Shown: piece after piece, positions 1 to 64,000 of the stretch
Numbering within the stretch: position 1 is the first letter of the stretch
Layout: every line of letters begins with the position of its first letter
NCBI GenBank assembly: GCA_021646465.1
Contig: SOET01000004.1
Location: forward strand, 1-64,000
Direction: 5' to 3'
Source of the DNA: Candidatus Kuenenia hertensis
GTDB taxonomy: Bacteria; Planctomycetota; Brocadiia; Brocadiales; Brocadiaceae
Length of the DNA stretch: 64,000 nt
Made by a program: the position numbers and the translations under genes
Notes under the pieces: generated by a model
Databases searched by the model: none
What the model was told of the DNA's origin: nothing
What the model saw: only the letters and a program-made list of their open reading frames with translations

Positions 1-29
1 CCGCCCGTAACAAAAATATGTTTAGTCAT
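1..29 (-). CDS. pyrG: CTP synthase, first codons only (partial)
   Basis: The last bases of the minus strand begin with ATG at 29 and read MTKHIFVTGG before the window edge. This is the characteristic N-terminus of CTP synthase, which makes CTP from UTP, ATP and glutamine. The start overlaps the kdsB stop codon by 8 nt, so the two are probably translationally coupled. A kdsB-pyrG pairing is common in Gram-negative bacteria and fits, because KdsB consumes CTP. Only ten codons are visible, so the call rests on the motif and the neighbour. Confidence 0.75.
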
Positions 30-786
30 TTTTATGTCTTTCTATAAATTCCATCAAATCATTTTTGGTATTTATACCACCAGATACATAATCTGTAATT
101 GCTACTTTTATTTTATACCCGTTTGAAAGAGCCCTAAGCTGTTCAAGTTTTTCCGCCATTTCTAACTTCGATGGCAATAAACTACCGTACTTCAATAAAA
201 AATCCTTACGATATCCATAAATTCCAAGATGCCTTAAAAATTCTATGCTCTTTCCTTGCACAAATTCATTATTATCTCTCACATATGGTATTTGAGAGCG
301 GGAGAAGTAGAGTGCGTATCCATCATTATCCAATACTACCTTTACACAGTTCGGATCTTTTAATGCTTCCGCACTCTCTATTCTGTTTGCCAGAGTTGAC
401 ATTACCGCGTTATCGTCTTTTTCCAGCACATCAATAACTAAATCAACCATTGCACCATTCATTTCCGGTTCATCCCCTTGCACGTTCACAATAAAATCTG
501 TATCCAACATTTTAGCAACCTCTGCGATTCGGTCCGTTCCTGAATGGTATTCCCCGGTAGTCATTTCTGCTGTGCCGCCAAAATCTTTTACTACATCATA
601 AATTCGTTTGCTGTCTGTTGCGACAATCACCTTTTCAATTCGCTTCGCATATTTCACATTTTCATAAACATGCTGAATTATATACTTTCCCGTTTTATCT
701 TTTACTTCCTGCAAAATCAATTTACCCTGCAATCTTGAAGAATCATATCTTGCAGGAATTATTACCACTGACTTACTTTTGCTCAT
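22..786 (-). CDS. kdsB: 3-deoxy-manno-octulosonate cytidylyltransferase (CMP-KDO synthetase)
   Basis: 254 aa, the usual family length. It activates KDO with CTP to give CMP-KDO for the lipid A-core of lipopolysaccharide, in the cytoplasm. The N-terminal nucleotide-binding signature IPARYDSSRLQGK is present, as are the central VQGDEPE metal/nucleotide motif and the HLGIYGYR segment. The family usually has PGK where this protein has QGK. It is the last complete gene of a long minus-strand run from mreB, about 105 nt after the radical-SAM gene, and overlaps pyrG downstream. It implies an LPS-type outer membrane. Confidence 0.95.
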   Translation of the reverse strand: MSKSKSVVIIPARYDSSRLQGKLILQEVKDKTGKYIIQHVYENVKYAKRIEKVIVATDSKRIYDVVKDFGGTAEMTTGEYHSGTDRIAEVAKMLDTDFIVNVQGDEPEMNGAMVDLVIDVLEKDDNAVMSTLANRIESAEALKDPNCVKVVLDNDGYALYFSRSQIPYVRDNNEFVQGKSIEFLRHLGIYGYRKDFLLKYGSLLPSKLEMAEKLEQLRALSNGYKIKVAITDYVSGGINTKNDLMEFIERHKND

Positions 787-891
787 ACATTATCCAAAAT
801 TGTGAATTATCCATTTAAGCGCTTAATTTTATTGAAGGGCGTTACCGTATTCAAATACATTTTAGAATATTCGTACGGATTAAAAATATTT

Positions 892-2733
892 TTACTGTAA
901 AAAATATTGCGATCTGGAACAACTTCCACATTCAGGGCACCTGGAAAGCCTGCAATCTTGCGTTATCTCTCGTTGTGAAGATCGTTCCGATTCTTGCAAG
1001 AGAAAAGGTTTCACTACGCCACAATTGATATGTCCCCATGGGAATATCTCCTCCTCACTTCTGCTCCTATGTATGTAAAATTTCCAATCTATTCCTTCCT
1101 TTTGAAAAGCATCCATCCATTTCTGAAACTGAAAATGTTCTTCCCAGGCATCAAACTTACACCCGCTCCTCCATGCATGATAAATAACTTTGCCCAATCT
1201 TCTATCTCCCCTGGCAAAGATTCCCTCCATTATGCTGCGTTCTGCTTTGTGAAATTTTATACGAATGCTTTTCCTTTTTATTCTATTATAAAGTTTTTCC
1301 CTTATTTCCTTAATTCTCTCCATAGTAACCATAGGTTGCCATTGATACGGTGTATGTGCCTTTGGTATGAACGGAGCAACACTTATATTTACCTGACCAT
1401 AATTGCCTCTCACCTTTTTCATTACATCAGAAACGTCATACGCCAATTCTGCGATTGCCTCAATATCGTCGTCTGTTTCTGTGGGAAGCCCAATCATGAA
1501 ATACAACTTAACCAGATTCCATCCTAGTTTAAACGCTTCCTCGATACCCCTAAAAAAATCCTCATTCGTAATATTTTTGTTTATTACTTTTCTCAAAGAC
1601 GGTTTAGCCGCTTCCAATGCAATCGTAAGCCCTGATTTTCGCACAGTATTCAGCATTGATGGTAATAAAGCAAGTTGCTCGTTCACCCTGAGAGAGGGAA
1701 ACGCGATGTTTACATGCCTTGGAGTAAAAGCCAGATTCATTTTTTCCATCAGTAGTTCTAAATGAGGATAATCACTTACCGAAAGTGACATTAATGATAT
1801 TTCATTATGCCCTGTATTCGCATAGGATTGTTCCGCCAAATGCAAGATGTTCTCTACCGTCCTGGGACGTGTTGGCCGTTTACTCATTCCTGCCTGACAA
1901 AATCTGCAGCCCTGAGTACACCCCCGCATGATCTCGATACTAATCCGGTCATGAATTGTTTTTACAAAAGGCATAATGGGTTTCGTCGGGTGATATGCCG
2001 TGTTTAAATCTTCAACCGTTGCAGATCGGATAGTGAATGGTATATCAGAATATTTTGGACGTATTTCTTTTATTGTATGATCACTATTATAAAAAATGTC
2101 ATATTGTGAAGGTACATACGCATTTTTCATTTTTTGAGCAATAGCAAAAAGTTTTTCCCTGCGAGAAAGTTTTTTTCGCTTCATTTCCTTAATCAACTCA
2201 ACAAATTGCGGCAAACTTTCCTCTCCATCGCCAACAAGAAAAACATCGATAAATTCTGCCAGTGGTTCCGGGGAAATAGCAACCGCTCCACCCGCGATAA
2301 CAAGAGGATCATCCTCGTAGCGGGCAGCAGACATAAGAGGGATATTCGACAGATCCAGCATATTGAGAATATTCGTATACGATAATTCATATTGAACAGA
2401 AAATCCGACAACATCGAACTCCTTTAATGGCGTGTATGTTTCTAATGAAAATAAAGATATTTTATGTTCTCTTAAAAGAGCTTCCATATCAGTTAATGGA
2501 GCATATGATCTTTCACATACAGTATCATTGCGATCATTAAGCAATCCATAAAGAATCTGAATTCCCGCATGAGACATTCCTATACTGTACGTATCCGGAA
2601 ACGCCAATACCACCTTCATATCAACATCAGAATGTTTTTTTATAATAGAATTACATTCTTTTCCGATGTACTGGCCGGGCATTTCTACTTTTGGCAATAT
2701 GTTTTCTATGACATAATTTCTAAGAGAACTCAT
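892..2733 (-). CDS. B12-binding-type radical SAM protein (TIGR03960-like)
   Basis: 613 aa. The N-terminal third has a cobalamin-binding-like fold with the GDGEESLPQ segment, and the middle carries the radical-SAM cluster motif CTQGCRFC within an IEIMRGCTQGC context. The protein belongs to the uncharacterised family often found fused to, or beside, a DUF2344 protein; no such partner or fusion is visible here. The C-terminus holds an additional Cys cluster (CPECGSCSR) that could bind a metal. The start lies 2 nt after the rodA stop, so the gene sits in the cell-shape operon. Substrate is unknown. Confidence 0.85.
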   Translation of the reverse strand: MSSLRNYVIENILPKVEMPGQYIGKECNSIIKKHSDVDMKVVLAFPDTYSIGMSHAGIQILYGLLNDRNDTVCERSYAPLTDMEALLREHKISLFSLETYTPLKEFDVVGFSVQYELSYTNILNMLDLSNIPLMSAARYEDDPLVIAGGAVAISPEPLAEFIDVFLVGDGEESLPQFVELIKEMKRKKLSRREKLFAIAQKMKNAYVPSQYDIFYNSDHTIKEIRPKYSDIPFTIRSATVEDLNTAYHPTKPIMPFVKTIHDRISIEIMRGCTQGCRFCQAGMSKRPTRPRTVENILHLAEQSYANTGHNEISLMSLSVSDYPHLELLMEKMNLAFTPRHVNIAFPSLRVNEQLALLPSMLNTVRKSGLTIALEAAKPSLRKVINKNITNEDFFRGIEEAFKLGWNLVKLYFMIGLPTETDDDIEAIAELAYDVSDVMKKVRGNYGQVNISVAPFIPKAHTPYQWQPMVTMERIKEIREKLYNRIKRKSIRIKFHKAERSIMEGIFARGDRRLGKVIYHAWRSGCKFDAWEEHFQFQKWMDAFQKEGIDWKFYIHRSRSEEEIFPWGHINCGVVKPFLLQESERSSQREITQDCRLSRCPECGSCSRSQYFLQ

Positions 2734-2735
2734 AA

Positions 2736-3827
2736 TTATTCAGAAGCAAGATCAATCTTTGAACGGATTTTTATATTAAAGATAATGGATAAAGCAATGA
2801 AGGAGGTAAGCATGGAAGAGCCTCCATAACTAATAAAAGGCAATGTCATTCCAACAATAGGGGCGATCCCTAAATTCATTGCAACATTAACGATCACCTG
2901 AGTCCCGAACATAGTAAACAATCCCACAATAACAAGCCGGCCAAAGGGTTCCCTAGTATTCCTGGCAATGCCAATACCACACATAAAAAAAACTACATAG
3001 AGGAATAAAATAAAACATGCCCTTAAGAACCCCCATTCTTCAGCAATAACAGCAAAAATAAAATCTGTATGTCGTTCAGGTAAAAATTTCAATCTGTTTT
3101 GTGTGCCATTTCCCCATCCTGCACCCAATAAACCACCAGAACCAATCGCGATAAGGGATTGAAGCCTATGATAGCCAGCACCCCAATCTGCGGTTTTTTC
3201 AGGCCAAAGGAATCCAATAATCCTCATCTTTTGATAAGGTTGCAACACAAAAAACCAGAGAAGAGGGGATACTGCTATTGACAGACCAAATAGCGCTGCC
3301 AAATAAAAAATACTAATCCCGGCAGTATATAAAATTGCAATCAAAACAGGAACCATGATGAGTGCAGTACCTAAATCTGGCTGTTTCATGATAAGCGCCA
3401 TAGGTACAATTGTTAAAAGGATTGCAATTCCAACATCAAATAATCCAAGACCATATTTTTTATACCGAAGAAACCGCGCAAGGGCGAAAATTAACGTTAT
3501 TTTCATAAATTCAGATGGTTGTATTGAAAAAGAACCAATTGAAAACCACCTGCGGGTACCCTTCACAGAATCGCCCATAATCAACAATAACACCAAAACG
3601 CAAAGAACACCGGCATAAATAATATAAGAATAATATGCAAACAACAGATAATCAAAATAGAGAAGGATAAAAAAAAGAATAAACCCAACCCCAATCCATA
3701 CAAACTGTTTCATTACATATTTTTCATTTGAAGCGCTGAAAATAAAAAACGCACCTATTGTCAACATGATGCATATGAGAGGAAAAATAATCCAATCAAA
3801 ATTTTTCGTTCGAATATTACCTATCAT
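2736..3827 (-). CDS. rodA: Rod shape-determining peptidoglycan polymerase RodA (SEDS family)
   Basis: 363 aa with about ten hydrophobic segments. RodA is the SEDS glycosyltransferase that polymerises lipid II during cylindrical growth in complex with PBP2. SEDS hallmarks include the KGTRRWFSIGSFSIQPSEFMK segment, the KQPDLGTALI motif, and the C-terminal GMTLPFISYGGSSM. It follows the PBP2 gene by 49 nt in the same direction and abuts the radical-SAM gene. This, like PBP2, implies real peptidoglycan synthesis. Confidence 0.95.
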   Translation of the reverse strand: MIGNIRTKNFDWIIFPLICIMLTIGAFFIFSASNEKYVMKQFVWIGVGFILFFILLYFDYLLFAYYSYIIYAGVLCVLVLLLIMGDSVKGTRRWFSIGSFSIQPSEFMKITLIFALARFLRYKKYGLGLFDVGIAILLTIVPMALIMKQPDLGTALIMVPVLIAILYTAGISIFYLAALFGLSIAVSPLLWFFVLQPYQKMRIIGFLWPEKTADWGAGYHRLQSLIAIGSGGLLGAGWGNGTQNRLKFLPERHTDFIFAVIAEEWGFLRACFILFLYVVFFMCGIGIARNTREPFGRLVIVGLFTMFGTQVIVNVAMNLGIAPIVGMTLPFISYGGSSMLTSFIALSIIFNIKIRSKIDLASE

Positions 3828-3876
3828 CTGCCATTAGCCCACGAAACAAAGACTTTCATCTCCCTCATTTACTCCG

Positions 3877-5805
3877 TTACAACGATGGACTCAATTCAGG
3901 ATACAAAAAAGATAACAACTCTTTTGCAATAGGTCCCGCAATGGTACCACCATGCTCCGGTGTATGTTCCACAAGAATTAAAAACGCATATTGCGGCTTA
4001 TCATACGGCACGTAGCCGGCAAACCAAGCATGATAATCATTATTTCTTCCTGTTTCTGCCGTTCCGGTTTTACCGGCAACTTTATAAACTTCCAGCCCCT
4101 TATTTTTCGCAGTACCACGTATAACAACCTCATGAAGAGATTTTTGTACAACATTTAAAATTTCGGGGCGTATATTGATTTTCTTTTCCTTGCCAGGATT
4201 GAAAGATTTCAGTACTTCTCCAGCCTTGTTTGCAAGTTTTAACATAATGTGCGGCTGAACAAGCGTACCTCCATTCGCAATAGCGGCATACGCACGAACC
4301 ATTTGAATTGGTGTTGTAAGTAATGCTCCCTGCCCTATTGCAATGTTCATGGCAGTGGCCGTTGTAGCGATCTCCGGTAAATTTCCGTCTTTTTCAAATA
4401 AAAGATCTATACCGGTCTCCTCCCCTATACCAAACTTTTTCGCCCAAGTATAAAATGATTCTCTTTCAAGTCTCTTGGCCGTTTCAAAAAAGAAAACATT
4501 ACACGAAAATGGAATAGCATCTTCTATTGTTACCAACCCATGCCCGCTGTTAGACCAGCAGCGAAAGATAATATTTTTATAGTTAGTGTATCCGTTACAC
4601 TCAAAATCAGTATGCGTGCTTATATTATTTTCACTCATTGCCGCTATTGCCGTAATAGCCTTAAAAATAGAACCAGGGGGCAAAGCTCCCTGTATCGCTC
4701 TGTTAAGCAAAGGTTTTGCTTTATCTCTGTTAAGTCGGGAAAAATCCTTGTTAAAAGTGTTAGGATTAAATCGAGGGTTGTTTGCCAGGGCAATTATTTC
4801 TCCCGTCCATGGATCCATAACAATAATTGCACCGCGATTCTTTCCTATCACTTTTTCCGCATGTGCCTGAATTCTGCTGTCAATCGTCAAATAAAGATCA
4901 TTTCCGGGAACGGGTGGTCTTTCCAGCACAACCTTTTCTATTTGAGTATTTTTACAAATAATTTCTTCAAACCTTTTCCCGCGCATGCCATGCAATTCTG
5001 CCTCAAATTTTGCTTCAACACCCGTCCTTCCGATAAGATCATCTTTTGCATATCCATCATACAGTAACAAAGGATTTTCATCCGCTGAACGGCTGGAATC
5101 TAATACAAAATTATCCCATTTTTCACTGTATTCTTCCCATTCTTTCTCGGTAAGTTTCCCCATGTATCCAAGGACATGAGAAGCGGTCTCCTGTCCCGGA
5201 TATACCCTCTTGGACCGTGTAGTAACCCGCATACCAGGGAATTTATCCTTTTCAATTTCTATTTGTATGGCCTTTTCTAAAGCTATATCGGGAACAACAG
5301 GGTAATAGCCATTTTCTTCTTTTACGAGAATGGGTCTGCCGAATTTTTTTTCCATATCCTTTTTGACCTGTTCCACTTTCTTCACAGCCCTTCTGGTATT
5401 TTTTAATAGCTTCTCCCGCGATGTGCTTAATGCACGGGACAAATTATTCAGCCATATTTCCATATCTTCATGACATTCTCTGCATGATTTATTCGTATTT
5501 TTATGAGCCTTTAACTCCGCAATGCGCGGAACAGTATTCTTTCCGTACACAATATGACAGTAAAGCAAGTTCTTATATCGAACCGATATATCAAATGCAT
5601 GGTGATCGATCGCCAAAACCTCTCCATGCCGGTCAAATATCGTCCCCCGAACGGCCTCCAATGGGTAGCTTCTGATTCTGCGCGTTTTCGATATTCCTTT
5701 GTATTTGCTGCTCTCAATAATCTGCAGATAAAAGAGTCTTGCAACAATACAAAAAATAAACAATAAAAAAATAACAAAAATACTTTTATTTCGGTTTGGG
5801 TACAT
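3877..5805 (-). CDS. mrdA: Penicillin-binding protein 2 (elongasome transpeptidase) with an extra CXXCH motif
   Basis: 642 aa. One N-terminal membrane anchor (about residues 8-28) is followed by the dimerisation domain and a penicillin-binding transpeptidase domain. Active-site motifs are SIFK (Ser379, Lys382), SCN (434-436) and KTG (579-581). It crosslinks peptidoglycan outside the inner membrane with RodA. Unusually, the N-terminal domain contains CRECH at residues 108-112 (bases 5470-5484), a textbook CXXCH haem c attachment pattern, preceded by Cys83-His84. Standard PBP2 proteins lack this as far as I know. It starts 3 nt after mreD and is surely in the mre operon. Confidence 0.95.
   Translation of the reverse strand: MYPNRNKSIFVIFLLFIFCIVARLFYLQIIESSKYKGISKTRRIRSYPLEAVRGTIFDRHGEVLAIDHHAFDISVRYKNLLYCHIVYGKNTVPRIAELKAHKNTNKSCRECHEDMEIWLNNLSRALSTSREKLLKNTRRAVKKVEQVKKDMEKKFGRPILVKEENGYYPVVPDIALEKAIQIEIEKDKFPGMRVTTRSKRVYPGQETASHVLGYMGKLTEKEWEEYSEKWDNFVLDSSRSADENPLLLYDGYAKDDLIGRTGVEAKFEAELHGMRGKRFEEIICKNTQIEKVVLERPPVPGNDLYLTIDSRIQAHAEKVIGKNRGAIIVMDPWTGEIIALANNPRFNPNTFNKDFSRLNRDKAKPLLNRAIQGALPPGSIFKAITAIAAMSENNISTHTDFECNGYTNYKNIIFRCWSNSGHGLVTIEDAIPFSCNVFFFETAKRLERESFYTWAKKFGIGEETGIDLLFEKDGNLPEIATTATAMNIAIGQGALLTTPIQMVRAYAAIANGGTLVQPHIMLKLANKAGEVLKSFNPGKEKKINIRPEILNVVQKSLHEVVIRGTAKNKGLEVYKVAGKTGTAETGRNNDYHAWFAGYVPYDKPQYAFLILVEHTPEHGGTIAGPIAKELLSFLYPELSPSL
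5470..5484 (-). other. CXXCH (haem c-like) motif inside PBP2
   Basis: Reads Cys-Arg-Glu-Cys-His in the reading frame of the PBP2 gene, in the extracytoplasmic N-terminal domain just after a lysine-rich stretch. The codons TGC AGA GAA TGT CAT can be read directly on the minus strand. Whether haem is attached is unknown; a metal site or disulfide is the alternative. Confidence 0.6.
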
Positions 5806-5808
5806 GGA

Positions 5809-6306
5809 TTATTTTTCCATGAAAAATAAATTTTTGGTGGGTTGCAGCTTATCAAAAATGTAAAACAGAAACGGGGCAACAGCTGCCGTGTATAACGAAC
5901 AAATAAAAATCATCCATATTGTTGAAGAAATGTTCAGAGAACGGTAAGTTATTACAGTATGTAAGGCATAAAATAAATTATACACGATAGAAAAAAAAAA
6001 TGTGACCAATATTTTTGTTACCAAATGCCCGCGGAACAACATTCCTCTTATTGACCAGATAAAAAAACCTACTGCAATAAAAAAAACCGAATTGATTCCC
6101 AAAGCGCCTTCTGAAAAAAGATCTTTTGATAGCCCGGTAAACCAACTCGTAATCACATTGCGTTTTACATCGATAAAAAAAGAGTAAAAGACCACTAACG
6201 GGAAATAAAAATCAGGCACCGCAATACCAATATTAATCCAGTTCATCATCGTTGATTGAAAGAGGGAAATGCAGAATAAAATACAAAAAAAAGTTATCCA
6301 ACGCAT
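5809..6306 (-). CDS. mreD: Rod shape-determining protein MreD
   Basis: 165 aa, very hydrophobic with about five membrane segments, the usual MreD size. MreD is an inner-membrane part of the elongasome that links MreC to the PBP2/RodA synthase. Sequence conservation is low, as normal for MreD, so the assignment leans on size, topology and position between mreC (4 nt upstream) and mrdA (3 nt downstream). Confidence 0.9.
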   Translation of the reverse strand: MRWITFFCILFCISLFQSTMMNWINIGIAVPDFYFPLVVFYSFFIDVKRNVITSWFTGLSKDLFSEGALGINSVFFIAVGFFIWSIRGMLFRGHLVTKILVTFFFSIVYNLFYALHTVITYRSLNISSTIWMIFICSLYTAAVAPFLFYIFDKLQPTKNLFFMEK

Positions 6307-6309
6307 GGA

Positions 6310-7143
6310 TTATTCCTTTATTACTAATACATTTTCAATCTTTGTTATATTTACCATTGGTAATACTTTTACACTTTGAAACAAGGCGCCGCCTTTTGTC
6401 TCATTCTCAATTACAGTGGCGATAGGAAGAGAAGAGAGATAAAATGATCCTATATCAGAAGAAACTATGCTATCTCCCGTTTTAATCTTCGTCCACCTTG
6501 GTACATATTTTAACTGACAATAAGGAGAGGCATTGCCTTCTACAATAACCTGATCCCTTGTCTGGAGTATTTTCCCTGGAATACGAGATGCAGGATCAGT
6601 AACTAATTGAACCAAACTGGTTCTCTGCCCTGCCGCAGCAATCAACCCTACCAGCGCATTGTCAGTTACAACAATATTATTATCAGTAACGCCATCTTTT
6701 GTTCCGACATTAATGGTTATACTTCTTCGAAAAATTGAAGTATCGTAACCGATAATATCTGCCGGAATAATTTTTGATTTTGATATTTTTTGCTCTTTTT
6801 GAAATTCTGAGACCGAGCTTAATTTCTCCTGCAATTTGTAATTAATATCCTGTAATTCAATAATTTTGTTTCTCAGCTCAAAAGCCTCATTTTCCAGCTC
6901 CGTTTTTGCCTCCTGTTCCTGCCACATACACGCAATCCTATGAAAAAAATCACTTGCCGTATTGCTACATAAACACGTAACCCACTGGAATGGTCTAACT
7001 GGTATCACGCAAGCCATTTTTATTCCGTTTGAAACTTTAACAGGCAAGAACAATAATATTAAGGAAATGGTAAGAACGAAGGTTGTAATTGTAAGTGGAT
7101 GAGATAACAGGTCGTTAAAATTAGGTTTGGAGGTCCTCATCAT
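6310..7143 (-). CDS. mreC: Rod shape-determining protein MreC
   Basis: 277 aa. A single N-terminal membrane segment (about residues 16-36) is followed by a coiled coil (about 75-115, LENEAFELRNKIIELQD region) and the beta-rich MreC domain with the IIGYDTSIFRRSITINVGTKDGV block. It is the extracytoplasmic scaffold of the rod complex. The start codon (ATG ATG) lies inside the end of mreB, a 23-nt overlap, which supports translational coupling. Confidence 0.95.
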   Translation of the reverse strand: MMRTSKPNFNDLLSHPLTITTFVLTISLILLFLPVKVSNGIKMACVIPVRPFQWVTCLCSNTASDFFHRIACMWQEQEAKTELENEAFELRNKIIELQDINYKLQEKLSSVSEFQKEQKISKSKIIPADIIGYDTSIFRRSITINVGTKDGVTDNNIVVTDNALVGLIAAAGQRTSLVQLVTDPASRIPGKILQTRDQVIVEGNASPYCQLKYVPRWTKIKTGDSIVSSDIGSFYLSSLPIATVIENETKGGALFQSVKVLPMVNITKIENVLVIKE

Positions 7144-8176
7144 ATAAAACAGCTTTAAACAAATCTAAATTTTCAAGGAGATATCCTGTCCCCCTTGCAA
7201 CAGCAGTTAAAGGATCTGCAGCAACTTTCACCGGCAGGCCGGTTTCCTCTGCTAACAATGTATCCAGTCTTCTGATTAAAGCGCCTCCCCCTACTAATAC
7301 TAATCCATTGGTGATTAAATCGGATGCAAGTTCGGGGGCAGTTTTTTCCAGAGTGGATTTAACCGCATATACTATTTTATCAACAGGTTCTTTTAATGCC
7401 TCTCTGATCTCTTCAGAACCAATATTTGTAGCTCTTGGCAATCCGGCAATTGCATCTCTCCCGCGAACTTCCATAGTCAATTCTTCATCCAGCGGATACG
7501 CTGACCCGATAGAAATCTTGATTTGTTCTGCCGTTCGATGCCCTATGTCAAGATTGTACGTCTTTCTCACATATTGAACAATCGCTTCATCTAACTCGTC
7601 CCCCGCAATCCTGAGACTTTCGTGGGTAAAAATATCGCCAAGGGAAAGTACAGCAACTTCAGTTGTCCCACCGCCGATATCAACAACCATACTCGCTTCA
7701 GGTTCCCCCACGGGAAGTCCTACCCCAATCGCAGCAGCCTTTGGTTCAGAAACAAGATATACTTCACGCGCACCAGCCCTTTCAGCAGAATTTACCACCG
7801 CCCGTTTTTCTACCGCTGTGATTCCGGATGGAATTGCAATTAATATTCTTGGACGTACCCCCCACTTACGTTTGTGAACTTTCGTGATAAAGTATTTGAG
7901 CATTGCTTCCGTAATGTCAAAATCCGCAATTACTCCGTTTTTAAGCGGACGAATAACGGAAATACTGCTCGGGGCTTTTTCCAACATTGATTTTGCAACA
8001 ATTCCTACCGCCCTTCCGTTTAAAAGAACTTTATTCGTCCCTGGTTTCACTGCAACCACAGAAGGTTCCGATAATACAATGCCATGGCCAGGTATACAAA
8101 CAAGAGTATTTGCAGTACCAAGGTCAATTCCCATATCTGTTGAAACGAAACCCAAAACGAAGTCTAATGGATGCAT
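7121..8176 (-). CDS. mreB: Cell shape-determining actin homologue MreB
   Basis: 351 aa. MreB is a cytoplasmic ATP-binding actin-like filament protein directing lateral wall synthesis. Visible motifs are phosphate-1 MGIDLGTANTLV, phosphate-2 VVDIGGGTTEVAVLS, and the adenosine motif GLVLVGGGALIRRLD. The C-terminus extends slightly (LFKAVLYDEDLQT) over the mreC start. It is the first gene of the shape operon, with a good promoter 85-110 nt upstream. Confidence 0.97.
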   Translation of the reverse strand: MHPLDFVLGFVSTDMGIDLGTANTLVCIPGHGIVLSEPSVVAVKPGTNKVLLNGRAVGIVAKSMLEKAPSSISVIRPLKNGVIADFDITEAMLKYFITKVHKRKWGVRPRILIAIPSGITAVEKRAVVNSAERAGAREVYLVSEPKAAAIGVGLPVGEPEASMVVDIGGGTTEVAVLSLGDIFTHESLRIAGDELDEAIVQYVRKTYNLDIGHRTAEQIKISIGSAYPLDEELTMEVRGRDAIAGLPRATNIGSEEIREALKEPVDKIVYAVKSTLEKTAPELASDLITNGLVLVGGGALIRRLDTLLAEETGLPVKVAADPLTAVARGTGYLLENLDLFKAVLYDEDLQT

Positions 8177-8260
8177 TTTGTTTCTCTGGAAATGATCCTC
8201 CGTGGTATTGTTTATTTTCTACAAGTATAAGAAAATATAATAGTTAACAATTAAGTTGGG

Positions 8261-8290
8261 ATTATACGGTTATTATTTATGAAATGTCAA
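8261..8290 (-). promoter_or_regulatory. Sigma70-type promoter of the mre operon
   Basis: Reading the minus strand, TTGACA (8290-8285) and TATAAT (8266-8261) are separated by 18 nt. Both boxes match consensus. The -35 box overlaps the lnt stop codon, and the predicted leader to mreB is about 80 nt. This separates moeA-lnt from mreB onward. Confidence 0.6.
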
Positions 8291-9891
8291 GTGTAAAGTC
8301 TCTTAAAAAAAGAAGATAAAATCATACCGCCGGTACCTGTTAAACAAACAATGGAAAACCACTCTCCAAACAATGTATAAAAAGTATCACTTTTTTTAAC
8401 GAGTTTAATTCGATTTACCAGCGTTCCGCTTATCTCTTTTTGTCGCCCTTCTGCATCATTTAATTTACCATAAATCGTTCCGCCAGGTCCCACAAAAGCA
8501 GATATCCCCGTATTTGCCGCCCGCGCCATGCATGTACGATTTTCTACTGCTCTGAATACCATTATCGCAAGATGTTGTTCCAGTTCCGCACTGTCATGAA
8601 ACCACCCGTCATTTGTCACGTTAAATATAAAATCCACCCCCTGCTTTTTAAGTTTTCTTATCAAAGATGGAACTGTATCTTCATAACAAATAGACGCTCC
8701 GAAATTAAAACCCTGATTTTGCAATGTCGTAAGATGAAATACTGTACTTTTTTCCCCATGCGACAACCCAACTGAATACGGCACAAGTTTCGATAAAAAA
8801 GGTAAATATTTTTCCAGGGGTGTAAATTCCCCAAACGGAACAAGATGAATCTTATCATAGCGATCAAGAAATTCTCCATTTCTTCCGTAAAAAAAGACAC
8901 TATTAAAATATTTCTGATCTTCTTCAAAAAGAAAGAGTGAAATACCTCCCAGGAGAAGGCTTGCCTTTAATTCCTGCGCCAGTTGCACTGCAGTGAGCTG
9001 CGACAGATAATCAATTTTTCTTCCCGTAATGTCCGGATTTATATTAAGTATTCCCGGTACCATCGTTTCCGGCCATACGACAAGATCAATCGGCTCCCCC
9101 TTAACACGTAAAGACAAATCATAATATTTTTTTAACGTTTTTACCTCTTCCTCTTCTGACGATTCGGCTTTCACCTCCTGTGATATATTTCCCTGCACCA
9201 GACATACAACAGGACCTTCATATGGTGTGTAATTTTTTAGCCAAAACGCTCCGTACAATAACACCCCGATGACTAATGGTATCGGCAAAATATATGATAA
9301 ATAAATAAAATTTTGTTTTCGTCCAACCCAGAGGGCTATATTTTCTTTTTCATTATGGTTATTGCGAAAACAATGTGCAATTAACCACGCAATATACGCA
9401 TTCACCATGATAATCAAAAATGATATTCCGGAAACGCCGGTAATATCACAAATTTGTATTACCGGCAAATAGCGGTATTGCGTATGCCCTGCAAAAAACC
9501 AGGGAAACCCTGAAAAGAGGTGTGATCGTATATATTCCAAAGATACCCACACACACGGAGCAACAAAAACAAAAGGCAACTTTAATTTTAAAACAATTCT
9601 TCGGATGCAAAAGGCAAAGCAGAGGAAATAGAGCGCACAATAAAGACTTAATAATAACCATGCCGCATAGGTAACATACCGTAACCATGAAAGTTCTGAG
9701 AAAAAAAAGAGCGCCCCAACAAAATACGAAGCAAGATATACATACTTCCTGCCCCGCATTATAAGGAGAAACCATGGTACGAAGGCAAACCATGCAAAAT
9801 AACCAATATCTGCAGGAGGGAAAGAAAGGCAGAAAAAAAGGATTGTTAAAAAGGAAAGTCCTATAATTTGAGTAATTTCTTTATTTCTCAA
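8287..9891 (-). CDS. lnt: Apolipoprotein N-acyltransferase
   Basis: 534 aa. The N-terminal half has about six to eight membrane helices; the C-terminal half is a nitrilase-fold domain exposed to the periplasm. It adds the third acyl chain to outer-membrane lipoproteins. The Glu-Lys-Cys triad is visible: Glu in VVWPETMVPG, Lys in YDKIHLVPFGEF, and Cys in GASICYEDT. Length is close to E. coli Lnt (512). The start overlaps the moeA stop by 4 nt. Confidence 0.95.
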   Translation of the reverse strand: MRNKEITQIIGLSFLTILFFCLSFPPADIGYFAWFAFVPWFLLIMRGRKYVYLASYFVGALFFFSELSWLRYVTYAAWLLLSLYCALYFLCFAFCIRRIVLKLKLPFVFVAPCVWVSLEYIRSHLFSGFPWFFAGHTQYRYLPVIQICDITGVSGISFLIIMVNAYIAWLIAHCFRNNHNEKENIALWVGRKQNFIYLSYILPIPLVIGVLLYGAFWLKNYTPYEGPVVCLVQGNISQEVKAESSEEEEVKTLKKYYDLSLRVKGEPIDLVVWPETMVPGILNINPDITGRKIDYLSQLTAVQLAQELKASLLLGGISLFLFEEDQKYFNSVFFYGRNGEFLDRYDKIHLVPFGEFTPLEKYLPFLSKLVPYSVGLSHGEKSTVFHLTTLQNQGFNFGASICYEDTVPSLIRKLKKQGVDFIFNVTNDGWFHDSAELEQHLAIMVFRAVENRTCMARAANTGISAFVGPGGTIYGKLNDAEGRQKEISGTLVNRIKLVKKSDTFYTLFGEWFSIVCLTGTGGMILSSFFKRLYT

Positions 9892-11096
9892 TAGTTGTTA
9901 TCGAGAAGAATAATATCAACTAATTGTCCATTGGAAAGCTTTTCAGTTTCTTCAGGAATAATAAGCAGGCAATTCGCCTTTGTCGTTGCCAGTAAATCGG
10001 CAGAGCCATGCCACTCAACTGGAGAAACAGATAAAACATTTTCTTTCCATTTAAAAAATGCAGGGCGAAACTCTCGCCGTTTTCTTTTTGTTAAAATGTC
10101 ACCTTCAAGTACGGCTTTTACCGTTGTTCTGTTAAAGGAAGGAAATCCCATTAATTTTCGCATTGCAGGATAGATAAACAATTCAAACGTAACAAATGAG
10201 GCCACAGGGTTCCCTGGAAGAGCGAAAATTAATGTATCATTCTTTTTCCCGAAAACAACCGGTTTTCCTGGTCGTAACGCAACTTTTTCAAAATAAATGT
10301 GCACCCCTGACTCTTTCAATACATCACCAACAAGATCATATTCCCCCATTGAAACGCCGCCTGAAAGAATCAAAATGTCCTTCCGCAGCCCCTTGGCCAT
10401 TAACCTTACAATTTCTTCTTTCCTGTCACCGGCAATGCCAAGTATTTCAACTTCGGAATTCATTCGCCTTGCCTGAGATGCAAGAGAGTAGCTGTTGCTA
10501 TTTCTAATCTGTACGGGAGACGGTTTTTCGTCAACATTCACCAATTCATTCCCCGTAGAAATAATACCAACGGTCAGTGCCGGATACATTTTTACACTGG
10601 ACTTTCCTACTGTTGCAAGTATCCCGATTTCCTGTGGGCGAATCAGCTTACCAGTGTGAAGAACTATTTGCCCGACTTGCATATCCTCACCGCGTTTTGA
10701 AATATTACTTCCACTTTTAACGGGTCTCAATATTTTTACCATATCTTCCTCATCAGTATCTTCCGTATCCTCAAACTTAACTACCGCATCAGCTCCTTCC
10801 GGAACTGACGCTCCTGTCATAATTTTGGATACACAACCACATGACACTTTTTTCTCTGGCGTATCCCCCGCCGCAATATTTTCAATAATTTTCAATGTAA
10901 CGGGAGCATCTTTTGTATCCTCTGCAACCACAGCATATCCATCCATTGCAGAACGGTTGAAAGGGGGCATGTCAATATCGGACCTTACGTCTTCGGCAAG
11001 GCAAAAACCTAATGCATCCTGAAAATGAACCTGTATCGGCTCTAAAGGGTGTACATTGTCTATAACTATTTTTTTTGCTTCATCTACTGGAATCAT
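9888..11096 (-). CDS. moeA: Molybdopterin molybdenumtransferase
   Basis: 402 aa, full length. MoeA inserts molybdate into adenylylated molybdopterin. Motifs include MPPFNRSAMDGYAV, MTGASVPEGADAVV, GSNISKRGEDM, the MPT-binding LSGGVSMGEYD, and PGNPVASFVTF. Molybdenum cofactor is expected for enzymes such as nitrite/nitrate oxidoreductases or formate dehydrogenases elsewhere in the genome. A promoter-like pair ends only about 7 nt before the ATG, so the message may be almost leaderless. Confidence 0.97.
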   Translation of the reverse strand: MIPVDEAKKIVIDNVHPLEPIQVHFQDALGFCLAEDVRSDIDMPPFNRSAMDGYAVVAEDTKDAPVTLKIIENIAAGDTPEKKVSCGCVSKIMTGASVPEGADAVVKFEDTEDTDEEDMVKILRPVKSGSNISKRGEDMQVGQIVLHTGKLIRPQEIGILATVGKSSVKMYPALTVGIISTGNELVNVDEKPSPVQIRNSNSYSLASQARRMNSEVEILGIAGDRKEEIVRLMAKGLRKDILILSGGVSMGEYDLVGDVLKESGVHIYFEKVALRPGKPVVFGKKNDTLIFALPGNPVASFVTFELFIYPAMRKLMGFPSFNRTTVKAVLEGDILTKRKRREFRPAFFKWKENVLSVSPVEWHGSADLLATTKANCLLIIPEETEKLSNGQLVDIILLDNNY

Positions 11097-11103
11097 GGTT
11101 TTT

Positions 11104-11132
11104 ATGTTAATTTAACAACAACAGTATGTCAA
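11104..11132 (-). promoter_or_regulatory. Candidate promoter of moeA-lnt
   Basis: On the minus strand TTGACA (11132-11127) and TAACAT (11109-11104) are 17 nt apart. The expected start of transcription falls at or within a base or two of the moeA ATG (11096), leaving no room for a ribosome binding site. Confidence 0.45.
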
Positions 11133-11303
11133 GGATTGTTCTACCTAAAATGTTCCTAAGTATATGTCTTTGCATAAATAACCCAAACATACCGGCTATA
11201 AGGTTTATGATGAAACAACCCTGTCATAGATGACACTACTATACGTGGCAAAAGTCAGAAAAAGCAGAAATGCTTCCTTAACTTTTGGATACTATGATAT
11301 ATT

Positions 11304-11609
11304 GTGATGGACATGCATATTGTAGAGAACAAATCAAAATCCGGCAAAAAAATCTATCGTTCCATCCTCTTGCGGGAATCGTATCGGGAGGAGGGAAAGG
11401 TCAAGAAACGTACCATCGCGAATCTGTCGAATTGTACGCCGCAGGAGATAGCAGCGATAAAACTTGCGCTTGCTCATAAAGACGATCTGAGCGCGATAGG
11501 CGGCTTGTCAGAATCGGTGGAACTCCATGAAGGGTTATCGGTGGGTGCGGTCTGGAGTGTGTACCGGTTTTTAAAACACAAAAAATGCTTTTTAACCTTC
11601 AGTCGCTAA
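11304..11609 (+). pseudogene. IS1634-type transposase, N-terminal relic
   Basis: 101 aa. The segment from HIVENKSKSGKKIYRSILL through KVKKRTIANLS to EGLSVGAVWSVYRF matches the conserved N-terminal region of IS1634/IS4-superfamily transposases, which are normally over 500 aa. After about residue 90 the similarity stops and the frame ends in unrelated residues. The DDE catalytic domain is absent, so the element cannot move. No flanking inverted repeats or target duplication are visible. Confidence 0.75.
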
Positions 11610-11755
11610 AAAGCTTATATCTGGCATTATCCTAATAAAAGTACCTTCTGCAATCAAACATCTTCCAATGCTTTTTCGAATATTACGAGTGCAAAAAGTA
11701 TCAGATGAAAACCCTAGCGGTATTAGTGCCAACTTTTATTTTCAATAATAAAATT

Positions 11756-12646
11756 TCACGCCCTTGGATGGGCCTTATCGTAAACTTCTTTCAGGCGCTC
11801 GGTGGTTACGTGGGTATAAATTTGTGTTGTGGAAAGGCTGCTGTGCCCTAAAAATTCCTGTACTGCCCGCAGGTCTGCTCCGCAATCCAGTAAATGTGTG
11901 GCAAAACTGTGCCGGAACGTATGGGGAGAAACGCGAAGATTCATGGCGCCCTTTTTCATGTACTTTTCGATCATTCGTGCAACACTGCGTTCTGTAAGAC
12001 GCCCGTTAAACTTATTGAGAAATAATGCCGTATTTTCAGCCCTTCGTTTCCCCAGATAGGTTTGTATTGCATTTAAAGCATGGTTTCCGATAGGAAGTAT
12101 TCGTTCTTTTCTCCCCTTGCCCCGCACCTTTACTACTCCGCTGCGAAAGTCAATATCGGCAATATTCATTCCCACGAGTTCGCTCACCCGCATCCCTGTG
12201 CTGTAAAGAGTTTCCATGATTGCTTTATCGCGCAATCCTGACAATTTGCCCTCATCCGGCTGATCAAGAAGGTTCTCTGCGTCATTGATACTCATAAACT
12301 TGGGGAGTTTTTTGTCCAGTTTTGGAGTTTTTATGTGTTCGACCGGATTTAATTCTAAAATTCCATGTTGACATAAAAATTTATAAAGGGAACGTATGGA
12401 AGCCAGCTTTCTTGCAACAGTACTTTTTGAGGGGTTTTGTTTTTTTAAAAAAGCAAGATATTTACGCAATTGCAAACGGGAAACAGCGGAAAGGTTTGTG
12501 CACCCCTCGTCTTTAAGAAAGGAAAGATATTGATTGAGATCGTTTCGGTACGCCCGCAGTGTTTGCAGCGAATAATTCTTGTCATTCTCAATATATGCAA
12601 GATATCTGTCGACAAATTCCTGCATGTTTATATTTGATTGCATCAT
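11756..12646 (-). CDS. Site-specific tyrosine recombinase XerC/XerD
   Basis: 296 aa from the preferred start (tandem ATG at 12646); the frame stays open to 12778, but that extension is not family-like and 296 aa is the standard Xer length. An N-terminal SAM-like core-binding domain (FVDRYLAYIENDKNYSLQT) precedes the catalytic domain. Catalytic residues are Arg in STGMRVSEL, Lys in VRGKGRKER, His-X-X-Arg in HTFRHSFATHLL, His in LGHSSLSTTQ, and the nucleophile in IYTHVT. Xer recombinases resolve chromosome dimers at dif; no dif site is evident here. XerC versus XerD cannot be separated by reading. Confidence 0.92.
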   Translation of the reverse strand: MMQSNINMQEFVDRYLAYIENDKNYSLQTLRAYRNDLNQYLSFLKDEGCTNLSAVSRLQLRKYLAFLKKQNPSKSTVARKLASIRSLYKFLCQHGILELNPVEHIKTPKLDKKLPKFMSINDAENLLDQPDEGKLSGLRDKAIMETLYSTGMRVSELVGMNIADIDFRSGVVKVRGKGRKERILPIGNHALNAIQTYLGKRRAENTALFLNKFNGRLTERSVARMIEKYMKKGAMNLRVSPHTFRHSFATHLLDCGADLRAVQEFLGHSSLSTTQIYTHVTTERLKEVYDKAHPRA

Positions 12647-12883
12647 TTTTTCATTTACACGTAAAGAGTCCTGGATATCTGTAAAAAACAATCGGAATGT
12701 TAGCAAAGTCAAAGTCGAATAACAAGGGCAAAAGTAACTCTGAACAATGATAATGAAGAGAATGAATTGCCTTGACAAAAATTTCCTGCGCCTCTAGAAT
12801 TTCTTTTCTGTCTTTCGAAAGCTTTATATTATAGTCAAACAATTATGGTCTTCGAAAATTTATATTGCATTAGCATTTTAATG

Positions 12884-12933
12884 CTTCGACTCCGCTCAGC
12901 ATGACTCCGCTGTCAACCTGAGCGTAGTTGAAG
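12884..12933 (+). repeat. Interspersed palindromic repeat (22-bp arms)
   Basis: Two 22-nt arms, 12884-12905 (CTTCGACTCCGCTCAG...) and 12912-12933 (...CTGAGCGTAGTTGAAG), are inverted copies with 18 of 22 matches and a 6-nt loop. This CTTCGACT-CGCTCAG palindrome type is widespread between genes in many bacterial phyla. It lies in the divergent gap between xer and pabB and could also terminate transcription. Confidence 0.7.
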
Positions 12934-12965
12934 GGTCATTTCTTTTGTGAAAGCCCATTTTATAT

Positions 12966-14402
12966 ATGAAATTTGACGCATATATTACCGGTAAAGTTTT
13001 TACCTATGAGGTGAAGGGTGCATGTACCCCTATGGAGGCATTTTGCCGGTTTTCAAAGAATGAGAATATTTTCTTCCTTGATAGTGCACTACCTAAGAAT
13101 GAAATTTCAAGATATTCATTCCTGGGTTTCGCTCCGTTTTTAGTGTTAAAAACGAAACACCGGAAAATACATATAAAAGACAACGCTGGCGTCAATGAAT
13201 TTGAAGGAAATCCATTTGAATATCTTCGAAAATTATTGAATCAATATTCACTGAAAAATACTGTTGATTCCTTGCCTTTTCAGGGTGGCGCTGTGGGATA
13301 TTTTGGGTATGATCTCTGTCATTATATTGAGAAGCTGCCTCACAATTCTGTAGACGATCTTGAATTGCCTGATATATACATGGGGTTTTATGATATTATC
13401 GTCTCCTATGATCATTTCCTTAAAAAGTGTTTCGTGACAGGAATTGATTTTGGCATTGATAACACATTAAATGATCGGATGGAACAGATAATTGAAGAAT
13501 TGCATGGAAAATCCGAAGAACAGGAAGAACTGTTCAATGACAAGATTGCAACGGAAGTTGTCGATATGGAACTAAAGTGTAATTTTACAAAAGATGCCTA
13601 TATGAAAGCCATTCGACAAATAAAAAATTATATTACCGCCGGAGATGTGTATCAGGTAAATCTCTCCCAAAGATTTGAAACGTGTATAGACGTTTCTGCG
13701 GATGACTTATACAAAAGGTTGCGCAGAATTAATCCCGCACCTTTTGCCTGTTACCTGAGTTTCGAAGGCGTATCGATTGTCAGTTCCTCTCCGGAAAGGT
13801 TTCTTCGTGTTTGTGGCCGTGACGTACAATCACGCCCAATAAAAGGTACACGGCCAAGAGGCAAAAACGCATTTGAAGATGAAGAAATGAAGCAGGCCTT
13901 GCTGTCTAGTCCGAAGGACAACGCAGAGCTTACCATGATAACTGACCTTGAACGAAATGACCTCGGGCGGGTTTGTAATTATGGATCTATCAGGGTGGTG
14001 GAAGAAAAAGTATTGGAAACATATCCTACTGTTCATCATTTGGTCTCTACGGTAATAGGAAAATTACATGAGAGATATGACATAATAGATTTGGTAAAAG
14101 CAACCTTTCCCGGAGGGTCTATTACCGGGGCTCCGAAGATCCGCGCCATGCAGATAATTGATGAACTGGAGCCATGCCAGCGAAGTGTGTATACCGGTTC
14201 GGTCGGATATATTGGATTCAACGGAAATATTGACCTGAATATTGCAATACGCACCTTTATTATGAAAGAAAAAACCGTGTATTTTCAGGTTGGCAGCGGT
14301 ATTGTGGCAGATTCCAACGAAGAAGACGAATACGAGGAAACATTGCACAAGGCCAAAGCCTTGATTGCTTCACTTAATCCATGTCCTACGCTATCTTCCT
14401 GA
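12966..14402 (+). CDS. pabB: Aminodeoxychorismate synthase component I
   Basis: 478 aa chorismate-binding enzyme. With a glutamine amidotransferase (PabA, not nearby) it converts chorismate to 4-amino-4-deoxychorismate for folate. The PIKGTRPRG motif carries the Lys that distinguishes PabB from anthranilate synthase TrpE (PIAGT). DNAELTMITDLERNDLG and FPGGSITGAPKIRAM are also intact. It overlaps the next gene, the matching lyase, by 22 nt, which supports PabB over TrpE. Confidence 0.92.
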   Translation: MKFDAYITGKVFTYEVKGACTPMEAFCRFSKNENIFFLDSALPKNEISRYSFLGFAPFLVLKTKHRKIHIKDNAGVNEFEGNPFEYLRKLLNQYSLKNTVDSLPFQGGAVGYFGYDLCHYIEKLPHNSVDDLELPDIYMGFYDIIVSYDHFLKKCFVTGIDFGIDNTLNDRMEQIIEELHGKSEEQEELFNDKIATEVVDMELKCNFTKDAYMKAIRQIKNYITAGDVYQVNLSQRFETCIDVSADDLYKRLRRINPAPFACYLSFEGVSIVSSSPERFLRVCGRDVQSRPIKGTRPRGKNAFEDEEMKQALLSSPKDNAELTMITDLERNDLGRVCNYGSIRVVEEKVLETYPTVHHLVSTVIGKLHERYDIIDLVKATFPGGSITGAPKIRAMQIIDELEPCQRSVYTGSVGYIGFNGNIDLNIAIRTFIMKEKTVYFQVGSGIVADSNEEDEYEETLHKAKALIASLNPCPTLSS

Positions 14403-15241
14403 ATGATACAATAGTTTATGATACAAAGGGTTTTCTCAGCACCTTTGATCGTGGCTTTCTTTACGGAGACGGTCTCTTTGAAACCATCCGGGCGTATAAT
14501 AAAAACCCTTTTAAATTGGAAGGCCACGTTACCCGTCTTTCTAATTCGGCGCAATTTCTTTGCATACCCTTCCGCTATACCTGCGATCAAATCCGGCAAA
14601 TTATTGCGCAGCTTCTTGAAAGAAATCACCTATCTGATGCATACATCCGGATGACGCTTTCCCGTGGTGATAATGCCGATGGGTTTATTCCCCTGCGTGA
14701 AACCAACCCAACGTTTGTAATTCATGCAAAACCGTTCAATCCCTATCCGGCGTTATCGTATAAAAGAGGGGTAAAGCTCATTACATCACAGACACGAAGG
14801 AGTACGACGTGTCCCATTTCAAGGCATAAAACACTCAATTATTTAACGAATTATTTAATCAAGAAAGAGGCATTGGAAGAAGGGGTGCATGATGCCCTGG
14901 TTTTGAATACGGAGGGCAAGGTGACAGAATGTTCTGTCAGCAATATATTTTTTGTGAAAGACAAGACAGTCATCACTCCCTCTTTGGAAGCAAATATTTT
15001 GCCGGGAGTTACAAGGGGAATTGTTATTGCTCTGTGTAATGAAAATGGAATTCAAGTGGAAGAAAAACTCTTTGATCTTAATGAAATACTGAAAGCAGAC
15101 GAAGTTTTTCTTACAAACTCTCTTATGGAAATTATGCCTGTTTCATCACTCAACGGGCACGATGTTGGAGGTTCTCTGCCTGGTAAAGTTACCGCATTTT
15201 TATCGAACAAATATAAGACATTGGTTTGTTCACAGAGTTAG
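14381..15241 (+). CDS. pabC: 4-amino-4-deoxychorismate lyase (class IV aminotransferase fold)
   Basis: 286 aa PLP enzyme of fold type IV. The likely PLP-binding Lys is in ISRHKTLNYLTNYLIK, and the GYPG-like YGDGLFETIRA and ECSVSNIFFV motifs are present. In this context it would release pyruvate to give 4-aminobenzoate. Branched-chain or D-amino-acid aminotransferases share this fold, so the lyase call depends on the 22-nt overlap with pabB. Confidence 0.85.
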   Translation: MSYAIFLNDTIVYDTKGFLSTFDRGFLYGDGLFETIRAYNKNPFKLEGHVTRLSNSAQFLCIPFRYTCDQIRQIIAQLLERNHLSDAYIRMTLSRGDNADGFIPLRETNPTFVIHAKPFNPYPALSYKRGVKLITSQTRRSTTCPISRHKTLNYLTNYLIKKEALEEGVHDALVLNTEGKVTECSVSNIFFVKDKTVITPSLEANILPGVTRGIVIALCNENGIQVEEKLFDLNEILKADEVFLTNSLMEIMPVSSLNGHDVGGSLPGKVTAFLSNKYKTLVCSQS

Positions 15242-15555
15242 AGGGTAAAAAGGATTCAGGATCCAGAACAGGACAATAAATATGCTCCAGCAGATGTGAT
15301 GTTAAGCCTTGCCGTTCTTTTACGGTAGCATTTCGGAAGATAAAAACTAGACAAGGTTAGGGAAAAGTACTAATATGGCTTAAATATTTGAGGATGCTGG
15401 CGGAGGTACAATAATACCTATACTCTGCAATGATACAAGGACCTGCCGGCAAATAAGACCTGGAGTTATGTTTCTTAATTTTTATCATTTAATTGCTTTC
15501 ACGTCCAATTGCGATTTTTGAACAACAATAAAATTTACGGAAAATACTAAATGCT
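15242..15555. other. Intergenic gap, no gene seen
   Basis: 314 nt between pabC and the prenyltransferase. I see no convincing ORF, RNA fold or clear terminator. Confidence 0.5.
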
Positions 15556-16422
15556 ATGAGTTTTTCTATCACTTTCAAAAAGATCTCTTCTTTACTGGAA
15601 TTAATTAAATTCTCCCATACTATCTTTTCTTTCCCTTTTGCAATAATGAGTGCATTTATTGCTGCTGGCGGACTGCCGACACTCAGGCAATTAATTCTCA
15701 TTGTTGGGGCGCTAGTAATGGCGCGCAGCGCCGCAATGTCTTTTAACCGTATTGTTGATGCTAACTACGATATTCATAATCCCCGTACGGCTTATCGTGT
15801 TGAATTACAGAGGAAAATTGGTAAAAAAAGCGTATGGATATTTACCCTGGTATGTGTAATTCTCTTTTTTTTGTTCGCGGGATTATTAAACCGTTTGGCT
15901 CTTTACATGTCTCCCCTGGCAATTCTTATTGTTTTTGGATATTCTTTTACCAAACGGTTTACTGATTTATCGCATTTTGTGCTTGGTCTGGCGCTGGCCC
16001 TTTCTCCTATCGGAGCATGGATAGGAATCCAGGGAAAGTTAGGCATTATTCCTTTTCTGCTGGCGTTTGCCGTGGTGCTATGGACGGCAGGATTTGATAT
16101 TATTTATGCGTGTCAGGATCTTGAGCATGATAAAAAATTGGGGTTGCACTCACTGCCAAAAAGAATTGGTCCCCGATGGGCATTGATGCTTTCCGGTATT
16201 TTGCATATTTTTATGGTGTTACTACTGTTTGTCGTTCCCCGATATTCAAACCTGGGGATTATTTATTCAATCGGAGTATGTGTCACGGCTGCTTTACTTT
16301 TTTACGAACATTTACTGGTGAAACCAAATGACCTATCGAAAATCAATACAGCCTTTTTTACCGTAAATGGGATTATTAGTATAGGCCTTATGGGTGTAAC
16401 GTTAATTGACATTTTCATATAA
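15556..16422 (+). CDS. UbiA-family prenyltransferase (MqnP/UbiA-like)
   Basis: 288 aa integral membrane protein with about eight to nine helices. The two Asp-rich prenyl-diphosphate/Mg sites are NRIVDANYD (first) and DIIYACQDLEHD (second). The family attaches polyprenyl chains to aromatic acids in quinone synthesis. An anaerobe using menaquinone would use this as MqnP of the futalosine pathway or as a 4-hydroxybenzoate-type enzyme; the sequence alone does not decide. No other quinone genes flank it. Confidence 0.85.
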   Translation: MSFSITFKKISSLLELIKFSHTIFSFPFAIMSAFIAAGGLPTLRQLILIVGALVMARSAAMSFNRIVDANYDIHNPRTAYRVELQRKIGKKSVWIFTLVCVILFFLFAGLLNRLALYMSPLAILIVFGYSFTKRFTDLSHFVLGLALALSPIGAWIGIQGKLGIIPFLLAFAVVLWTAGFDIIYACQDLEHDKKLGLHSLPKRIGPRWALMLSGILHIFMVLLLFVVPRYSNLGIIYSIGVCVTAALLFYEHLLVKPNDLSKINTAFFTVNGIISIGLMGVTLIDIFI

Positions 16423-16472
16423 GAAGTCACAACAAAAGTTCACCCCATATAATTCTCAGGCATTATACCTGT

Positions 16473-17711
16473 TTACTTTGCAGGAGAAGGAATCGGAGTA
16501 ATTGCAGAGGCGTTCTTTTCCTTCGGGGTAGTCTTAACGGTTTGATCAAGAATAATACTCAACCGGACAGGAAGTTTTCTGTAATTGAGAGTACCGTCTC
16601 CCAATTGACCATATTCGTTATTTCCCCATGCCCAAACCGTACCGTCATGTTTCAAAGCAAGAGAATGATAATACCCTGCCCCTATTGAAATAACGTCTCC
16701 GATACCATGCACTTTCAATGTAGTATATTTATAATTGGACGTCGTGCCTATCCCAAGCTGTCCTGTTCTATTATACCCCGTTGAAAGAACTGTACCATCC
16801 GCTTGCAACGCAAGGGCATGATACCCGCCTGTTACAATGGCGATAATATTGTCCAGTTCATTAATTTGAATTGGTACCCTGCTATCTGTTTTTGTTCCGT
16901 TTCCGAATTGGCCATAGGTATTCATTCCCCATCCCCAAACAGTTCCATCGGCTTTCAGGGCTAAATTAAAGTTATTCCCGCTAACAATGGAAATTGCCCC
17001 GTTAAAATTAGATACCGGTGTAAGAATGGAACTTTCCATTATGGTACCATCCCCCAACTGGCCATATCCATTGGCACCCCAAGCCCATAGCGTCCCATCC
17101 GCCTTCAGAGCAAGGTTATGATGATTGCCGCTTGATACCGCAACAACATTGTTTAATCTCTGCACTTGTATAGGTTTATTTGCATCCGATTTTGTTCCAT
17201 TACCCAGTTGGTCTAACTCATTATTTCCCCACACCCAAACTGTTCCGTCTGATTGCAAAGCAACGCTATGGTAGAATCCTGCATCAATGTCCGTAACGTC
17301 TTTTATGATTTTTACTCGAACAGGCACACTACGGTCTTTATCCGTGCCGTCACCTAATTGTCCAAATCTATTATTCCCCCATGCCCACACAGTTCCGTCA
17401 GATTTGACCGCAAGGTTATGCTCCCATCCTGCAGCAACAGAAACCACATCTTCCAGCCCTTTCACCTCCACTGCAAACTTACGCTGATCAGTGGTACCAT
17501 CACCCAATTGTCCGGCATGGTTTCCTCCCCAAGTCCAAACGGTGCCATCAGATTTCAACACAAGGCTGTGAGACCCTCCTCCCGATACCTGAGGAAGGGC
17601 TGCAAATATCGAACTGCAAAAAATTAACATTGCCGCTATTATTGACATACCATAAGAAATAACTTTTACCCTGTTTTTGGAAAAACTTGCCAGTCTCACC
17701 TTTGTCATCAT
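16473..17711 (-). CDS. Exported RCC1-repeat (beta-propeller) protein
   Basis: 412 aa. A signal peptide or anchor spans about residues 18-38 (ISYGMSIIAAMLIFCSSIFAA). About seven RCC1 repeats of around 50 aa follow, each with the pattern SLVLKSDGTVWTWGGNHAGQLGDGT, enough to close a seven-bladed propeller. The C-terminal tail is Pro/Thr-rich. Bacterial RCC1 proteins are usually exported with unknown partners. Convergent with the prenyltransferase gene; monocistronic. Confidence 0.85.
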   Translation of the reverse strand: MMTKVRLASFSKNRVKVISYGMSIIAAMLIFCSSIFAALPQVSGGGSHSLVLKSDGTVWTWGGNHAGQLGDGTTDQRKFAVEVKGLEDVVSVAAGWEHNLAVKSDGTVWAWGNNRFGQLGDGTDKDRSVPVRVKIIKDVTDIDAGFYHSVALQSDGTVWVWGNNELDQLGNGTKSDANKPIQVQRLNNVVAVSSGNHHNLALKADGTLWAWGANGYGQLGDGTIMESSILTPVSNFNGAISIVSGNNFNLALKADGTVWGWGMNTYGQFGNGTKTDSRVPIQINELDNIIAIVTGGYHALALQADGTVLSTGYNRTGQLGIGTTSNYKYTTLKVHGIGDVISIGAGYYHSLALKHDGTVWAWGNNEYGQLGDGTLNYRKLPVRLSIILDQTVKTTPKEKNASAITPIPSPAK

Positions 17712-18015
17712 CGTATCTCTTTACCTAATCATGTTTTAAAATCAATCGGAACAAAAACATATCACATTAGTACTTTATAGTTTATAACAATAATAAGTTT
17801 GAAATTGCAAAAAAAAAATACATTATTTGAGTTTTTTCCTCAAAGAAAGAATCTTCTTGTCGTGAAACTCGTGAAAAAAGAGGAAAGCAGGCGGATACAT
17901 TTTACGTAAATTTTGTATTGCCATTATTCCATCGTCTATGCTAGAGTACATCGACACATATACCTTTCATTAAGATTCATTAAGCACAAATGTTTAAAGA
18001 ACAGAAAAGTACACA
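17712..18015. other. Divergent intergenic gap
   Basis: 304 nt between the RCC1 gene and the DUF4438 gene. It must hold two outward promoters, but no box pair stands out. A weak inverted repeat (TTTCCTC near 17833 with GAGGAAA near 17881) is the only structure noticed. Confidence 0.4.
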
Positions 18016-18915
18016 ATGGAAACAAATATAAAACGTCTGGTTGAAATATCAGCAATGGGAGAGGTCTCCAGTCCATTAGGAGGTGCAAAGGCATATAGCG
18101 TATCGCCTGAAGGTATACCAGCCATATTGCCGGGTATAGGAGGAATTACTTATAATGTCAAAATAGGTGATAATGCGGTGCAATGGGAAGCCGACCATGT
18201 AGAACCCTGTGTATCCGTCAGGAATAAAGACAAGGATGAAAACGGAGCGCTTAACTTATTGGCCTGCGTCGGAAATACTGCAAAAGTTGTATCGGGAGAT
18301 GCAAAGGGCGATACAGGTGTCGTTACGGGAAAACATGGGGGTATTGAAAATGTACTGGTAGATTTTGACGATAAAACACTTGAAAAACTTGTAATAGGCG
18401 ACAAAATACTCATTCGTTGCATAGGCTTGGGGCTCTCTTTTTCAAAATATCCACATATAAAAGCCATCAACCTCTCTCCTAATCTTTTAAATGTATTACC
18501 CATAAGATATGGCAAGATAAAAGACGTAATACAAATGCCAGTAACACATACTATTCCTGCTGCAATAATGGGATCAGGCCTTGGTGCACAACACTGTTAC
18601 CGCGGAGATTATGATATACAATTATTCGACAAACAAACCATCGAAAAATATCATCTTAATACCTTGCGGCTGGGAGATATAGTTGCAATTATGGATGCAG
18701 ATCATTCCTATGGAAGAATATATAAAACTGGTGCGGTAACAATAGGGGTTGTTGTTCATAGTAATTGTGTAACAGCAGGCCATGGACCCGGCGTTACTAC
18801 ATTGTTTACTTCTGCTGAAGGCAAAATTTCCCCTTCTATAGATAAAAACGCTAATATAGGTGTTTATTTAAATATCGGAAGATTTAGGAAATTAAAAGAA
18901 AGAAAAACAAAGTAA
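18016..18915 (+). CDS. DUF4438 family protein
   Basis: 299 aa soluble protein. The MGEVSSPLGGAKAYSV, GVGGITYNVKIGD-like, and HSNCVTAGHGPGVTTLFTS segments match my memory of the DUF4438 family known from Thermotoga and other anaerobes. Function is unknown. It is rich in Gly/Val with many short strands, suggesting a beta-rich fold, and has no signal peptide. It stands alone between the RCC1 gene and the ribosomal operon. Confidence 0.6.
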   Translation: METNIKRLVEISAMGEVSSPLGGAKAYSVSPEGIPAILPGIGGITYNVKIGDNAVQWEADHVEPCVSVRNKDKDENGALNLLACVGNTAKVVSGDAKGDTGVVTGKHGGIENVLVDFDDKTLEKLVIGDKILIRCIGLGLSFSKYPHIKAINLSPNLLNVLPIRYGKIKDVIQMPVTHTIPAAIMGSGLGAQHCYRGDYDIQLFDKQTIEKYHLNTLRLGDIVAIMDADHSYGRIYKTGAVTIGVVVHSNCVTAGHGPGVTTLFTSAEGKISPSIDKNANIGVYLNIGRFRKLKERKTK

Positions 18916-18974
18916 ATGCTTTTATTCGTTTGGAAACAAAAACAGCTCCATTATGATGTAAATAATAAATATAC

Positions 18975-19002
18975 TTGACAACTCAGTTATAATCACTATA
19001 AT
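18975..19002 (+). promoter_or_regulatory. Promoter of the rpsB-tsf-pyrH-frr operon
   Basis: TTGACA (18975-18980) and TATAAT (18997-19002) are exact consensus boxes with 16-nt spacing. The start of rpsB is about 50 nt downstream. Confidence 0.75.
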
Positions 19003-19055
19003 TCCTTATTTTCAAATATATTTCTTCAATTATCTCAATCTGGAAAGGGTGTTAT

Positions 19056-19760
19056 TTGTCTATTGTGAATATTCAAGAATTAGTCGAAGCAGGGTTTCAT
19101 TTCGGCCATAGAACAAGCAGGTGGAATCCCAAGATGAAACCTTACATCTTTGGCAAACAAAATCTGATTCATATTATCAACTTACGGGAAACGGTAAAGG
19201 GGCTCATTACCGCATGCAGATTCATAACAAATCTTGTACAAGCAAAGAAAGATATATTGTTTGTAGGCACGAAATGGCAGGCGAGGAACATTGTTGTGCA
19301 AGAAGCAAAGCGGTGCGGCATGCATTATGTGAGCGAAAGATGGCTTGGTGGCACTTTGACAAATTTTGATACTATTAGAAGCAGATTAGAGCGTCTTGAA
19401 GAATTGGAAAAAATGAGAGAAACGGGAGAAATTAATCAATACAGCAAAAAGATTATTTCTTCATTGAACAGAGAACACAAAAAAATACTTACCAATCTGG
19501 AAGGCATTCGCAATATGACCAAGCTTCCCGGTGCTCTCGTCGTGGTTGACCCAAGGTATGAACATAACGCCATTAAAGAAGCAAAAAAATTGGACATTCC
19601 AACCGTTTGCCTGGCTGATACCGATTGCGACCCTGATATGGTGGATATTTGTGTTCCTGGCAACGACGATGCCATACGCTCTATCAATCTCTTTTTATCT
19701 AAAACAGCAGATGCCGTTCTGGCCGGGAAAGAACAACTTGTTACGATGACAAAAGATTGA
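19056..19760 (+). CDS. rpsB: 30S ribosomal protein S2 (TTG start)
   Basis: 234 aa. The start is TTG at 19056, giving MSIVNIQELVEAGFHFGH; the purine-rich GGAAAGGG at 19042-19049 is a suitable ribosome binding site and no ATG is in the right place. S2 signatures GHRTSRWNPKMKPYIFG, VGTKWQARNIV and LPGALVVVDPRYEHNAIKEAKKL are intact. First gene of the canonical rpsB-tsf-pyrH-frr order. Confidence 0.96.
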   Translation: MSIVNIQELVEAGFHFGHRTSRWNPKMKPYIFGKQNLIHIINLRETVKGLITACRFITNLVQAKKDILFVGTKWQARNIVVQEAKRCGMHYVSERWLGGTLTNFDTIRSRLERLEELEKMRETGEINQYSKKIISSLNREHKKILTNLEGIRNMTKLPGALVVVDPRYEHNAIKEAKKLDIPTVCLADTDCDPDMVDICVPGNDDAIRSINLFLSKTADAVLAGKEQLVTMTKD

Positions 19761-19956
19761 GATTGAATGTTCAAGTTCTTGCGAAATCACTTCCGCTTTT
19801 TCGCAAAATACAAAACTTGTATATCTTTAGATTACCAATCTAACAGCTGCCTTTAAAGATACACATCTTATGACGTTTCGCTTGGTTATTGTAATAACAA
19901 AATTACCGACTTCATAGCAATGGCAGTTCGTAGTTACACTATTTTGGAGGAAACAA

Positions 19957-20559
19957 ATGGCAGATAAAGCGAGTATTATGAAATTACGCGAAGAAACAGG
20001 CGCTGGAATATTAGAATGCAAAAACGCCCTGGATGAAGTAAGTGGCGATTATAATAAAGCACTGGAAATTATCAAAAAGAAAGGCTTTACAAAAGCTTCC
20101 AAAAAAGAACAAAGAACGACTGCTGAGGGCAGAATAGGTTCTTACATTCATACTAACGGCAAAATAGGCGTAATGGTAGAAGTGAATTGCGAAACAGATT
20201 TCGTCGCACGAAACGAGGTGTTTCAGCAATTCTTAAAGGATATTTGTATGCAAATCGCCGCAACCAATCCGTTCGCAGTAAAAAGGGAAGATATCGCCGC
20301 TGAGATTGTGGAAGCGCAAAAAAAGGTTTTTATGGAAGATGCCAAGGGGAAACCTGCGGATATTGCTGAAAAAATCATTAACGGAAAACTGGAAAATTTT
20401 TATAAGGAAAAATGTTTACTGGAACAACCGTTTATAAAAGACGATTCACAAACTATTCAGGATTTATTAATTGCAATTATTGCAAAAATAGGAGAAAATA
20501 TTAAAATTAACCGCTTTGCCCGGCTGGAAGTAGGGGAAAATAGCCAACAGTCCAGTTAA
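19957..20559 (+). CDS. tsf: Elongation factor Ts
   Basis: 200 aa, the short form of EF-Ts (Thermus-like) rather than the 283-aa enterobacterial form. It recycles EF-Tu by exchanging GDP for GTP. The N-terminal LREETGAGILECKNAL motif and the core VEVNCETDFVARNE are present. A strong Shine-Dalgarno (GGAGG) precedes the ATG. It is 196 nt after rpsB, a longer gap than usual, leaving room for attenuation. Confidence 0.96.
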   Translation: MADKASIMKLREETGAGILECKNALDEVSGDYNKALEIIKKKGFTKASKKEQRTTAEGRIGSYIHTNGKIGVMVEVNCETDFVARNEVFQQFLKDICMQIAATNPFAVKREDIAAEIVEAQKKVFMEDAKGKPADIAEKIINGKLENFYKEKCLLEQPFIKDDSQTIQDLLIAIIAKIGENIKINRFARLEVGENSQQSS

Positions 20560-20579
20560 TATTACCGTGCAAAACAATT

Positions 20580-21305
20580 ATGCCGAAAAATACTAAAATC
20601 AAGTATAAACGTATTTTATTAAAGATGAGTGGTGAAGGCTTTGGTGGCGAAAACGGAAAGGGCATTGAGACGGAAAAATTTGTAACGTTTGCAAAAACGA
20701 TAAAAAATATTTTATCTCTGGGAGTTGAGGTTGCACTAGTCGTTGGCGGCGGAAACGTACTGCGCGGCGCAAAATTAGGGCGCACAGGGAAGTCCAGGGT
20801 TGTTGCGGATCAGGTAGGAATGATTGCTACTATTGTAAATGCGTTGCTTTTACAGGATACCTTAGAAGAGCACAACATAAAAGCTCATGTAATTAGTGCC
20901 ATCGACATTAAAAACATTACAGAGCCATTTGTTTTGCGAAATTGCTTACGATATCTTGAAGAAAAAAATATAATTATTTTTGCAGGAGGAACAGGAAACC
21001 CGTATTTTACAACTGATACAGCAGCCGCTCTCCGTGCAATAGAAATCAATGCCAATGTAATGCTAAAGGCTACAAGGGTTGACGGCGTATTTACAGACGA
21101 TCCGATAAAAAACCCATCCGCTAAGCTGTTAAATAAACTAACATATACAGACGTCTTAAATCAGCAATTGGGGGTAATGGATATGACGGCAATTTCACTG
21201 AGTATGGAAAATAAATTACCAATAATTGTTTTAAACATGAACAAAAAGGGAAATATTGAAAAAGCTGTATTGGGAAAATCTGTTGGTACTTTTATAGGAA
21301 ATTAA
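20580..21305 (+). CDS. pyrH: Uridylate kinase (UMP kinase)
   Basis: 241 aa, amino-acid-kinase fold. It phosphorylates UMP to UDP, feeding the UTP pool. Motifs: KRILLKMSGEGFGGENG, VALVVGGGNVLRG, IIFAGGTGNPYFTTDTAAALRA and ATRVDGVFTDDP. 20 nt after tsf. Confidence 0.97.
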   Translation: MPKNTKIKYKRILLKMSGEGFGGENGKGIETEKFVTFAKTIKNILSLGVEVALVVGGGNVLRGAKLGRTGKSRVVADQVGMIATIVNALLLQDTLEEHNIKAHVISAIDIKNITEPFVLRNCLRYLEEKNIIIFAGGTGNPYFTTDTAAALRAIEINANVMLKATRVDGVFTDDPIKNPSAKLLNKLTYTDVLNQQLGVMDMTAISLSMENKLPIIVLNMNKKGNIEKAVLGKSVGTFIGN

Positions 21306-21310
21306 CAGAT

Positions 21311-21871
21311 ATGTCAATAGATTCGATTTGCAAAGAAACAAAAGCAAAAATGGAAAAGGTTATCGCTCATTTGCAGGAAGAGCTGAAAGGAATAAGAACC
21401 GGCAGGGCAAGTACAGGCCTGGTAGAAAATATACGAGTTGAATACTACGGAAACCCTTCACCTTTAAAGCAACTCGCGGTTATTTCCACCCCTGATGCCC
21501 AGTCAATTCTTATAAAACCTTACGATACCACTATAGTATCAAATATCGAAAAGGCAATTATTCAATCAGATATCGGTTTGACCCCTTCCGTTGAAGGAAA
21601 AGCCTTGCGTATTGTCGTTCCGCCGCTCAATGAAGAGAGAAGAAAAAAACTCTCCACAACCGTAAAAAATTTTGGAGAATCAACTAAAGTTTCATTGCGT
21701 AATATACGGCAGGATTCGAATAAACAGGCCGATAAAGAAAAGAAAGAAAGCATTTTGACGGAAGACGACCTTAAACGAACTAAAGATGAAATTCAAAAGA
21801 TTATTCGCGACTTTGAAAATCAGGTAAATGATTTGGTCAAAAAAAAGACGGAAGAAATACTTAAGGTATAA
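21311..21871 (+). CDS. frr: Ribosome recycling factor
   Basis: 186 aa, standard length. Releases ribosomes from mRNA after termination together with EF-G. The LKGIRTGRASTGLVENI, YDTTIVSNIEKAI and VPPLNEERRKKL segments are typical. 5 nt after pyrH; last protein gene of the operon. Confidence 0.97.
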   Translation: MSIDSICKETKAKMEKVIAHLQEELKGIRTGRASTGLVENIRVEYYGNPSPLKQLAVISTPDAQSILIKPYDTTIVSNIEKAIIQSDIGLTPSVEGKALRIVVPPLNEERRKKLSTTVKNFGESTKVSLRNIRQDSNKQADKEKKESILTEDDLKRTKDEIQKIIRDFENQVNDLVKKKTEEILKV

Positions 21872-21963
21872 TAATACACCGGCTGAAAGTTAACCCGTCG
21901 ATGCATTTTTTTCATTAAAATTTTATTTTTCTACGTGCAATTTTCATGCATTTTTGTATAATG

Positions 21964-22036
21964 GGGGGCATAGCTCAGTCGGTAGAGCACCGCCCTTTTA
22001 AGGCGGGTGTCGATGGTTCGAGTCCATCTGCCCTCA
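21964..22036 (+). tRNA. tRNA-Lys (anticodon TTT)
   Basis: 73 nt. The seven-pair acceptor GGGGGCA/TGCCCTC has one G-U pair and discriminator A; anticodon loop CTTTTAA at 21995-22001 on a CCGCC/GGCGG stem, anticodon TTT at 21997-21999; T loop TTCGAGT. CCA is not encoded. Confidence 0.96.
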
Positions 22037-22056
22037 TTTAATATTGTGCATAAAAT

Positions 22057-22131
22057 GGCCCCATCGTCTAGTCTGGTCTAGGACAACAGATTTTCGATCT
22101 GTGAACTGGGGTTCAAATCCCCATGGGGTCA
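22057..22131 (+). tRNA. tRNA-Glu (anticodon TTC)
   Basis: 75 nt. Acceptor GGCCCCA/TGGGGTC with discriminator A; anticodon stem ACAGA/TCTGT with loop TTTTCGA, anticodon TTC at 22093-22095; T arm TGGGG/CCCCA with TTCAAAT loop. 20 nt after tRNA-Lys, so likely co-transcribed. CCA is not encoded. Confidence 0.95.
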
Positions 22132-22147
22132 TATATGACCTGAGAAA

Positions 22148-22186
22148 AAGCCATAAGGGCTTAAGCCCTTATGGCTTTTTTCTTTT
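22148..22186 (+). terminator. Rho-independent terminator after the tRNAs
   Basis: A perfect palindrome at 22148-22177 (arm AAGCCATAAGGGC) is followed by a T-rich run (22175-22186). It ends the tRNA transcript and possibly the whole rpsB operon. The palindrome would also work in reverse. Confidence 0.88.
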
Positions 22187-22662
22187 ACAACATCTTGAGT
22201 TGCTAAAGATATTTGGACATCCTTTACAAAAAATGTATCCTTCGCCGTTCTTTCACTTCTTTTTCAAAACCTTTAGATAGCAAAAGGAAACAAGGGAAAG
22301 AACCATTATTTACCAATAATTATTTATGAAACGGAGATGCTTTCCCCAGTGTAATTTTTGAGATGGAAAGAATTTTAAATTCTCAGTATGACAAAGCTTA
22401 TATAAAGGCCAACGTATCCTCATATGATAGCAGAATAACTTGACTTTGCAGTGCATTTTTAATACACTCATTTAACATGCACTTTGCGAATTAATATCGG
22501 AAAAATGTTGAGAATTCCATAGTTAAATTATTTATTGTATTGATAGTCGGTTTTAGAATAAAACGGTGTGATTGAATCACTTTTTTTATTTTAATATTTT
22601 GAATATTTGGTAAGTAAGCACACTTTTTTATAGGACTCTCCAGCATAATGGAGTAATAAATT
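22187..22662. other. Long leader/intergenic region with one candidate promoter
   Basis: 476 nt without a supported gene. TTGACT (22440-22445) and TACACT (22463-22468), spaced 17 nt, could start transcription of the downstream 318-aa gene with a leader near 190 nt. A loose inverted repeat (GTGCAT at 22451, ATGCAC at 22477) brackets the -10 box. Confidence 0.4.
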
Positions 22663-23619
22663 ATGGTAAAAGGAAGTGATTCTAAAGTTTTTTTTGAGTT
22701 ATTTAAAAAACCTCAAGAAAAAAACGATGTTCAAACAGAAGAGCTGAAACAAAAAACAAAAACTGCGGAAATACCTCAACCTCATGGAACCGGAACTACG
22801 ATACCGCAAAAAACAAAGGAAAAACCTCAGAATTTAACTACGGATCAACCATCGGCTCCTGTTCCATCAGAAGCTGAAGTGAAGCCAGAGCCATCAGATC
22901 CCTTAAAATGGATTAAAAATACAAGCACGGAGGAACTTTCGATTGAGAAAACGATGGAGAAAAAACACTTTACTCCAGACCAGACCACAGCAACTCCCCT
23001 CCCTCCAAGGCAAATTGTTACGCCTCCTGCTTCTGTCCCTCTGAAAGATGAAGTGGTACTTCGGAAAGATGAGGTGGTATTAAGGCAGGAAACGCTTATA
23101 ATTGGTGCCATTGCAGCTACTTTTTTATCCATTGCATGTTTCTTTGTCGGACACAAAGTCGGGTATAATAAAGGAGTAACCAACCAGGCAGAAGAGTGGC
23201 TGGAAACAATAGAGCCGAAAACATCACAACAGAGCGGGATTGGCCAAACAAAAACCGCAGAAGTACCAAAAGAAAAGGCGGGAAAGGAGGCTCCTCCGAA
23301 TGTTGAGAAAAAACAAGGCAACGAGAAACTTGTAATACAAGATAGTGCAGCAATTAAGGATAGATGGACGCTACGAGTGGTTTCATATAAAAATACAAAA
23401 TCTAATGTGACTCGCGCAAAAGAAATAGCGGGTTTACTTCAAGAATCATTAGGGTATAAAGCCTTTGTTGTTAACACCGGACGGGATCTTTTCGTTTGTG
23501 TGGGAGAATTTGACGATTGGGACAGCACAAATTTAAAGGATGCTCAACAGGCCGTTGCCAATTTCGAATATCAAAATAAAAAACAGTTTTCGGGATGCTA
23601 TCCCGTACGTATAAGATAA
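22663..23619 (+). CDS. Single-pass membrane protein with SPOR-like C-terminus
   Basis: 318 aa, not a recognised named family. Residues 1-140 are hydrophilic, Lys/Glu/Pro/Thr-rich and probably disordered; residues 144-164 form one membrane segment (IIGAIAATFLSIACFFVGH); a second linker follows; residues about 240-318 (RWTLRVVSYKN...YKAFVVNTGRDLFVCVGEF) resemble a SPOR peptidoglycan-binding fold (strand-helix-strand, twice). A short duplication (DEVVLRK/DEVVLRQ) lies just before the membrane segment. This topology suits an inner-membrane protein binding denuded glycan, such as a division factor. The small basic protein gene follows by 14 nt. Confidence 0.65.
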   Translation: MVKGSDSKVFFELFKKPQEKNDVQTEELKQKTKTAEIPQPHGTGTTIPQKTKEKPQNLTTDQPSAPVPSEAEVKPEPSDPLKWIKNTSTEELSIEKTMEKKHFTPDQTTATPLPPRQIVTPPASVPLKDEVVLRKDEVVLRQETLIIGAIAATFLSIACFFVGHKVGYNKGVTNQAEEWLETIEPKTSQQSGIGQTKTAEVPKEKAGKEAPPNVEKKQGNEKLVIQDSAAIKDRWTLRVVSYKNTKSNVTRAKEIAGLLQESLGYKAFVVNTGRDLFVCVGEFDDWDSTNLKDAQQAVANFEYQNKKQFSGCYPVRIR

Positions 23620-23633
23620 AATAAGGAGGATGT

Positions 23634-23861
23634 ATGAGTGTTGATAAGAGTTTAAAACCAAAAGGTAAACTTTCGAGGCCGCGAAACGTATATAGAAAGG
23701 TAGATCGTATCGCAATACTTAAGTCAGAAGGTCGCTGGACCAATGAGATGTCTGTTTTTGGCCTTCCTAAGGTCAAAGTGGAAAAACTGAAACGGAAAAC
23801 CAAGTCCTCAAAGAAGGCTGAAGCGGCAGAAGAAGGAAAGGCAGAAAAAGCAAAAAAATGA
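23634..23861 (+). CDS. PVC-superphylum small basic protein
   Basis: 75 aa, highly basic. The N-terminal block SVDKSLKPKGKLSRPRNVYRKVDRI and the FGLPKVKV motif match the small basic protein conserved across Planctomycetes, Verrucomicrobia and Chlamydiae (TIGR04137-type). It has been described as a signature protein of the superphylum, probably nucleic-acid or ribosome associated. The C-terminal tail is a low-complexity Lys/Ala/Glu stretch. A strong ribosome binding site (AAGGAGG) precedes the ATG, and the stop overlaps the next start (ATGA). Confidence 0.8.
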   Translation: MSVDKSLKPKGKLSRPRNVYRKVDRIAILKSEGRWTNEMSVFGLPKVKVEKLKRKTKSSKKAEAAEEGKAEKAKK

Positions 23862-24949
23862 TCGCCCACAGGATGTCTAACATAGATTCCTCCGGCATCA
23901 GAAAGGTCTTTGACCTTGCGCAAAAAATGAAAAGTCCGGTGAACCTCAGCATAGGCCAGCCGGACTTTGATGTTCCCGGAGAAATTAAAGAAGAAGCGAT
24001 CAAGGCTATTAATGAAGGTGCAAACAAATATACATTGACACAAGGCATACCGGAGTTACGTGATGTATTACTGGAATACCTTAAAAAGGAAAGAGGTGTA
24101 AATGCAGAAAGTATCATTATCACATCAGGGGTTTCCGGTGCATTAACGTTAGCCCTCATGGCGTTGGTGGATCAAGGAGACGAAGTGATAATCCCCGACC
24201 CTGCTTTTGTTATTTACAAACACCTGGTAAACTTCTGTGGTGGTAAATCTGTGTTTGTCGATACATATCCCGACTTCAAATTGACTGCAGAACGCATCCA
24301 GCCGCATATTACAAACAAAACCAAATTAATAGTCATTAACAGCCCCGCCAATCCTACGGGGGTAATGAGCGAACCGCTGGAGTTAAAGGATATCGCCGAA
24401 CTGGCAAAACGACATAATCTGCTTCTGATTTCCGACGAAATCTACCATGATTACAACTATAATAACGAATTTGAGAGTATCGGAAAGTATTATGACAAGA
24501 CACTTGTCCTCGACGGATTCTCCAAATCCTTTGCCATGACGGGATGGCGTTTGGGTTATGCGGCAGGGCCCGATACCATAATAAAAGAAATGATAAAACT
24601 TCAGCAATACACCTTTGTATGCGCACCTTCCTTCGTGCAGCATGCCGTATTAGGGGCTTGGGGATTTGATCTGAGCAAATACATCGCAGATTACAGAAAG
24701 AAGAGAGACATTATGTACGAGGGACTGAAAGATAAGTTCCATATTGTAAAACCCGAAGGGGCTTTTTACTTCTTTCCCCAGGTACCCTGGGGAACCGATG
24801 AAGAATTTGTTTCGACCGCCATCAAAAACAATCTGTTAATCATTCCAGGCAGTGTTTTTTCCGAACGCCACACACACTTCCGGATTTCATACGCTGCAAC
24901 GGAAGAAACTATCGAAAAAGGCCTGAAAATCCTCAACAGTATTGCCTAA
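23858..24949 (+). CDS. PLP-dependent class I aminotransferase (aspartate aminotransferase-like)
   Basis: 363 aa, fold type I. PLP Lys lies in LDGFSKSFAMTGWRLGY; the substrate-binding motifs NLSIGQPDFDVP, NSPANPTGV and ISDEIYHDYNY are present, and the C-terminal Arg is in HFRISYAATEE. Likely transfers amino groups between aspartate, glutamate or aromatic acids and 2-oxoacids; specificity cannot be read. The start overlaps the previous stop by 4 nt. Confidence 0.9.
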   Translation: MIAHRMSNIDSSGIRKVFDLAQKMKSPVNLSIGQPDFDVPGEIKEEAIKAINEGANKYTLTQGIPELRDVLLEYLKKERGVNAESIIITSGVSGALTLALMALVDQGDEVIIPDPAFVIYKHLVNFCGGKSVFVDTYPDFKLTAERIQPHITNKTKLIVINSPANPTGVMSEPLELKDIAELAKRHNLLLISDEIYHDYNYNNEFESIGKYYDKTLVLDGFSKSFAMTGWRLGYAAGPDTIIKEMIKLQQYTFVCAPSFVQHAVLGAWGFDLSKYIADYRKKRDIMYEGLKDKFHIVKPEGAFYFFPQVPWGTDEEFVSTAIKNNLLIIPGSVFSERHTHFRISYAATEETIEKGLKILNSIA

Positions 24950-25028
24950 GCCCTCTTCACACCACCAGATTGAAGGTAAATATTCCAACATGCCAGCCAA
25001 ATAATAATTTAAAAATATATTTATTATT

Positions 25029-26585
25029 TTGCGAGTGAATACAATAGTAATAACAGGAAAAAAAAGTGTTTGGTACTTTGTTGGTTTTTTAGCAGGAATT
25101 TTTCTCCTGTTCTGGAAACTGGAAGACACCGCGGGGCTTCACAGAGATGAGGCAATGTTTGGCCTGCTAACGGAAATGATTCTTGAGGGAGCACGCCCCC
25201 TTACCGGTATTTTCAATAATTATACGTCTCCGGTACACTCATATATGCTTGCCGTTTGCGTGAAGATATTTGGAAATTCCATCTGGAGTTTGCGGTGCCT
25301 TGGTCCGGTGTTTACTCTCATTACCATTGCTGCAATTTTTGATATTATACGCCAGCATTCCACCATTCGGGCACGATGGACCTCCTGCCTTCTTCTCACC
25401 TTTCCGCCGATTATTATGCTTTCGAGGCTTTGCGGAGAAGTTTTCGTGCTTAATCCTTTTCTCTTTTTCGGAACTATATGGATATATGTGAAACTCTGTA
25501 ATAGCTCAAAAAAATCCGTGAGAATAACGGGGTGGGGGCTTACCGGTTTTTGCTTGTCGTTTGGGATCTGGAACCATATAATTTTTCTCCCAAGCGCAGT
25601 TTCTCTCGTTATTTGCTACGCACTATTTATGTGGCCAGGCCTGCGACGCTTCTTGCTCCAATGCGCACCATGCGCTATTGGGTTTTCGATAGGGTTGGTA
25701 CCGCGATTTGCTTCAATGATGGTGTTGGGAATGGACTTATTCCCCAAAAGACCCTCCATTCCACCGGCATCATTGAAAAACGCCCTCCTAAACCTTTTAT
25801 ATACCCTATCGGGAGACGGACTTTACGCAAGATTTTCAGGGGGGAGCGTTCTTCCTTTTGTATGGGGAATCCCGGTAATAGTAGCAATTTTCACGGCAAT
25901 GTTTTATTTTCTTAAACATAATAAATCGGAAAAGAAGATGTTCTGGGGCATAGTCGTCTTTATTGCTATTAACTTTGTCGGTATATGGCAAATTACACCG
26001 TTTGGTTCGGTCGGTTCCCGCGTATGGCTAATCATAGTATGGATGTTTCCCATTTTATTAGGATTGTGTCTGACAGACGTTGACAAGTGGAAATTTCACA
26101 TCCTGGGAGGCGCCATGATTGCGGTACATTTACCGTTGTTAGCAGCAAATTATTATATCCCCTGCATCCGTTCAAACGGTACAATCGAACCTTCCGTTTA
26201 TGTCGGGGGAAAGACTGACAATACCTGGGATTATTATGATCACCGGCAGATCACGGAAACGCTGCTTCAGTCGTCAGACGCTGAATACATTTTTATTTCC
26301 AATATTAACGTATTCACCTTCTATTATTTGGCGCCGGAAAATCAAAGGCACCGGATTAAGTTACTTTGGCCTATTATACTTGGAGGAGGCGGGGATACTC
26401 CCGAAAAAAGAATAATCTACGATCAGGTAACATATAACGGATCGATGCCAAAATCCGCCCTTTTTGTTTTTTATGATACCGACAAAGATTATCTGGATTA
26501 TTTTAGCCGGCAATCGTTTTATAACATGACTTCTCCTGATAGGAACATTACTTTTCCCGGATTTTTCATTTATCGTTTACGATAG
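25029..26585 (+). CDS. GT39/ArnT-like membrane glycosyltransferase
   Basis: 518 aa, about ten to twelve membrane helices. The first extracytoplasmic loop holds LHRDEAMFGLL, matching the acidic (Asp-Glu) catalytic motif of dolichyl-phosphate-mannose-type GT-C transferases. It would move a sugar from a polyprenyl-phosphate donor onto protein or lipid outside the membrane. The 25029 start is TTG; GTG at 25035 is an equal alternative, and neither has a good ribosome binding site. Stands alone. Confidence 0.75.
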   Translation: MRVNTIVITGKKSVWYFVGFLAGIFLLFWKLEDTAGLHRDEAMFGLLTEMILEGARPLTGIFNNYTSPVHSYMLAVCVKIFGNSIWSLRCLGPVFTLITIAAIFDIIRQHSTIRARWTSCLLLTFPPIIMLSRLCGEVFVLNPFLFFGTIWIYVKLCNSSKKSVRITGWGLTGFCLSFGIWNHIIFLPSAVSLVICYALFMWPGLRRFLLQCAPCAIGFSIGLVPRFASMMVLGMDLFPKRPSIPPASLKNALLNLLYTLSGDGLYARFSGGSVLPFVWGIPVIVAIFTAMFYFLKHNKSEKKMFWGIVVFIAINFVGIWQITPFGSVGSRVWLIIVWMFPILLGLCLTDVDKWKFHILGGAMIAVHLPLLAANYYIPCIRSNGTIEPSVYVGGKTDNTWDYYDHRQITETLLQSSDAEYIFISNINVFTFYYLAPENQRHRIKLLWPIILGGGGDTPEKRIIYDQVTYNGSMPKSALFVFYDTDKDYLDYFSRQSFYNMTSPDRNITFPGFFIYRLR

Positions 26586-26856
26586 TCTTTTTCAATCCCT
26601 CCACCAAAATATGGAAAACGTGATCTCTTCGTATATAAAAAATCTCCATGAATAACAACCACGACAGTTTTTTTACAAACGGCAAATTTGTTATTTTAAT
26701 AGAAACGAATTGTCTTATTGTATAAAATAAACGGCGCTATAAATCATTTAAGAAAACAACGGGAACACTCTCTCTTTAAACGTGAAAACTGCATACAATC
26801 AAGATTGCCCTGTTTGGTTGTTTCTTTTTATAAGCAAACAAAAATGAAGGTTTATT

Positions 26857-27231
26857 ATGTTCAGCGTACTTGTTGTTGACGACGATGTTCAAATTCGGGA
26901 TATTTTAAAAACATTCTTGAGAAGCCAGGGCTATTTGGTTTCAGATGCCAGGAATGGCCAACAGGCAATTGAAATGTGTAAATCGGGTAAGTTTGAATTG
27001 TTTATCGTTGATATTTACATGCCTGCAAAGGATGGAATTACGTTTATTGAAGAGCTATTGAAATTTTCTCCTGAAGCAAAAATAATTGCAATCTCCGGCG
27101 GAGAACAATGCCATTTTTTTACATCCACGGTGAAATTAAACTCTGCCGTATCAAAAGGCGCACTTGTCACCATACAAAAACCATTTCAATTGGAAAAACT
27201 GCTGAGTATTATGAAAGAAATTATTATATAA
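26857..27231 (+). CDS. Stand-alone receiver-domain response regulator
   Basis: 124 aa CheY-like REC domain only. The acidic pocket (VVDDDVQ), phospho-acceptor Asp in FIVDIYMPAKDG, Ser in AISGG and Lys in IQKPFQLEKL are all present, so phosphorylation should work. There is no output domain. It lies 8 nt upstream of trkH, suggesting co-transcription with the potassium transporter. Confidence 0.92.
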   Translation: MFSVLVVDDDVQIRDILKTFLRSQGYLVSDARNGQQAIEMCKSGKFELFIVDIYMPAKDGITFIEELLKFSPEAKIIAISGGEQCHFFTSTVKLNSAVSKGALVTIQKPFQLEKLLSIMKEIII

Positions 27232-27239
27232 ATTTCTGT

Positions 27240-28712
27240 ATGAGCACTGATGAACAAATCGACGTATTTGCACATGCAGTCCGTAAGAATGTTGTACTGA
27301 AATATACAAGCCAACTTGCATTAATGCTCGCGTTACTTACTTTAGCGCCCATCGGTGTATCGCTTGTTTTTGCGGAATATCCTCTTACGTTACGTTATGT
27401 GTTAATAGAATTGTTTTTGTTGTCGTACGGACTTACCCTTTTACGATTACCGGCTCCTACCCACATCCAGGCAAATGAGACATTTGCTATTATTGGTTTG
27501 ACATTCATTTTTTTCCCTTTTCTCATGAGCTTCCCAATGATGCGGGACGGTTTATCATTTTTGGACGCATTGTTTGAAGCAATATCAGGGATCACCACAA
27601 CAGGATTATCCACGCTTACTTGCCTGGAAGATAAAACAAGAACTTTTCTTTTTACCCGAGCATGGATGCAATGGTATGGAGGCCTTGGGTTTGTGATACT
27701 TTCGGTAGCATTGCTCATGCGCCACAATATAGCGGCAAAACGATTGATTGAACCGGAACCAACCACTGAAAATTTGGTGGTCACAACACAAACTTATGCG
27801 CACCGCATTTTATGCGTCTACCTTCTCCTCACCCTCATTGGTATTTTTTGCGTTTGGTTGCTTATCGGCGATTGTTTTGCAGCCATTACGCATATCTTAT
27901 CTGCAGTTTCCACAGGTGGTTTTTCCATGTATAATAATAATGTGTCACACATTGCTTCCCCAATTGGCCAATATGGTATTATGTTTTTTTGCCTGCTGGG
28001 AGCAATATCATTGCCATTATATTATCGAATTTTCCACAATAGTTGGAAAAAAACTATTTTCGATATTGAATTAAGGACATTGCTTGTCAGTGGTTTTGCA
28101 GTAAGTGGTATATTAATTTTTTTTGCGGTAAACAGCGGAACAATGCCGTGGAAAGAAGCGTTAATTTACTTACCGTTCCTTGGCTTTTCTGCTCAGACAA
28201 CCACAGGATTTTCCAATCTGGAACTATTTTCAGTTGATCCTGCATCTAAATTAATATTAATTATTTCTATGATAAGCGGTGGAAGTATTGGCTCAACTGC
28301 CGGGGGAATAAAAATTCTACGGTTGCTAATCCTGTTTCGTATTATACAATTCGCAATTAAACGAACGGCAGTGCCTCACCATGCCGTAATATTTCCAAGT
28401 TTAACCGGCAAGCGCCTAGAATCGGAAGATATTATTCGTACTCTTCTGGTAATTATGCTGTTTATTATTCTCATACTCGCATCATGGCTGCCGTTTATAT
28501 TGTACGGGTATAGTCCGTTGGATGCGCTCTTTGAAGTAGTATCGGCAACCGGCACTGTTGGTCTCTCTACAGGTATTACTCGTAATGATCTGGAACCGGT
28601 ATTGAAAGGAATCCTTTGTTTTGATATGCTTGCCGGAAGACTGGAAATACTTGCTCTGCTTGTGGTACTCTATCCCGGCACCTGGTTTGGAAAAAGAGGA
28701 GAATCTTTATGA
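27240..28712 (+). CDS. trkH: Trk/Ktr-type potassium transporter, membrane subunit
   Basis: 490 aa from ATG at 27240 (the frame extends upstream into the regulator gene, but that part is not family-like). Four M1-P-M2 repeats are visible with filter-like motifs TGITTTGLST, SAVSTGGFSM, AQTTTGFSNL and SATGTVGLST. The SGGSIGSTAGGIKILR block is typical of TrkH. It mediates potassium uptake across the inner membrane with a TrkA ring; trkA overlaps by 4 nt. Confidence 0.93.
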   Translation: MSTDEQIDVFAHAVRKNVVLKYTSQLALMLALLTLAPIGVSLVFAEYPLTLRYVLIELFLLSYGLTLLRLPAPTHIQANETFAIIGLTFIFFPFLMSFPMMRDGLSFLDALFEAISGITTTGLSTLTCLEDKTRTFLFTRAWMQWYGGLGFVILSVALLMRHNIAAKRLIEPEPTTENLVVTTQTYAHRILCVYLLLTLIGIFCVWLLIGDCFAAITHILSAVSTGGFSMYNNNVSHIASPIGQYGIMFFCLLGAISLPLYYRIFHNSWKKTIFDIELRTLLVSGFAVSGILIFFAVNSGTMPWKEALIYLPFLGFSAQTTTGFSNLELFSVDPASKLILIISMISGGSIGSTAGGIKILRLLILFRIIQFAIKRTAVPHHAVIFPSLTGKRLESEDIIRTLLVIMLFIILILASWLPFILYGYSPLDALFEVVSATGTVGLSTGITRNDLEPVLKGILCFDMLAGRLEILALLVVLYPGTWFGKRGESL

Positions 28713-29377
28713 GGGCTGTAATTTTAGGGGCAAGTTCCTTATCGGCAATGACTGCCCGGATACTACTTGCCCGTGGCCATGAAGTGGTTATTATCGAGAA
28801 AAATAAGGAAAGAATTGATGCATTATCAAATGAGCTAAACTGTGGTTTTCTGCATGGTGACGGCAGCAAACCGGCAATTCTCAGAGAAGCAGACCCGCTA
28901 CATACGGATTTTCTATTTTGTCTGACGGGCAATGACCAAAGTAATATTCTCTCAAGCCTTGTGAGACGCTCTCTCGGGTTTGCGAGAGTAGTAACGAAAA
29001 TTGAGGACCCGGAGTTTGAACATATCTGCATAGAACTCGGTCTCGAAGATGCAATTATCCCTGAACAAACGATCGGCCGTTACCTGGCCGACATGTTTGA
29101 GGGGCAAGATCTGATGGAACTTTCAGTATTAATCAAGGGTGAGGCTCGCGTATTTTCATTTATTGCAAGAGATATTGATGCCGTCCCTGTTAGTCAACTA
29201 AAGCTGCCAGATGAATGCCATGTGATGTTTCTCTACCGTAATGAGAAATTCATTATTGCTGACAGCGAAACCAAATTAAAGGAGGAAGACGAAGTTGTTT
29301 TAATCACCCACTGTAAAAATTTACCGCAATTGCACCAGCGTTGGAGCACAAAGAGAATTATATCAAAACAAAAATAA
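28709..29377 (+). CDS. trkA: TrkA-type potassium uptake regulatory subunit
   Basis: 222 aa. An RCK_N Rossmann domain (about 1-120) is followed by an RCK_C domain (about 135-215). It should form the cytoplasmic ring that gates TrkH. The normal glycine-rich nucleotide loop GxGxxG is replaced by GASSLS, although the acidic residue after strand 2 (VVIIEKN) and the GDGS motif are kept. Nucleotide preference may therefore be altered. ATGA overlap with trkH. Confidence 0.9.
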   Translation: MRAVILGASSLSAMTARILLARGHEVVIIEKNKERIDALSNELNCGFLHGDGSKPAILREADPLHTDFLFCLTGNDQSNILSSLVRRSLGFARVVTKIEDPEFEHICIELGLEDAIIPEQTIGRYLADMFEGQDLMELSVLIKGEARVFSFIARDIDAVPVSQLKLPDECHVMFLYRNEKFIIADSETKLKEEDEVVLITHCKNLPQLHQRWSTKRIISKQK

Positions 29378-29435
29378 TGCAACACTTTCTTCTGTTTTTA
29401 AAAATAATTTCTCTAAAAATAAATTGTAAAAGATG

Positions 29436-30647
29436 CTAATCTGCCCAATTATTATAGTTTTTGTAAAGACCAACGCATTCTATCTCAGTGTGATTGTCGT
29501 AACGTAAATCGATTTCCATTGGTTTTATTGTATTTTCTTTTCTATCGTACATGATTTTTACTTTAGGCCGTGAAATATTATCTTCATTCAACGACATTAC
29601 GTATCCGGTAAACCCTTTATACAAACCATTTTTGATTGTGATTTCTGATCCTATTGGATATTTGGGGGTAATACTCAAAAAAAGAGCTGCCAATTCTTTG
29701 TTAAACTGTGTTCCCGCTTCTTTTTCTATAAGTTCATAGACTAAATCAGGAGGAATTCCCGGGCGGAATGGACGATCTGAAATGCAGGCATCATAAACAT
29801 CCGCAATTGTGGCAATTTCCGCAACCATAATCAGCTTGCCATGTTCTTCATAGGTTAATTTGCTATTATTAATTTTATTAACTCCTTTTAACCCTCGCGG
29901 ATAGCCTTTTCCATCCTGTCTTTCATGGTGTTGATACGGTACATGAGCAGAAATTATGCCAATGTTATCATTATCCATCAATAACTCATATCCATAAACA
30001 GGGTGTTGTTTTATCAAATCATATTCTTCCGTGGTTAATTTATCCGGTTTGTTTAGTATTTTTTTACTAACAAAAATTTTCCCTATATCATGAAGAAACT
30101 CACCAACTGCGAGATGTTTCATTTTCGTCTTATCAAGACATAACTTTTTCGCAATGATGAGGGATATTACGGCGGAATCAACAGAATGTTCATAGGTATA
30201 ATTATCAGCTGATTTTATTGAATTTAAACCTGATAATAAATCCTGGTTCATGATTTCTTCAAGAAAGCAGTGAATATGCTTCATCAATTGGTAAAAGGCG
30301 GGACTTTCAAGAAAGTTCTTTTTAATCTTTGAGTTTATACATTTAATTATTCCTTCTCCTGTTTCTGCTTCTATATTTATTAAGGAATTTTTGGTTGTTT
30401 CGTATACCTTCAGAATATCCTTCGTTGCCATCATACGAATTTTATCAGAAATAGGATCTTCAATAACAATATCCTCTGTATGTTTATCTTCGATAAAAAC
30501 ATTCAGAAATCCTCTTTTTTTCAAAAGATCAATATAACTCTGTGTTAATTTCACACCCTTTTTTAACAGGATTTCGTAATTATCTCCGTATATTGTCCTG
30601 CCAACAACCATGCCGGGTGTAACCTTATCGATTCTTTTCTTTACCAT
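29436..30647 (-). CDS. HD-GYP domain protein (cyclic di-GMP phosphodiesterase type)
   Basis: 403 aa, cytoplasmic. An N-terminal DUF3391-like region (KVTPGMVVGRTIY...) precedes the HD-GYP domain, with HDIGKIFVSKKIL, KQHPVYGYELL, HHERQDGKGYPRGL and ATIADVYDA present. These are the metal and GYP residues of active c-di-GMP phosphodiesterases. A C-terminal beta-rich segment (about 335-395) may be a PilZ-like or KOW-like add-on. Monocistronic, convergent with trkA. A cyclic di-GMP riboswitch lies 8 kb away. Confidence 0.9.
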   Translation of the reverse strand: MVKKRIDKVTPGMVVGRTIYGDNYEILLKKGVKLTQSYIDLLKKRGFLNVFIEDKHTEDIVIEDPISDKIRMMATKDILKVYETTKNSLINIEAETGEGIIKCINSKIKKNFLESPAFYQLMKHIHCFLEEIMNQDLLSGLNSIKSADNYTYEHSVDSAVISLIIAKKLCLDKTKMKHLAVGEFLHDIGKIFVSKKILNKPDKLTTEEYDLIKQHPVYGYELLMDNDNIGIISAHVPYQHHERQDGKGYPRGLKGVNKINNSKLTYEEHGKLIMVAEIATIADVYDACISDRPFRPGIPPDLVYELIEKEAGTQFNKELAALFLSITPKYPIGSEITIKNGLYKGFTGYVMSLNEDNISRPKVKIMYDRKENTIKPMEIDLRYDNHTEIECVGLYKNYNNWAD

Positions 30648-30728
30648 GTAAAATTACTCTTATTTAGTCCTCGTACAAGATTAATTCAATACATCCGAAG
30701 AGATATCCATGCTCTTCCGGAAAAGGTT

Positions 30729-31511
30729 TTACTGGTATAATTGCTCATCAGCCTGGAAATTCCCTTTCAGTATCCCAATCTCATTTGGCGCCAATTCCTC
30801 GGCATTGTCATTTATTTTGTAAGTTTCCTTATAGTGGTTCAGCATTGCATTGGAATTTTTGTAACCCAATCGACGTCCGTAATTGACGATGCACATAGTT
30901 CGTGCTTCGACAAAGGAAAAACCGTTAAATTGCAATGCCGCAATGATACATTTTTTCATGTGACTGAGATGATATGCCGAGGTGCGTGCAAAGAAACTTT
31001 TGTTGCCCACAAATAAATGTTGTATATCAATGGGATTATCGGGATTGCCTTCCGGCGTGGTTAATGTCTTGACGCCCTTTGGGGTAATGGGAGAAACCTG
31101 TCCGCCAGTCATACCGTAGATTTCGTTTGCGAAGCAAATGACGGTAATGTTTGTGTTTCTCCGTATGGCATGTAAAAGATGGTTGCCTCCAATACCCATC
31201 AGGTCGCCGTCACCACTTACTACCACTACATTAAGTTTTTCATTCGCGTATTTAATACCTTCTGCGACAGGAACCGCTCTGCCATGGGTGGTATGTACGG
31301 AATCAAGATTAAAAAAACCCGCACTTCTCCCTGCGCAACCGATTCCCGAAATGACTACGGTACCTTGTAAAGGAAAGTTAATTTCATAAAAGGCCTGGCA
31401 TATAGTTTTCAGTACAATACCATTACCGCAACCAGGACACCACGGTGTCGGCAACAGTTCAAGTTTCAGATAGCGTTTAAATTGGACATCTTTTGTAACG
31501 TTATTTCCCAT
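30729..31511 (-). CDS. korB: 2-oxoacid:ferredoxin oxidoreductase, beta subunit
   Basis: 260 aa. Thiamine-diphosphate subunit with WCPGCGNG and the GDGDLMGIGGNH...NEIYGMTGGQ signature. With the alpha subunit it interconverts 2-oxoglutarate (or a related 2-oxoacid) and an acyl-CoA using ferredoxin, in the oxidative or reductive direction, as expected for an anaerobic autotroph. 15 nt after korA. Last gene of the unit; no gamma-subunit gene follows. Confidence 0.9.
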   Translation of the reverse strand: MGNNVTKDVQFKRYLKLELLPTPWCPGCGNGIVLKTICQAFYEINFPLQGTVVISGIGCAGRSAGFFNLDSVHTTHGRAVPVAEGIKYANEKLNVVVVSGDGDLMGIGGNHLLHAIRRNTNITVICFANEIYGMTGGQVSPITPKGVKTLTTPEGNPDNPIDIQHLFVGNKSFFARTSAYHLSHMKKCIIAALQFNGFSFVEARTMCIVNYGRRLGYKNSNAMLNHYKETYKINDNAEELAPNEIGILKGNFQADEQLYQ

Positions 31512-31526
31512 GATAAAACAATATTT

Positions 31527-32549
31527 TTATTTCGTCACAACTCCTGATAATGCGTTCTTTATTTCTTCCAGACTTATGCGTCCCCCGAGAACAGGAAGCA
31601 AAGTTACTTCACGGTGTAATATACGCTCTATTTCACCTGCATACTGGCCGGTGTTCATTTCCATAACGATAATTTTTTTATATTGTAAAGCGATGCGCTT
31701 AAGGTCGCCAAGAATCGGAAACATCAATATTGGCCGGAACAATGAAAATTCATTTTTAAAATAATATGCAATTCGTGAAAGTGCTCCGTAAGAAATAAGC
31801 AATGTATCGGTTTCATTCCGGCACTCTCTATATTCGTAATAGTTATATTGTTGAGCAGTAATTAATTGTTTTTCACGCAGCCGTGTGATGAGTTTTCTGT
31901 AATTGTCAGCGTCAGAAGTTTTTGGCAGTGAATTATCATGAGACAACCCGGTAAAATGACGGCTTCCGCTGCCGAGCGGAGGTCGTTCACGGTTTTTAAT
32001 GGGAAAGTCACTCTGGGGAGTAATTGTCTCGTAGAGGTGGCTTATAAAAGCATCGCTAAGCAGGATAACAGGGCTCAACGATTCTTCCGCCGCATTGAAT
32101 GCCGTTATCGTATGCGTGTATAATTCTGCTACGGAATTGGGATAAAATACTATAGGGAAATAATCCCCATGGCTACCATGGATACATTGTATGATGTCTC
32201 CCTGTGCGGGCAGCGTGGGCATGCCGGTACTTGGTCCCACTCTTTGTACGTTGACAATCACCAGGGGCACTTCCATCATATGTGCAAGACCGATGTTTTC
32301 CTGCATTAATGAAAATCCCGGGCCGGATGTGGCGGTCATTGCTTTAAGGCCTGCTAATGACGCACCAATAACTGTAGCTATTGAGGAAATTTCGTCTTCC
32401 ATCTGCAATACTTTTATTTGTTTCCTGTTAACCAGGTCATTAATTATTTCAGATGCGGGAGTAATGGGATAGCCAGAAAAAAATGCCATGCCTGCAACCT
32501 CAGCTGCCAGCGCAATTGCCTGGTTTCCCTGCAATAATTGTTTGGACAT
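31527..32549 (-). CDS. korA: 2-oxoacid:ferredoxin oxidoreductase, alpha subunit
   Basis: 340 aa. N-terminal pyrimidine-binding domain with AFFSGYPITPASEI and the MEDEISSIATVIGASLAG block containing the catalytic Glu. The short length and separate beta subunit are of the 2-oxoglutarate (Kor) rather than fused pyruvate type. It overlaps the ferredoxin subunit gene by 50 nt. Confidence 0.9.
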   Translation of the reverse strand: MSKQLLQGNQAIALAAEVAGMAFFSGYPITPASEIINDLVNRKQIKVLQMEDEISSIATVIGASLAGLKAMTATSGPGFSLMQENIGLAHMMEVPLVIVNVQRVGPSTGMPTLPAQGDIIQCIHGSHGDYFPIVFYPNSVAELYTHTITAFNAAEESLSPVILLSDAFISHLYETITPQSDFPIKNRERPPLGSGSRHFTGLSHDNSLPKTSDADNYRKLITRLREKQLITAQQYNYYEYRECRNETDTLLISYGALSRIAYYFKNEFSLFRPILMFPILGDLKRIALQYKKIIVMEMNTGQYAGEIERILHREVTLLPVLGGRISLEEIKNALSGVVTK

Positions 32550-32763
32550 TTATTTCCTCTATTTCCTCTATTTCAATTGCTATGTCGGGGCAATAATGCT
32601 GGCAGATTCTACAGGCAATACATTTATTTAATTCTACTAAAATGTGATTTTTAATTTCCAGATTATTAACCGGGCAAAAATTTACACAGATACCGCAGCG
32701 CTTACAGTATTTATGGTTTATGTGCACTATTCCCTTTCGTTTTTTTTCGCTATTTTTAACCAC
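32500..32763 (-). CDS. korD: Ferredoxin-type delta subunit of the 2-oxoacid oxidoreductase
   Basis: 87 aa with two [4Fe-4S] motifs, CKRCGICVNFCP and CIACRICQHYCP, so it shuttles electrons between the TPP centre and soluble ferredoxin. The first codon is GTG at 32763, with a weak ribosome binding site; an internal GTG (the Val of GIVHINHKYC) is possible. Its last 50 nt overlap korA in another frame. First gene of korD-korA-korB. Confidence 0.88.
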   Translation of the reverse strand: MVKNSEKKRKGIVHINHKYCKRCGICVNFCPVNNLEIKNHILVELNKCIACRICQHYCPDIAIEIEEIEEINVQTIIAGKPGNCAGS

Positions 32764-33077
32764 GTGTTGAATTTACTTTTTCAGAAAATGTGGGGGAAAA
32801 TTTTTATAAGGTGTATTAAATTTCCCGTTGAAAAAAACCGCATGATACTACTAAGTGAGAGTAAAAAACCATAAATTATTCACATGTATCTATTAAAGAT
32901 ATACAGTTTAACAATAATATATTATGAATTCTAGGGATATTTGCGTATGGTTTTTATTGAGAATGAATGGCATGAAGAGATGGAGAGAGGAAAAAAATTT
33001 TCTCTTATTAAATTGAAAAGAACGCTACTTCAATTTCACGTAATAAAAATTTGCAAGTTCTTTTTTAACTTTTGGAA
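32764..33077. other. Intergenic gap upstream of korDAB
   Basis: 314 nt, very AT-rich. It must contain the korDAB promoter (minus strand) and the end of nfo. No motif could be fixed with confidence. Confidence 0.4.
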
Positions 33078-33914
33078 TTAAACATCTTCAATCAGTCCTC
33101 TTAAAACATTTAAATTTTTTGCATCCATATGTTTCTCTTTGGGTGTTTCCAGTATTTTCGGTATGTGTTTTAGTGTAATCATGATTTGCTTGAACGGTTC
33201 GAGCCCTATTTTACCTTTCCCGATATGTTCATGTCTGTCAAGTTTGCTGCCCAATGTACCCTTTGAATCATTTAAATGAATAGCATAAAGGGCGTTGAGA
33301 CCTACCGTGGCATCCAGCTCTTCCATTGTTGTTTCAAATCCATTTTTTGTCCTTATATCATAGCCCGCAGCAAAGGCGTGGCATGTGTCAAAACAGATCC
33401 CCATTCTTGTGGAACCAACACCATCTATGAGTTGTCTTAGCTGATTAAAATTATAGCCGATGCACGATCCCTGGCCGGCAGTATTTTCCAACAAGATTTT
33501 TACGGAAGAATCTTTCGTTTTATGGAGGATCGATTTTAATATTCTGATCCCATTCTTTATGCCAGTTTCTTTGCTGGTATTTTTTGCGGAGCCTGGATGG
33601 ATAATAACATATGCAATGCCCAGATCTTCGCATCTTTGAATCTCTCCTATAAGAGATTTGTGGGTAAGCGTCTGAACTCTGCTATCATCCGTGGCAAGAT
33701 TAACAAGATAGGATGCGTGTGAAAAAATTGTTTTAACATTTGATTGTTTTGATATGTCTTTAAAAATTGTTTTTTCTGCAGGGTCGATGATTTTCTCTTT
33801 CCATTGGCGTTGGTTTTTTGTAAATATCTGAAAAGTGTCTATTCCCAAAAATTCTGCTTCGTTGAAGGCGTTATGCAAACTGCCTTTAATTGAACAATGG
33901 ACTCCCAAGAGCAT
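33078..33914 (-). CDS. nfo: Endonuclease IV (AP endonuclease)
   Basis: 278 aa TIM-barrel enzyme cutting at abasic sites in base-excision repair. Zinc ligands lie in HASYLVNLA, VIIHPGS, LLENTAGQG, GICFDTCHAFAAGYD, HLNDSKGTLGSKLDRHEHIGKG. Complete and typical in length. Confidence 0.96.
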   Translation of the reverse strand: MLLGVHCSIKGSLHNAFNEAEFLGIDTFQIFTKNQRQWKEKIIDPAEKTIFKDISKQSNVKTIFSHASYLVNLATDDSRVQTLTHKSLIGEIQRCEDLGIAYVIIHPGSAKNTSKETGIKNGIRILKSILHKTKDSSVKILLENTAGQGSCIGYNFNQLRQLIDGVGSTRMGICFDTCHAFAAGYDIRTKNGFETTMEELDATVGLNALYAIHLNDSKGTLGSKLDRHEHIGKGKIGLEPFKQIMITLKHIPKILETPKEKHMDAKNLNVLRGLIEDV

Positions 33915-33994
33915 ATTTTATTGTAAATATTTAATATTGATACCCATTACGTCAATGCAAAAGTCATGGAAATGTTTTTTGGGGAGTGCGGAAA

Positions 33995-34462
33995 TTATTT
34001 AAAAACTGTATCATAACTATTGTGCAGATTATCGAAAATAATTTTTTGTGATGTTGTTGTTTTGCTTTTCGTCAATCTGTCATACACACTAGCTATAATT
34101 AAAGATGCGATAAAAAAAATAAATCCGCTGACGATAACTCTTATATCTTTTGAGGTTATGTGAAAAATATTGTAATTTTGACCTATGTAACTTCCTATTA
34201 ATAAACTTATTAACGGGAAGACAAATACGAGTATTATGCTTTTATAAGGAGAATGGATTGTTTTTTGCGTAACTACCAGTTGCCCTTCTTTTAAACCGGG
34301 TACCGTTTCAACTTCAATATATTGTGAACTACTGTTTACCTCCACACATCCACTACAGCTTTTGCAATTTTCGGTTGTTTGTTTTAGTAATTCGATGGTC
34401 GTTTTGTTGCCGTTAATATTCGTTATAATACCTGTTTCTTTTACTTTTGTCTGTCTAAACAT
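33995..34462 (-). CDS. RseC/MucC-like integral membrane protein
   Basis: 155 aa. An N-terminal soluble part with a Cys cluster (CKSCSGC) is followed by two membrane helices (about 78-98 and 105-128), as in RseC of the sigma-E system and RsxC/SoxR-reducing accessory proteins. The Cys motif probably binds an iron-sulfur cluster or acts in redox. No rsx/rnf genes are adjacent, so its partner is unknown. Confidence 0.75.
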   Translation of the reverse strand: MFRQTKVKETGIITNINGNKTTIELLKQTTENCKSCSGCVEVNSSSQYIEVETVPGLKEGQLVVTQKTIHSPYKSIILVFVFPLISLLIGSYIGQNYNIFHITSKDIRVIVSGFIFFIASLIIASVYDRLTKSKTTTSQKIIFDNLHNSYDTVFK

Positions 34463-34483
34463 TGGAACTCAAAGAGATTTATT

Positions 34484-34795
34484 TTATTGCGAAGGTGATT
34501 GTGTTTGTGACGAGTTGCCAACTTTTTCCCGCATTAGTTTTCCGACCTTGAACACAACGACATTTTTTGCCGGAACAAAAGCTACCTCGCCGGTTCTTGG
34601 ATTTCTTGCCTTGCGTGCAGCACGCTGGCGAATTTCAAATACGCCGAAATCACGCAATTCAATACGATTGCCCTGTGAAAGTTCCCCGATAATTTCGTCC
34701 AAAAACATTTGAATCGTCTTTTTTACAACCATATGGGTGTTGTCTGTTTTTCTGGCAATCTTTTCGCATAAATCCCTTTTTGTCGTTGTTTGCAT
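34484..34795 (-). CDS. HU/IHF-family nucleoid DNA-binding protein
   Basis: 103 aa. MTKRDL-like start (TTTKRDLCEKIARKT), the central LSQGNRIELRDFGVFEIRQRAARKARNPRTGE arm and a Gln/Ser-rich tail. The RDFG-F and ARNPRTGE motifs place it in the HU/IHF family that bends DNA. IHF-alpha-like features are present, but HU versus IHF is not decidable by reading. Confidence 0.92.
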   Translation of the reverse strand: MQTTTKRDLCEKIARKTDNTHMVVKKTIQMFLDEIIGELSQGNRIELRDFGVFEIRQRAARKARNPRTGEVAFVPAKNVVVFKVGKLMREKVGNSSQTQSPSQ

Positions 34796-35079
34796 CGCAT
34801 ATCTCCTTAATTATAACGGTAAGTATATTATAGGCAACATATAGAAGAACTCAACCGAACGAATAAGTTAAAGCAAAAATATTATTCCTTTCACGGGTAT
34901 CGGGGATTATAAAAAGGCTGTAGCCTAATCTTAACTAACTTCTAGGCATGATACTTATGACTAGTTTGAACATATTATCAATTCAAAAGATCAATGTCAA
35001 TCAGAATTTACGACAATTATATCACTAAACGGTTGTTTCCAAAATCAGATTCCAACCTCTTCTTTTTACATAAAATTTC
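34796..35079. other. Divergent intergenic gap
   Basis: Region between the HU/IHF gene and the rpmH promoter. No ORF or RNA fold recognised; a purine-rich ribosome binding site for the HU/IHF gene lies next to 34800. Confidence 0.4.
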
Positions 35080-35109
35080 TTGACAACAAAATACCTGATA
35101 CGATATCAT
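35080..35109 (+). promoter_or_regulatory. Promoter of rpmH
   Basis: TTGACA (35080-35085) and TATCAT (35104-35109), 18 nt apart, about 35 nt upstream of the ATG. Confidence 0.6.
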
Positions 35110-35143
35110 AGCTACTTATTATTCTTTTTAAGGAGCATAGATT

Positions 35144-35281
35144 ATGAAAGTAAGAATTAGAAAAAGTACTATAAAGCGTAAAAGAATGTGCGGTTTTAGA
35201 AAGAGAATGCGAACAAAGGGAGGACGTGCAATTTTAAACAGAAGGCGTCGCATAGGTAGAAGGCCATTATTGAATGTTTAG
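35144..35281 (+). CDS. rpmH: 50S ribosomal protein L34 (bL34)
   Basis: 45 codons starting MKVRIRKSTIKRKRMCGF, followed by the L34 signature RKRMRTKGGRAILNRRRRIGRR. The ribosome binding site AAGGAG lies 8 nt before the ATG. In most bacteria rpmH is directly followed by rnpA; here a terminator follows instead, so L34 is alone. Confidence 0.93.
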   Translation: MKVRIRKSTIKRKRMCGFRKRMRTKGGRAILNRRRRIGRRPLLNV

Positions 35282-35295
35282 GAAACAGAAATAAG

Positions 35296-35342
35296 AAAGA
35301 GACCCTAAGTATTGTAAAACAAAATATTTAGGGTCTCTTTTT
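35296..35342 (+). terminator. Terminator after rpmH
   Basis: Inverted arms AAAGAGACCCTAAGTAT and ATATTTAGGGTCTCTTT with a short A-rich loop, followed by a T run. It lies between convergent rpmH and the ferredoxin gene and probably works for both. Confidence 0.85.
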
Positions 35343-35351
35343 ATTGGAAGA

Positions 35352-35537
35352 CTACTCGAGAATAATTGCCTCTACCGGACATTCTTCTGCGGCTTGTCTA
35401 CAGGCTTCTTCATATTCTGCTGGTACTTCAATATCTTTCGCTTCAGCCAAATCGCCATTCATATAAAATATTTCCGGACATGTTTGTGTGCAAAGTTCAC
35501 ATCCGGTACAAGCATCAGGGTCTACTTTTGCATGCAT
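35352..35537 (-). CDS. Single-cluster [4Fe-4S] ferredoxin
   Basis: 61 aa. CTGCELCTQTCPEIF near residue 10 and a distal ECPVEAI Cys give four ligands for one cluster (CxxCxxC...CP type, as in Desulfovibrio and clostridial small ferredoxins). Soluble electron carrier, possible partner of KorDAB. Strong ribosome binding site (AAGGAGG). A possible Fur box lies about 105-120 nt upstream. Confidence 0.92.
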   Translation of the reverse strand: MHAKVDPDACTGCELCTQTCPEIFYMNGDLAEAKDIEVPAEYEEACRQAAEECPVEAIILE

Positions 35538-35896
35538 AAATAACCTCCTTGAAATACAAAAATAATGTGATTAAAATTTTTACTAAAGAATATCAAGTTT
35601 TCCCCCTCACACCTCCTTCCTATTTCAGATACCTTTGAAGATAATATTAATAATTATCATGTTATTAAATAAAATACAACTATCTTTTTTAAACTTTTTT
35701 ATTCAGGTTTGAAGGGGAAAATTTTATTATTTGACGTGAATGTATCGCAATGCTAAATGCGGTAAAGTTTTTTTGGGGGGGGGTATTGGTGCAAAAAACC
35801 GCAGATAAGGGGGCGTTGCTTTTAGTGTTGCGTGTAGTTTTACTTATATTTGGGAAGTGAAATAAGGTTTGTTGTGTGCGATAGCCGTTTTTCATA
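35538..35896. other. Upstream region of the ferredoxin gene, with a T7G9 run
   Basis: 359 nt between rlmN and the ferredoxin gene. Besides the promoter/Fur-like site, it has a T7-G9 homopolymer pair (35768-35783). The minus-strand frame covering the left part (up to 35940) does not look like a real protein. Confidence 0.4.
35640..35679 (-). promoter_or_regulatory. Candidate promoter with overlapping Fur-box-like operator
   Basis: The 19-nt palindrome at 35640-35658 matches the Fur consensus GATAATGATAATCATTATC at 16 of 19 positions. On the minus strand TTGTAT (35679-35674) and TAATTA (35656-35651), 17 nt apart, form a weak promoter whose -10 lies inside the palindrome. This arrangement would allow iron-dependent repression of the ferredoxin gene; AT-richness makes chance matches easier. 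Confidence 0.45.
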
Positions 35897-36961
35897 TCAG
35901 GATTTTTGGATTCGTAATCGAAGTTGCCCGCATGCGGCATTTACATTATTCCCTTTTTTCTGGCGGACAGTAGCAACTATTCCATGATTTCTCAATATTG
36001 AGCAAAACGCTTCTACTGCTTCCGGCGATGGAGGGGTTAAATTGTATTCCTTTACCGGATTGAGCGGTAAGATATTAATATTGCATTGGACTCCTTTTAA
36101 TGTTTGCGCAAGTAATTTGGCATCCTGTTTTGAATCATTAATACCTTCAATAATGGTATATTCGAAACAAATATCCCGGCGTGTAGCATTGAAATATTCC
36201 CGGGCAACTGCGATAATGTTTCTTAACCCCGTTTTTTTGTTTGATGGAACGATTATATTTCTTATAGCATCATTCGGTGCGTGAAGAGAAATGGCAAGAT
36301 TAACTTTGAGTCCTTCCCTTGATAAGCGTCTGATTCCATCTATAACGCCAACGGTTGAAATGGTTATATTTCTGGCACCTATCCCTAAGCCCCAATCAGC
36401 ATTTATAATTCTTAAAGCCTTAATTACATTTTCATAGTTAGCGAGTGGTTCTCCGATTCCCATAAATACAATATTCGTAATATGCTCATTAGAAGGAAGA
36501 TGGTTTTTGATATGGAGAATTTGCTCGATTATTTCCCCTGTATTAAGGCTTCTTTTAAGTCCTAATATACCACTTGCGCAAAATTTACAATCCATAGCGC
36601 AACCAACTTGTGTTGAAACACACACAGTATTTCTTTTGCCGTCTCTCAACAGTACACATTCAATGAAATTATTATCGGGTAAGCGGAGCAGAAATTTTTC
36701 CGTTTTATCTTTTGAAGCGGTTATAATGTGCATTTTAGTTTGAAAAATCCGGCATTTTACGGCAAGCTGTTCACGAAAGGACACGGGAATATTAGACATT
36801 TGATTAAAACTTGTTGCTCCTTTGTTGTAAATCCAGGAAAATATTTGCTCTCCCCTGTAAGAAGGCCCTTCCAATGAAGCGCAAAATTCCACCATCTCGG
36901 ATAAATTCAATTCGGTAATTGATGTAAATTGTAATGTATCCATGGCCATTTTTCGTTTCAT
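35897..36961 (-). CDS. rlmN: 23S rRNA (adenine-2503-C2)/tRNA methyltransferase RlmN
   Basis: 354 aa radical SAM enzyme. The cluster motif CAMDCKFCASG, the GIGEPLANYENV segment and the C-terminal catalytic Cys in NVNAACGQLRLR are present. It methylates A2503 of 23S rRNA by a ping-pong mechanism. Methionine codons at residues 5 and 7 are alternative starts. Confidence 0.95.
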   Translation of the reverse strand: MKRKMAMDTLQFTSITELNLSEMVEFCASLEGPSYRGEQIFSWIYNKGATSFNQMSNIPVSFREQLAVKCRIFQTKMHIITASKDKTEKFLLRLPDNNFIECVLLRDGKRNTVCVSTQVGCAMDCKFCASGILGLKRSLNTGEIIEQILHIKNHLPSNEHITNIVFMGIGEPLANYENVIKALRIINADWGLGIGARNITISTVGVIDGIRRLSREGLKVNLAISLHAPNDAIRNIIVPSNKKTGLRNIIAVAREYFNATRRDICFEYTIIEGINDSKQDAKLLAQTLKGVQCNINILPLNPVKEYNLTPPSPEAVEAFCSILRNHGIVATVRQKKGNNVNAACGQLRLRIQKS

Positions 36962-37031
36962 TTTTTTACGTTATCAAAAATGATACTCGCTTAAGAAAAG
37001 AATACGGAGTAAACTTCTGATAAGAAAAGTG

Positions 37032-38651
37032 TTAAGATTTTTTCAATATCAATTTAACGAGATTTTTAAAATCTTCCGATTTAATTAAGATAGAAGTGCC
37101 GGCAAACATTGCACCTGAGGCGAACATGGGGATGAAAAGACGTATTCCTTTAAAATAAAGGGTATTATTATCATCTGAAACAGGAAGCAATTTTAACGTA
37201 AGAAAGCCCGCAAATGCCATAGCAAATGAGGCAATTATCGTTTTTACGAGAGAGACAAAAACTTCTTTTTGTATTTTGATAAGGAGTTTTTTTTGTAATA
37301 TGATGGTTAAAATAATTATTTGTATTATGGCGCTAATAGCCGTAGAAAGAGCAAGTCCACCTTCCTGCAATACCCAAATTAGCGAGACATTCAAAACCAG
37401 GTTTAAACAAACACATAATGCGCCAATTTTAACCGGTGTCACTGTGTCTTTAAGAGAATAAAATGCACGGATCAGGACATGGAGACCGCAATACGCCCAT
37501 ATACCAATAGCGTAAAATAATATTACACGAGAGGTTCTCAGGGCAGATTCGGTGTCAAACTGGTTTCTTTTATAAATGAGGTCAACAATAGGTTCTCGAA
37601 GTATAATAATGCCAATAGATGCAGGCACACCAATAAAAAGGATGAATTTCAACGCTTTATTGAAAGTTAAAGAAAAATTTTCCCAGTCTTCTCTTGCGGC
37701 ATGTGTAGAAAAAAAAGGAAAAACTGCAGTAGCCATAGCAACACCAAAAACCCCTAATGGAAACTGGATTAATCTGTCGCTGTAATACAAGACGGATGCA
37801 GCGCCCGCTTTCATGGGAAAATGAAGATTTATTCCCGCAAAACTGATAGAGTTTTGCCCTTCATGCGTTGATGCAAAACCAACGGCAATAATGCTGTCAA
37901 GCAATACATTAAACTGTACTATTGCTAATCCGAAAACGATAGGGGCCATTCGTGTAAAGATCAATTTTAAGCTTGGGTGTGAGAATTGGAGTGATGGCCG
38001 GTACCGAAAACCGTTCTGTTTAAGGAATGGCAAATGAATACACATCTGGATCATGCCTGAGAAAAATATGGCAATTGCCACCGTAAAGATCATTTTGTCA
38101 ATCGTGTTTCCGGTATAAAAAGATAAGAAAGCACCGAATATCCAGCAAATATTAAGAATCATGGGAGCAAATGCAGGAATGAAGAAATGGCGAACCGTGT
38201 TTAATATCGCTCCCATAAACGCAACAAGGCAAATAAAAAAGACGTAGGGAAACATGATTACAAGTAATTTAAAAATAAGCTGCCATTTTTCGTGTATATT
38301 GAACAGCTTTGGAATCGCAAAGAATGACCCTTCCCCTATTAATACAATCCCCCCTAAGATAATGATGAGTAACGTTGCGACAATATTAACAAACTTCCAC
38401 GCTTCTGTTTTCCCATGTTTTTCTATATGTTCGGTAAATACCGGAATAAAGGCTGCGCTAAGGGCTCCCTCGCCAAATAAACGCCTAAAGAGATTGGGGA
38501 TTTTAAAGGCAACAGTAAAGGCATCCCATACAATGCCTGTCCCAAAAATACTGGCACATACTATGTCCCTCGCAAGGCCCAGTATGCGGCTTAAAAAAGT
38601 GCAACCGCTGATAGTCCTTACGGAATAAATTAATTTTTTTGTATCTGACAT
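37032..38651 (-). CDS. murJ: Lipid II flippase MurJ
   Basis: 539 aa, about fourteen helices, MOP superfamily. N-terminal SGCTFLSRILGLARDIVCASIFG and the FRRLFGEGALSAAFIPVF motif are the clear MurJ signatures. It flips lipid II outward for peptidoglycan assembly, consistent with the RodA/PBP2 genes above. Confidence 0.95.
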   Translation of the reverse strand: MSDTKKLIYSVRTISGCTFLSRILGLARDIVCASIFGTGIVWDAFTVAFKIPNLFRRLFGEGALSAAFIPVFTEHIEKHGKTEAWKFVNIVATLLIIILGGIVLIGEGSFFAIPKLFNIHEKWQLIFKLLVIMFPYVFFICLVAFMGAILNTVRHFFIPAFAPMILNICWIFGAFLSFYTGNTIDKMIFTVAIAIFFSGMIQMCIHLPFLKQNGFRYRPSLQFSHPSLKLIFTRMAPIVFGLAIVQFNVLLDSIIAVGFASTHEGQNSISFAGINLHFPMKAGAASVLYYSDRLIQFPLGVFGVAMATAVFPFFSTHAAREDWENFSLTFNKALKFILFIGVPASIGIIILREPIVDLIYKRNQFDTESALRTSRVILFYAIGIWAYCGLHVLIRAFYSLKDTVTPVKIGALCVCLNLVLNVSLIWVLQEGGLALSTAISAIIQIIILTIILQKKLLIKIQKEVFVSLVKTIIASFAMAFAGFLTLKLLPVSDDNNTLYFKGIRLFIPMFASGAMFAGTSILIKSEDFKNLVKLILKKS

Positions 38652-38833
38652 GGATAAGTAATATTGAGGTTTATATTTTTTGCTGTTTTTTTAACATCAT
38701 GATTCTAATGCTATTTTCTTTGTTTGCAATGTGATTTGTATATTCATTGTATGTTTTTTATTTTTTTAATTTAGAGATTGTTTTTAAATAATCCAAATAA
38801 AATAGTAAAATGAAATTATTTATAATTATTTAC

Positions 38834-38861
38834 TTGAACTTTACCGTTTTTGTGGTAAATT
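38834..38861 (+). promoter_or_regulatory. Candidate promoter of the riboswitch transcript
   Basis: TTGAAC (38834-38839) and TAAATT (38856-38861), 16 nt apart. The expected start near 38868 falls just before the riboswitch fold, as would be expected for a dedicated promoter. Confidence 0.5.
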
Positions 38862-38873
38862 ATCAATTTAGTA

Positions 38874-38948
38874 GAAGGCAAACCAACTGTGAGGTTGGGA
38901 CGCAAAGCCATGGGTCTTCTGTAATTGAAGAGTGCCAGGTTGCCAGTA
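38874..38948 (+). ncRNA. Cyclic di-GMP-I (GEMM) riboswitch
   Basis: The conserved blocks occur in order: GGCAAACC (38878-38885), GGGACGCAAAGCC (38897-38909), TGGGTC, then GTGCCAGGTTGCC closing the P1 stem with the start. The P2 helix AACC/GGTT and the tetraloop/receptor arm with TTCT-GTAATTG-AAGA are intact. This class binds cyclic di-GMP between two stems. No coding gene follows on the same strand for about 2.7 kb; a terminator follows after 70 nt. Confidence 0.92.
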
Positions 38949-39017
38949 ATAAGTTGCACGCTTGATAGTAATATTCTAGTTTGCAAATTTTATTGCTGAT
39001 AAGGCAAGTATTGAATG

Positions 39018-39054
39018 ACCCAAGGCAATGTTATTGCATGCCTTGGGTTTTTTT
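39018..39054 (+). terminator. Rho-independent terminator behind the riboswitch
   Basis: Arms ACCCAAGGCA (39018-39027) and TGCCTTGGGT (39039-39048) with an 11-nt loop, then a run of seven Ts. It is the natural expression platform of the riboswitch or the end of a short RNA. Confidence 0.85.
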
Positions 39055-39197
39055 GTTGGACAGCGGTTAACAACAAGGAGTGAAGATATTCGCAATAGCA
39101 ATATAAACGACAAAAAACAGTTATGCAGCAACGATAGTTTTTAATATATCGGCATTACGAATTCGTCCCCTTATACCTCTCGATTAAGGTTTTTCCT

Positions 39198-39230
39198 CCC
39201 CTTCACCCCCCTTAATAAGAGGTGTAAGGG
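39198..39230. repeat. Palindromic interspersed element (CCCTTCACC...GGTGTAAGGG)
   Basis: Inverted arms around CCCCCTTAATAAGA, with one bulge. Elements with the core CCCCCTTAATAAG are frequent between genes in several phyla. It may also serve as terminator of the minus-strand SUMF1-like gene. Confidence 0.45.
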
Positions 39231-39276
39231 ACGTATATATTTGTTTTCCTTAAAAACCATACAACCTTTTCCGTGG

Positions 39277-40791
39277 CTATTTTTTGCTGTTTTCTCCGGC
39301 TTCCGGGTTATAATCTTTTGCGCATCGAAAACCAATACTCTTATTCCTGTCTTCCGGCTTACCGAATATTCTGACGGCACATCTCATTTTATAGGCATAT
39401 GGCGCAAATAGAGACGCCCCCTTTATGATTCTCACTCCCGTACTATAATCTGGTCCTTGTGGATTCATACTTGGACTTTTTTGGTAGTATTCCGGATGGT
39501 ACCAATCATTACACCATTCAGAGACGCTGCCAATGACATCGTAACAACCGTAAATGCTTTTCCCTGTTTCATAACTGCCAATTTTGAGAGATCCGCTTGG
39601 CCCAACATTTGCCAATGTTGAATCCCAAACATTACCCCATGGATATCTGCGTCCATCTGTTCCCCTAGCAGCTTTTTCCCACTCTGCTTCTGTTGGGAGG
39701 CGCTTCCCTGCCCAGGCGGCATATGCGTATGCATCGTACCAGTCAACACGGCTTACAGGATAATCGGGATAATCATAATATGGGTAGTCCCAGTTTGTAT
39801 GCAACGTGCCTGGAGCATGATTCTTGTCTTTTGGCTCCTGAGGATAACATTTGCTGTGGTCTCCGGTTTCATTTATATATTGCAGAAATTCCCAGTACAA
39901 GGCATTCGTGACTTCATATTTATCTATATAATATGCGTCCAAATATACTTCGTGTTGTGGTGTTTCCTCGGGAATAAATTCATCCTCTTTGGATCCCATA
40001 ATAAACTTGCCCGCCGGAATTAAAATCATTTCGCTCCATTTGTCACGGTTTTTCTCTAGTGCAGCTTTCATTTTCTTATTTCTTTTTTCTAAAGCACGTT
40101 TATTGCGCTTTTCTTTTTCTTCAGGCGGAAGTCCTTTTTCCAGTTTATATATATAGGTGTCTACGTCTTCACGTATTCTTTGGTAATTTACATGGGATTT
40201 TTGTTCTTCGGGCAATGCTTCGAATAATTCCTCGCATGCATCTAAGTGAAACAAAGCCTGTTGTTGATTTGCTAATTTCCAATAAATACCGGCCATGCTA
40301 AAGTGAATACTTACATTATCAGAATGTAACAGCACTGCTTTTTTAAATTCATTTAGTGCCTCTGCGTATTTTTCTTCTTTTTTTAGCCGGTTTCCTTCGT
40401 CTACGTAAGTTTGTATCTTTTGAGCAATTTCGGCAGGGGTAAGATTTTCAATGCTTTCATTGAAATCTTTTTGATCTTCAATCGGCTGAATAATCAGGGG
40501 TGTCCCGTCTTTTTTGCAAAAATTTTCTCCAGGCTTTGCTTTCTCTTTGCATGTGGGACATATAAGATCTACAGCGTCATATTCAACAAGCTGTTTGCCA
40601 TCAATACTGCAAAAGCTTACGTCTCCAGGATATACCCTGCTGCATTCCGGGCACAACTTGTTTTTTGCCGTATTTGCTTCCGTTATTGGCGTATTTTCTA
40701 AATTATTTTCATCAGTGTTCTGTGAGAAAAGAACATTGCACAAGAATAAATTGAAGGCAATAGAGAGCATTATTACATAAAAAGATTTCAA
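39277..40791 (-). CDS. Exported zinc-ribbon/TPR protein with SUMF1 (FGE-like) domain
   Basis: 504 aa. Signal peptide (about 1-23); two zinc-ribbon-like CPxC pairs (CPECSRVYPGDVSFC, about 47-62, and CPTCKEKAKPGENFC); TPR region (about 130-200); Lys/Glu-rich linker; SUMF1/FGE sulfatase-modifying-factor domain (about 255-500: MILIPAGKFIMGSKED, DAYYIDKYEVTNALYWEF, RLPTEAEWEKAARG, IGFRCA). In true formylglycine-generating enzymes the RVxKGGS block is followed by catalytic Cys residues; here it reads RIIKGASLFAPYAYKMRCAVR and the usual Cys pair is missing, so a binding or scaffold role is likelier. Confidence 0.85.
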   Translation of the reverse strand: MKSFYVIMLSIAFNLFLCNVLFSQNTDENNLENTPITEANTAKNKLCPECSRVYPGDVSFCSIDGKQLVEYDAVDLICPTCKEKAKPGENFCKKDGTPLIIQPIEDQKDFNESIENLTPAEIAQKIQTYVDEGNRLKKEEKYAEALNEFKKAVLLHSDNVSIHFSMAGIYWKLANQQQALFHLDACEELFEALPEEQKSHVNYQRIREDVDTYIYKLEKGLPPEEKEKRNKRALEKRNKKMKAALEKNRDKWSEMILIPAGKFIMGSKEDEFIPEETPQHEVYLDAYYIDKYEVTNALYWEFLQYINETGDHSKCYPQEPKDKNHAPGTLHTNWDYPYYDYPDYPVSRVDWYDAYAYAAWAGKRLPTEAEWEKAARGTDGRRYPWGNVWDSTLANVGPSGSLKIGSYETGKSIYGCYDVIGSVSEWCNDWYHPEYYQKSPSMNPQGPDYSTGVRIIKGASLFAPYAYKMRCAVRIFGKPEDRNKSIGFRCAKDYNPEAGENSKK

Positions 40792-40933
40792 AGAAAAAAA
40801 CCTCCTTCAGAGATGAAAGACCAAAAAAAACAATTAGTTACAAATGAAGGGTTATATTTTGAGGTGCATTGAATTGCTGCTATTTCAAAAACAGTTCAAA
40901 TTATTTTAAGTACGTGGATTCTGAGGCAATAAC

Positions 40934-41494
40934 TTATTTTTCTGATACTCCAACTACCGTTTCATCCTGTTTTTCTCGTTTCCAGTTTGACCACTTTCCC
41001 CATTCGATATATTTTTTCCCGTCAGATAACCAATATTGTGTACCTTCCCTTTCTCTCATACAAGCTAATCCTTCTGCCTTTCGTACCTGGGTTTGCTTTA
41101 TAACTTTGAAAAAATAACAATCAACCTGATGGAAATTTATTTCGGAACTATTTTTAACCTCTTTTAATTCAAGATCATTAAAGGTTAATTTGTTTTCCGT
41201 AAATTTTTTTTCATCAACGGGTATTTCGTATGTGATAATGTCAGTTACTTTAATACTGACTGCATTGGGTTTTTCATCAATCCACGGTATTGGAACGGTA
41301 CCACCGTATGGGGCAAAGGATTGGTGAAAACTGTGAGGTTGATCCCCGGGCTGTCTGGTAGTATCTATTATACCGCCACCGGAATGTTGCGCCAGAACGT
41401 GTTTTTCTGTTGTAAAAATAAGGAGAATAACTGCAAATAATCCTGCCAGAGATATCGAGCGTAATGTCAATAATATACTTGGTTTAACCTTCAT
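40934..41494 (-). CDS. Exported protein of unknown function
   Basis: 186 aa from ATG at 41494, chosen because AAGGAATT precedes it at a good distance and the product then begins with a signal peptide (MKVKPSILLTLRSISLAGLFAVILL...VLAQ); the frame is open to 41638. The mature part has SFHQSFAPYGGTVPIPW near the N-terminus and charged strands after it. I recognise no family. It precedes the SUMF1-like gene on the same strand by about 140 nt, so they may be related. Confidence 0.6.
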   Translation of the reverse strand: MKVKPSILLTLRSISLAGLFAVILLIFTTEKHVLAQHSGGGIIDTTRQPGDQPHSFHQSFAPYGGTVPIPWIDEKPNAVSIKVTDIITYEIPVDEKKFTENKLTFNDLELKEVKNSSEINFHQVDCYFFKVIKQTQVRKAEGLACMREREGTQYWLSDGKKYIEWGKWSNWKREKQDETVVGVSEK

Positions 41495-41672
41495 ACTAAT
41501 AATTCCTTTTGATGAGAAAAGATATAATAATGTTAATAATTTAAAAATTCTACATGAGAATAAAGGGCTTGTCAATTGTTTTAGGAGTAAATTGAACAAC
41601 TGCAAATTGCTAAGCAAAATAAAGAGACAAAAATTCATACTATGGATGCTGATTTTGAATGATTCTTTATTC

Positions 41673-41701
41673 TTGACATAAAATTTTTATGATATTAAGA
41701 T
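41673..41701 (+). promoter_or_regulatory. Promoter of the histidine kinase operon
   Basis: TTGACA (41673-41678) and TAAGAT (41696-41701), 17 nt apart, about 50 nt upstream of the kinase start. Confidence 0.55.
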
Positions 41702-41750
41702 TAATAATATTATTAAATTTTTATTATGAAAGTGTTTACAATAAATAGAT

Positions 41751-44129
41751 GTGTTACGTTTTCATATGGAAAAAAGCCGAAAAATTCTTATTGTTGATGA
41801 TGATGATCTGATGTGTGCATCTCTTAAGGAGATGCTCGAAGAATGCGGATATCATGTTTACGTGGCACGCCATGGAGATGATGCGGTTATATTGTTAAAC
41901 AAATATAAAATTGATTTGGTTTTGTTTGACTTTAGTCTGTACGATGAACATGAGTTTTCGTCGGTAGAAAGAATGAAGGATGCCTTGTCAAATACAATTG
42001 TTATTGTTATGGTTGACCGATCAAGAGTAAGTAAAGTAATCAATAAATTATGCCTGGATACGGTTGACTATATTTTGAAACCTTTTGATACTGATTATCT
42101 GAAAAAGACCGTTGAGAAAGCGCTTTACAAGCAACAACTGGAATTGAATCTGAAAAAAGCGCTATTCGACAAAGAAATTATAAATAATATAAACAAATCA
42201 ATTGCTACCAGTATTGATATTCGTGAAAGTTTTTCCGTGGTGTGTGGTGAACTGAAAAAAATTATTCCTTTTGCTCGTGCATGTTTGATCATTTCAAACG
42301 AACAGGGGGAATGGTTTCAGGTGTTTGCATTGGCAAAAAAATATAATTTCAGTGAAATTAATGCCGGGGAGTCATTCCCCATGGAAGGCAGTCTTTTGGA
42401 AAGGATTATTCAAACAGGAGAGCCTATTATAGTTAACGACACAAAAGCAGGATCATTTTGGACTGATAGGGTATTATTTAATGAAGGAATACTTTCGCGG
42501 ATGGGCTTTCCCCTCATACACAAGGGTAAAGTGCTCGGCGCAATTACATTTGGAGCCGAGAAGATAAACAGTTTCGACGAACAGTCATATTTCTATCTTT
42601 GGCAAATAGCACCCCAACTTGCAATAGTGCTTGAAAACTCTATTTTATTCAACCGTATTAAAACTTCAGAAGAGCGTTATAAGATGTTGTTTAACTATGC
42701 GGCAGACTCTATGATGATGATAGATTTGAATGGCAAGATACTTACGGTAAACAGGCGTGAAGAAGAAATAATCGGTTATCAAATGGAAGAGCTTATCGGC
42801 AAATATGTTTTTGATTTCCTGACTAGTTCATCAAAGAAAACAGTCATCTCGCTTTTATCACGGGCAATCAATAAGAAAGTGCCTACCACAGAAATTGAGG
42901 TGATCAACAGAAATAAACAAATATTAGTGATGGAACTGGATATTATTGTTGTGAGAGAACGAAATGATATTATTTATATATTAGCACATTTCAGAGATAT
43001 AACCGAAAGGAAGAACCTTGAATTAGAATTGAAGAGGGAAAAGGAGAAACTTGATAATATTGTAAGTGAAATCGGTGCAGACTTACTCATTATTGGCAGA
43101 GACAAAACGATTCACTGGGCAAACAAACGACTGATCAATAATCATCCACTTGGTAAAAATATAGTAAATCATACTTGTTATGATACGTTTTGTAATCTTC
43201 AGGAAGACCCCGTTGATTGTCCTTCTTTTAAAGTTTTTAAAACGGCAAAAATCAACCAGACAGAGCGTGTACTTTATAACCATAATAAAAAGAAATTCTG
43301 TAATGTAATCACTTCCCCGATCTTTGACAAAGATGGAAAGGTTATTCAGGTTCTGGAGCTGATTCAGGATATTACGGAAAAAAAACGGGAAGAGGAAAGG
43401 CAAAAAAAATTACAACAACAATTAATACATTCAGACAGATTGATTTCCATTGGGAGGCTTGCGGCAGGAGTTGCCCACGAGATCAATACACCTCTGGCGA
43501 TCATTTCGGGTATGACACAAGGTTTTCTTGAAAGAAAAAAATTGTTTAACAATGAAACAATAAAAGAATTTAAAACAATACAAAAGGTAACAAAAAGAAT
43601 AGAAAAAATTGTTAATTCTTTATTGGAATTGTCGCATTTCGAAGGAAATGAACAGCCAAGACTTGTCAATATTAATAAAATTATAAAGGAAACAGTTACG
43701 CTTATTATAGAACCGTTTGCAAAAAAAGATAAGAAAGTTATTTTGAAATTATCTTCCGGATTGCCGAAAATTAAAGGATTCGCAGACCAATTACAACAGG
43801 TAATAATGAATTTGCTGATTAATGCTGATGATGCTACTAAACCTGGCGATACCGTATCCATAACGACAAACATGAAAAACAAAAATACAATTAATATTAA
43901 TTTTGAAGATACCGGTACTGGTATCCCTGAAAACCAGCTATCAAGAATTTTTGACCCGTTTTTTACCAATAAGGAAGTAGGAAAAGGGACAGGACTGGGA
44001 TTATCCATTACTTATGGGATTATAAAACGTCATAATGGTGCTATTTATGTGAAAAGTGCCGTGGGAAAAGGTACAAAATTTGAAATAAATCTCCCCGTGA
44101 ATTTTGATAAGGCGGTGTTCTATGGATAA
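41751..44129 (+). CDS. Soluble hybrid sensor histidine kinase (REC-GAF-PAS-PAS-HisKA-HATPase)
   Basis: 792 aa, no membrane segment. The order is an N-terminal receiver (about 7-120, phospho-Asp in LVLFDFSLYD), GAF (about 145-295), PAS (about 305-420, MMIDLNGKILTVNRREEEIIGY), a second PAS with several Cys residues, HisKA with the phospho-His in GRLAAGVAHEINTPLAI, and HATPase (NLLINADDATK; DTGTGIP; GKGTGLGLSI). A leading methionine at residue 6 is an alternative start. The PAS-2 Cys cluster (CYDTFCNL, DPVDCPSF) hints at redox or metal sensing. The partner regulator gene overlaps its end. Confidence 0.92.
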   Translation: MLRFHMEKSRKILIVDDDDLMCASLKEMLEECGYHVYVARHGDDAVILLNKYKIDLVLFDFSLYDEHEFSSVERMKDALSNTIVIVMVDRSRVSKVINKLCLDTVDYILKPFDTDYLKKTVEKALYKQQLELNLKKALFDKEIINNINKSIATSIDIRESFSVVCGELKKIIPFARACLIISNEQGEWFQVFALAKKYNFSEINAGESFPMEGSLLERIIQTGEPIIVNDTKAGSFWTDRVLFNEGILSRMGFPLIHKGKVLGAITFGAEKINSFDEQSYFYLWQIAPQLAIVLENSILFNRIKTSEERYKMLFNYAADSMMMIDLNGKILTVNRREEEIIGYQMEELIGKYVFDFLTSSSKKTVISLLSRAINKKVPTTEIEVINRNKQILVMELDIIVVRERNDIIYILAHFRDITERKNLELELKREKEKLDNIVSEIGADLLIIGRDKTIHWANKRLINNHPLGKNIVNHTCYDTFCNLQEDPVDCPSFKVFKTAKINQTERVLYNHNKKKFCNVITSPIFDKDGKVIQVLELIQDITEKKREEERQKKLQQQLIHSDRLISIGRLAAGVAHEINTPLAIISGMTQGFLERKKLFNNETIKEFKTIQKVTKRIEKIVNSLLELSHFEGNEQPRLVNINKIIKETVTLIIEPFAKKDKKVILKLSSGLPKIKGFADQLQQVIMNLLINADDATKPGDTVSITTNMKNKNTININFEDTGTGIPENQLSRIFDPFFTNKEVGKGTGLGLSITYGIIKRHNGAIYVKSAVGKGTKFEINLPVNFDKAVFYG

Positions 44130-44748
44130 AGGCGTGAAGGTATTGGTTGTGGATGATGATGTTGATTACAATGCGTATCTAACCAAATTTTTGAAGGAAG
44201 AAGGTTATATCGTAAAAGGCATCACAAAACCTTTGGAAACGATAAATACCTTGGAACAAGAGAAATTTCATATAATTATTTTGGATTTAAAAATGCCGCA
44301 AATAAGCGGTACAGAGTTGCTTAAGGAAATAAAATCAAGGTTTCAAAATATTTGTGTCATTATATTAACCGGTTACCCGTCTTTTAAGACTGCTGTCGAG
44401 ACGATGAAGCTTGATGCGTTCGATTACTTAAAAAAGCCATTTGATTTAAATGATTTGAGAAAAGCTTTATATAATGCGCAAAAGACGTACTGCCTTGTCA
44501 AAAATTCAAAGGATAAACTGAAGAGTGATGTGGGAAAAAAACTTAAGCTTTTGAGGAAAAGCAAAAAGATTACCCAAAAACAATTGGCAAATCGTACGGG
44601 TTTGTCTCCAAGCTTATTATCACAAATTGAAAATGGGCAAATCGCCGCTTCCCTCACTACTTTAGATAAGTTATCAGCATCTCTTAATGTTAAATTATCA
44701 TATTTTCTGGAAGAAAATGCAGCGGAAATTATTACTAATACCTATTAG
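44122..44748 (+). CDS. Response regulator with receiver and XRE helix-turn-helix domains
   Basis: 208 aa from ATG at 44122, which overlaps the kinase stop; an upstream ATG at 44104 adds only six residues. The REC domain (about 5-118) has VVDDDVDYN, phospho-Asp in IIILDLKMPQISG, Thr in ILTGYPS and Lys in YLKKPFD. The output is a Cro/CI-type XRE domain (about 142-200, LKLLRKSKKITQKQLANRTGLS...) rather than the usual winged helix, LuxR or Fis. It should act as a phosphorylation-controlled repressor or activator. Confidence 0.9.
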   Translation: MDKGVKVLVVDDDVDYNAYLTKFLKEEGYIVKGITKPLETINTLEQEKFHIIILDLKMPQISGTELLKEIKSRFQNICVIILTGYPSFKTAVETMKLDAFDYLKKPFDLNDLRKALYNAQKTYCLVKNSKDKLKSDVGKKLKLLRKSKKITQKQLANRTGLSPSLLSQIENGQIAASLTTLDKLSASLNVKLSYFLEENAAEIITNTY

Positions 44749-44783
44749 TAGTATGACGTTGTTTTTGTCGGAGTTTAGAATAA

Positions 44784-46307
44784 ATGGATAATCTTTTTAA
44801 AATCGTTTCGAATTTGGGTTCCCCAAAAATCATGGTTGTTGGAGATTTGATGCTTGATAAATATGTTTGGGGAGAAGTAAAACGTATTTCACAGGAAGCG
44901 CCTATACCAGTAATTAACGTATCTTCAGAAGACGTACGGCCCGGTGGTGCGGGGAGTGTTATCGCAAACCTAAAAATGCTGGGTGCACAGGTACTTGCCT
45001 GCGGAGTAATCGGAGATGATTCGTATGGCAATATTCTCCTGCAAATTCTTAAAGACATGAAGTATGATGTTGACGGCATTATTGTTGACAAAAGCCGTCC
45101 AACAACAATGAAAATGCGTTTAATGGGACATTTACAAACTGCAGGAAAAGGTGTGCAACAGCTACTGCGCGTCGATTATGAAAAGTCTCATTACATTTCT
45201 AAAGAAATAGAACAACAATTAAATGTTTACCTGAATGAAAAGATAAAAGAATGTGATATTGTCCTTGCATCGGATATGAACAAGGGCCTGCTTTCCGATT
45301 CACTATTAAAGACCATTATTACTCTTTGCCGCGAATATAAAAAGGTAATAATTGCAGACCCAAAACTTACAAGCAATTATTCGTGTTATCGTGGGGCTAC
45401 CGCCATTACTCCCAACAGGTTTGAAACAGAGTGCGCTACAGGAATTAAAATCACAGACAATGATAGTTTACACCGGGCTGCGAGCAAATTTGTCTCTGAC
45501 CTGGCATTGGAGTATTGCATTATCACCATCGACAGAGAAGGTATGTTTCTTTATCATAAAAACGGGGAAGGCAGAGTATTTCCTACCACCCCCAGATCTG
45601 TATATGATGTAACCGGTGCGGGAGATATGGTGCTTAGCATGTTTGGCATGGTAATTGGCGAGGGTTATAGTTTCGAAGAAGCTACATTGCTGGCAAATAT
45701 TGCGGCGGGAATTGAAGTGGGAAAAATTGGTGTTGTTCCGATAAGTAAAGATGAAATTCTTAATGAACTTGCAAGTGAGAACAATCAAAAGTCCGGCAAA
45801 ATTAAAACTGCTGAAATGCTTGAAAATATTTTAAAAGAACACCGGCGGAAAAATGATACGATTGTTTTTACAAACGGATGTTTCGATATTTTACATGTTG
45901 GCCACATAGAGTATCTCAAATTTGCCAGAAAACAGGGTGATTTATTGGTGGTCGGATTGAACGCTGACAGTTCAATAAAAAGACTTAAAGGGCCGAATCG
46001 ACCGATTGTTTCTGAAGAAGAACGCGCAAAAATGCTTGCTGCATTGGAAGACGTAACGTACGTGGTGCTGTTTGATGAATTAACGCCAATGAGTATTATC
46101 AAGTCTTTGAAACCGGATGTATTGGTGAAAGGTGAAGACTGGAAAGATGCGGGAGTGGTGGGACAGGAGTTTGTAGAGTCTTATGGTGGCAAAGTAGTAT
46201 TGGCTCCTTTGGTGGAAGGAATTTCAACCACTAATATTGTTTCCAGAATCATCAAGAAGCATAGCCAGAATGAATCATTGCATGATACGGTTACTCACAT
46301 ACATTAA
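44784..46307 (+). CDS. hldE: Bifunctional heptose 7-phosphate kinase / heptose 1-phosphate adenylyltransferase
   Basis: 507 aa. Residues about 1-325 are a ribokinase-fold kinase (VGDLMLDKYVWGEVKRISQEAP; DVTGAGDMVLSM); residues about 355-490 are the nucleotidyltransferase (FTNGCFDILHVGHIEYL; KGEDWKDAGVVGQEFV). Together they make ADP-D-glycero-beta-D-manno-heptose with GmhB acting between the two steps. The following gmhA and gmhB complete the pathway except for the epimerase HldD, which is not in the window. Confidence 0.96.
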   Translation: MDNLFKIVSNLGSPKIMVVGDLMLDKYVWGEVKRISQEAPIPVINVSSEDVRPGGAGSVIANLKMLGAQVLACGVIGDDSYGNILLQILKDMKYDVDGIIVDKSRPTTMKMRLMGHLQTAGKGVQQLLRVDYEKSHYISKEIEQQLNVYLNEKIKECDIVLASDMNKGLLSDSLLKTIITLCREYKKVIIADPKLTSNYSCYRGATAITPNRFETECATGIKITDNDSLHRAASKFVSDLALEYCIITIDREGMFLYHKNGEGRVFPTTPRSVYDVTGAGDMVLSMFGMVIGEGYSFEEATLLANIAAGIEVGKIGVVPISKDEILNELASENNQKSGKIKTAEMLENILKEHRRKNDTIVFTNGCFDILHVGHIEYLKFARKQGDLLVVGLNADSSIKRLKGPNRPIVSEEERAKMLAALEDVTYVVLFDELTPMSIIKSLKPDVLVKGEDWKDAGVVGQEFVESYGGKVVLAPLVEGISTTNIVSRIIKKHSQNESLHDTVTHIH

Positions 46308-46341
46308 AAAATGAGGCATGGATTTTAAATATATCCTGCTT

Positions 46342-46447
46342 GTTCCCAAACTCCTGTTTGGGAACACCATTTTAAAGAGAAACATGCAGAGACGCATTGC
46401 AATGCGTCTTTACTGTCCATTTACGCTCCCAAACAGGAGTTTTGGGG
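46342..46447. repeat. Nested palindromic repeats between hldE and gmhA
   Basis: Outer hairpin-like motifs at 46342-46365 (arms GTTCCCAAAC/GTTTGGGAAC) and a related partner at 46426-46447 (CTCCCAAACAGGAGTTTTGGGG) flank a perfect 20-bp palindrome at 46390-46409 (half-site AGACGCATTG). The inner half-site belongs to a REP-like class (AGACGCATTG/CAATGCGTCT) seen with RAYT elements in many genomes. It looks like one element inserted in another. Confidence 0.65.
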
Positions 46448-46494
46448 CTGGCAAATTCAAAAGGAATTACAGATAAGAGATTACGAAATTATTT

Positions 46495-47073
46495 ATGAAT
46501 GAAATTGAACAGCAATTACAAGATACTATAGATACCATGAAAGAACTATTGTCCACACACATTGAGATCGTCAGAAATGTGGCCGATGTAATAGTTAAGG
46601 CGTTTAAACATAATAATTATATGTATTTGATGGGGAATGGCGGGAGTGCTGCGGATGCACAACATATAGCGGGAGAAATGGTTGGCAGGTTCAAAATGAA
46701 CAGACGGCCTCTTCCGGCAGTTGCCCTGACAACTGATAGTTCAGTAATAACAGCAATTGCAAACGATTTCGGTTACGATCAGAGTTTCTCCAGGCAGGTT
46801 GAGGCGCTGGTAAGGGAAGGAGACGTCGTTATGGCTTTTACGACAAGCGGAAACTCAAAGAATATATTGAATGCGGTTAAAATTGCAAGAGGCTTAAGGG
46901 CAATAACAGTTGGTTTCACCGGAACTGACGGAGGGCTCTTGAAAAATGAGGTAGATTTTTGTATTAAAATTCCATCCACAAACACACCAAGAATACAGGA
47001 ATGCCACATCACCATTGGACATATTTTGTGTTCTATTGTAGAGAAAGAACTTTTTGGACCTGTTCCTGAATGA
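46495..47073 (+). CDS. gmhA: Sedoheptulose 7-phosphate isomerase (phosphoheptose isomerase)
   Basis: 192 aa SIS-domain enzyme. GNGGSAADAQHIAGEMVGRF, DQSFSRQVEALVREGDVVMAFTTSGNS and CHITIGHILCSIVE are diagnostic. First step of heptose precursor synthesis for the LPS inner core. The stop overlaps gmhB by 4 nt. Confidence 0.96.
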   Translation: MNEIEQQLQDTIDTMKELLSTHIEIVRNVADVIVKAFKHNNYMYLMGNGGSAADAQHIAGEMVGRFKMNRRPLPAVALTTDSSVITAIANDFGYDQSFSRQVEALVREGDVVMAFTTSGNSKNILNAVKIARGLRAITVGFTGTDGGLLKNEVDFCIKIPSTNTPRIQECHITIGHILCSIVEKELFGPVPE

Positions 47074-47633
47074 AAAAGAACAAGGCTGTATTTCTTGATC
47101 GGGACGGAACAATTGTTGCCCACATCCCCTATTTAAATTCTCCCAGGCAGTTGAAATTATTGCCTCATGCCGTTGAAGGTATCCGCCTTTTTAAGGAACA
47201 TGGTTATCTGGTTATTGTTGTGACGAATCAGTCAGGCATTGCAAGGGGATATTTTGATGAAGAGTCATTAATGCAAATTCATGACAAGCTGAAAAAAATA
47301 TTAACACAGGAAAAGGCAGAGGTGGATGATATCTATTATTGTCCGCATTACGCTGAAGGCATTGTCGAGCAATACAAGGTTCATTGCGAATGCAGAAAAC
47401 CACGGCCTAAGATGTTATTTGATGCCGCAAAACAATACAACATTGACTTGTCGCAATCCATAATGATTGGCGATTCTCAGGTAGATGTACTGGTTGGTAA
47501 AGAAGCCGGTTGTAAATCCATATTTATTCGGGATGCAAATCAGGTAAGCAATGGCGGTTTACACTTCGGGGCGGACTATGTTGTGAAAGACCTTCTGGAG
47601 GCGGCCCTGCTTGTCATTGAGAAAAAGAAATAG
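47070..47633 (+). CDS. gmhB: D-glycero-beta-D-manno-heptose 1,7-bisphosphate 7-phosphatase
   Basis: 187 aa HAD-family phosphatase. Motif I FLDRDGTIV, motif II VVTNQSG, and the zinc-binding CPHYAEGIVEQYKVHCECRKP with four ligands typical for GmhB. Motif IV is IGDSQVDVLVG. Translationally coupled to gmhA. Confidence 0.95.
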   Translation: MKKNKAVFLDRDGTIVAHIPYLNSPRQLKLLPHAVEGIRLFKEHGYLVIVVTNQSGIARGYFDEESLMQIHDKLKKILTQEKAEVDDIYYCPHYAEGIVEQYKVHCECRKPRPKMLFDAAKQYNIDLSQSIMIGDSQVDVLVGKEAGCKSIFIRDANQVSNGGLHFGADYVVKDLLEAALLVIEKKK

Positions 47634-47730
47634 AAAGTGAGCTTTTTAAAACATGACTTCAAATGGATATATTGTTTAAACTGCGAAACTCGAAAAGCAT
47701 GCAGGATTCAAAAATGTCGATTTATTTTTA

Positions 47731-48426
47731 ATGCAGAGGTGGAAAAATCAGTATCTAATGGATCGGATATTTGAACCGGAACTTATGGTTGGCGATGGTC
47801 AGGCGTATGCATATGCGCATGCGGATTTTAGCGAACCGCATAATAATTTTATAAAAATGTTTCAGAAACAACATTGTAATCAGGAAATGGATGGTTATGT
47901 TCTTGATATTGGTTGTGGGCCGGGAGATATTATGTTTCGGTTTGCCCGCGCTCACTCCAATTGTATTATCCATGGTATTGATGGTTCTGATGCAATGATT
48001 CGTTATGGGAAAAAGTTTCTTGAAAACGCAAGTGATATTCAGCATCGCATTGTATTTATTCAAGGGATATTACCGGAAAAGATTCTTCCCAGGAAAAAAT
48101 ATGATGCAGTCATTAGTAACAGTTTTCTCCACCATCTTCATAATCCACACGTGCTCTGGAATGTCATCAAAAAATATGCGGTGCCGGGTGCGCCAATATT
48201 TATCATGGATTTAAGAAGACCAAAAAGTATTGATGATGCGCAACGATTGATGAAAACTTATGTGGCAAATGAACCGGAAGTGTTAAGGAAAGATTTTTAC
48301 CATTCATTGCTTGCCGCTTTTGAAGTGGAGGAAATTATTGAACAATTGAAAATTGCAGGGTTAAGTCATTTGTCCGTAAATATTGCAAGTGACCGTCATG
48401 TCATTGTTTCAGGATACATGAAGTAA
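47731..48426 (+). CDS. Class I SAM-dependent methyltransferase
   Basis: 231 aa. SAM-binding motif I VLDIGCGPGDIMFRFARAH, an acidic motif II (IIHGIDGSDAMI), and SNSFLHHLHNP in motif IV position. Substrate is unknown. About 100 nt after gmhB in the same direction, so it may be read with the heptose genes or alone. Confidence 0.82.
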   Translation: MQRWKNQYLMDRIFEPELMVGDGQAYAYAHADFSEPHNNFIKMFQKQHCNQEMDGYVLDIGCGPGDIMFRFARAHSNCIIHGIDGSDAMIRYGKKFLENASDIQHRIVFIQGILPEKILPRKKYDAVISNSFLHHLHNPHVLWNVIKKYAVPGAPIFIMDLRRPKSIDDAQRLMKTYVANEPEVLRKDFYHSLLAAFEVEEIIEQLKIAGLSHLSVNIASDRHVIVSGYMK

Positions 48427-48440
48427 AATTCTTTTATGAC

Positions 48441-48469
48441 TTGACAAGGTAAAAAATTTTTTTTATTGT
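48441..48469 (+). promoter_or_regulatory. Promoter of the J-domain gene
   Basis: TTGACA (48441-48446) and TATTGT (48464-48469) with 17-nt spacing, immediately followed by an inverted repeat that could be an operator. Confidence 0.6.
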
Positions 48470-48489
48470 AACTACAAAATATTGTAGTT
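48470..48489 (+). promoter_or_regulatory. Inverted repeat at the transcription start of the J-domain gene
   Basis: Perfect 8-bp arms AACTACAA (48470-48477) and TTGTAGTT (48482-48489) with a 4-nt spacer, starting directly after the -10 box. Position suits a repressor operator or a 5' hairpin. Confidence 0.5.
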
Positions 48490-48533
48490 CCTTATTTCCT
48501 GTATACCAGCGGTAATAGTGAGAAAGGAGAAAT

Positions 48534-49319
48534 ATGCCAAAAACAATATCAGGGACAGAACTTCTCAATGATTGCCGCTTGCTGTTTGGTTCTGACATTA
48601 CAAACATTACCAGTTTTTTGCAAAATATGGCGCCTTCAGAACTCAAGATGGTTTACAGGAGAAAGGCATTTGAGACACATCCGGACAGGGCAAAGATACT
48701 GGGAAGGTTGGAATCTGAGATGATGACCCACTTTAAGGAAGTGGTTCTGGCATATGAAAGATTGAATCTTTTCATACAGCGTCAGAGTATGAAAGGACTT
48801 ATTATCGGAGATACAGCAACGAAGCAAAAGAAGGATACGCAAAAGACTGTCTGGAACACAGCACCTGATAAAAAGCAAAATATCACTACGGAACATTTTT
48901 ACAAAGGAGAAATCCCGAAACGGAAACTGCTGATTGGACAATATTTGTATTATTCCGGCATAATTTCATGGAGGACTTTGTTGTCCGCGATTTTTTGGCA
49001 AAGGCGACAAAGACCTCTTATCGGACAACTTGCCCGGGAATGGAAAATACTGACCACTGAAGATATCCGAAAAATTCTGACAACAAGAAACTACCGTGAA
49101 AAATTTGCTGAATATGCGTGCCGAAACGGTTTTATAACGCATTTTCAATATTTGGCTCTTATGGGAAGGCAACGTATGCTTCAACGCCCATTTGGAGAAT
49201 TTTTTTTACAACAGAACATTTTAAGTGCCAAAGAACTGGATGAATTAATAAAAAGACAGCGGGCATGGAACAGGGAGGTTGTGAAAATGATTAACCCTAT
49301 GGAATGTGTTTTTTGGTGA
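48534..49319 (+). CDS. J-domain protein with MshEN/GspE-N-like repeats
   Basis: 261 aa. Residues about 30-85 form a J-domain (MVYRRKAFETHPDR, His-Pro-Asp at 49-51) able to stimulate Hsp70 ATPase. Residues about 140-255 contain three copies of a helical pattern (LLIGQYLYYSGIISWRTLL; LIGQLAREWKILTTEDI; PFGEFFLQQNILSAKEL) resembling the N-terminal domains of type II secretion/pilus ATPases, some of which bind cyclic di-GMP. Strong ribosome binding site AGAAAGGAG. Function unknown; cytoplasmic. Confidence 0.75.
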   Translation: MPKTISGTELLNDCRLLFGSDITNITSFLQNMAPSELKMVYRRKAFETHPDRAKILGRLESEMMTHFKEVVLAYERLNLFIQRQSMKGLIIGDTATKQKKDTQKTVWNTAPDKKQNITTEHFYKGEIPKRKLLIGQYLYYSGIISWRTLLSAIFWQRRQRPLIGQLAREWKILTTEDIRKILTTRNYREKFAEYACRNGFITHFQYLALMGRQRMLQRPFGEFFLQQNILSAKELDELIKRQRAWNREVVKMINPMECVFW

Positions 49320-49716
49320 TTTCAATGCGAAATGTGTTTATCGTAATACTTAGTTTTTTGAAAATGCACTGCGGCGAAACATTTACTGTAGCTGGCATAA
49401 ATACACCTATACCTGAACCCGCAAATGCCTCTCTCTTGCTATTTGCAAAAAATTTGGAATATCCCCTCATATTCTCGTCTTTCCATACTACAATTACGCT
49501 AGGTTACACTAGTTCTGCAACAAATTCAAAATAACCTGCTTCCCCGCCCCGCTTGCGGATATACACAAACAGGCTGTTTGAGCGATTAAAACACAAGCAG
49601 GATGCTTGTGATACAATGCACTGATAGGAAACTGAGTTAAACGAAACGAGGAATACTGGGCAGTGTGTGAATTGGTAAAGAACTGACTGGATAAGGCGAG
49701 GTCTGTATGGCGTTCT
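49320..49716. other. Degenerate intergenic stretch
   Basis: About 400 nt after the J-domain gene without a supported gene. Short frames here are not protein-like. It leads into the REP-like element and may be eroded accessory DNA. Confidence 0.4.
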
Positions 49717-49765
49717 GTAGATGCAATTCGATTCCCTTTCTCTTCGAGTCATGAATTGCATCTGC
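49717..49765 (+). repeat. REP-like hairpin upstream of the RAYT gene (copy 1)
   Basis: GTAG followed by a long hairpin: arms GTAGATGCAATTC and GAATTGCATCTGC (12 of 13 pairs) around a loop containing CCCTTTCTCTTCGAGTCAT. A GTAG-headed palindrome is the typical substrate of REP-associated tyrosine transposases. A second copy with the same loop lies at 50060-50106. Confidence 0.7.
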
Positions 49766-49800
49766 AAATACAATAAAATTTGCAAACGAACACATACCCA

Positions 49801-50060
49801 ATGAACAATACAAAGTTTAGAAAATCCATACGGCTGAAAGAATATGATTATTCAATGGAAGGGGCATATTTTATAACAATATGCACTTACGATAGAGAAT
49901 GTATGCTGGGTAACGTGGCAGACGATGAAATGCTTTTAAACCAATTCGGAAATATCGTTTTAGAATGCTGGAATAGTTTGACGGGACGTTATACCAATAT
50001 CGAATTAGATAAATTTGTTGTAATGCCCAATCACATTCATGGGATTATTAAAATCATCGA
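49801..50060 (+). pseudogene. REP-associated tyrosine transposase (RAYT/Y1), broken
   Basis: ATG at 49801 gives MNNTKFRKSIRLKEYDYSMEGAYFITICTYDRE and the HUH motif VMPNHIHGIIKII. This is the N-terminal half of the Y1 transposase family. The coding sequence is interrupted at about 50060 by a REP-like hairpin, so the helix with the catalytic Tyr is missing. The open frame continues to 50235 but with unrelated residues. Confidence 0.85.
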
Positions 50061-50106
50061 TAGGGCAATGCGTTTCACTTTCTCTACGAGTCATGAATCG
50101 CCCTTA
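50060..50106 (+). repeat. REP-like hairpin inside the RAYT relic (copy 2)
   Basis: Arms TAGGGCAATGCG and CATGAATCGCCCTTA surround the loop TTTCACTTTCTCTACGAGT, nearly the same loop as in the copy at 49717-49765 (CTTTCTCT-CGAGTCATGAAT shared). The element sits exactly where the RAYT protein loses homology. Confidence 0.7.
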
Positions 50107-50235
50107 CAAAACCGCAAGGCGCTGGACGATATAGTACTCGGCCTTCTCGGACTGACTCGGGAGGAACGGAAAGAAGTCTACTGGGTGGTGTGTGGACCGG
50201 TAAAGAGCCGGCTTGAGAAGACAAGGAGTGTGTGA
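50107..50235 (+). pseudogene. C-terminal relic of an Eco57I/COG1002-type DNA methyltransferase
   Basis: Reads in frame as NRKALDDIVLGLLGLTREER...VKSRLEKTRSV to a stop at 50235. The pattern LDxxVLxxLGLTxEERxEVY...VKxRLEKxRSV is typical of the C-terminal end of type II/IIG DNA methyltransferases. The rest of the gene is gone. The downstream 110-aa gene starts within its stop codon, as it would have in the intact operon. Confidence 0.55.
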
Positions 50236-50564
50236 AAGTGATGAATGAAATGCCCACTTTTCAAGAAGAAAAAGATTATATACAGCTGCTTGAGACGTTA
50301 ATCAAAGTTGCAGAGGCGCAGAAATCCCTGAGTGTTGCTACAATGAAACTTATTATGGTTGCTATGGCGAATATTATCAAGGCTTATTGCCAGATGTTTG
50401 TAAAATCTAAAGATATCATTCAGAAGGATGAAGATAGTGGGTTCGTATTGGAACTTTTCTCCAGAATGAGCTTTAAGCATTCAGTAATTGTTATCTCCGA
50501 TGTTGTGAATGGAATCAAAATTAAGGAATCAAGAACGACAACGGAGGGCAGGCAATTTGAATAA
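50232..50564 (+). CDS. Small protein of unknown function
   Basis: 110 aa, GTG start at 50232 overlapping the methyltransferase relic stop (GTGA). Mostly helical, with LLETLIKVAEAQKSLSVATMKLIMVAMANIIKAYCQM amphipathic/hydrophobic helices. Family not recognised. Position suggests it was the partner of the lost methyltransferase gene. Confidence 0.4.
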   Translation: MKVMNEMPTFQEEKDYIQLLETLIKVAEAQKSLSVATMKLIMVAMANIIKAYCQMFVKSKDIIQKDEDSGFVLELFSRMSFKHSVIVISDVVNGIKIKESRTTTEGRQFE

Positions 50565-50832
50565 TGCTTTATCTGTATCTTCAAAATCGCAAATGCTTCT
50601 CAGGGGAGCTACGGAAGAGGAAGTTGAGATTACAGTCAGAACGGGCACAAGAGAACCTGCTAAATTGGGGAGATTCAAATCAAGGCATTCCTTTGTATTT
50701 AATTCGTTTTCACCCGTAAACCAGAAATTTTATAAATACAAAACAGTAGAATCCATATTTGCAGATGAACCAGAAAAAATTACAATAGTAACTGTAAAAG
50801 TTTACTTTACTAATTCGGAGGTAACACAATGA
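50557..50832 (+). CDS. DUF4258-like protein (possible toxin-type)
   Basis: 92 aa from a TTG start at 50557, preceded by GGAGG; an ATG at 50509 gives 107 aa but begins inside the previous gene. The core SSKSQMLLRGATEEEVEITV...AKLGRFKSRHSFVFN...FYKYKTVESIF resembles DUF4258-type small proteins found beside DUF2283. The stop overlaps the DUF2283 start by 4 nt. Activity as a toxin is only suggested by this pairing. Confidence 0.5.
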   Translation: MNNALSVSSKSQMLLRGATEEEVEITVRTGTREPAKLGRFKSRHSFVFNSFSPVNQKFYKYKTVESIFADEPEKITIVTVKVYFTNSEVTQ

Positions 50833-51056
50833 AAATACAATATGACTCGGAAGTTGATGCATTATATATCGAATTCAGGCATCTTGAACCAGGAACTGCC
50901 GAAAGCAGGGAGTTAAGTGAAGACGTTACTGCTAACTATGGACCTGATGAAAAACTTGCCGGTTTAGAAATTTTAAACGCCAGTGTTGTACTGGGGGAAG
51001 AACTTTTGGGCAAAATAATTGTAGAAGTGATTCCTTCACATCATACGATTGCTTAG
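50829..51056 (+). CDS. DUF2283 protein
   Basis: 75 aa. Clear DUF2283 pattern: MKIQYDSEVDALYIEFRH, ELSEDVTANYGPDEKLAGLEILNAS. Small beta-sheet protein commonly paired with DUF4258 or other small ORFs and assumed to be an antitoxin-like partner. Strong ribosome binding site GGAGG, ATGA overlap with the previous gene. Confidence 0.85.
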   Translation: MKIQYDSEVDALYIEFRHLEPGTAESRELSEDVTANYGPDEKLAGLEILNASVVLGEELLGKIIVEVIPSHHTIA

Positions 51057-51110
51057 AACTTATTCTGCATTTTATATGGAATTTTGGAAGCAGTAGATTT
51101 GAGAAAAAAT

Positions 51111-51296
51111 ATGAAAACAGGTTATAAGATTTTTCAGGATGCCTCCGAACTCCTTTTACCGCGATTGGTAGATGAACAAATTTCTATGTATGAGCTTGTA
51201 GAGGTAATTCATGAATCGCAGAGAAAACGAAGTGCATTGCCTCTACAATTGCCAAATTCTTGCAGGTGCGTATTTATTAAATATAAAGATAAATAA
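51111..51296 (+). CDS. Short hypothetical ORF, doubtful
   Basis: 61 aa from ATG at 51111 (MKTGYKIFQDASELLLPRLVDEQISMYE). Not recognised. It sits between the DUF2283 gene and a helicase stub; stop codon abuts the next ATG. Could be a real small protein or eroded sequence. Confidence 0.3.
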   Translation: MKTGYKIFQDASELLLPRLVDEQISMYELVEVIHESQRKRSALPLQLPNSCRCVFIKYKDK

Positions 51297-51503
51297 ATGA
51301 CCCCTCAAAAAATCATAGATAACAGCAATGTAAAGTTAGCCACCTTTATCAATGGAGTCCTGAAGGAAATTCCTAACACACAGATTGAAATTGCCACCGC
51401 CTATTTTAACATCCGGGCATTTGCTTTCATAATGAACAATATTCAGGACGTCAGATGTTTTCGCCTGCTTCCCGGAAAGGCGCCTGAGGAATCCCCATCA
51501 TAA
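51297..51503 (+). pseudogene. N-terminal stub of a PLD-like/helicase protein
   Basis: 68 aa: IDNSNVKLATFINGVLKEIPNTQIEIATAYFNIRAFAFI...FRLLPGKAPEES. This matches the start of large SNF2/DEAD-type helicases with an N-terminal phospholipase D-like domain (IATAYFN, RLLLGxxPE). The remainder (usually over 900 aa) is missing, so it is a relic of a defence or restriction island. Confidence 0.65.
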
Positions 51504-51541
51504 AATCCTGAATTATTAAGGCTGATTATTATTGATTTTTC

Positions 51542-52831
51542 ATGATTTACTTAAAATTTAATTCAAAGCTAATAGTTATATTATCAGTGTATTTCCTGAT
51601 AGGGATATGGATCAGTTACACTTTTTTAAAGCCGGAAAAAACTGATGAAATTGTTTTTAGTGTTGGTGCGGGTACAAAAGAAATTTCCTTCATTAAAGAA
51701 ATAATTACGGAGTATGAAAAGGAAAACCCTGGAATAAAAGTAAAATTAAATACCCTTCCCTCTCCCACAGATCAGCAACATCACTATTATCTTTCCACGT
51801 TAGGCGCCCGTACTAAAAATGTAGACATTATGCGAATCGATACTATTTGGATTCCTGAGTTCGCATCCGCAAATTGGCTTGAACCACTGGATTCACTCCT
51901 GAGCGCAGAGGAACGAAATTCCTTTATTCCTATAACGGAAAAAACGAATGTGTTTAATCGTAATCTTTACGCGATTCCCTGGAATATTAATGTTGGCCTC
52001 CTCTATTATAGAAAAGATTTTCTTGAGAAATACCATTTTTCTCTGCCTGTTACGTGGAAGCAATTTGTGACAGTATGTGAAAAAATTTCAGAAATGGAGA
52101 ATGTTTACGGATATTTATGGCAGGGCAAACAGTATGAAGGATTGGTGTGTAATTTTATTGAATTTATCGGCAGTAACAATGGTCAAATAATTGATGATGA
52201 TGGTAATGTTGTGATAAATTCAGCCAAAAACAAAACAGCCCTCAGCCTTATGCATGATTTGATCTGGAAATATAAAATTTCGCCGCAAAATACCTATAGT
52301 GAACTTATGGAAGAGTCTTCACGGCATTTGTTTCAGCAGGGCAAGGGACTTTTTTTGCGAAACTGGACTTACGTGTGGGATTTATGCCAGGAAGACATGC
52401 TGCTGAAAAACAAAGTAGGAGTATCCCTTTTACCGAAGTTTGAGAACGGCTCGTTTGCTTCCGTATGCGGAGGCTGGCATTTGGCAATGAATGCAAACTC
52501 AGAAAAAAAGAAGCAGGCATGGAAACTAATTGAATTTTTAACCTCCGCTGAAGTACAAAAAAAATTAGCGATGAATTTATCGTGGGCGCCTACAAGAAGT
52601 TTATTATACAATGATGCGGAATTGATTGAAAAATTACCTTTTCTTCTCATGGTAGAACAATCAATTAAAAATATCCAGGTACGGCCAAATGTGCCGTATT
52701 ATCAATGGATTAGCGATGTTTTGCAGAAATATATCAATAAAGTACTATCTCATCAGATGGAAATTCGGGAGGCATTGAAAATCATGCAGGATAAAATAGA
52801 AAGGATTAAAAATGATTTTGCAAAGGGATAG
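51542..52831 (+). CDS. Sugar ABC transporter substrate-binding protein
   Basis: 429 aa, MalE/trehalose-binding family. N-terminal membrane anchor or uncleaved signal (about 11-31, no lipobox Cys). The solute-binding-protein hallmarks EIITEYEKENPGIKVK, NVDIMRIDTIWIPEFASANWLEPLD and FASVCGGWHLAMNANSEKKKQAWKLIEFL are present. It would capture a disaccharide-like solute outside the inner membrane. First gene of the solute cluster and overlaps the permease gene by 20 nt. Confidence 0.9.
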   Translation: MIYLKFNSKLIVILSVYFLIGIWISYTFLKPEKTDEIVFSVGAGTKEISFIKEIITEYEKENPGIKVKLNTLPSPTDQQHHYYLSTLGARTKNVDIMRIDTIWIPEFASANWLEPLDSLLSAEERNSFIPITEKTNVFNRNLYAIPWNINVGLLYYRKDFLEKYHFSLPVTWKQFVTVCEKISEMENVYGYLWQGKQYEGLVCNFIEFIGSNNGQIIDDDGNVVINSAKNKTALSLMHDLIWKYKISPQNTYSELMEESSRHLFQQGKGLFLRNWTYVWDLCQEDMLLKNKVGVSLLPKFENGSFASVCGGWHLAMNANSEKKKQAWKLIEFLTSAEVQKKLAMNLSWAPTRSLLYNDAELIEKLPFLLMVEQSIKNIQVRPNVPYYQWISDVLQKYINKVLSHQMEIREALKIMQDKIERIKNDFAKG

Positions 52832-53684
52832 GCTTCCCTATTTATGTTTAATTCCCGGATTAATGCTAGTGGCGTTATTCAGTTTTTTCCCGTTTGTAGA
52901 TACACTTATACTTTCTTTCAAAAACTCAAAAACAATACTGCCGGGAGAAGAGTTTAACGGTCTGTATAATTATAAAATGGTATTGTCTCACTCCCGCTTC
53001 TGGTATTCCCTTCTTTTCACCCTGTTTTTCACCTTTGTTTCAATCTGTCTGGAGGCAATCGTCGGTTTGTGCTTTGGGCTTGTACTTAATTTTATTTCTG
53101 AAAAGAATGTTTTTTTCAGGGTTTTTCTCTTAATCCCATGGATAATACCAACGGTAGTCACTGCCAGGATGTGGCAATGGATGCTGGATTACAATCTTGG
53201 CATTTTAAACCATCTCTCCGGATTGATTGGAATTGACAGAATTAATTGGCTCGGAAATTCTTTTGTTGCCTTTTTCGCCCTTGTTATCGTGGATGTCTGG
53301 AAAACATCTCCGTTTGTTGCAATAATTGTATGGGCCGGTCTTTCCGCCATTCCACAGGAAATATACAAGGCTTCCGTAATTGATGGGGCAAACAACTGGC
53401 AGTCTTTCAGATGTATAACACTTCCATTAATACTGCCAATATTGGGCGTGGCCGTTTTGTTCCGGGCAATTGATGCATTGAGAATATTTGATCTTGTCTA
53501 TGTTTTAACAGGCGGAGGCCCCGGCGGAACAACAGAAACACTATCGGTATATTCTTATAAATTGTTTTTTTATAAAGGTGATTTCGGGCAGGGTGCAGCA
53601 TCTTCTGTAGTCATTTTGCTTTTAGTTGCCGGATTTAGTTATTTTTACATGAAAAAGTCTTTTGGAAAGATGGTGGCAAATTAA
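52812..53684 (+). CDS. Sugar ABC transporter permease (MalF/UgpA type)
   Basis: 290 aa with six membrane helices. The EAA coupling motif is EIYKASVIDGANNWQSFRCITLPLI, which contacts the ATPase. No second permease (MalG type) and no ATP-binding subunit follow, so the transporter must share these from elsewhere. 2 nt before the phosphatase gene. Confidence 0.9.
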   Translation: MILQRDRLPYLCLIPGLMLVALFSFFPFVDTLILSFKNSKTILPGEEFNGLYNYKMVLSHSRFWYSLLFTLFFTFVSICLEAIVGLCFGLVLNFISEKNVFFRVFLLIPWIIPTVVTARMWQWMLDYNLGILNHLSGLIGIDRINWLGNSFVAFFALVIVDVWKTSPFVAIIVWAGLSAIPQEIYKASVIDGANNWQSFRCITLPLILPILGVAVLFRAIDALRIFDLVYVLTGGGPGGTTETLSVYSYKLFFYKGDFGQGAASSVVILLLVAGFSYFYMKKSFGKMVAN

Positions 53685-53686
53685 CC

Positions 53687-54496
53687 ATGAAGTATATCAT
53701 AATAACTGATTTGGACGGGACGCTGTTAGATCATACCACTTATTCCTTTGAAAGGGCAAAAGAAGCCCTGGCATTCGTTCGTGAACATAAAATTCCTGTC
53801 GTAATTTGTACCAGTAAAACACAGGCGGAGATTGAGGTATATCGTGAAAAACTGGAAAATAAAGATCCTTTCATCCCTGAAAATGGCGGCGCTATTGTTA
53901 TACCAGAAGGTTATTTCAAATCTGCCATTGATAAAAAAATCGGGAACTATATAATAGTTGAGATGGGGATTCCCTATAAAGTAATTACAGATGCATTACA
54001 CAAAATAAGGGAGTCTTGCGGTATTGCCATAACAGGCTTTTCTGACTTAACGCCTGAGAAAGTTTCGTTCTTAACAGGGATTGATATTCCTTCAGCAAAA
54101 CGGGCAAAGCAGCGGTGTTATTCTGAGCCAATTTCCATAGAAGGCGGTACTGAAGTTGTGAACGAAGTCAGGAAGAGATTGAACAGTTTGGGTTTTAATT
54201 TTATGGAAGGCGGACGTTTCCATCACATTTTTAGCCTAAAAACTGATAAAGGGAAGGCAGTAAAGGAACTCACCAAAATGTATAAAGATGATTATAATGA
54301 TCAAATAAAAACAATCGGTATCGGAGACAGCCTGATAGATTTGCCGATGTTGGCCGCAGTGGATGTTCCTATTCTTGTTAAAAAGAACACGGGTGATTAT
54401 GACAAAAAAATTCAGCTTCCAAATCTTGTCTATGCTGATGGAATTGGTCCGGAAGGGTGGAATAAAGAGATTCTAAAAATATTTAAGAATATATAA
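53687..54496 (+). CDS. Glucosyl/mannosyl-3-phosphoglycerate phosphatase (HAD IIB)
   Basis: 269 aa. Motif I DLDGTLLDHTTYS, motif II VICTSK, motif IV IGIGDSLIDLPML and the ENGGAIVIPEGYF segment match the MpgP/GpgP phosphatase family. It removes phosphate from glucosyl- or mannosyl-3-phosphoglycerate, giving glucosylglycerate or mannosylglycerate. Next to a GT81 synthase, so the glucosyl (GpgP) role is likelier than mannosyl. Confidence 0.88.
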   Translation: MKYIIITDLDGTLLDHTTYSFERAKEALAFVREHKIPVVICTSKTQAEIEVYREKLENKDPFIPENGGAIVIPEGYFKSAIDKKIGNYIIVEMGIPYKVITDALHKIRESCGIAITGFSDLTPEKVSFLTGIDIPSAKRAKQRCYSEPISIEGGTEVVNEVRKRLNSLGFNFMEGGRFHHIFSLKTDKGKAVKELTKMYKDDYNDQIKTIGIGDSLIDLPMLAAVDVPILVKKNTGDYDKKIQLPNLVYADGIGPEGWNKEILKIFKNI

Positions 54497-54509
54497 AAAG
54501 AGGAAAGAT

Positions 54510-55739
54510 ATGGGAGATTTTTTCCAAAACGGCGATATTACAACAATTCACCGGTTTGATACTACCACCATAGAAATGCTAGAAGATGGTATCGAACAAT
54601 ATGCCTATTCGCGGCCTATTGCGCTTGTTTTACCGGCCACCCCCGTTGAATTAAAAGGGCCTGCCTTGCGCGGAATTGTTAATCAGTTAAAAGAGGTAAA
54701 ATATATAACACAGGTTATTGTAACGCTCGGGAGGTTCAACGAAAGTGAATTTGCTGAGGCCAGGGAATTTTTTTCCGTCCTTCCTCAGGAAACAAAATTA
54801 ATCTGGAATGACGGAGAAAATATCCAGAATTTGTATAAACTTTTAACGGACGAGAAAATATCGGCAGGCATTGATGGAAAAGGGCGGTCGGCATGGCTTG
54901 CGTATGGATATGTATTGGCAACAGAAAAATCCAAGGTAATTGCACTGCATGATTGCGACATTGTAAATTACAGTCGTGAGCTTTTGGCGCGGTTATGCTA
55001 CCCCGTGGTAAATCCCAATCTGGATTTTGAATTCTGCAAAGGATACTATCATCGTATTACCGACCGCATGCATGGCCGTGTTACAAGATTATTTGTGACA
55101 CCTTTTCTCCGGTCGTTGAAGAAAACTATCGGATACAATGATTTCCTCGAATATTTAGATAGTTTCCGGTATCCGCTTGCCGGAGAGTTTTCAATGGCGG
55201 CGGACCTTGCACGTATAAACAGAATCCCCGGAGACTGGGGACTGGAGGTGGGTGTTTTGGCGGAAGTTTACAGAAATTGTTCTATGAGGAGGATTTGTCA
55301 GGTTGATTTGTGTGAAACCTATGAGCACAAACATCAACCGTTGTCTGATGAAGACCCAACCACAGGGCTTACGAAAATGAGCATTGATATTGCGAAATCA
55401 ATATACAAAAATCTGGCAAGTATGGGGATTGTTTTTTCGAGCGAATGTTTCAGAACGCTGCGGGCAACATATCAGAGGGCAGGTCACGAATTTATTGAAA
55501 AATACAACCATGCCTCTGCAATTAACGGACTTGTCTTTGATCGCCATCAGGAGATGAATGCCGTTGATGCATTCGCTAAAAGCATTGCCATTGCCGGAGA
55601 ACAGTTTCTGCAAGATCCTTCCGGCATTCCTTTTATTCCTAATTGGAATAGGATTATTTCCGCAATCCCTGATTTTTTTAGTAAATTGATTGATGCGGTA
55701 GAAGCCGATAATGGAAAAGTGTCCTGGTCCGATTCATGA
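54510..55739 (+). CDS. gpgS: Glucosyl-3-phosphoglycerate synthase (GT81)
   Basis: 409 aa. GT-A fold with the PATPVELKGPALRGIVNQLK start, a DxD-like IALHDCDIVNY, FCKGYYHRITDRMHGRVTRLFVTPFLRSL and the YPLAGEFSMAADLARINRIPGDWGLEVGVLAEVY block; these match GpgS of the GT81 family (mycobacteria, Persephonella). It moves glucose from a nucleotide sugar to 3-phosphoglycerate. 13 nt after the phosphatase gene, with a good ribosome binding site (AAAGAGG). Confidence 0.85.
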   Translation: MGDFFQNGDITTIHRFDTTTIEMLEDGIEQYAYSRPIALVLPATPVELKGPALRGIVNQLKEVKYITQVIVTLGRFNESEFAEAREFFSVLPQETKLIWNDGENIQNLYKLLTDEKISAGIDGKGRSAWLAYGYVLATEKSKVIALHDCDIVNYSRELLARLCYPVVNPNLDFEFCKGYYHRITDRMHGRVTRLFVTPFLRSLKKTIGYNDFLEYLDSFRYPLAGEFSMAADLARINRIPGDWGLEVGVLAEVYRNCSMRRICQVDLCETYEHKHQPLSDEDPTTGLTKMSIDIAKSIYKNLASMGIVFSSECFRTLRATYQRAGHEFIEKYNHASAINGLVFDRHQEMNAVDAFAKSIAIAGEQFLQDPSGIPFIPNWNRIISAIPDFFSKLIDAVEADNGKVSWSDS

Positions 55740-55812
55740 ATCGGCAGATTTTACAATGGTGCAGAGTAAATTATATTTAATAGCCGCGGATAAAAATAAG
55801 GGATAAATACTT

Positions 55813-57078
55813 ATGATAAATTTAACAAAAAAATACTCATCTGCCGTTCGCCAGAATGTACATATGTGGATAAATAAGATGCAGGAAGTCGATATACTGG
55901 TAGGTATACCCTGCTATAATTGCGAGGATACCATTTCTCATGTTGTTACCACATCCGCTGAAGGACTAAAGAAACATTACCCAGACAAAAAATGCGCTGT
56001 ATTTGTTTCTGATGGTGGTTCCCTGGATGATACACGTGAGAAAGCTTATTCCGCACCAATTCCTGAAGGTGTTGAGCGCCGCGTTACCATTTATCGCGGT
56101 ACTCCGGGAAAGGGAACGGCATTTCGGGCCATTTTTGAAGTTGCCCGATTGCTGAAAGCAGATGCCACGGTTGTTGTCGATGCTGATTTGAGGAGTATCA
56201 CTCCGGAATGGGTTAAACTGCTTGCGGATCCCATTATAAATAAACAAGCTGGTTTTGTTGCGCCCTTATACCTCCGACATAAATATGACGGCACCATTAC
56301 GAATAATATTGTTTATCCCCTTACCCGTGCGTTATATGGATCTAAAATCCGGCAGCCGATTGGCGGAGATTTTGGATTTTGCGGTGATTTGGCGGCATAT
56401 TATGTGGGCGAGGATGTATGGGAGTCTGATGTTGCCCGCTTTGGAATAGATGTCTGGATGACTACAACCGCCTTTAATGAAGGGTATAAAATCGTCCAGG
56501 CACATTTAGGTACTAAAGTACATAATGCAAAAGACCCAGCGGCAGATCTTGGCCCCATGTTTCGGCAAGTTATCAGTACATTATATTATCTGATGAGTAA
56601 ATATGAATCCCATTGGAAACATGTAGAAAAAACCGTTGAGGTTGAAACTTTAGGAAAGTCCACCGAGGTCACAAAAATTGAACCGGTATCGGTTAATTTT
56701 ACAAAACTATTGGCGGAATTTGGTGATGGTTTTGAACAATTTGAACCCTTCTATGAACAGATTTTGGGTTCAGAAAATTTTAACCATCTGTATGATGTCT
56801 CAATAGAGTTTAATAAGACAGGGGAAATACACTTTCCTGCAGACCTTTGGGCAAGAATATTGTATGACTTTGCTTTTACTTATAACAAGTGGCAAAGGAA
56901 CAGACGGCGGCTTGTTGATATGTTAACCCCTCTCTACTTCGGACGTACGGCTGCATATTGCAGTGAAGTAAAGGAAAAGGATTCCACGGAAGCAGAAGAG
57001 GTCATAGAATTACAAGCAAAAGAATTTGAGAAGCAAAAACCGTATCTGATACAAAAATATCAAAAGCATACGGAGTAA
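55813..57078 (+). CDS. GT-A glycosyltransferase, candidate glucosylglycerate synthase
   Basis: 421 aa. N-terminal DILVGIPCYNCEDTISHVV, VFVSDGGSLDDTREKA, a GKGTAFRAIFEVA segment and the DxD motif VVVDADLRSITPEW, followed by RQPIGGDFGFCGDLAAYYVG and FGIDVWMTT. This layout (GKG...DAD...QPLGGE-like) resembles the mannosylglycerate/glucosylglycerate synthase lineage that glycosylates free glycerate in one step. Ggs from Persephonella sits beside gpgS/gpgP, as here. The C-terminus is helical and Glu/Lys-rich. Specificity is inferred from context. Confidence 0.6.
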   Translation: MINLTKKYSSAVRQNVHMWINKMQEVDILVGIPCYNCEDTISHVVTTSAEGLKKHYPDKKCAVFVSDGGSLDDTREKAYSAPIPEGVERRVTIYRGTPGKGTAFRAIFEVARLLKADATVVVDADLRSITPEWVKLLADPIINKQAGFVAPLYLRHKYDGTITNNIVYPLTRALYGSKIRQPIGGDFGFCGDLAAYYVGEDVWESDVARFGIDVWMTTTAFNEGYKIVQAHLGTKVHNAKDPAADLGPMFRQVISTLYYLMSKYESHWKHVEKTVEVETLGKSTEVTKIEPVSVNFTKLLAEFGDGFEQFEPFYEQILGSENFNHLYDVSIEFNKTGEIHFPADLWARILYDFAFTYNKWQRNRRRLVDMLTPLYFGRTAAYCSEVKEKDSTEAEEVIELQAKEFEKQKPYLIQKYQKHTE

Positions 57079-57099
57079 TATATGTTAAAGGAGGTTCTG

Positions 57100-58416
57100 A
57101 TGGCTGACCGAAAAAGGATAATTATCATGGGCGCCGCTGGAAGGGATTTTCACAACTTCAATGTCTGCTTCCGCGACAATCATGCATATGACGTAATCGC
57201 CTTCACCGCAACACAAATCCCTAATATCGAAGGACGGCAATATCCCCCTTCGCTTTCCGGAAAACTTTATCCAAATGGCATTCCCATTGAACCGGAAGAA
57301 GAATTACCGTCTCTGATAAAATTCCACGCCATTGATGAGGTTATTTTTTCCTACAGTGACGTTTCCCATGAATACGTTATGCACAAGGCTTGTATGGTAA
57401 ATGCCGCGGGAGCTGCCTTCACCCTCCTTGACCCAAAAAAAACAATGCTAAAAAGCTGCAAGCCTGTTATTGCCGTATGTGCGGTGAGAACAGGATGCGG
57501 CAAAAGCCCGGTTTCCCGAAAAATTTGTGAGATTATAAAAGGGCTGGGAAAGAAACCAGTGGTAATAAGACATCCCATGCCTTACGGAGAGCTTGTTAAA
57601 CAACGTTTGCAACGGTTTACCACATATGACGACTTCAGGAAATATGAGTGCACCATAGAAGAGATCGAGGAATACGAACCTCATGTAGAACAAAATACGA
57701 CCGTCTATGCTGGTGTTGATTACAAAGAAATTTTAGAAGCGGCAGAAAAGGAAGCTGACGTCTTAGTGTGGGACGGAGGTAATAATGATACTCCCTTTTA
57801 CGTACCTGATATTTATATTACCGTAACAGACCCGCACAGACCTGGACATGAATGTTCTTATTACCCGGGTGAAACAAACCTGCTCCTTGCGGATACTATT
57901 ATCATCAGCAAGGAAAATACCGCAATGCCTGAAAATATACGCCGTGTAAAGGATACCATACAAAAAACAAATCCCGGAGCAACTGTTATTGATGCTGCAA
58001 TGCCGGTTACAGTTGAAGATGCTGCCCTAATAAAAGGCAAGCGCGTACTGGTAATTGAAGACGGCCCCACCCTTACGCATGGTGGAATGTCCTTTGGCGC
58101 AGGAGTTCTCGCAGCTCAGCAGTACGGCGCTTCAGAAATCATCGATCCCAGACCCTATGCTGTGGGTTCAATTCTCGAAACATATATGAAATATCCACAC
58201 CTGGAAAATCTGCTTCCTGCTATGGGATACGGGCATAAGCAGATTGAGGAATTAACCGAATCAATCGATCGCACCCCCTGTGATACAGTACTTATTGGAA
58301 CCCCCATAGACCTGAGAAAAATCATCCGCATCGAAAAACCGACAAACCGCGTACGCTACAACATGCAGGAAATGGGAGAACCTCAACTTGAAAAGCTTGT
58401 CAGGGCAAAACTCTGA
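57100..58416 (+). CDS. Cyclic 2,3-diphosphoglycerate synthetase-type P-loop protein (COG2403)
   Basis: 438 aa from ATG at 57100, chosen because AAAGGAGG ends 5 nt before it (an ATG at 57082 is in frame but overlaps that ribosome binding site). N-terminal Rossmann-like part (RIIIMGAAGRDFHNFNVCFRD); then a P-loop CAVRTGCGKSPVSRKI and the acidic VLVWDGGNNDTPFYVPD; GPTLTHGGMSFGAGVLAAQ follows. Family members are annotated as cyclic 2,3-diphosphoglycerate synthetases after the methanogen enzyme, though bacterial function is unproven. Coupled by 1-nt overlap to carbamate kinase. Confidence 0.75.
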   Translation: MADRKRIIIMGAAGRDFHNFNVCFRDNHAYDVIAFTATQIPNIEGRQYPPSLSGKLYPNGIPIEPEEELPSLIKFHAIDEVIFSYSDVSHEYVMHKACMVNAAGAAFTLLDPKKTMLKSCKPVIAVCAVRTGCGKSPVSRKICEIIKGLGKKPVVIRHPMPYGELVKQRLQRFTTYDDFRKYECTIEEIEEYEPHVEQNTTVYAGVDYKEILEAAEKEADVLVWDGGNNDTPFYVPDIYITVTDPHRPGHECSYYPGETNLLLADTIIISKENTAMPENIRRVKDTIQKTNPGATVIDAAMPVTVEDAALIKGKRVLVIEDGPTLTHGGMSFGAGVLAAQQYGASEIIDPRPYAVGSILETYMKYPHLENLLPAMGYGHKQIEELTESIDRTPCDTVLIGTPIDLRKIIRIEKPTNRVRYNMQEMGEPQLEKLVRAKL

Positions 58417-59366
58417 TGAACAGAAAAAAACCCATGGTGATTGCCCTGGGGGGAAACGCTCTCATCAGAAAAGGCCAGCGGGGAACCATTGAAGAACAAT
58501 TCGATAATACCCGAAAAAGCATGGAAGGCATTCTTTACTGTTTAAAGAAGGGGTATAACATTGTAATCACCCATGGAAACGGCCCACAAGTCGGTAATCT
58601 GTTGCTCATGACCGAAGCCTGCAAAGACCGGACGCCGGAACTCACACTGGGAGTGTGCGTTGCCGATACCGAAGGAGAAATCGGGTACATGATCCAGCAA
58701 TCGTTGACAAACGCATTACGAAGGGAAAATACAGATACCTGCGTGGTAACAGTGTTAACACAGGTTGTCGTGGACAAAAACGACAAAGCATTTTCATGTC
58801 CGACAAAACCTATTGGCCCTTTTTTTCAAAAAGAAGAGGCTGAGCGTTTTCAGCAAGAAAAAGGATGGGATATCGCAGAGGACAGCCACAGAGGGTATCG
58901 CCGTGTGGTAGCGTCCCCCAATCCCTTGAAAATTATAGAAATCCAGGCAATCAAATGCCTTTTAGAAGCAGGCAGTATCGTTATTGCCGCAGGAGGGGGA
59001 GGCATCCCCGTAATTATAAAGGAAAACGGAGATCTTGAAGGTGTGGATGTTGTTATAGACAAAGACCTTGCATCGGGCGTTCTGGCAAGGGATATTCATG
59101 CCGATGCTCTGGTTATGCTTACCGGAGAGGAAAACGTCTTCCTCAATTACAAAAAACCAAACGAACTGCCGCTCTACAACATAACGGCTAAAGAAGCGCA
59201 GCGCTATCTGAACGAAGGGCATTTCCCACCGGGAAGCATGGGACCAAAAATTCAGGCAGCCATCAATTTCCTGAATTGGGGTGGATCGTTCGCCCTTATT
59301 ACTTCCCTTGACAAGGTGCGTGAGGCATTTGAAGGCAACGCCGGAACAAAGATTACCATGGATTGA
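58416..59366 (+). CDS. arcC: Carbamate kinase
   Basis: 316 aa amino-acid-kinase fold. IALGGNALIRKGQRGT, ITHGNGPQVGNLLL, CPTKPIGPFF, ASPNPLKIIEIQAIKCLLEAG, AAGGGGIPVI and GSMGPKIQAAINF are typical. Makes ATP from carbamoyl phosphate and ADP, or the reverse. No arcA/arcB or other catabolic genes adjoin it; its only partner here is the COG2403 gene, with which it shares the ATG/TGA overlap. Confidence 0.95.
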   Translation: MNRKKPMVIALGGNALIRKGQRGTIEEQFDNTRKSMEGILYCLKKGYNIVITHGNGPQVGNLLLMTEACKDRTPELTLGVCVADTEGEIGYMIQQSLTNALRRENTDTCVVTVLTQVVVDKNDKAFSCPTKPIGPFFQKEEAERFQQEKGWDIAEDSHRGYRRVVASPNPLKIIEIQAIKCLLEAGSIVIAAGGGGIPVIIKENGDLEGVDVVIDKDLASGVLARDIHADALVMLTGEENVFLNYKKPNELPLYNITAKEAQRYLNEGHFPPGSMGPKIQAAINFLNWGGSFALITSLDKVREAFEGNAGTKITMD

Positions 59367-59533
59367 GTGCTTTGGTTGCTTTGTGTGAAGAAATAGAAAG
59401 ACATTTTCTTCTTACCCGTTTGGGTTTTATAGCAGTAAAATGATTTGATTGATATTGATAGTAAAGATTGTACAATGCAAACCATATTATTTACGTAAAA
59501 AAACAGTTCCTAATCCGGTTCTATGACTAAAGA

Positions 59534-59822
59534 ATGATTCAAAAAACAGACGGATTATTATCCATAAAAGAAGCCAGCGAATGGGCTACAAAATATTTGA
59601 GCAAAACAGTAACGGCCTCAAATATTTCATACCTTATTCAATACGGACGAATTTGCAAAGTAGGTAACAATGGAATTACTAAAGTTTCCAAACAAGAACT
59701 TATTAATTATTATAAATCTTACAGTGGTAAGCGTGAAATATCATGGAAAGATCAATTAGGAGATGACCTTAATTGGAATCTTTCTTTTGATCAATACAAA
59801 GAAGCAGAAACAACAAATTATG
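59534..59822 (+). pseudogene. DNA methyltransferase, N-terminal fragment
   Basis: About 96 aa: GLLSIKEASEWATKYLSKTVTASNISYLIQYGRI followed by REISWKDQLGDDLNWNLSFDQYKEAETTN. This is the N-terminal excisionase-like helix-turn-helix plus linker found in front of the catalytic domain in some type II DNA methyltransferases. Everything after EAETT is lost; the catalytic motifs are absent. Confidence 0.65.
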
Positions 59823-59850
59823 GGATTTTCTTTCTGATGAAGGTTTTACA

Positions 59851-60135
59851 ATGGAGCAGCTTCTCAATATAATTAACACAATTGCTACTACAAAATTCGT
59901 GGATAAATATAATTTTCTGAGCAACCATCAAAATAAGCAAAATAATACGATTTTATACAAGAATTGTTTAAAAGAATGGAACTTATATTCGGAGCTTGAT
60001 TTGGTTAATAACGAAACAAAAATTAAGGAAAAGATTGGCGATGACAGAAGACTCAATAGAGTTTTTAATCAATCTATTTTTAAAAAAGGTGAATATAATA
60101 GTGAGCGGTATTCAAAACTACGTCAATTATTTTAG
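59851..60135 (+). pseudogene. Possible C-terminal fragment of a restriction endonuclease
   Basis: 94 aa rich in Asn/Lys: NNTILYKNCLKEWNLYSELDLVNNETKIKEKIGDDRRLNR. Not recognised, but it directly adjoins the methyltransferase fragment and has the low-GC restriction-enzyme style. Interpreted as the other half of a deleted restriction-modification pair. Confidence 0.35.
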
Positions 60136-60203
60136 ACAATAACGGATTCAGTTTATTGCCATGAATTAATTCTTATCTTCATTGCGTGTATCCCGTGGGT
60201 ACA

Positions 60204-60520
60204 TTAGGTAATCTCTCTATAAGGATGAAACAAATGCAGATTTTGCTCATCAACGATGACGGCATACCTCCTGTCTGAAATTCTGTTTTTCCATTCTGCC
60301 ACCTTTTCTCTGATGAACATAATCTCTTCTTCACTCTGTTGCATATCTTCCGAAAGACCTGCAATATTCAGCAGACTTTTTAACACAAACGGAAATTTCT
60401 GGAGGGTAGTAATGACTATTTTTGTTCCGTCTACCAGCGCCTCTGCCAACTGTTTTGAATCCTCATCAATGGCCTTTACCACTCCTTGTACATATTCAAT
60501 CTGATAAATTGCATCCTGAA
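60204..60520 (-). pseudogene. Type I restriction enzyme R subunit (HsdR) fragment
   Basis: The frame reads VQDAIYQIEYVQGVVKAIDEDSKQLAEALVDGTKIVITTLQKFPFVLK...RRYAVIVDE, the motor-domain region of HsdR around the conserved ITTLQKFPF and VIVDEAH motifs. After VIVDE the reading frame leaves the family (AHSS missing). Only about 100 of over 900 aa remain, and upstream sequence is frameshifted. Confidence 0.75.
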
Positions 60521-60634
60521 CCTGCCGTATCTTTTTGTAATGTCAGCGATCTGGTCTGGCTTTCCGTCTTTTCCGTTGCTGATCTCTCTGCTATAGATAT
60601 GTTTTGAATAAAAAGATGCCTTACCGGCACATCT

Positions 60635-61936
60635 TCAAAATTTATACATCGATTGATATACATGGGATAATAATGTATCTATTGAATCATTAGACCGGGG
60701 GTTATAGTAAGCAGTGCTCATCATAATCGCCAGGCTCTGGGGCAATTTCCCTTGTATTTTTGCAATTTCAATATTCTCTCTCAATCTTGTATTCATGACA
60801 GCCATCTCATAATTGTCATTTTCCATTGTGAGAACGGCAAAGTCTGATCTCGTTATGCGGGCAATAATATCAGTTTCATGAAAGGTTTCTTTACAAATTA
60901 CGATAAATTCTTTCAATACAAGACCTTCATCGTAAGCGCATGGTAAACCGTTTGCATGCATATACTGATCAATACGGAGGAGAAATAACAACATTACCGT
61001 ATTATTTCTCCGGCAAACCTTCATCAGATGTTCTGCCAGAACAAAAAATCCCTTTCTGTTATAAATGTCTTCGCATTCATTCCGGATTTTTACCATTTCC
61101 TTTTTATTTGTATCGAGTGTCAGCATTTCTTTTTTCCCCGTATTTTCGAAGAGAGTACTCATGCCCTTACTTTCTTCTGCCGCTAATGAATCAGCAGGCA
61201 ATGAAGGAATGGCTATATCTTCCATGTTTTTGACTCTTTCAATCTTTGAAACAAGCTCATAGTCCGAAATTATTTCCCGAAACAATATGGGCTGTTTCAT
61301 TTTTAACTCAATCATATAATCCAGAAACTTTTTTATACCATCTCCCAGGACTTTTTTTGTTTTTTCCATTAAATATGGCTCTCTTTCAGCATGGTATACA
61401 AATAGCATTTTGGGATAATTATTTTTATAAAATGTGACATCATTAATAAAATGCAGTATATAAATCATATCATTAAAGATATCCACAAAATCAAACGAAA
61501 TCGCCCGTTCCAAAAACCGAATCCAGGTTTGCCTTGTTTTTACATATTCTATAATTACAGGTTCCATTGCCTCTAAAGAAAAATACTCTATGTTTTCTGC
61601 TTCCTTTCGTTTTTGTTGTAATTCTTCTAATGTAGCGTTTTTTATCATTGGCATTGTTACTGAAGGATATTTCAGGGCATTAAAATTTATAATAAAAAGC
61701 CTGCGCATTTCCGCACGAAATACATAACTTTTAACAAACATAAGCTGCCTGCGTTTTTCTTTTGCCGTACGTATATCTAATATTTTTTGTATAATAAAGG
61801 TGCCAACAAGTACTTCTAATGGAATTACAGACAAATGCCAAAAGAACTCTATGCCTGTCTTATATTCTACCAGCAAAAGGAGAAGTGAGGCGATGAGCAA
61901 TCCTGCATAAAGTGGTGTATTTTTGGGAACTTTCAC
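60635..61936 (-). CDS. Membrane protein with degenerate GGDEF domain
   Basis: 433 aa. Two N-terminal membrane helices (about 8-24 and 34-52), a helical middle region, and a C-terminal domain (about 310-430) that follows the diguanylate cyclase plan: LLFLLRIDQYMHANG, DEGLVLKEFIVICKETFHETDIIARITRSDFAVLTM. The catalytic GG(D/E)EF loop is replaced by TRSDF, so it is unlikely to make cyclic di-GMP. It may be a receptor or a structural relic. It is flanked by restriction relics and the SBBP gene. Confidence 0.7.
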   Translation of the reverse strand: MKVPKNTPLYAGLLIASLLLLLVEYKTGIEFFWHLSVIPLEVLVGTFIIQKILDIRTAKEKRRQLMFVKSYVFRAEMRRLFIINFNALKYPSVTMPMIKNATLEELQQKRKEAENIEYFSLEAMEPVIIEYVKTRQTWIRFLERAISFDFVDIFNDMIYILHFINDVTFYKNNYPKMLFVYHAEREPYLMEKTKKVLGDGIKKFLDYMIELKMKQPILFREIISDYELVSKIERVKNMEDIAIPSLPADSLAAEESKGMSTLFENTGKKEMLTLDTNKKEMVKIRNECEDIYNRKGFFVLAEHLMKVCRRNNTVMLLFLLRIDQYMHANGLPCAYDEGLVLKEFIVICKETFHETDIIARITRSDFAVLTMENDNYEMAVMNTRLRENIEIAKIQGKLPQSLAIMMSTAYYNPRSNDSIDTLLSHVYQSMYKF

Positions 61937-62125
61937 AGTTAATTTACTTCTTTAAAAAAAGAAACAAAATACTGATTAACAGGCTACCAACTACGTGGAT
62001 TGGCTCAGATTTTGGATTGCAATCTCAACCTCATAGTTTCTCTACAGGTGACACAGTTTCTTATATTACGACAAGCGGCAAATGGTTACCTGGTGACAAC
62101 AGAAAACAGCAACAAAGAAATAGAA

Positions 62126-64000
62126 TTACTCTCTTATAGATTTTATCCTCACTTTTATTGGACCATGCATAGTCGTTGCACCGCTAGAATTCATATCCTC
62201 AAGCTTATAGAAAAATATACCATGGCCTGGTGTATCCACAAAGTTGTAAGTAGCCCCATCTACCGCATCACCCTTGGAATCAATAAGTTCATCATTGATC
62301 TTTTTATAACGCCCATCTTTTCTCCTGGCACGATAAATATTGAAGCCAACATTATCAATCTCAGTGGCAGTTTCCCAAATTAAATTAACGGAACCGTTAT
62401 CATCTACAATGGCAGAAAAAGAGTCCAATTCAATTGCGGTGGCAGAAGCAGAAATATCTCCATCTAACTTTGCCACAAAAGGATCGTTACTGCCACCATT
62501 AAAAGACCTGTCATACGAACCGGAAATAGTTGGGAAGTTATGTGAATAAGTTCCACCGATCACATATATGTTTCCCAGTGAGTCTGTGGTAATGCCATAG
62601 GCATGATCTTCGTTAGTGCCTCCCAAATAAGTAGATGCAAGCATATTGGTTAAATTGCTATTGAGTTTTAATACAAATGCATCATTACCGCCATTAAAAG
62701 AGGTATCAAAGCCACCTGGTGTGATTGGGAAATCCGTAGAAAAAGTTGTGCCAAACACACATACATTTGCATTTGAGTCTATTGCCATGGAACCTACCGC
62801 ATAGAAAGCATCCTGTAAAGTCCCTCCCACATAGGTTGATGCAAGGAGGCTCGTTAAATCTTCATCAAGCTTTGAAACAAAGACATCGCCACCACTATTA
62901 TAAGAAATATCATATGCACCCTGCATAGTGGGAAAATCTGACGAATGCGTTGTACCAACCACAAATACATTTCCATTTGGGTCCAGCAACATAATCCCTC
63001 CATCGGATAATGACCCTCCCAGATAAGTAGATGCAATCAGGTTTGTTAAAGCACCATCCATCTTTGATATGAAAACATCAGGATCATCGTTACTGATACT
63101 ATTAAATGAAGTATCGTAACCGCCTGAAGTTGTTGGAAAATCTGGTGATTGAGTAGGCCCCCCCATATATAAATTTTCCTCTGCATCTATGGCCAAAGAG
63201 TAGCATGTATCCGTATAACCACCCCCTAAATAAGTAGACGCAAGGAGGCTCGTTAAATCTCCATTAAGTTTTGAAACAAAGACATCACCACCTCCATTAT
63301 AAGAATTATCATAAGCACCTGCGGTGGTTGGAAAGTTTGATGAATGAGTTCTGCCAGAGACATATATACTTTCATTGTCGTCTAAGGTTAATGCCCCAAA
63401 TTCTTCAGTCGCTGAGCCTCCTAATAATGTAGAAGCAAGGAGATTGTTTAATTCACCATTGAACTTTGATATAAAAATATCCTCCGTATCATAAGAACGA
63501 TCATAAGCGCCAAGAGTGGTTGGAAAGTTTAAAGATGTAGTATATCCACCCACATAAACATTTCCACCGGTGTCTATTACCATAGCACGTGTATTCCTGG
63601 GTGAATCAAACCCATTACCTCCCAAAAAGGTAGACGCGAGTACTGAGGTTAAATCGCTATTAAGCTTTGAAACAAAGACATCGCCGTCACCATTATGAGA
63701 AGTATCATAAGTGCCAGGTACAGTGGGAAAATCTGTCGAATAAGTATAACCGGTAACATATACATTTCCCTCTGAATCTATCGCTATCGAATAACCAGTT
63801 TCATCGGAATTTCCTCCCAAGAATGTTGATGCAAGCAGAGGGTCGATGATAAGGTCTTTGGTTCTGTCATAAGAAGCTACTGCGAAGCTGTATGTTTGTG
63901 TTCCACATACGTTGTCCCCCTTCGTATTTTTGTTAGAAAATGAATGAGGGTTACAAATTGCGTATTCTGCCTCCACTATCTCTCTTTTCCCGTCAATCTC
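62126..64000 (-). CDS. SBBP-repeat (beta-propeller) surface protein, N-terminus outside the window
   Basis: At least 624 aa in one open frame that continues past the right edge, so the true start is not seen (a GTG at 63976 exists but the frame is open upstream). About eight to nine repeats follow the SBBP pattern LASTFLGGN...AIDSEGNVYVTGYTYSTDFPTVPGTYDTSHNGDGDVFVSKLNSDLT, forming beta-propeller blades. The C-terminal part (about 530-616) reads VNLIWETATEIDNVGFNIYRARRKDGRYKKI, a fibronectin III-like module. Expected at the cell surface or exported. Confidence 0.85.
   Translation of the reverse strand, partial: EIDGKREIVEAEYAICNPHSFSNKNTKGDNVCGTQTYSFAVASYDRTKDLIIDPLLASTFLGGNSDETGYSIAIDSEGNVYVTGYTYSTDFPTVPGTYDTSHNGDGDVFVSKLNSDLTSVLASTFLGGNGFDSPRNTRAMVIDTGGNVYVGGYTTSLNFPTTLGAYDRSYDTEDIFISKFNGELNNLLASTLLGGSATEEFGALTLDDNESIYVSGRTHSSNFPTTAGAYDNSYNGGGDVFVSKLNGDLTSLLASTYLGGGYTDTCYSLAIDAEENLYMGGPTQSPDFPTTSGGYDTSFNSISNDDPDVFISKMDGALTNLIASTYLGGSLSDGGIMLLDPNGNVFVVGTTHSSDFPTMQGAYDISYNSGGDVFVSKLDEDLTSLLASTYVGGTLQDAFYAVGSMAIDSNANVCVFGTTFSTDFPITPGGFDTSFNGGNDAFVLKLNSNLTNMLASTYLGGTNEDHAYGITTDSLGNIYVIGGTYSHNFPTISGSYDRSFNGGSNDPFVAKLDGDISASATAIELDSFSAIVDDNGSVNLIWETATEIDNVGFNIYRARRKDGRYKKINDELIDSKGDAVDGATYNFVDTPGHGIFFYKLEDMNSSGATTMHGPIKVRIKSIRE

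Follow-up and report, generated by a model that had tools for sequence, protein, structure and literature searches.

Control of antisense transcription by a riboswitch is uncommon, with some precedents. In a 2023 survey, antisense-acting riboswitches had been experimentally shown in only two cases and many were predicted mainly by orientation; among the 27 families, cyclic di-GMP riboswitches had the strongest antisense tendency, with 152 antisense vs 2,554 sense (PMC9943018). The SAM (S-box) riboswitch antisense to ubiG-mccB-mccA in Clostridium acetobutylicum, reported in 2008, terminates when its ligand is present and permits antisense read-through when it is absent, and the cobalamin riboswitch antisense to pocR in Listeria monocytogenes was experimentally shown, the ligand relieving repression of the facing gene (PMC9943018). 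Among the predicted antisense-acting c-di-GMP-I riboswitches is one of Paenibacillus, which faces an XRE regulator gene (PMC9943018). Concerning sense control, the c-di-GMP-I OFF switch Cd1 of C. difficile has an aptamer that can coexist with the terminator, and an aptamer-breaking antiterminator that is transient, existing before the terminator 3′ strand (PMC9262584). An orphan c-di-GMP-I riboswitch is also present in C. difficile, between CD2517 and CD2517.1 (PMC11477304). For anammox bacteria, we found no literature on either riboswitches or small RNAs.

Here we describe a class-I cyclic di-GMP (GEMM-I) aptamer, the sole Rfam riboswitch in a 64-kb stretch of DNA (the whole stretch analysed, referred to as the window) from contig 37 of a 4.17-Mb draft genome. 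The named relatives of the window proteins are Brocadia, Jettenia and Scalindua (anammox Planctomycetota). We consider it very likely that the unit works as an OFF switch for cyclic di-GMP and has no sense gene, while its reading as an antisense-acting riboswitch that would control the facing SUMF1-like gene stands at about an even chance.

Compared with the ubiG-mccB-mccA system, the unit likewise lies 3′ of and faces the presumed target, with the same predicted OFF logic, through which the ligand would raise the facing genes. The two differ in ligand and aptamer class; moreover, the antisense effect was shown there and is proposed here, and the target there fits the ligand, whereas the SUMF1-like target has no known cyclic di-GMP link. 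Layout and OFF logic against a regulated gene are also shared with pocR, for which ligand and target are different and the effect is experimentally shown. With the Paenibacillus case our unit shares the aptamer class and a facing gene less than 500 nt away, in another phylum and with another target; in addition, we examined the antiterminator here, as well as whether a second species keeps the orphan layout. The architecture of aptamer, terminator and transient antiterminator, which in the window comes from computed folds, is the same as in Cd1, but Cd1 controls a sense flagellar operon, whereas our unit has no sense gene. The orphan of C. difficile belongs to the same class and is listed without known function.

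The aptamer and its family in the genus

The aptamer matched RF01051 (c-di-GMP-I) with 64.3 bits along the full length of the model (positions 1–87; gathering score 35 bits). It also matched RF03167 (c-di-GMP-I-GGC) with 60.5 bits (E 8.4e-12 over the 64-kb window), barely above the gathering score of 59 bits. P2 is capped by a GUGA tetraloop, and G38877, A38904 and C38943, which we take to be the equivalents of the ligand-contacting residues G20, A47 and C92 of Vc2, were read from the window sequence at the expected ligand-contact positions. The consensus of the RF03167 model, ACGCGAAG, has G at position 47, and the "GGC" label presumably denotes a variant with G replacing A there; the window has A (ACGCAAAG). 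We surveyed 57 GEMM units from eight genomes (this and related ones), with the window unit represented by its ortholog in a second species of the genus, and all 57 had G at 20 and A at 47. The ligand-specificity variant was rejected, as its diagnostic G is absent, and since A47 is found in the window and in all of these units, the aptamer was filed under classical c-di-GMP-I. Judged from the sequence, its molecular identity as a c-di-GMP-I riboswitch is firm, and ligand binding is predicted. The genome encodes 22 GGDEF domains, thus cyclic di-GMP is likely available. In two relatives (G020 and G022), 54 and 43 RF03167 matches were counted, respectively, several of them before near-identical genes.

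The draft genome carries ~17 GEMM elements, and two kinds of expression platform occur among the GEMM units of the genus. In the first kind, that of the window, an aptamer with CAUGGGUCUUC is followed by a separate downstream terminator opening with (A)GACCCAAG. In the second, the terminator is built from the aptamer's own 3′ strand and ON logic is predicted; one genome appears, from these modelled platforms, to use both signs, ON and OFF. Units of the second kind in the genus are L078, L079, L080, L081 and L112. A CCCA...TGGGTTT terminator was detected within 420 nt in 23 of the 29 units with the UGGGUC strand, vs one of 1450 dinucleotide shuffles, and 20 of 23 units of this type show antiterminator-then-terminator folding like that of the window.

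Tandem complete OFF units (aptamer, terminator, aptamer, terminator, gene) were identified at L071 (4628–5002), L072 (7311–9299), L073 (C17:29141–28481) and L218. Several of the tandem units have a strong Shine-Dalgarno-like AAAGGAGG after the first terminator, with no real ORF behind it. L072 also has a third, degenerate GEMM copy at 9229–9299, which scores 35.4 bits, has changes at conserved bases and immediately precedes the gene for a 1002-aa secreted-type protein.

Promoter, terminator and predicted antiterminator

An earlier note on this DNA had claimed a GEMM fold at 38874–38948, a candidate promoter directly 5′ of it and a strong terminator 70 nt beyond. The fold was recovered with an extent that begins at 38868, the promoter gained support from its identity in the second species and from the pattern of its paralogs, and the terminator was found 68 nt past the aptamer end (Table 1).

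Table 1 Features of the riboswitch unit and the neighbouring genes, in window positions
Feature	Position	Strand	Evidence
Candidate riboswitch promoter: TTGAAC, 16-nt spacer, TAAATT	38834..38861	+	8/12 consensus; 23/28 identical in second species; pattern common to paralogs
Class-I cyclic di-GMP (GEMM-I) aptamer	38868..38948	+	RF01051 and RF03167 matches; 73/81 identical in second species
Switching strand within aptamer, GCCAUGGGUC; 5′ half of predicted antiterminator	38907..38916	+	9/10 complementary to 39017–39026; pairs ~0.98–1.0
Linker; UUAUUGCUG pairs with aptamer 3′ strand CAGUAAUAA in predicted antiterminator fold	38949..39016	+	Predicted also in second species; 43/65 identical
Intrinsic terminator; 5′ arm GACCCAAGGC (39017–39026) doubles as predicted antiterminator strand; U7 at 39048–39054	39017..39054	+	−21.8 kcal/mol, z −5.7
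Convergent SUMF1-like gene (FGE-sulfatase domain, TPR, zinc-ribbon); proposed antisense target	39277..40791	−	PF03781, E 3.4e-57; ortholog in same place in second and third species
Conserved gene, no Pfam match; 5′ neighbour of SUMF1-like gene, coverable by long read-through	40934..41638	−	Adjoins SUMF1-like gene in every relative compared
PAS/GAF histidine kinase gene, next on plus strand	41751..44129	+	Gene list

The match of the promoter to the sigma-70 consensus is weak, which is why it was unlisted by the promoter scan. It has a TG one base before the −10 hexamer (extended −10 type), and the pattern TTGAn...TGTGnTA is common to the promoters of several paralogous units. This promoter-like stretch would start transcription at ~38868, and the terminated RNA would be ~187 nt long with its 3′ end near 39054.

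None of 200 shuffles folded as well as the terminator, and the whole 38860–39060 stretch gave a folding z of −4.0. The possibility that it is the SUMF1-like gene's own terminator was rejected, as the T run is on the plus strand only and the arms carry the sequence found in the riboswitch family. The 5′ arm GACCCAAGGC and the strand GCCAUGGGUC within the aptamer are complementary at all but one of ten bases. A second stem of the antiterminator fold, CAGUAAUAA/UUAUUGCUG (UUAUUACUG in the second species), sequesters the aptamer 3′ strand and differs between the two species by one change from U-G to U-A.

In prefix folding, at which the transcript was computed up to the point before the terminator 3′ arm exists, the antiterminator was the minimum-energy fold, with ~0.98–1.0 per pair in the window and 0.83–1.0 in the second species. 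With the 3′ arm present, the terminator won and antiterminator pairing fell to 0. In the computed folds the two structures are thus mutually exclusive, as in an expression platform coupled to the aptamer, and the terminator is predicted to be a switch with OFF logic, the ligand leading to termination and its absence to read-through. When cyclic di-GMP is bound, the aptamer would retain GCCAUGGGUC and the terminator would form, a step read from the base pairing; without it, GCCAUGGGUC would pair with GACCCAAGGC, the terminator would be blocked and the polymerase would continue.

Conservation of the orphan layout

Downstream of the unit, the plus strand has no gene for 2.7 kb, and the stop codon of the SUMF1-like gene lies 329 nt past the aptamer end and 222 nt past the terminator. 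The survey took as antisense-acting those riboswitches that lie 3′ of a facing opposite-strand gene at ≤500 nt (PMC9943018), a distance within which our unit falls, and no explanatory sense gene was found in the window or in the second species. The statement in the earlier note that no plus-strand gene or short ORF with a ribosome binding site follows held up: the next two genes are both on the minus strand, and the short plus-strand ORFs that the gap does contain lack counterparts in the second species.

In this second species (G002, contig VGXV01000002.1), the riboswitch unit has the same two flanking genes, MurJ and SUMF1-like, which are again on the minus strand, and no plus-strand gene follows it. 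As a neutral yardstick we used the fourfold-degenerate sites of four neighbouring genes, at which 408 of 758 (54%) are identical between the window and G002. The aptamer is conserved far above these sites (90% identity; binomial P ~2e-12). Identity is 30/37 in the terminator (hairpin 23/30, U-tract 7/7), whereas the post-terminator stretch, with 55/97 (57%), is neutral. A third species (G001) has both flanking genes with a 208-bp gap and no riboswitch unit between them, so the unit was either gained in the other two species or lost in G001. Outside the genus no riboswitch unit was found at this locus, the MurJ/SUMF1 neighbourhood being itself restricted to the genus. As only two species carry the unit, our main argument is conservation and not covariation.

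According to the earlier note, an orphan unit would be overturned if relatives had a conserved plus-strand gene directly downstream that was deleted here recently. The synteny comparison with G002 revealed none, and a recent deletion of a sense gene was rejected given the same orphan layout there. The shared layout, together with conservation well over neutral, argues against both a recent deletion and a decaying relic; from these comparisons, the unit is probably used and its arrangement conserved in the second species. Among the 57 units surveyed, that of the window locus is the only one that clearly faces a gene on the other strand and has no plus-strand ORF after it; three could not be judged (L226, with masked downstream DNA, and two on contig C38, at contig ends). 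The unit therefore adds a case beyond orientation, with orphan layout, promoter, aptamer and a specific antiterminator conserved across two species with saturated neutral sites, and such conservation of a whole unit supports its use more strongly than orientation by itself.

Readings of the orphan unit

The earlier note had offered two readings: in one the product is a ligand-sensing small RNA or ligand sponge, in the other read-through enters the SUMF1-like gene in antisense. The orphan status is well supported; of the two readings, the antisense one is favoured by the conserved antiterminator. Under antisense control, the read-through polymerase would run into the SUMF1-like gene at its 3′ end (39277), and expression of that gene would be lowered by polymerase collision or antisense RNA. 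In net terms, the SUMF1-like gene, and perhaps the one at 40934–41638 too, would be freed from repression when cyclic di-GMP is high.

The preserved antiterminator suggests that read-through matters, or at least the choice between a short and a long RNA, and the SUMF1-like 3′ end is the only nearby thing that read-through can reach; the scan listed no plus-strand terminator between 39055 and 39277. As the terminator 5′ arm is complementary to the aptamer in both species, read-through appears switchable, which makes antisense control the better of the two readings. The layout of the SAM/ubiG and cobalamin/pocR systems and the tendency of cyclic di-GMP riboswitches in the survey also led us to prefer it over a trans-acting small RNA. 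On the other hand, the function of the SUMF1-like protein has no evident tie to cyclic di-GMP, and G001 has the gene without the unit, hence the gene does not need it. Moreover, a hairpin at 39164–39232 could stop or process the read-through, and a short RNA as the product would also lead one to expect conservation of the switch.

We further propose, tentatively and at somewhat less than even confidence, a cyclic di-GMP antisense switch under selection in one anammox lineage. It would have been recruited from the genome's sense-acting OFF units, with the whole promoter-aptamer-terminator cassette set against the SUMF1-like 3′ end and the messenger activating instead of repressing. If confirmed, a sense OFF switch becomes an activator merely through placement.

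It is possible, though rather unlikely, that the ~187-nt terminated RNA is itself the product, either as a trans-acting small RNA, with the short form at high cyclic di-GMP, or as a ligand sponge. The conserved part stops at the terminator, the next 100 nt being neutral, and the paralogous units carry the same switching strands, so that cross-pairing is conceivable. Terminated riboswitch RNAs that act in trans exist, with SreA and SreB of Listeria as the precedent. The C. difficile list likewise holds an orphan of this class with no known function (PMC11477304). Against this, nothing is conserved beyond the normal needs of an OFF switch, the linker being weakly conserved outside the switching stem, and a single locus would hardly make a convincing sponge beside the ~16 other aptamers transcribed in the genome.

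A loss of the sense gene before the divergence of the two species, with the unit persisting unused, is improbable. The unit does resemble its gene-controlling paralogs, and an AAGGAG motif (39074–39081) after the terminator resembles a ribosome-binding site similarly placed in other copies and is not kept in G002. An unused unit would be expected to decay like the post-terminator stretch, contrary to the identity of the aptamer, the intact U-tract and the antiterminator maintained in both species.

An excludon-type arrangement, in which the read-through RNA would cross both minus-strand genes and form a long 5′ leader of the plus-strand genes that start at 41751 (histidine kinase and response regulator), is very improbable. 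In all three species these genes, the first to follow on the plus strand, hold their position. However, such a leader would span 2.9 kb, and directly upstream of the genes lies a promoter (41673–41701, TTGACA-17-TAAGAT) that is conserved in the three species including the riboswitch-less one. A missed sense target among the plus-strand ORFs of 8–38 codons in the 38949–39276 gap is scarcely credible, as none is conserved in G002 and the post-terminator region evolves neutrally.

In every family member compared, the gene at 40934–41638 accompanies the SUMF1-like gene, whereas the surroundings farther out are not conserved. The interval that separates the riboswitch terminator from the stop codon of the SUMF1-like gene contains the long hairpin at 39164–39232, which has a 20-nt loop and a plus-strand folding energy of −30 kcal/mol (z −7.0). 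It is 92% identical in G002, loop included, amid neutral surroundings. Other sites in the two genomes carry CCCCTAACCCCCTTTAATAAG repeats with a distant similarity to it, and the hairpin may be a mobile repeat or a 3′ end signal of the minus-strand mRNA.
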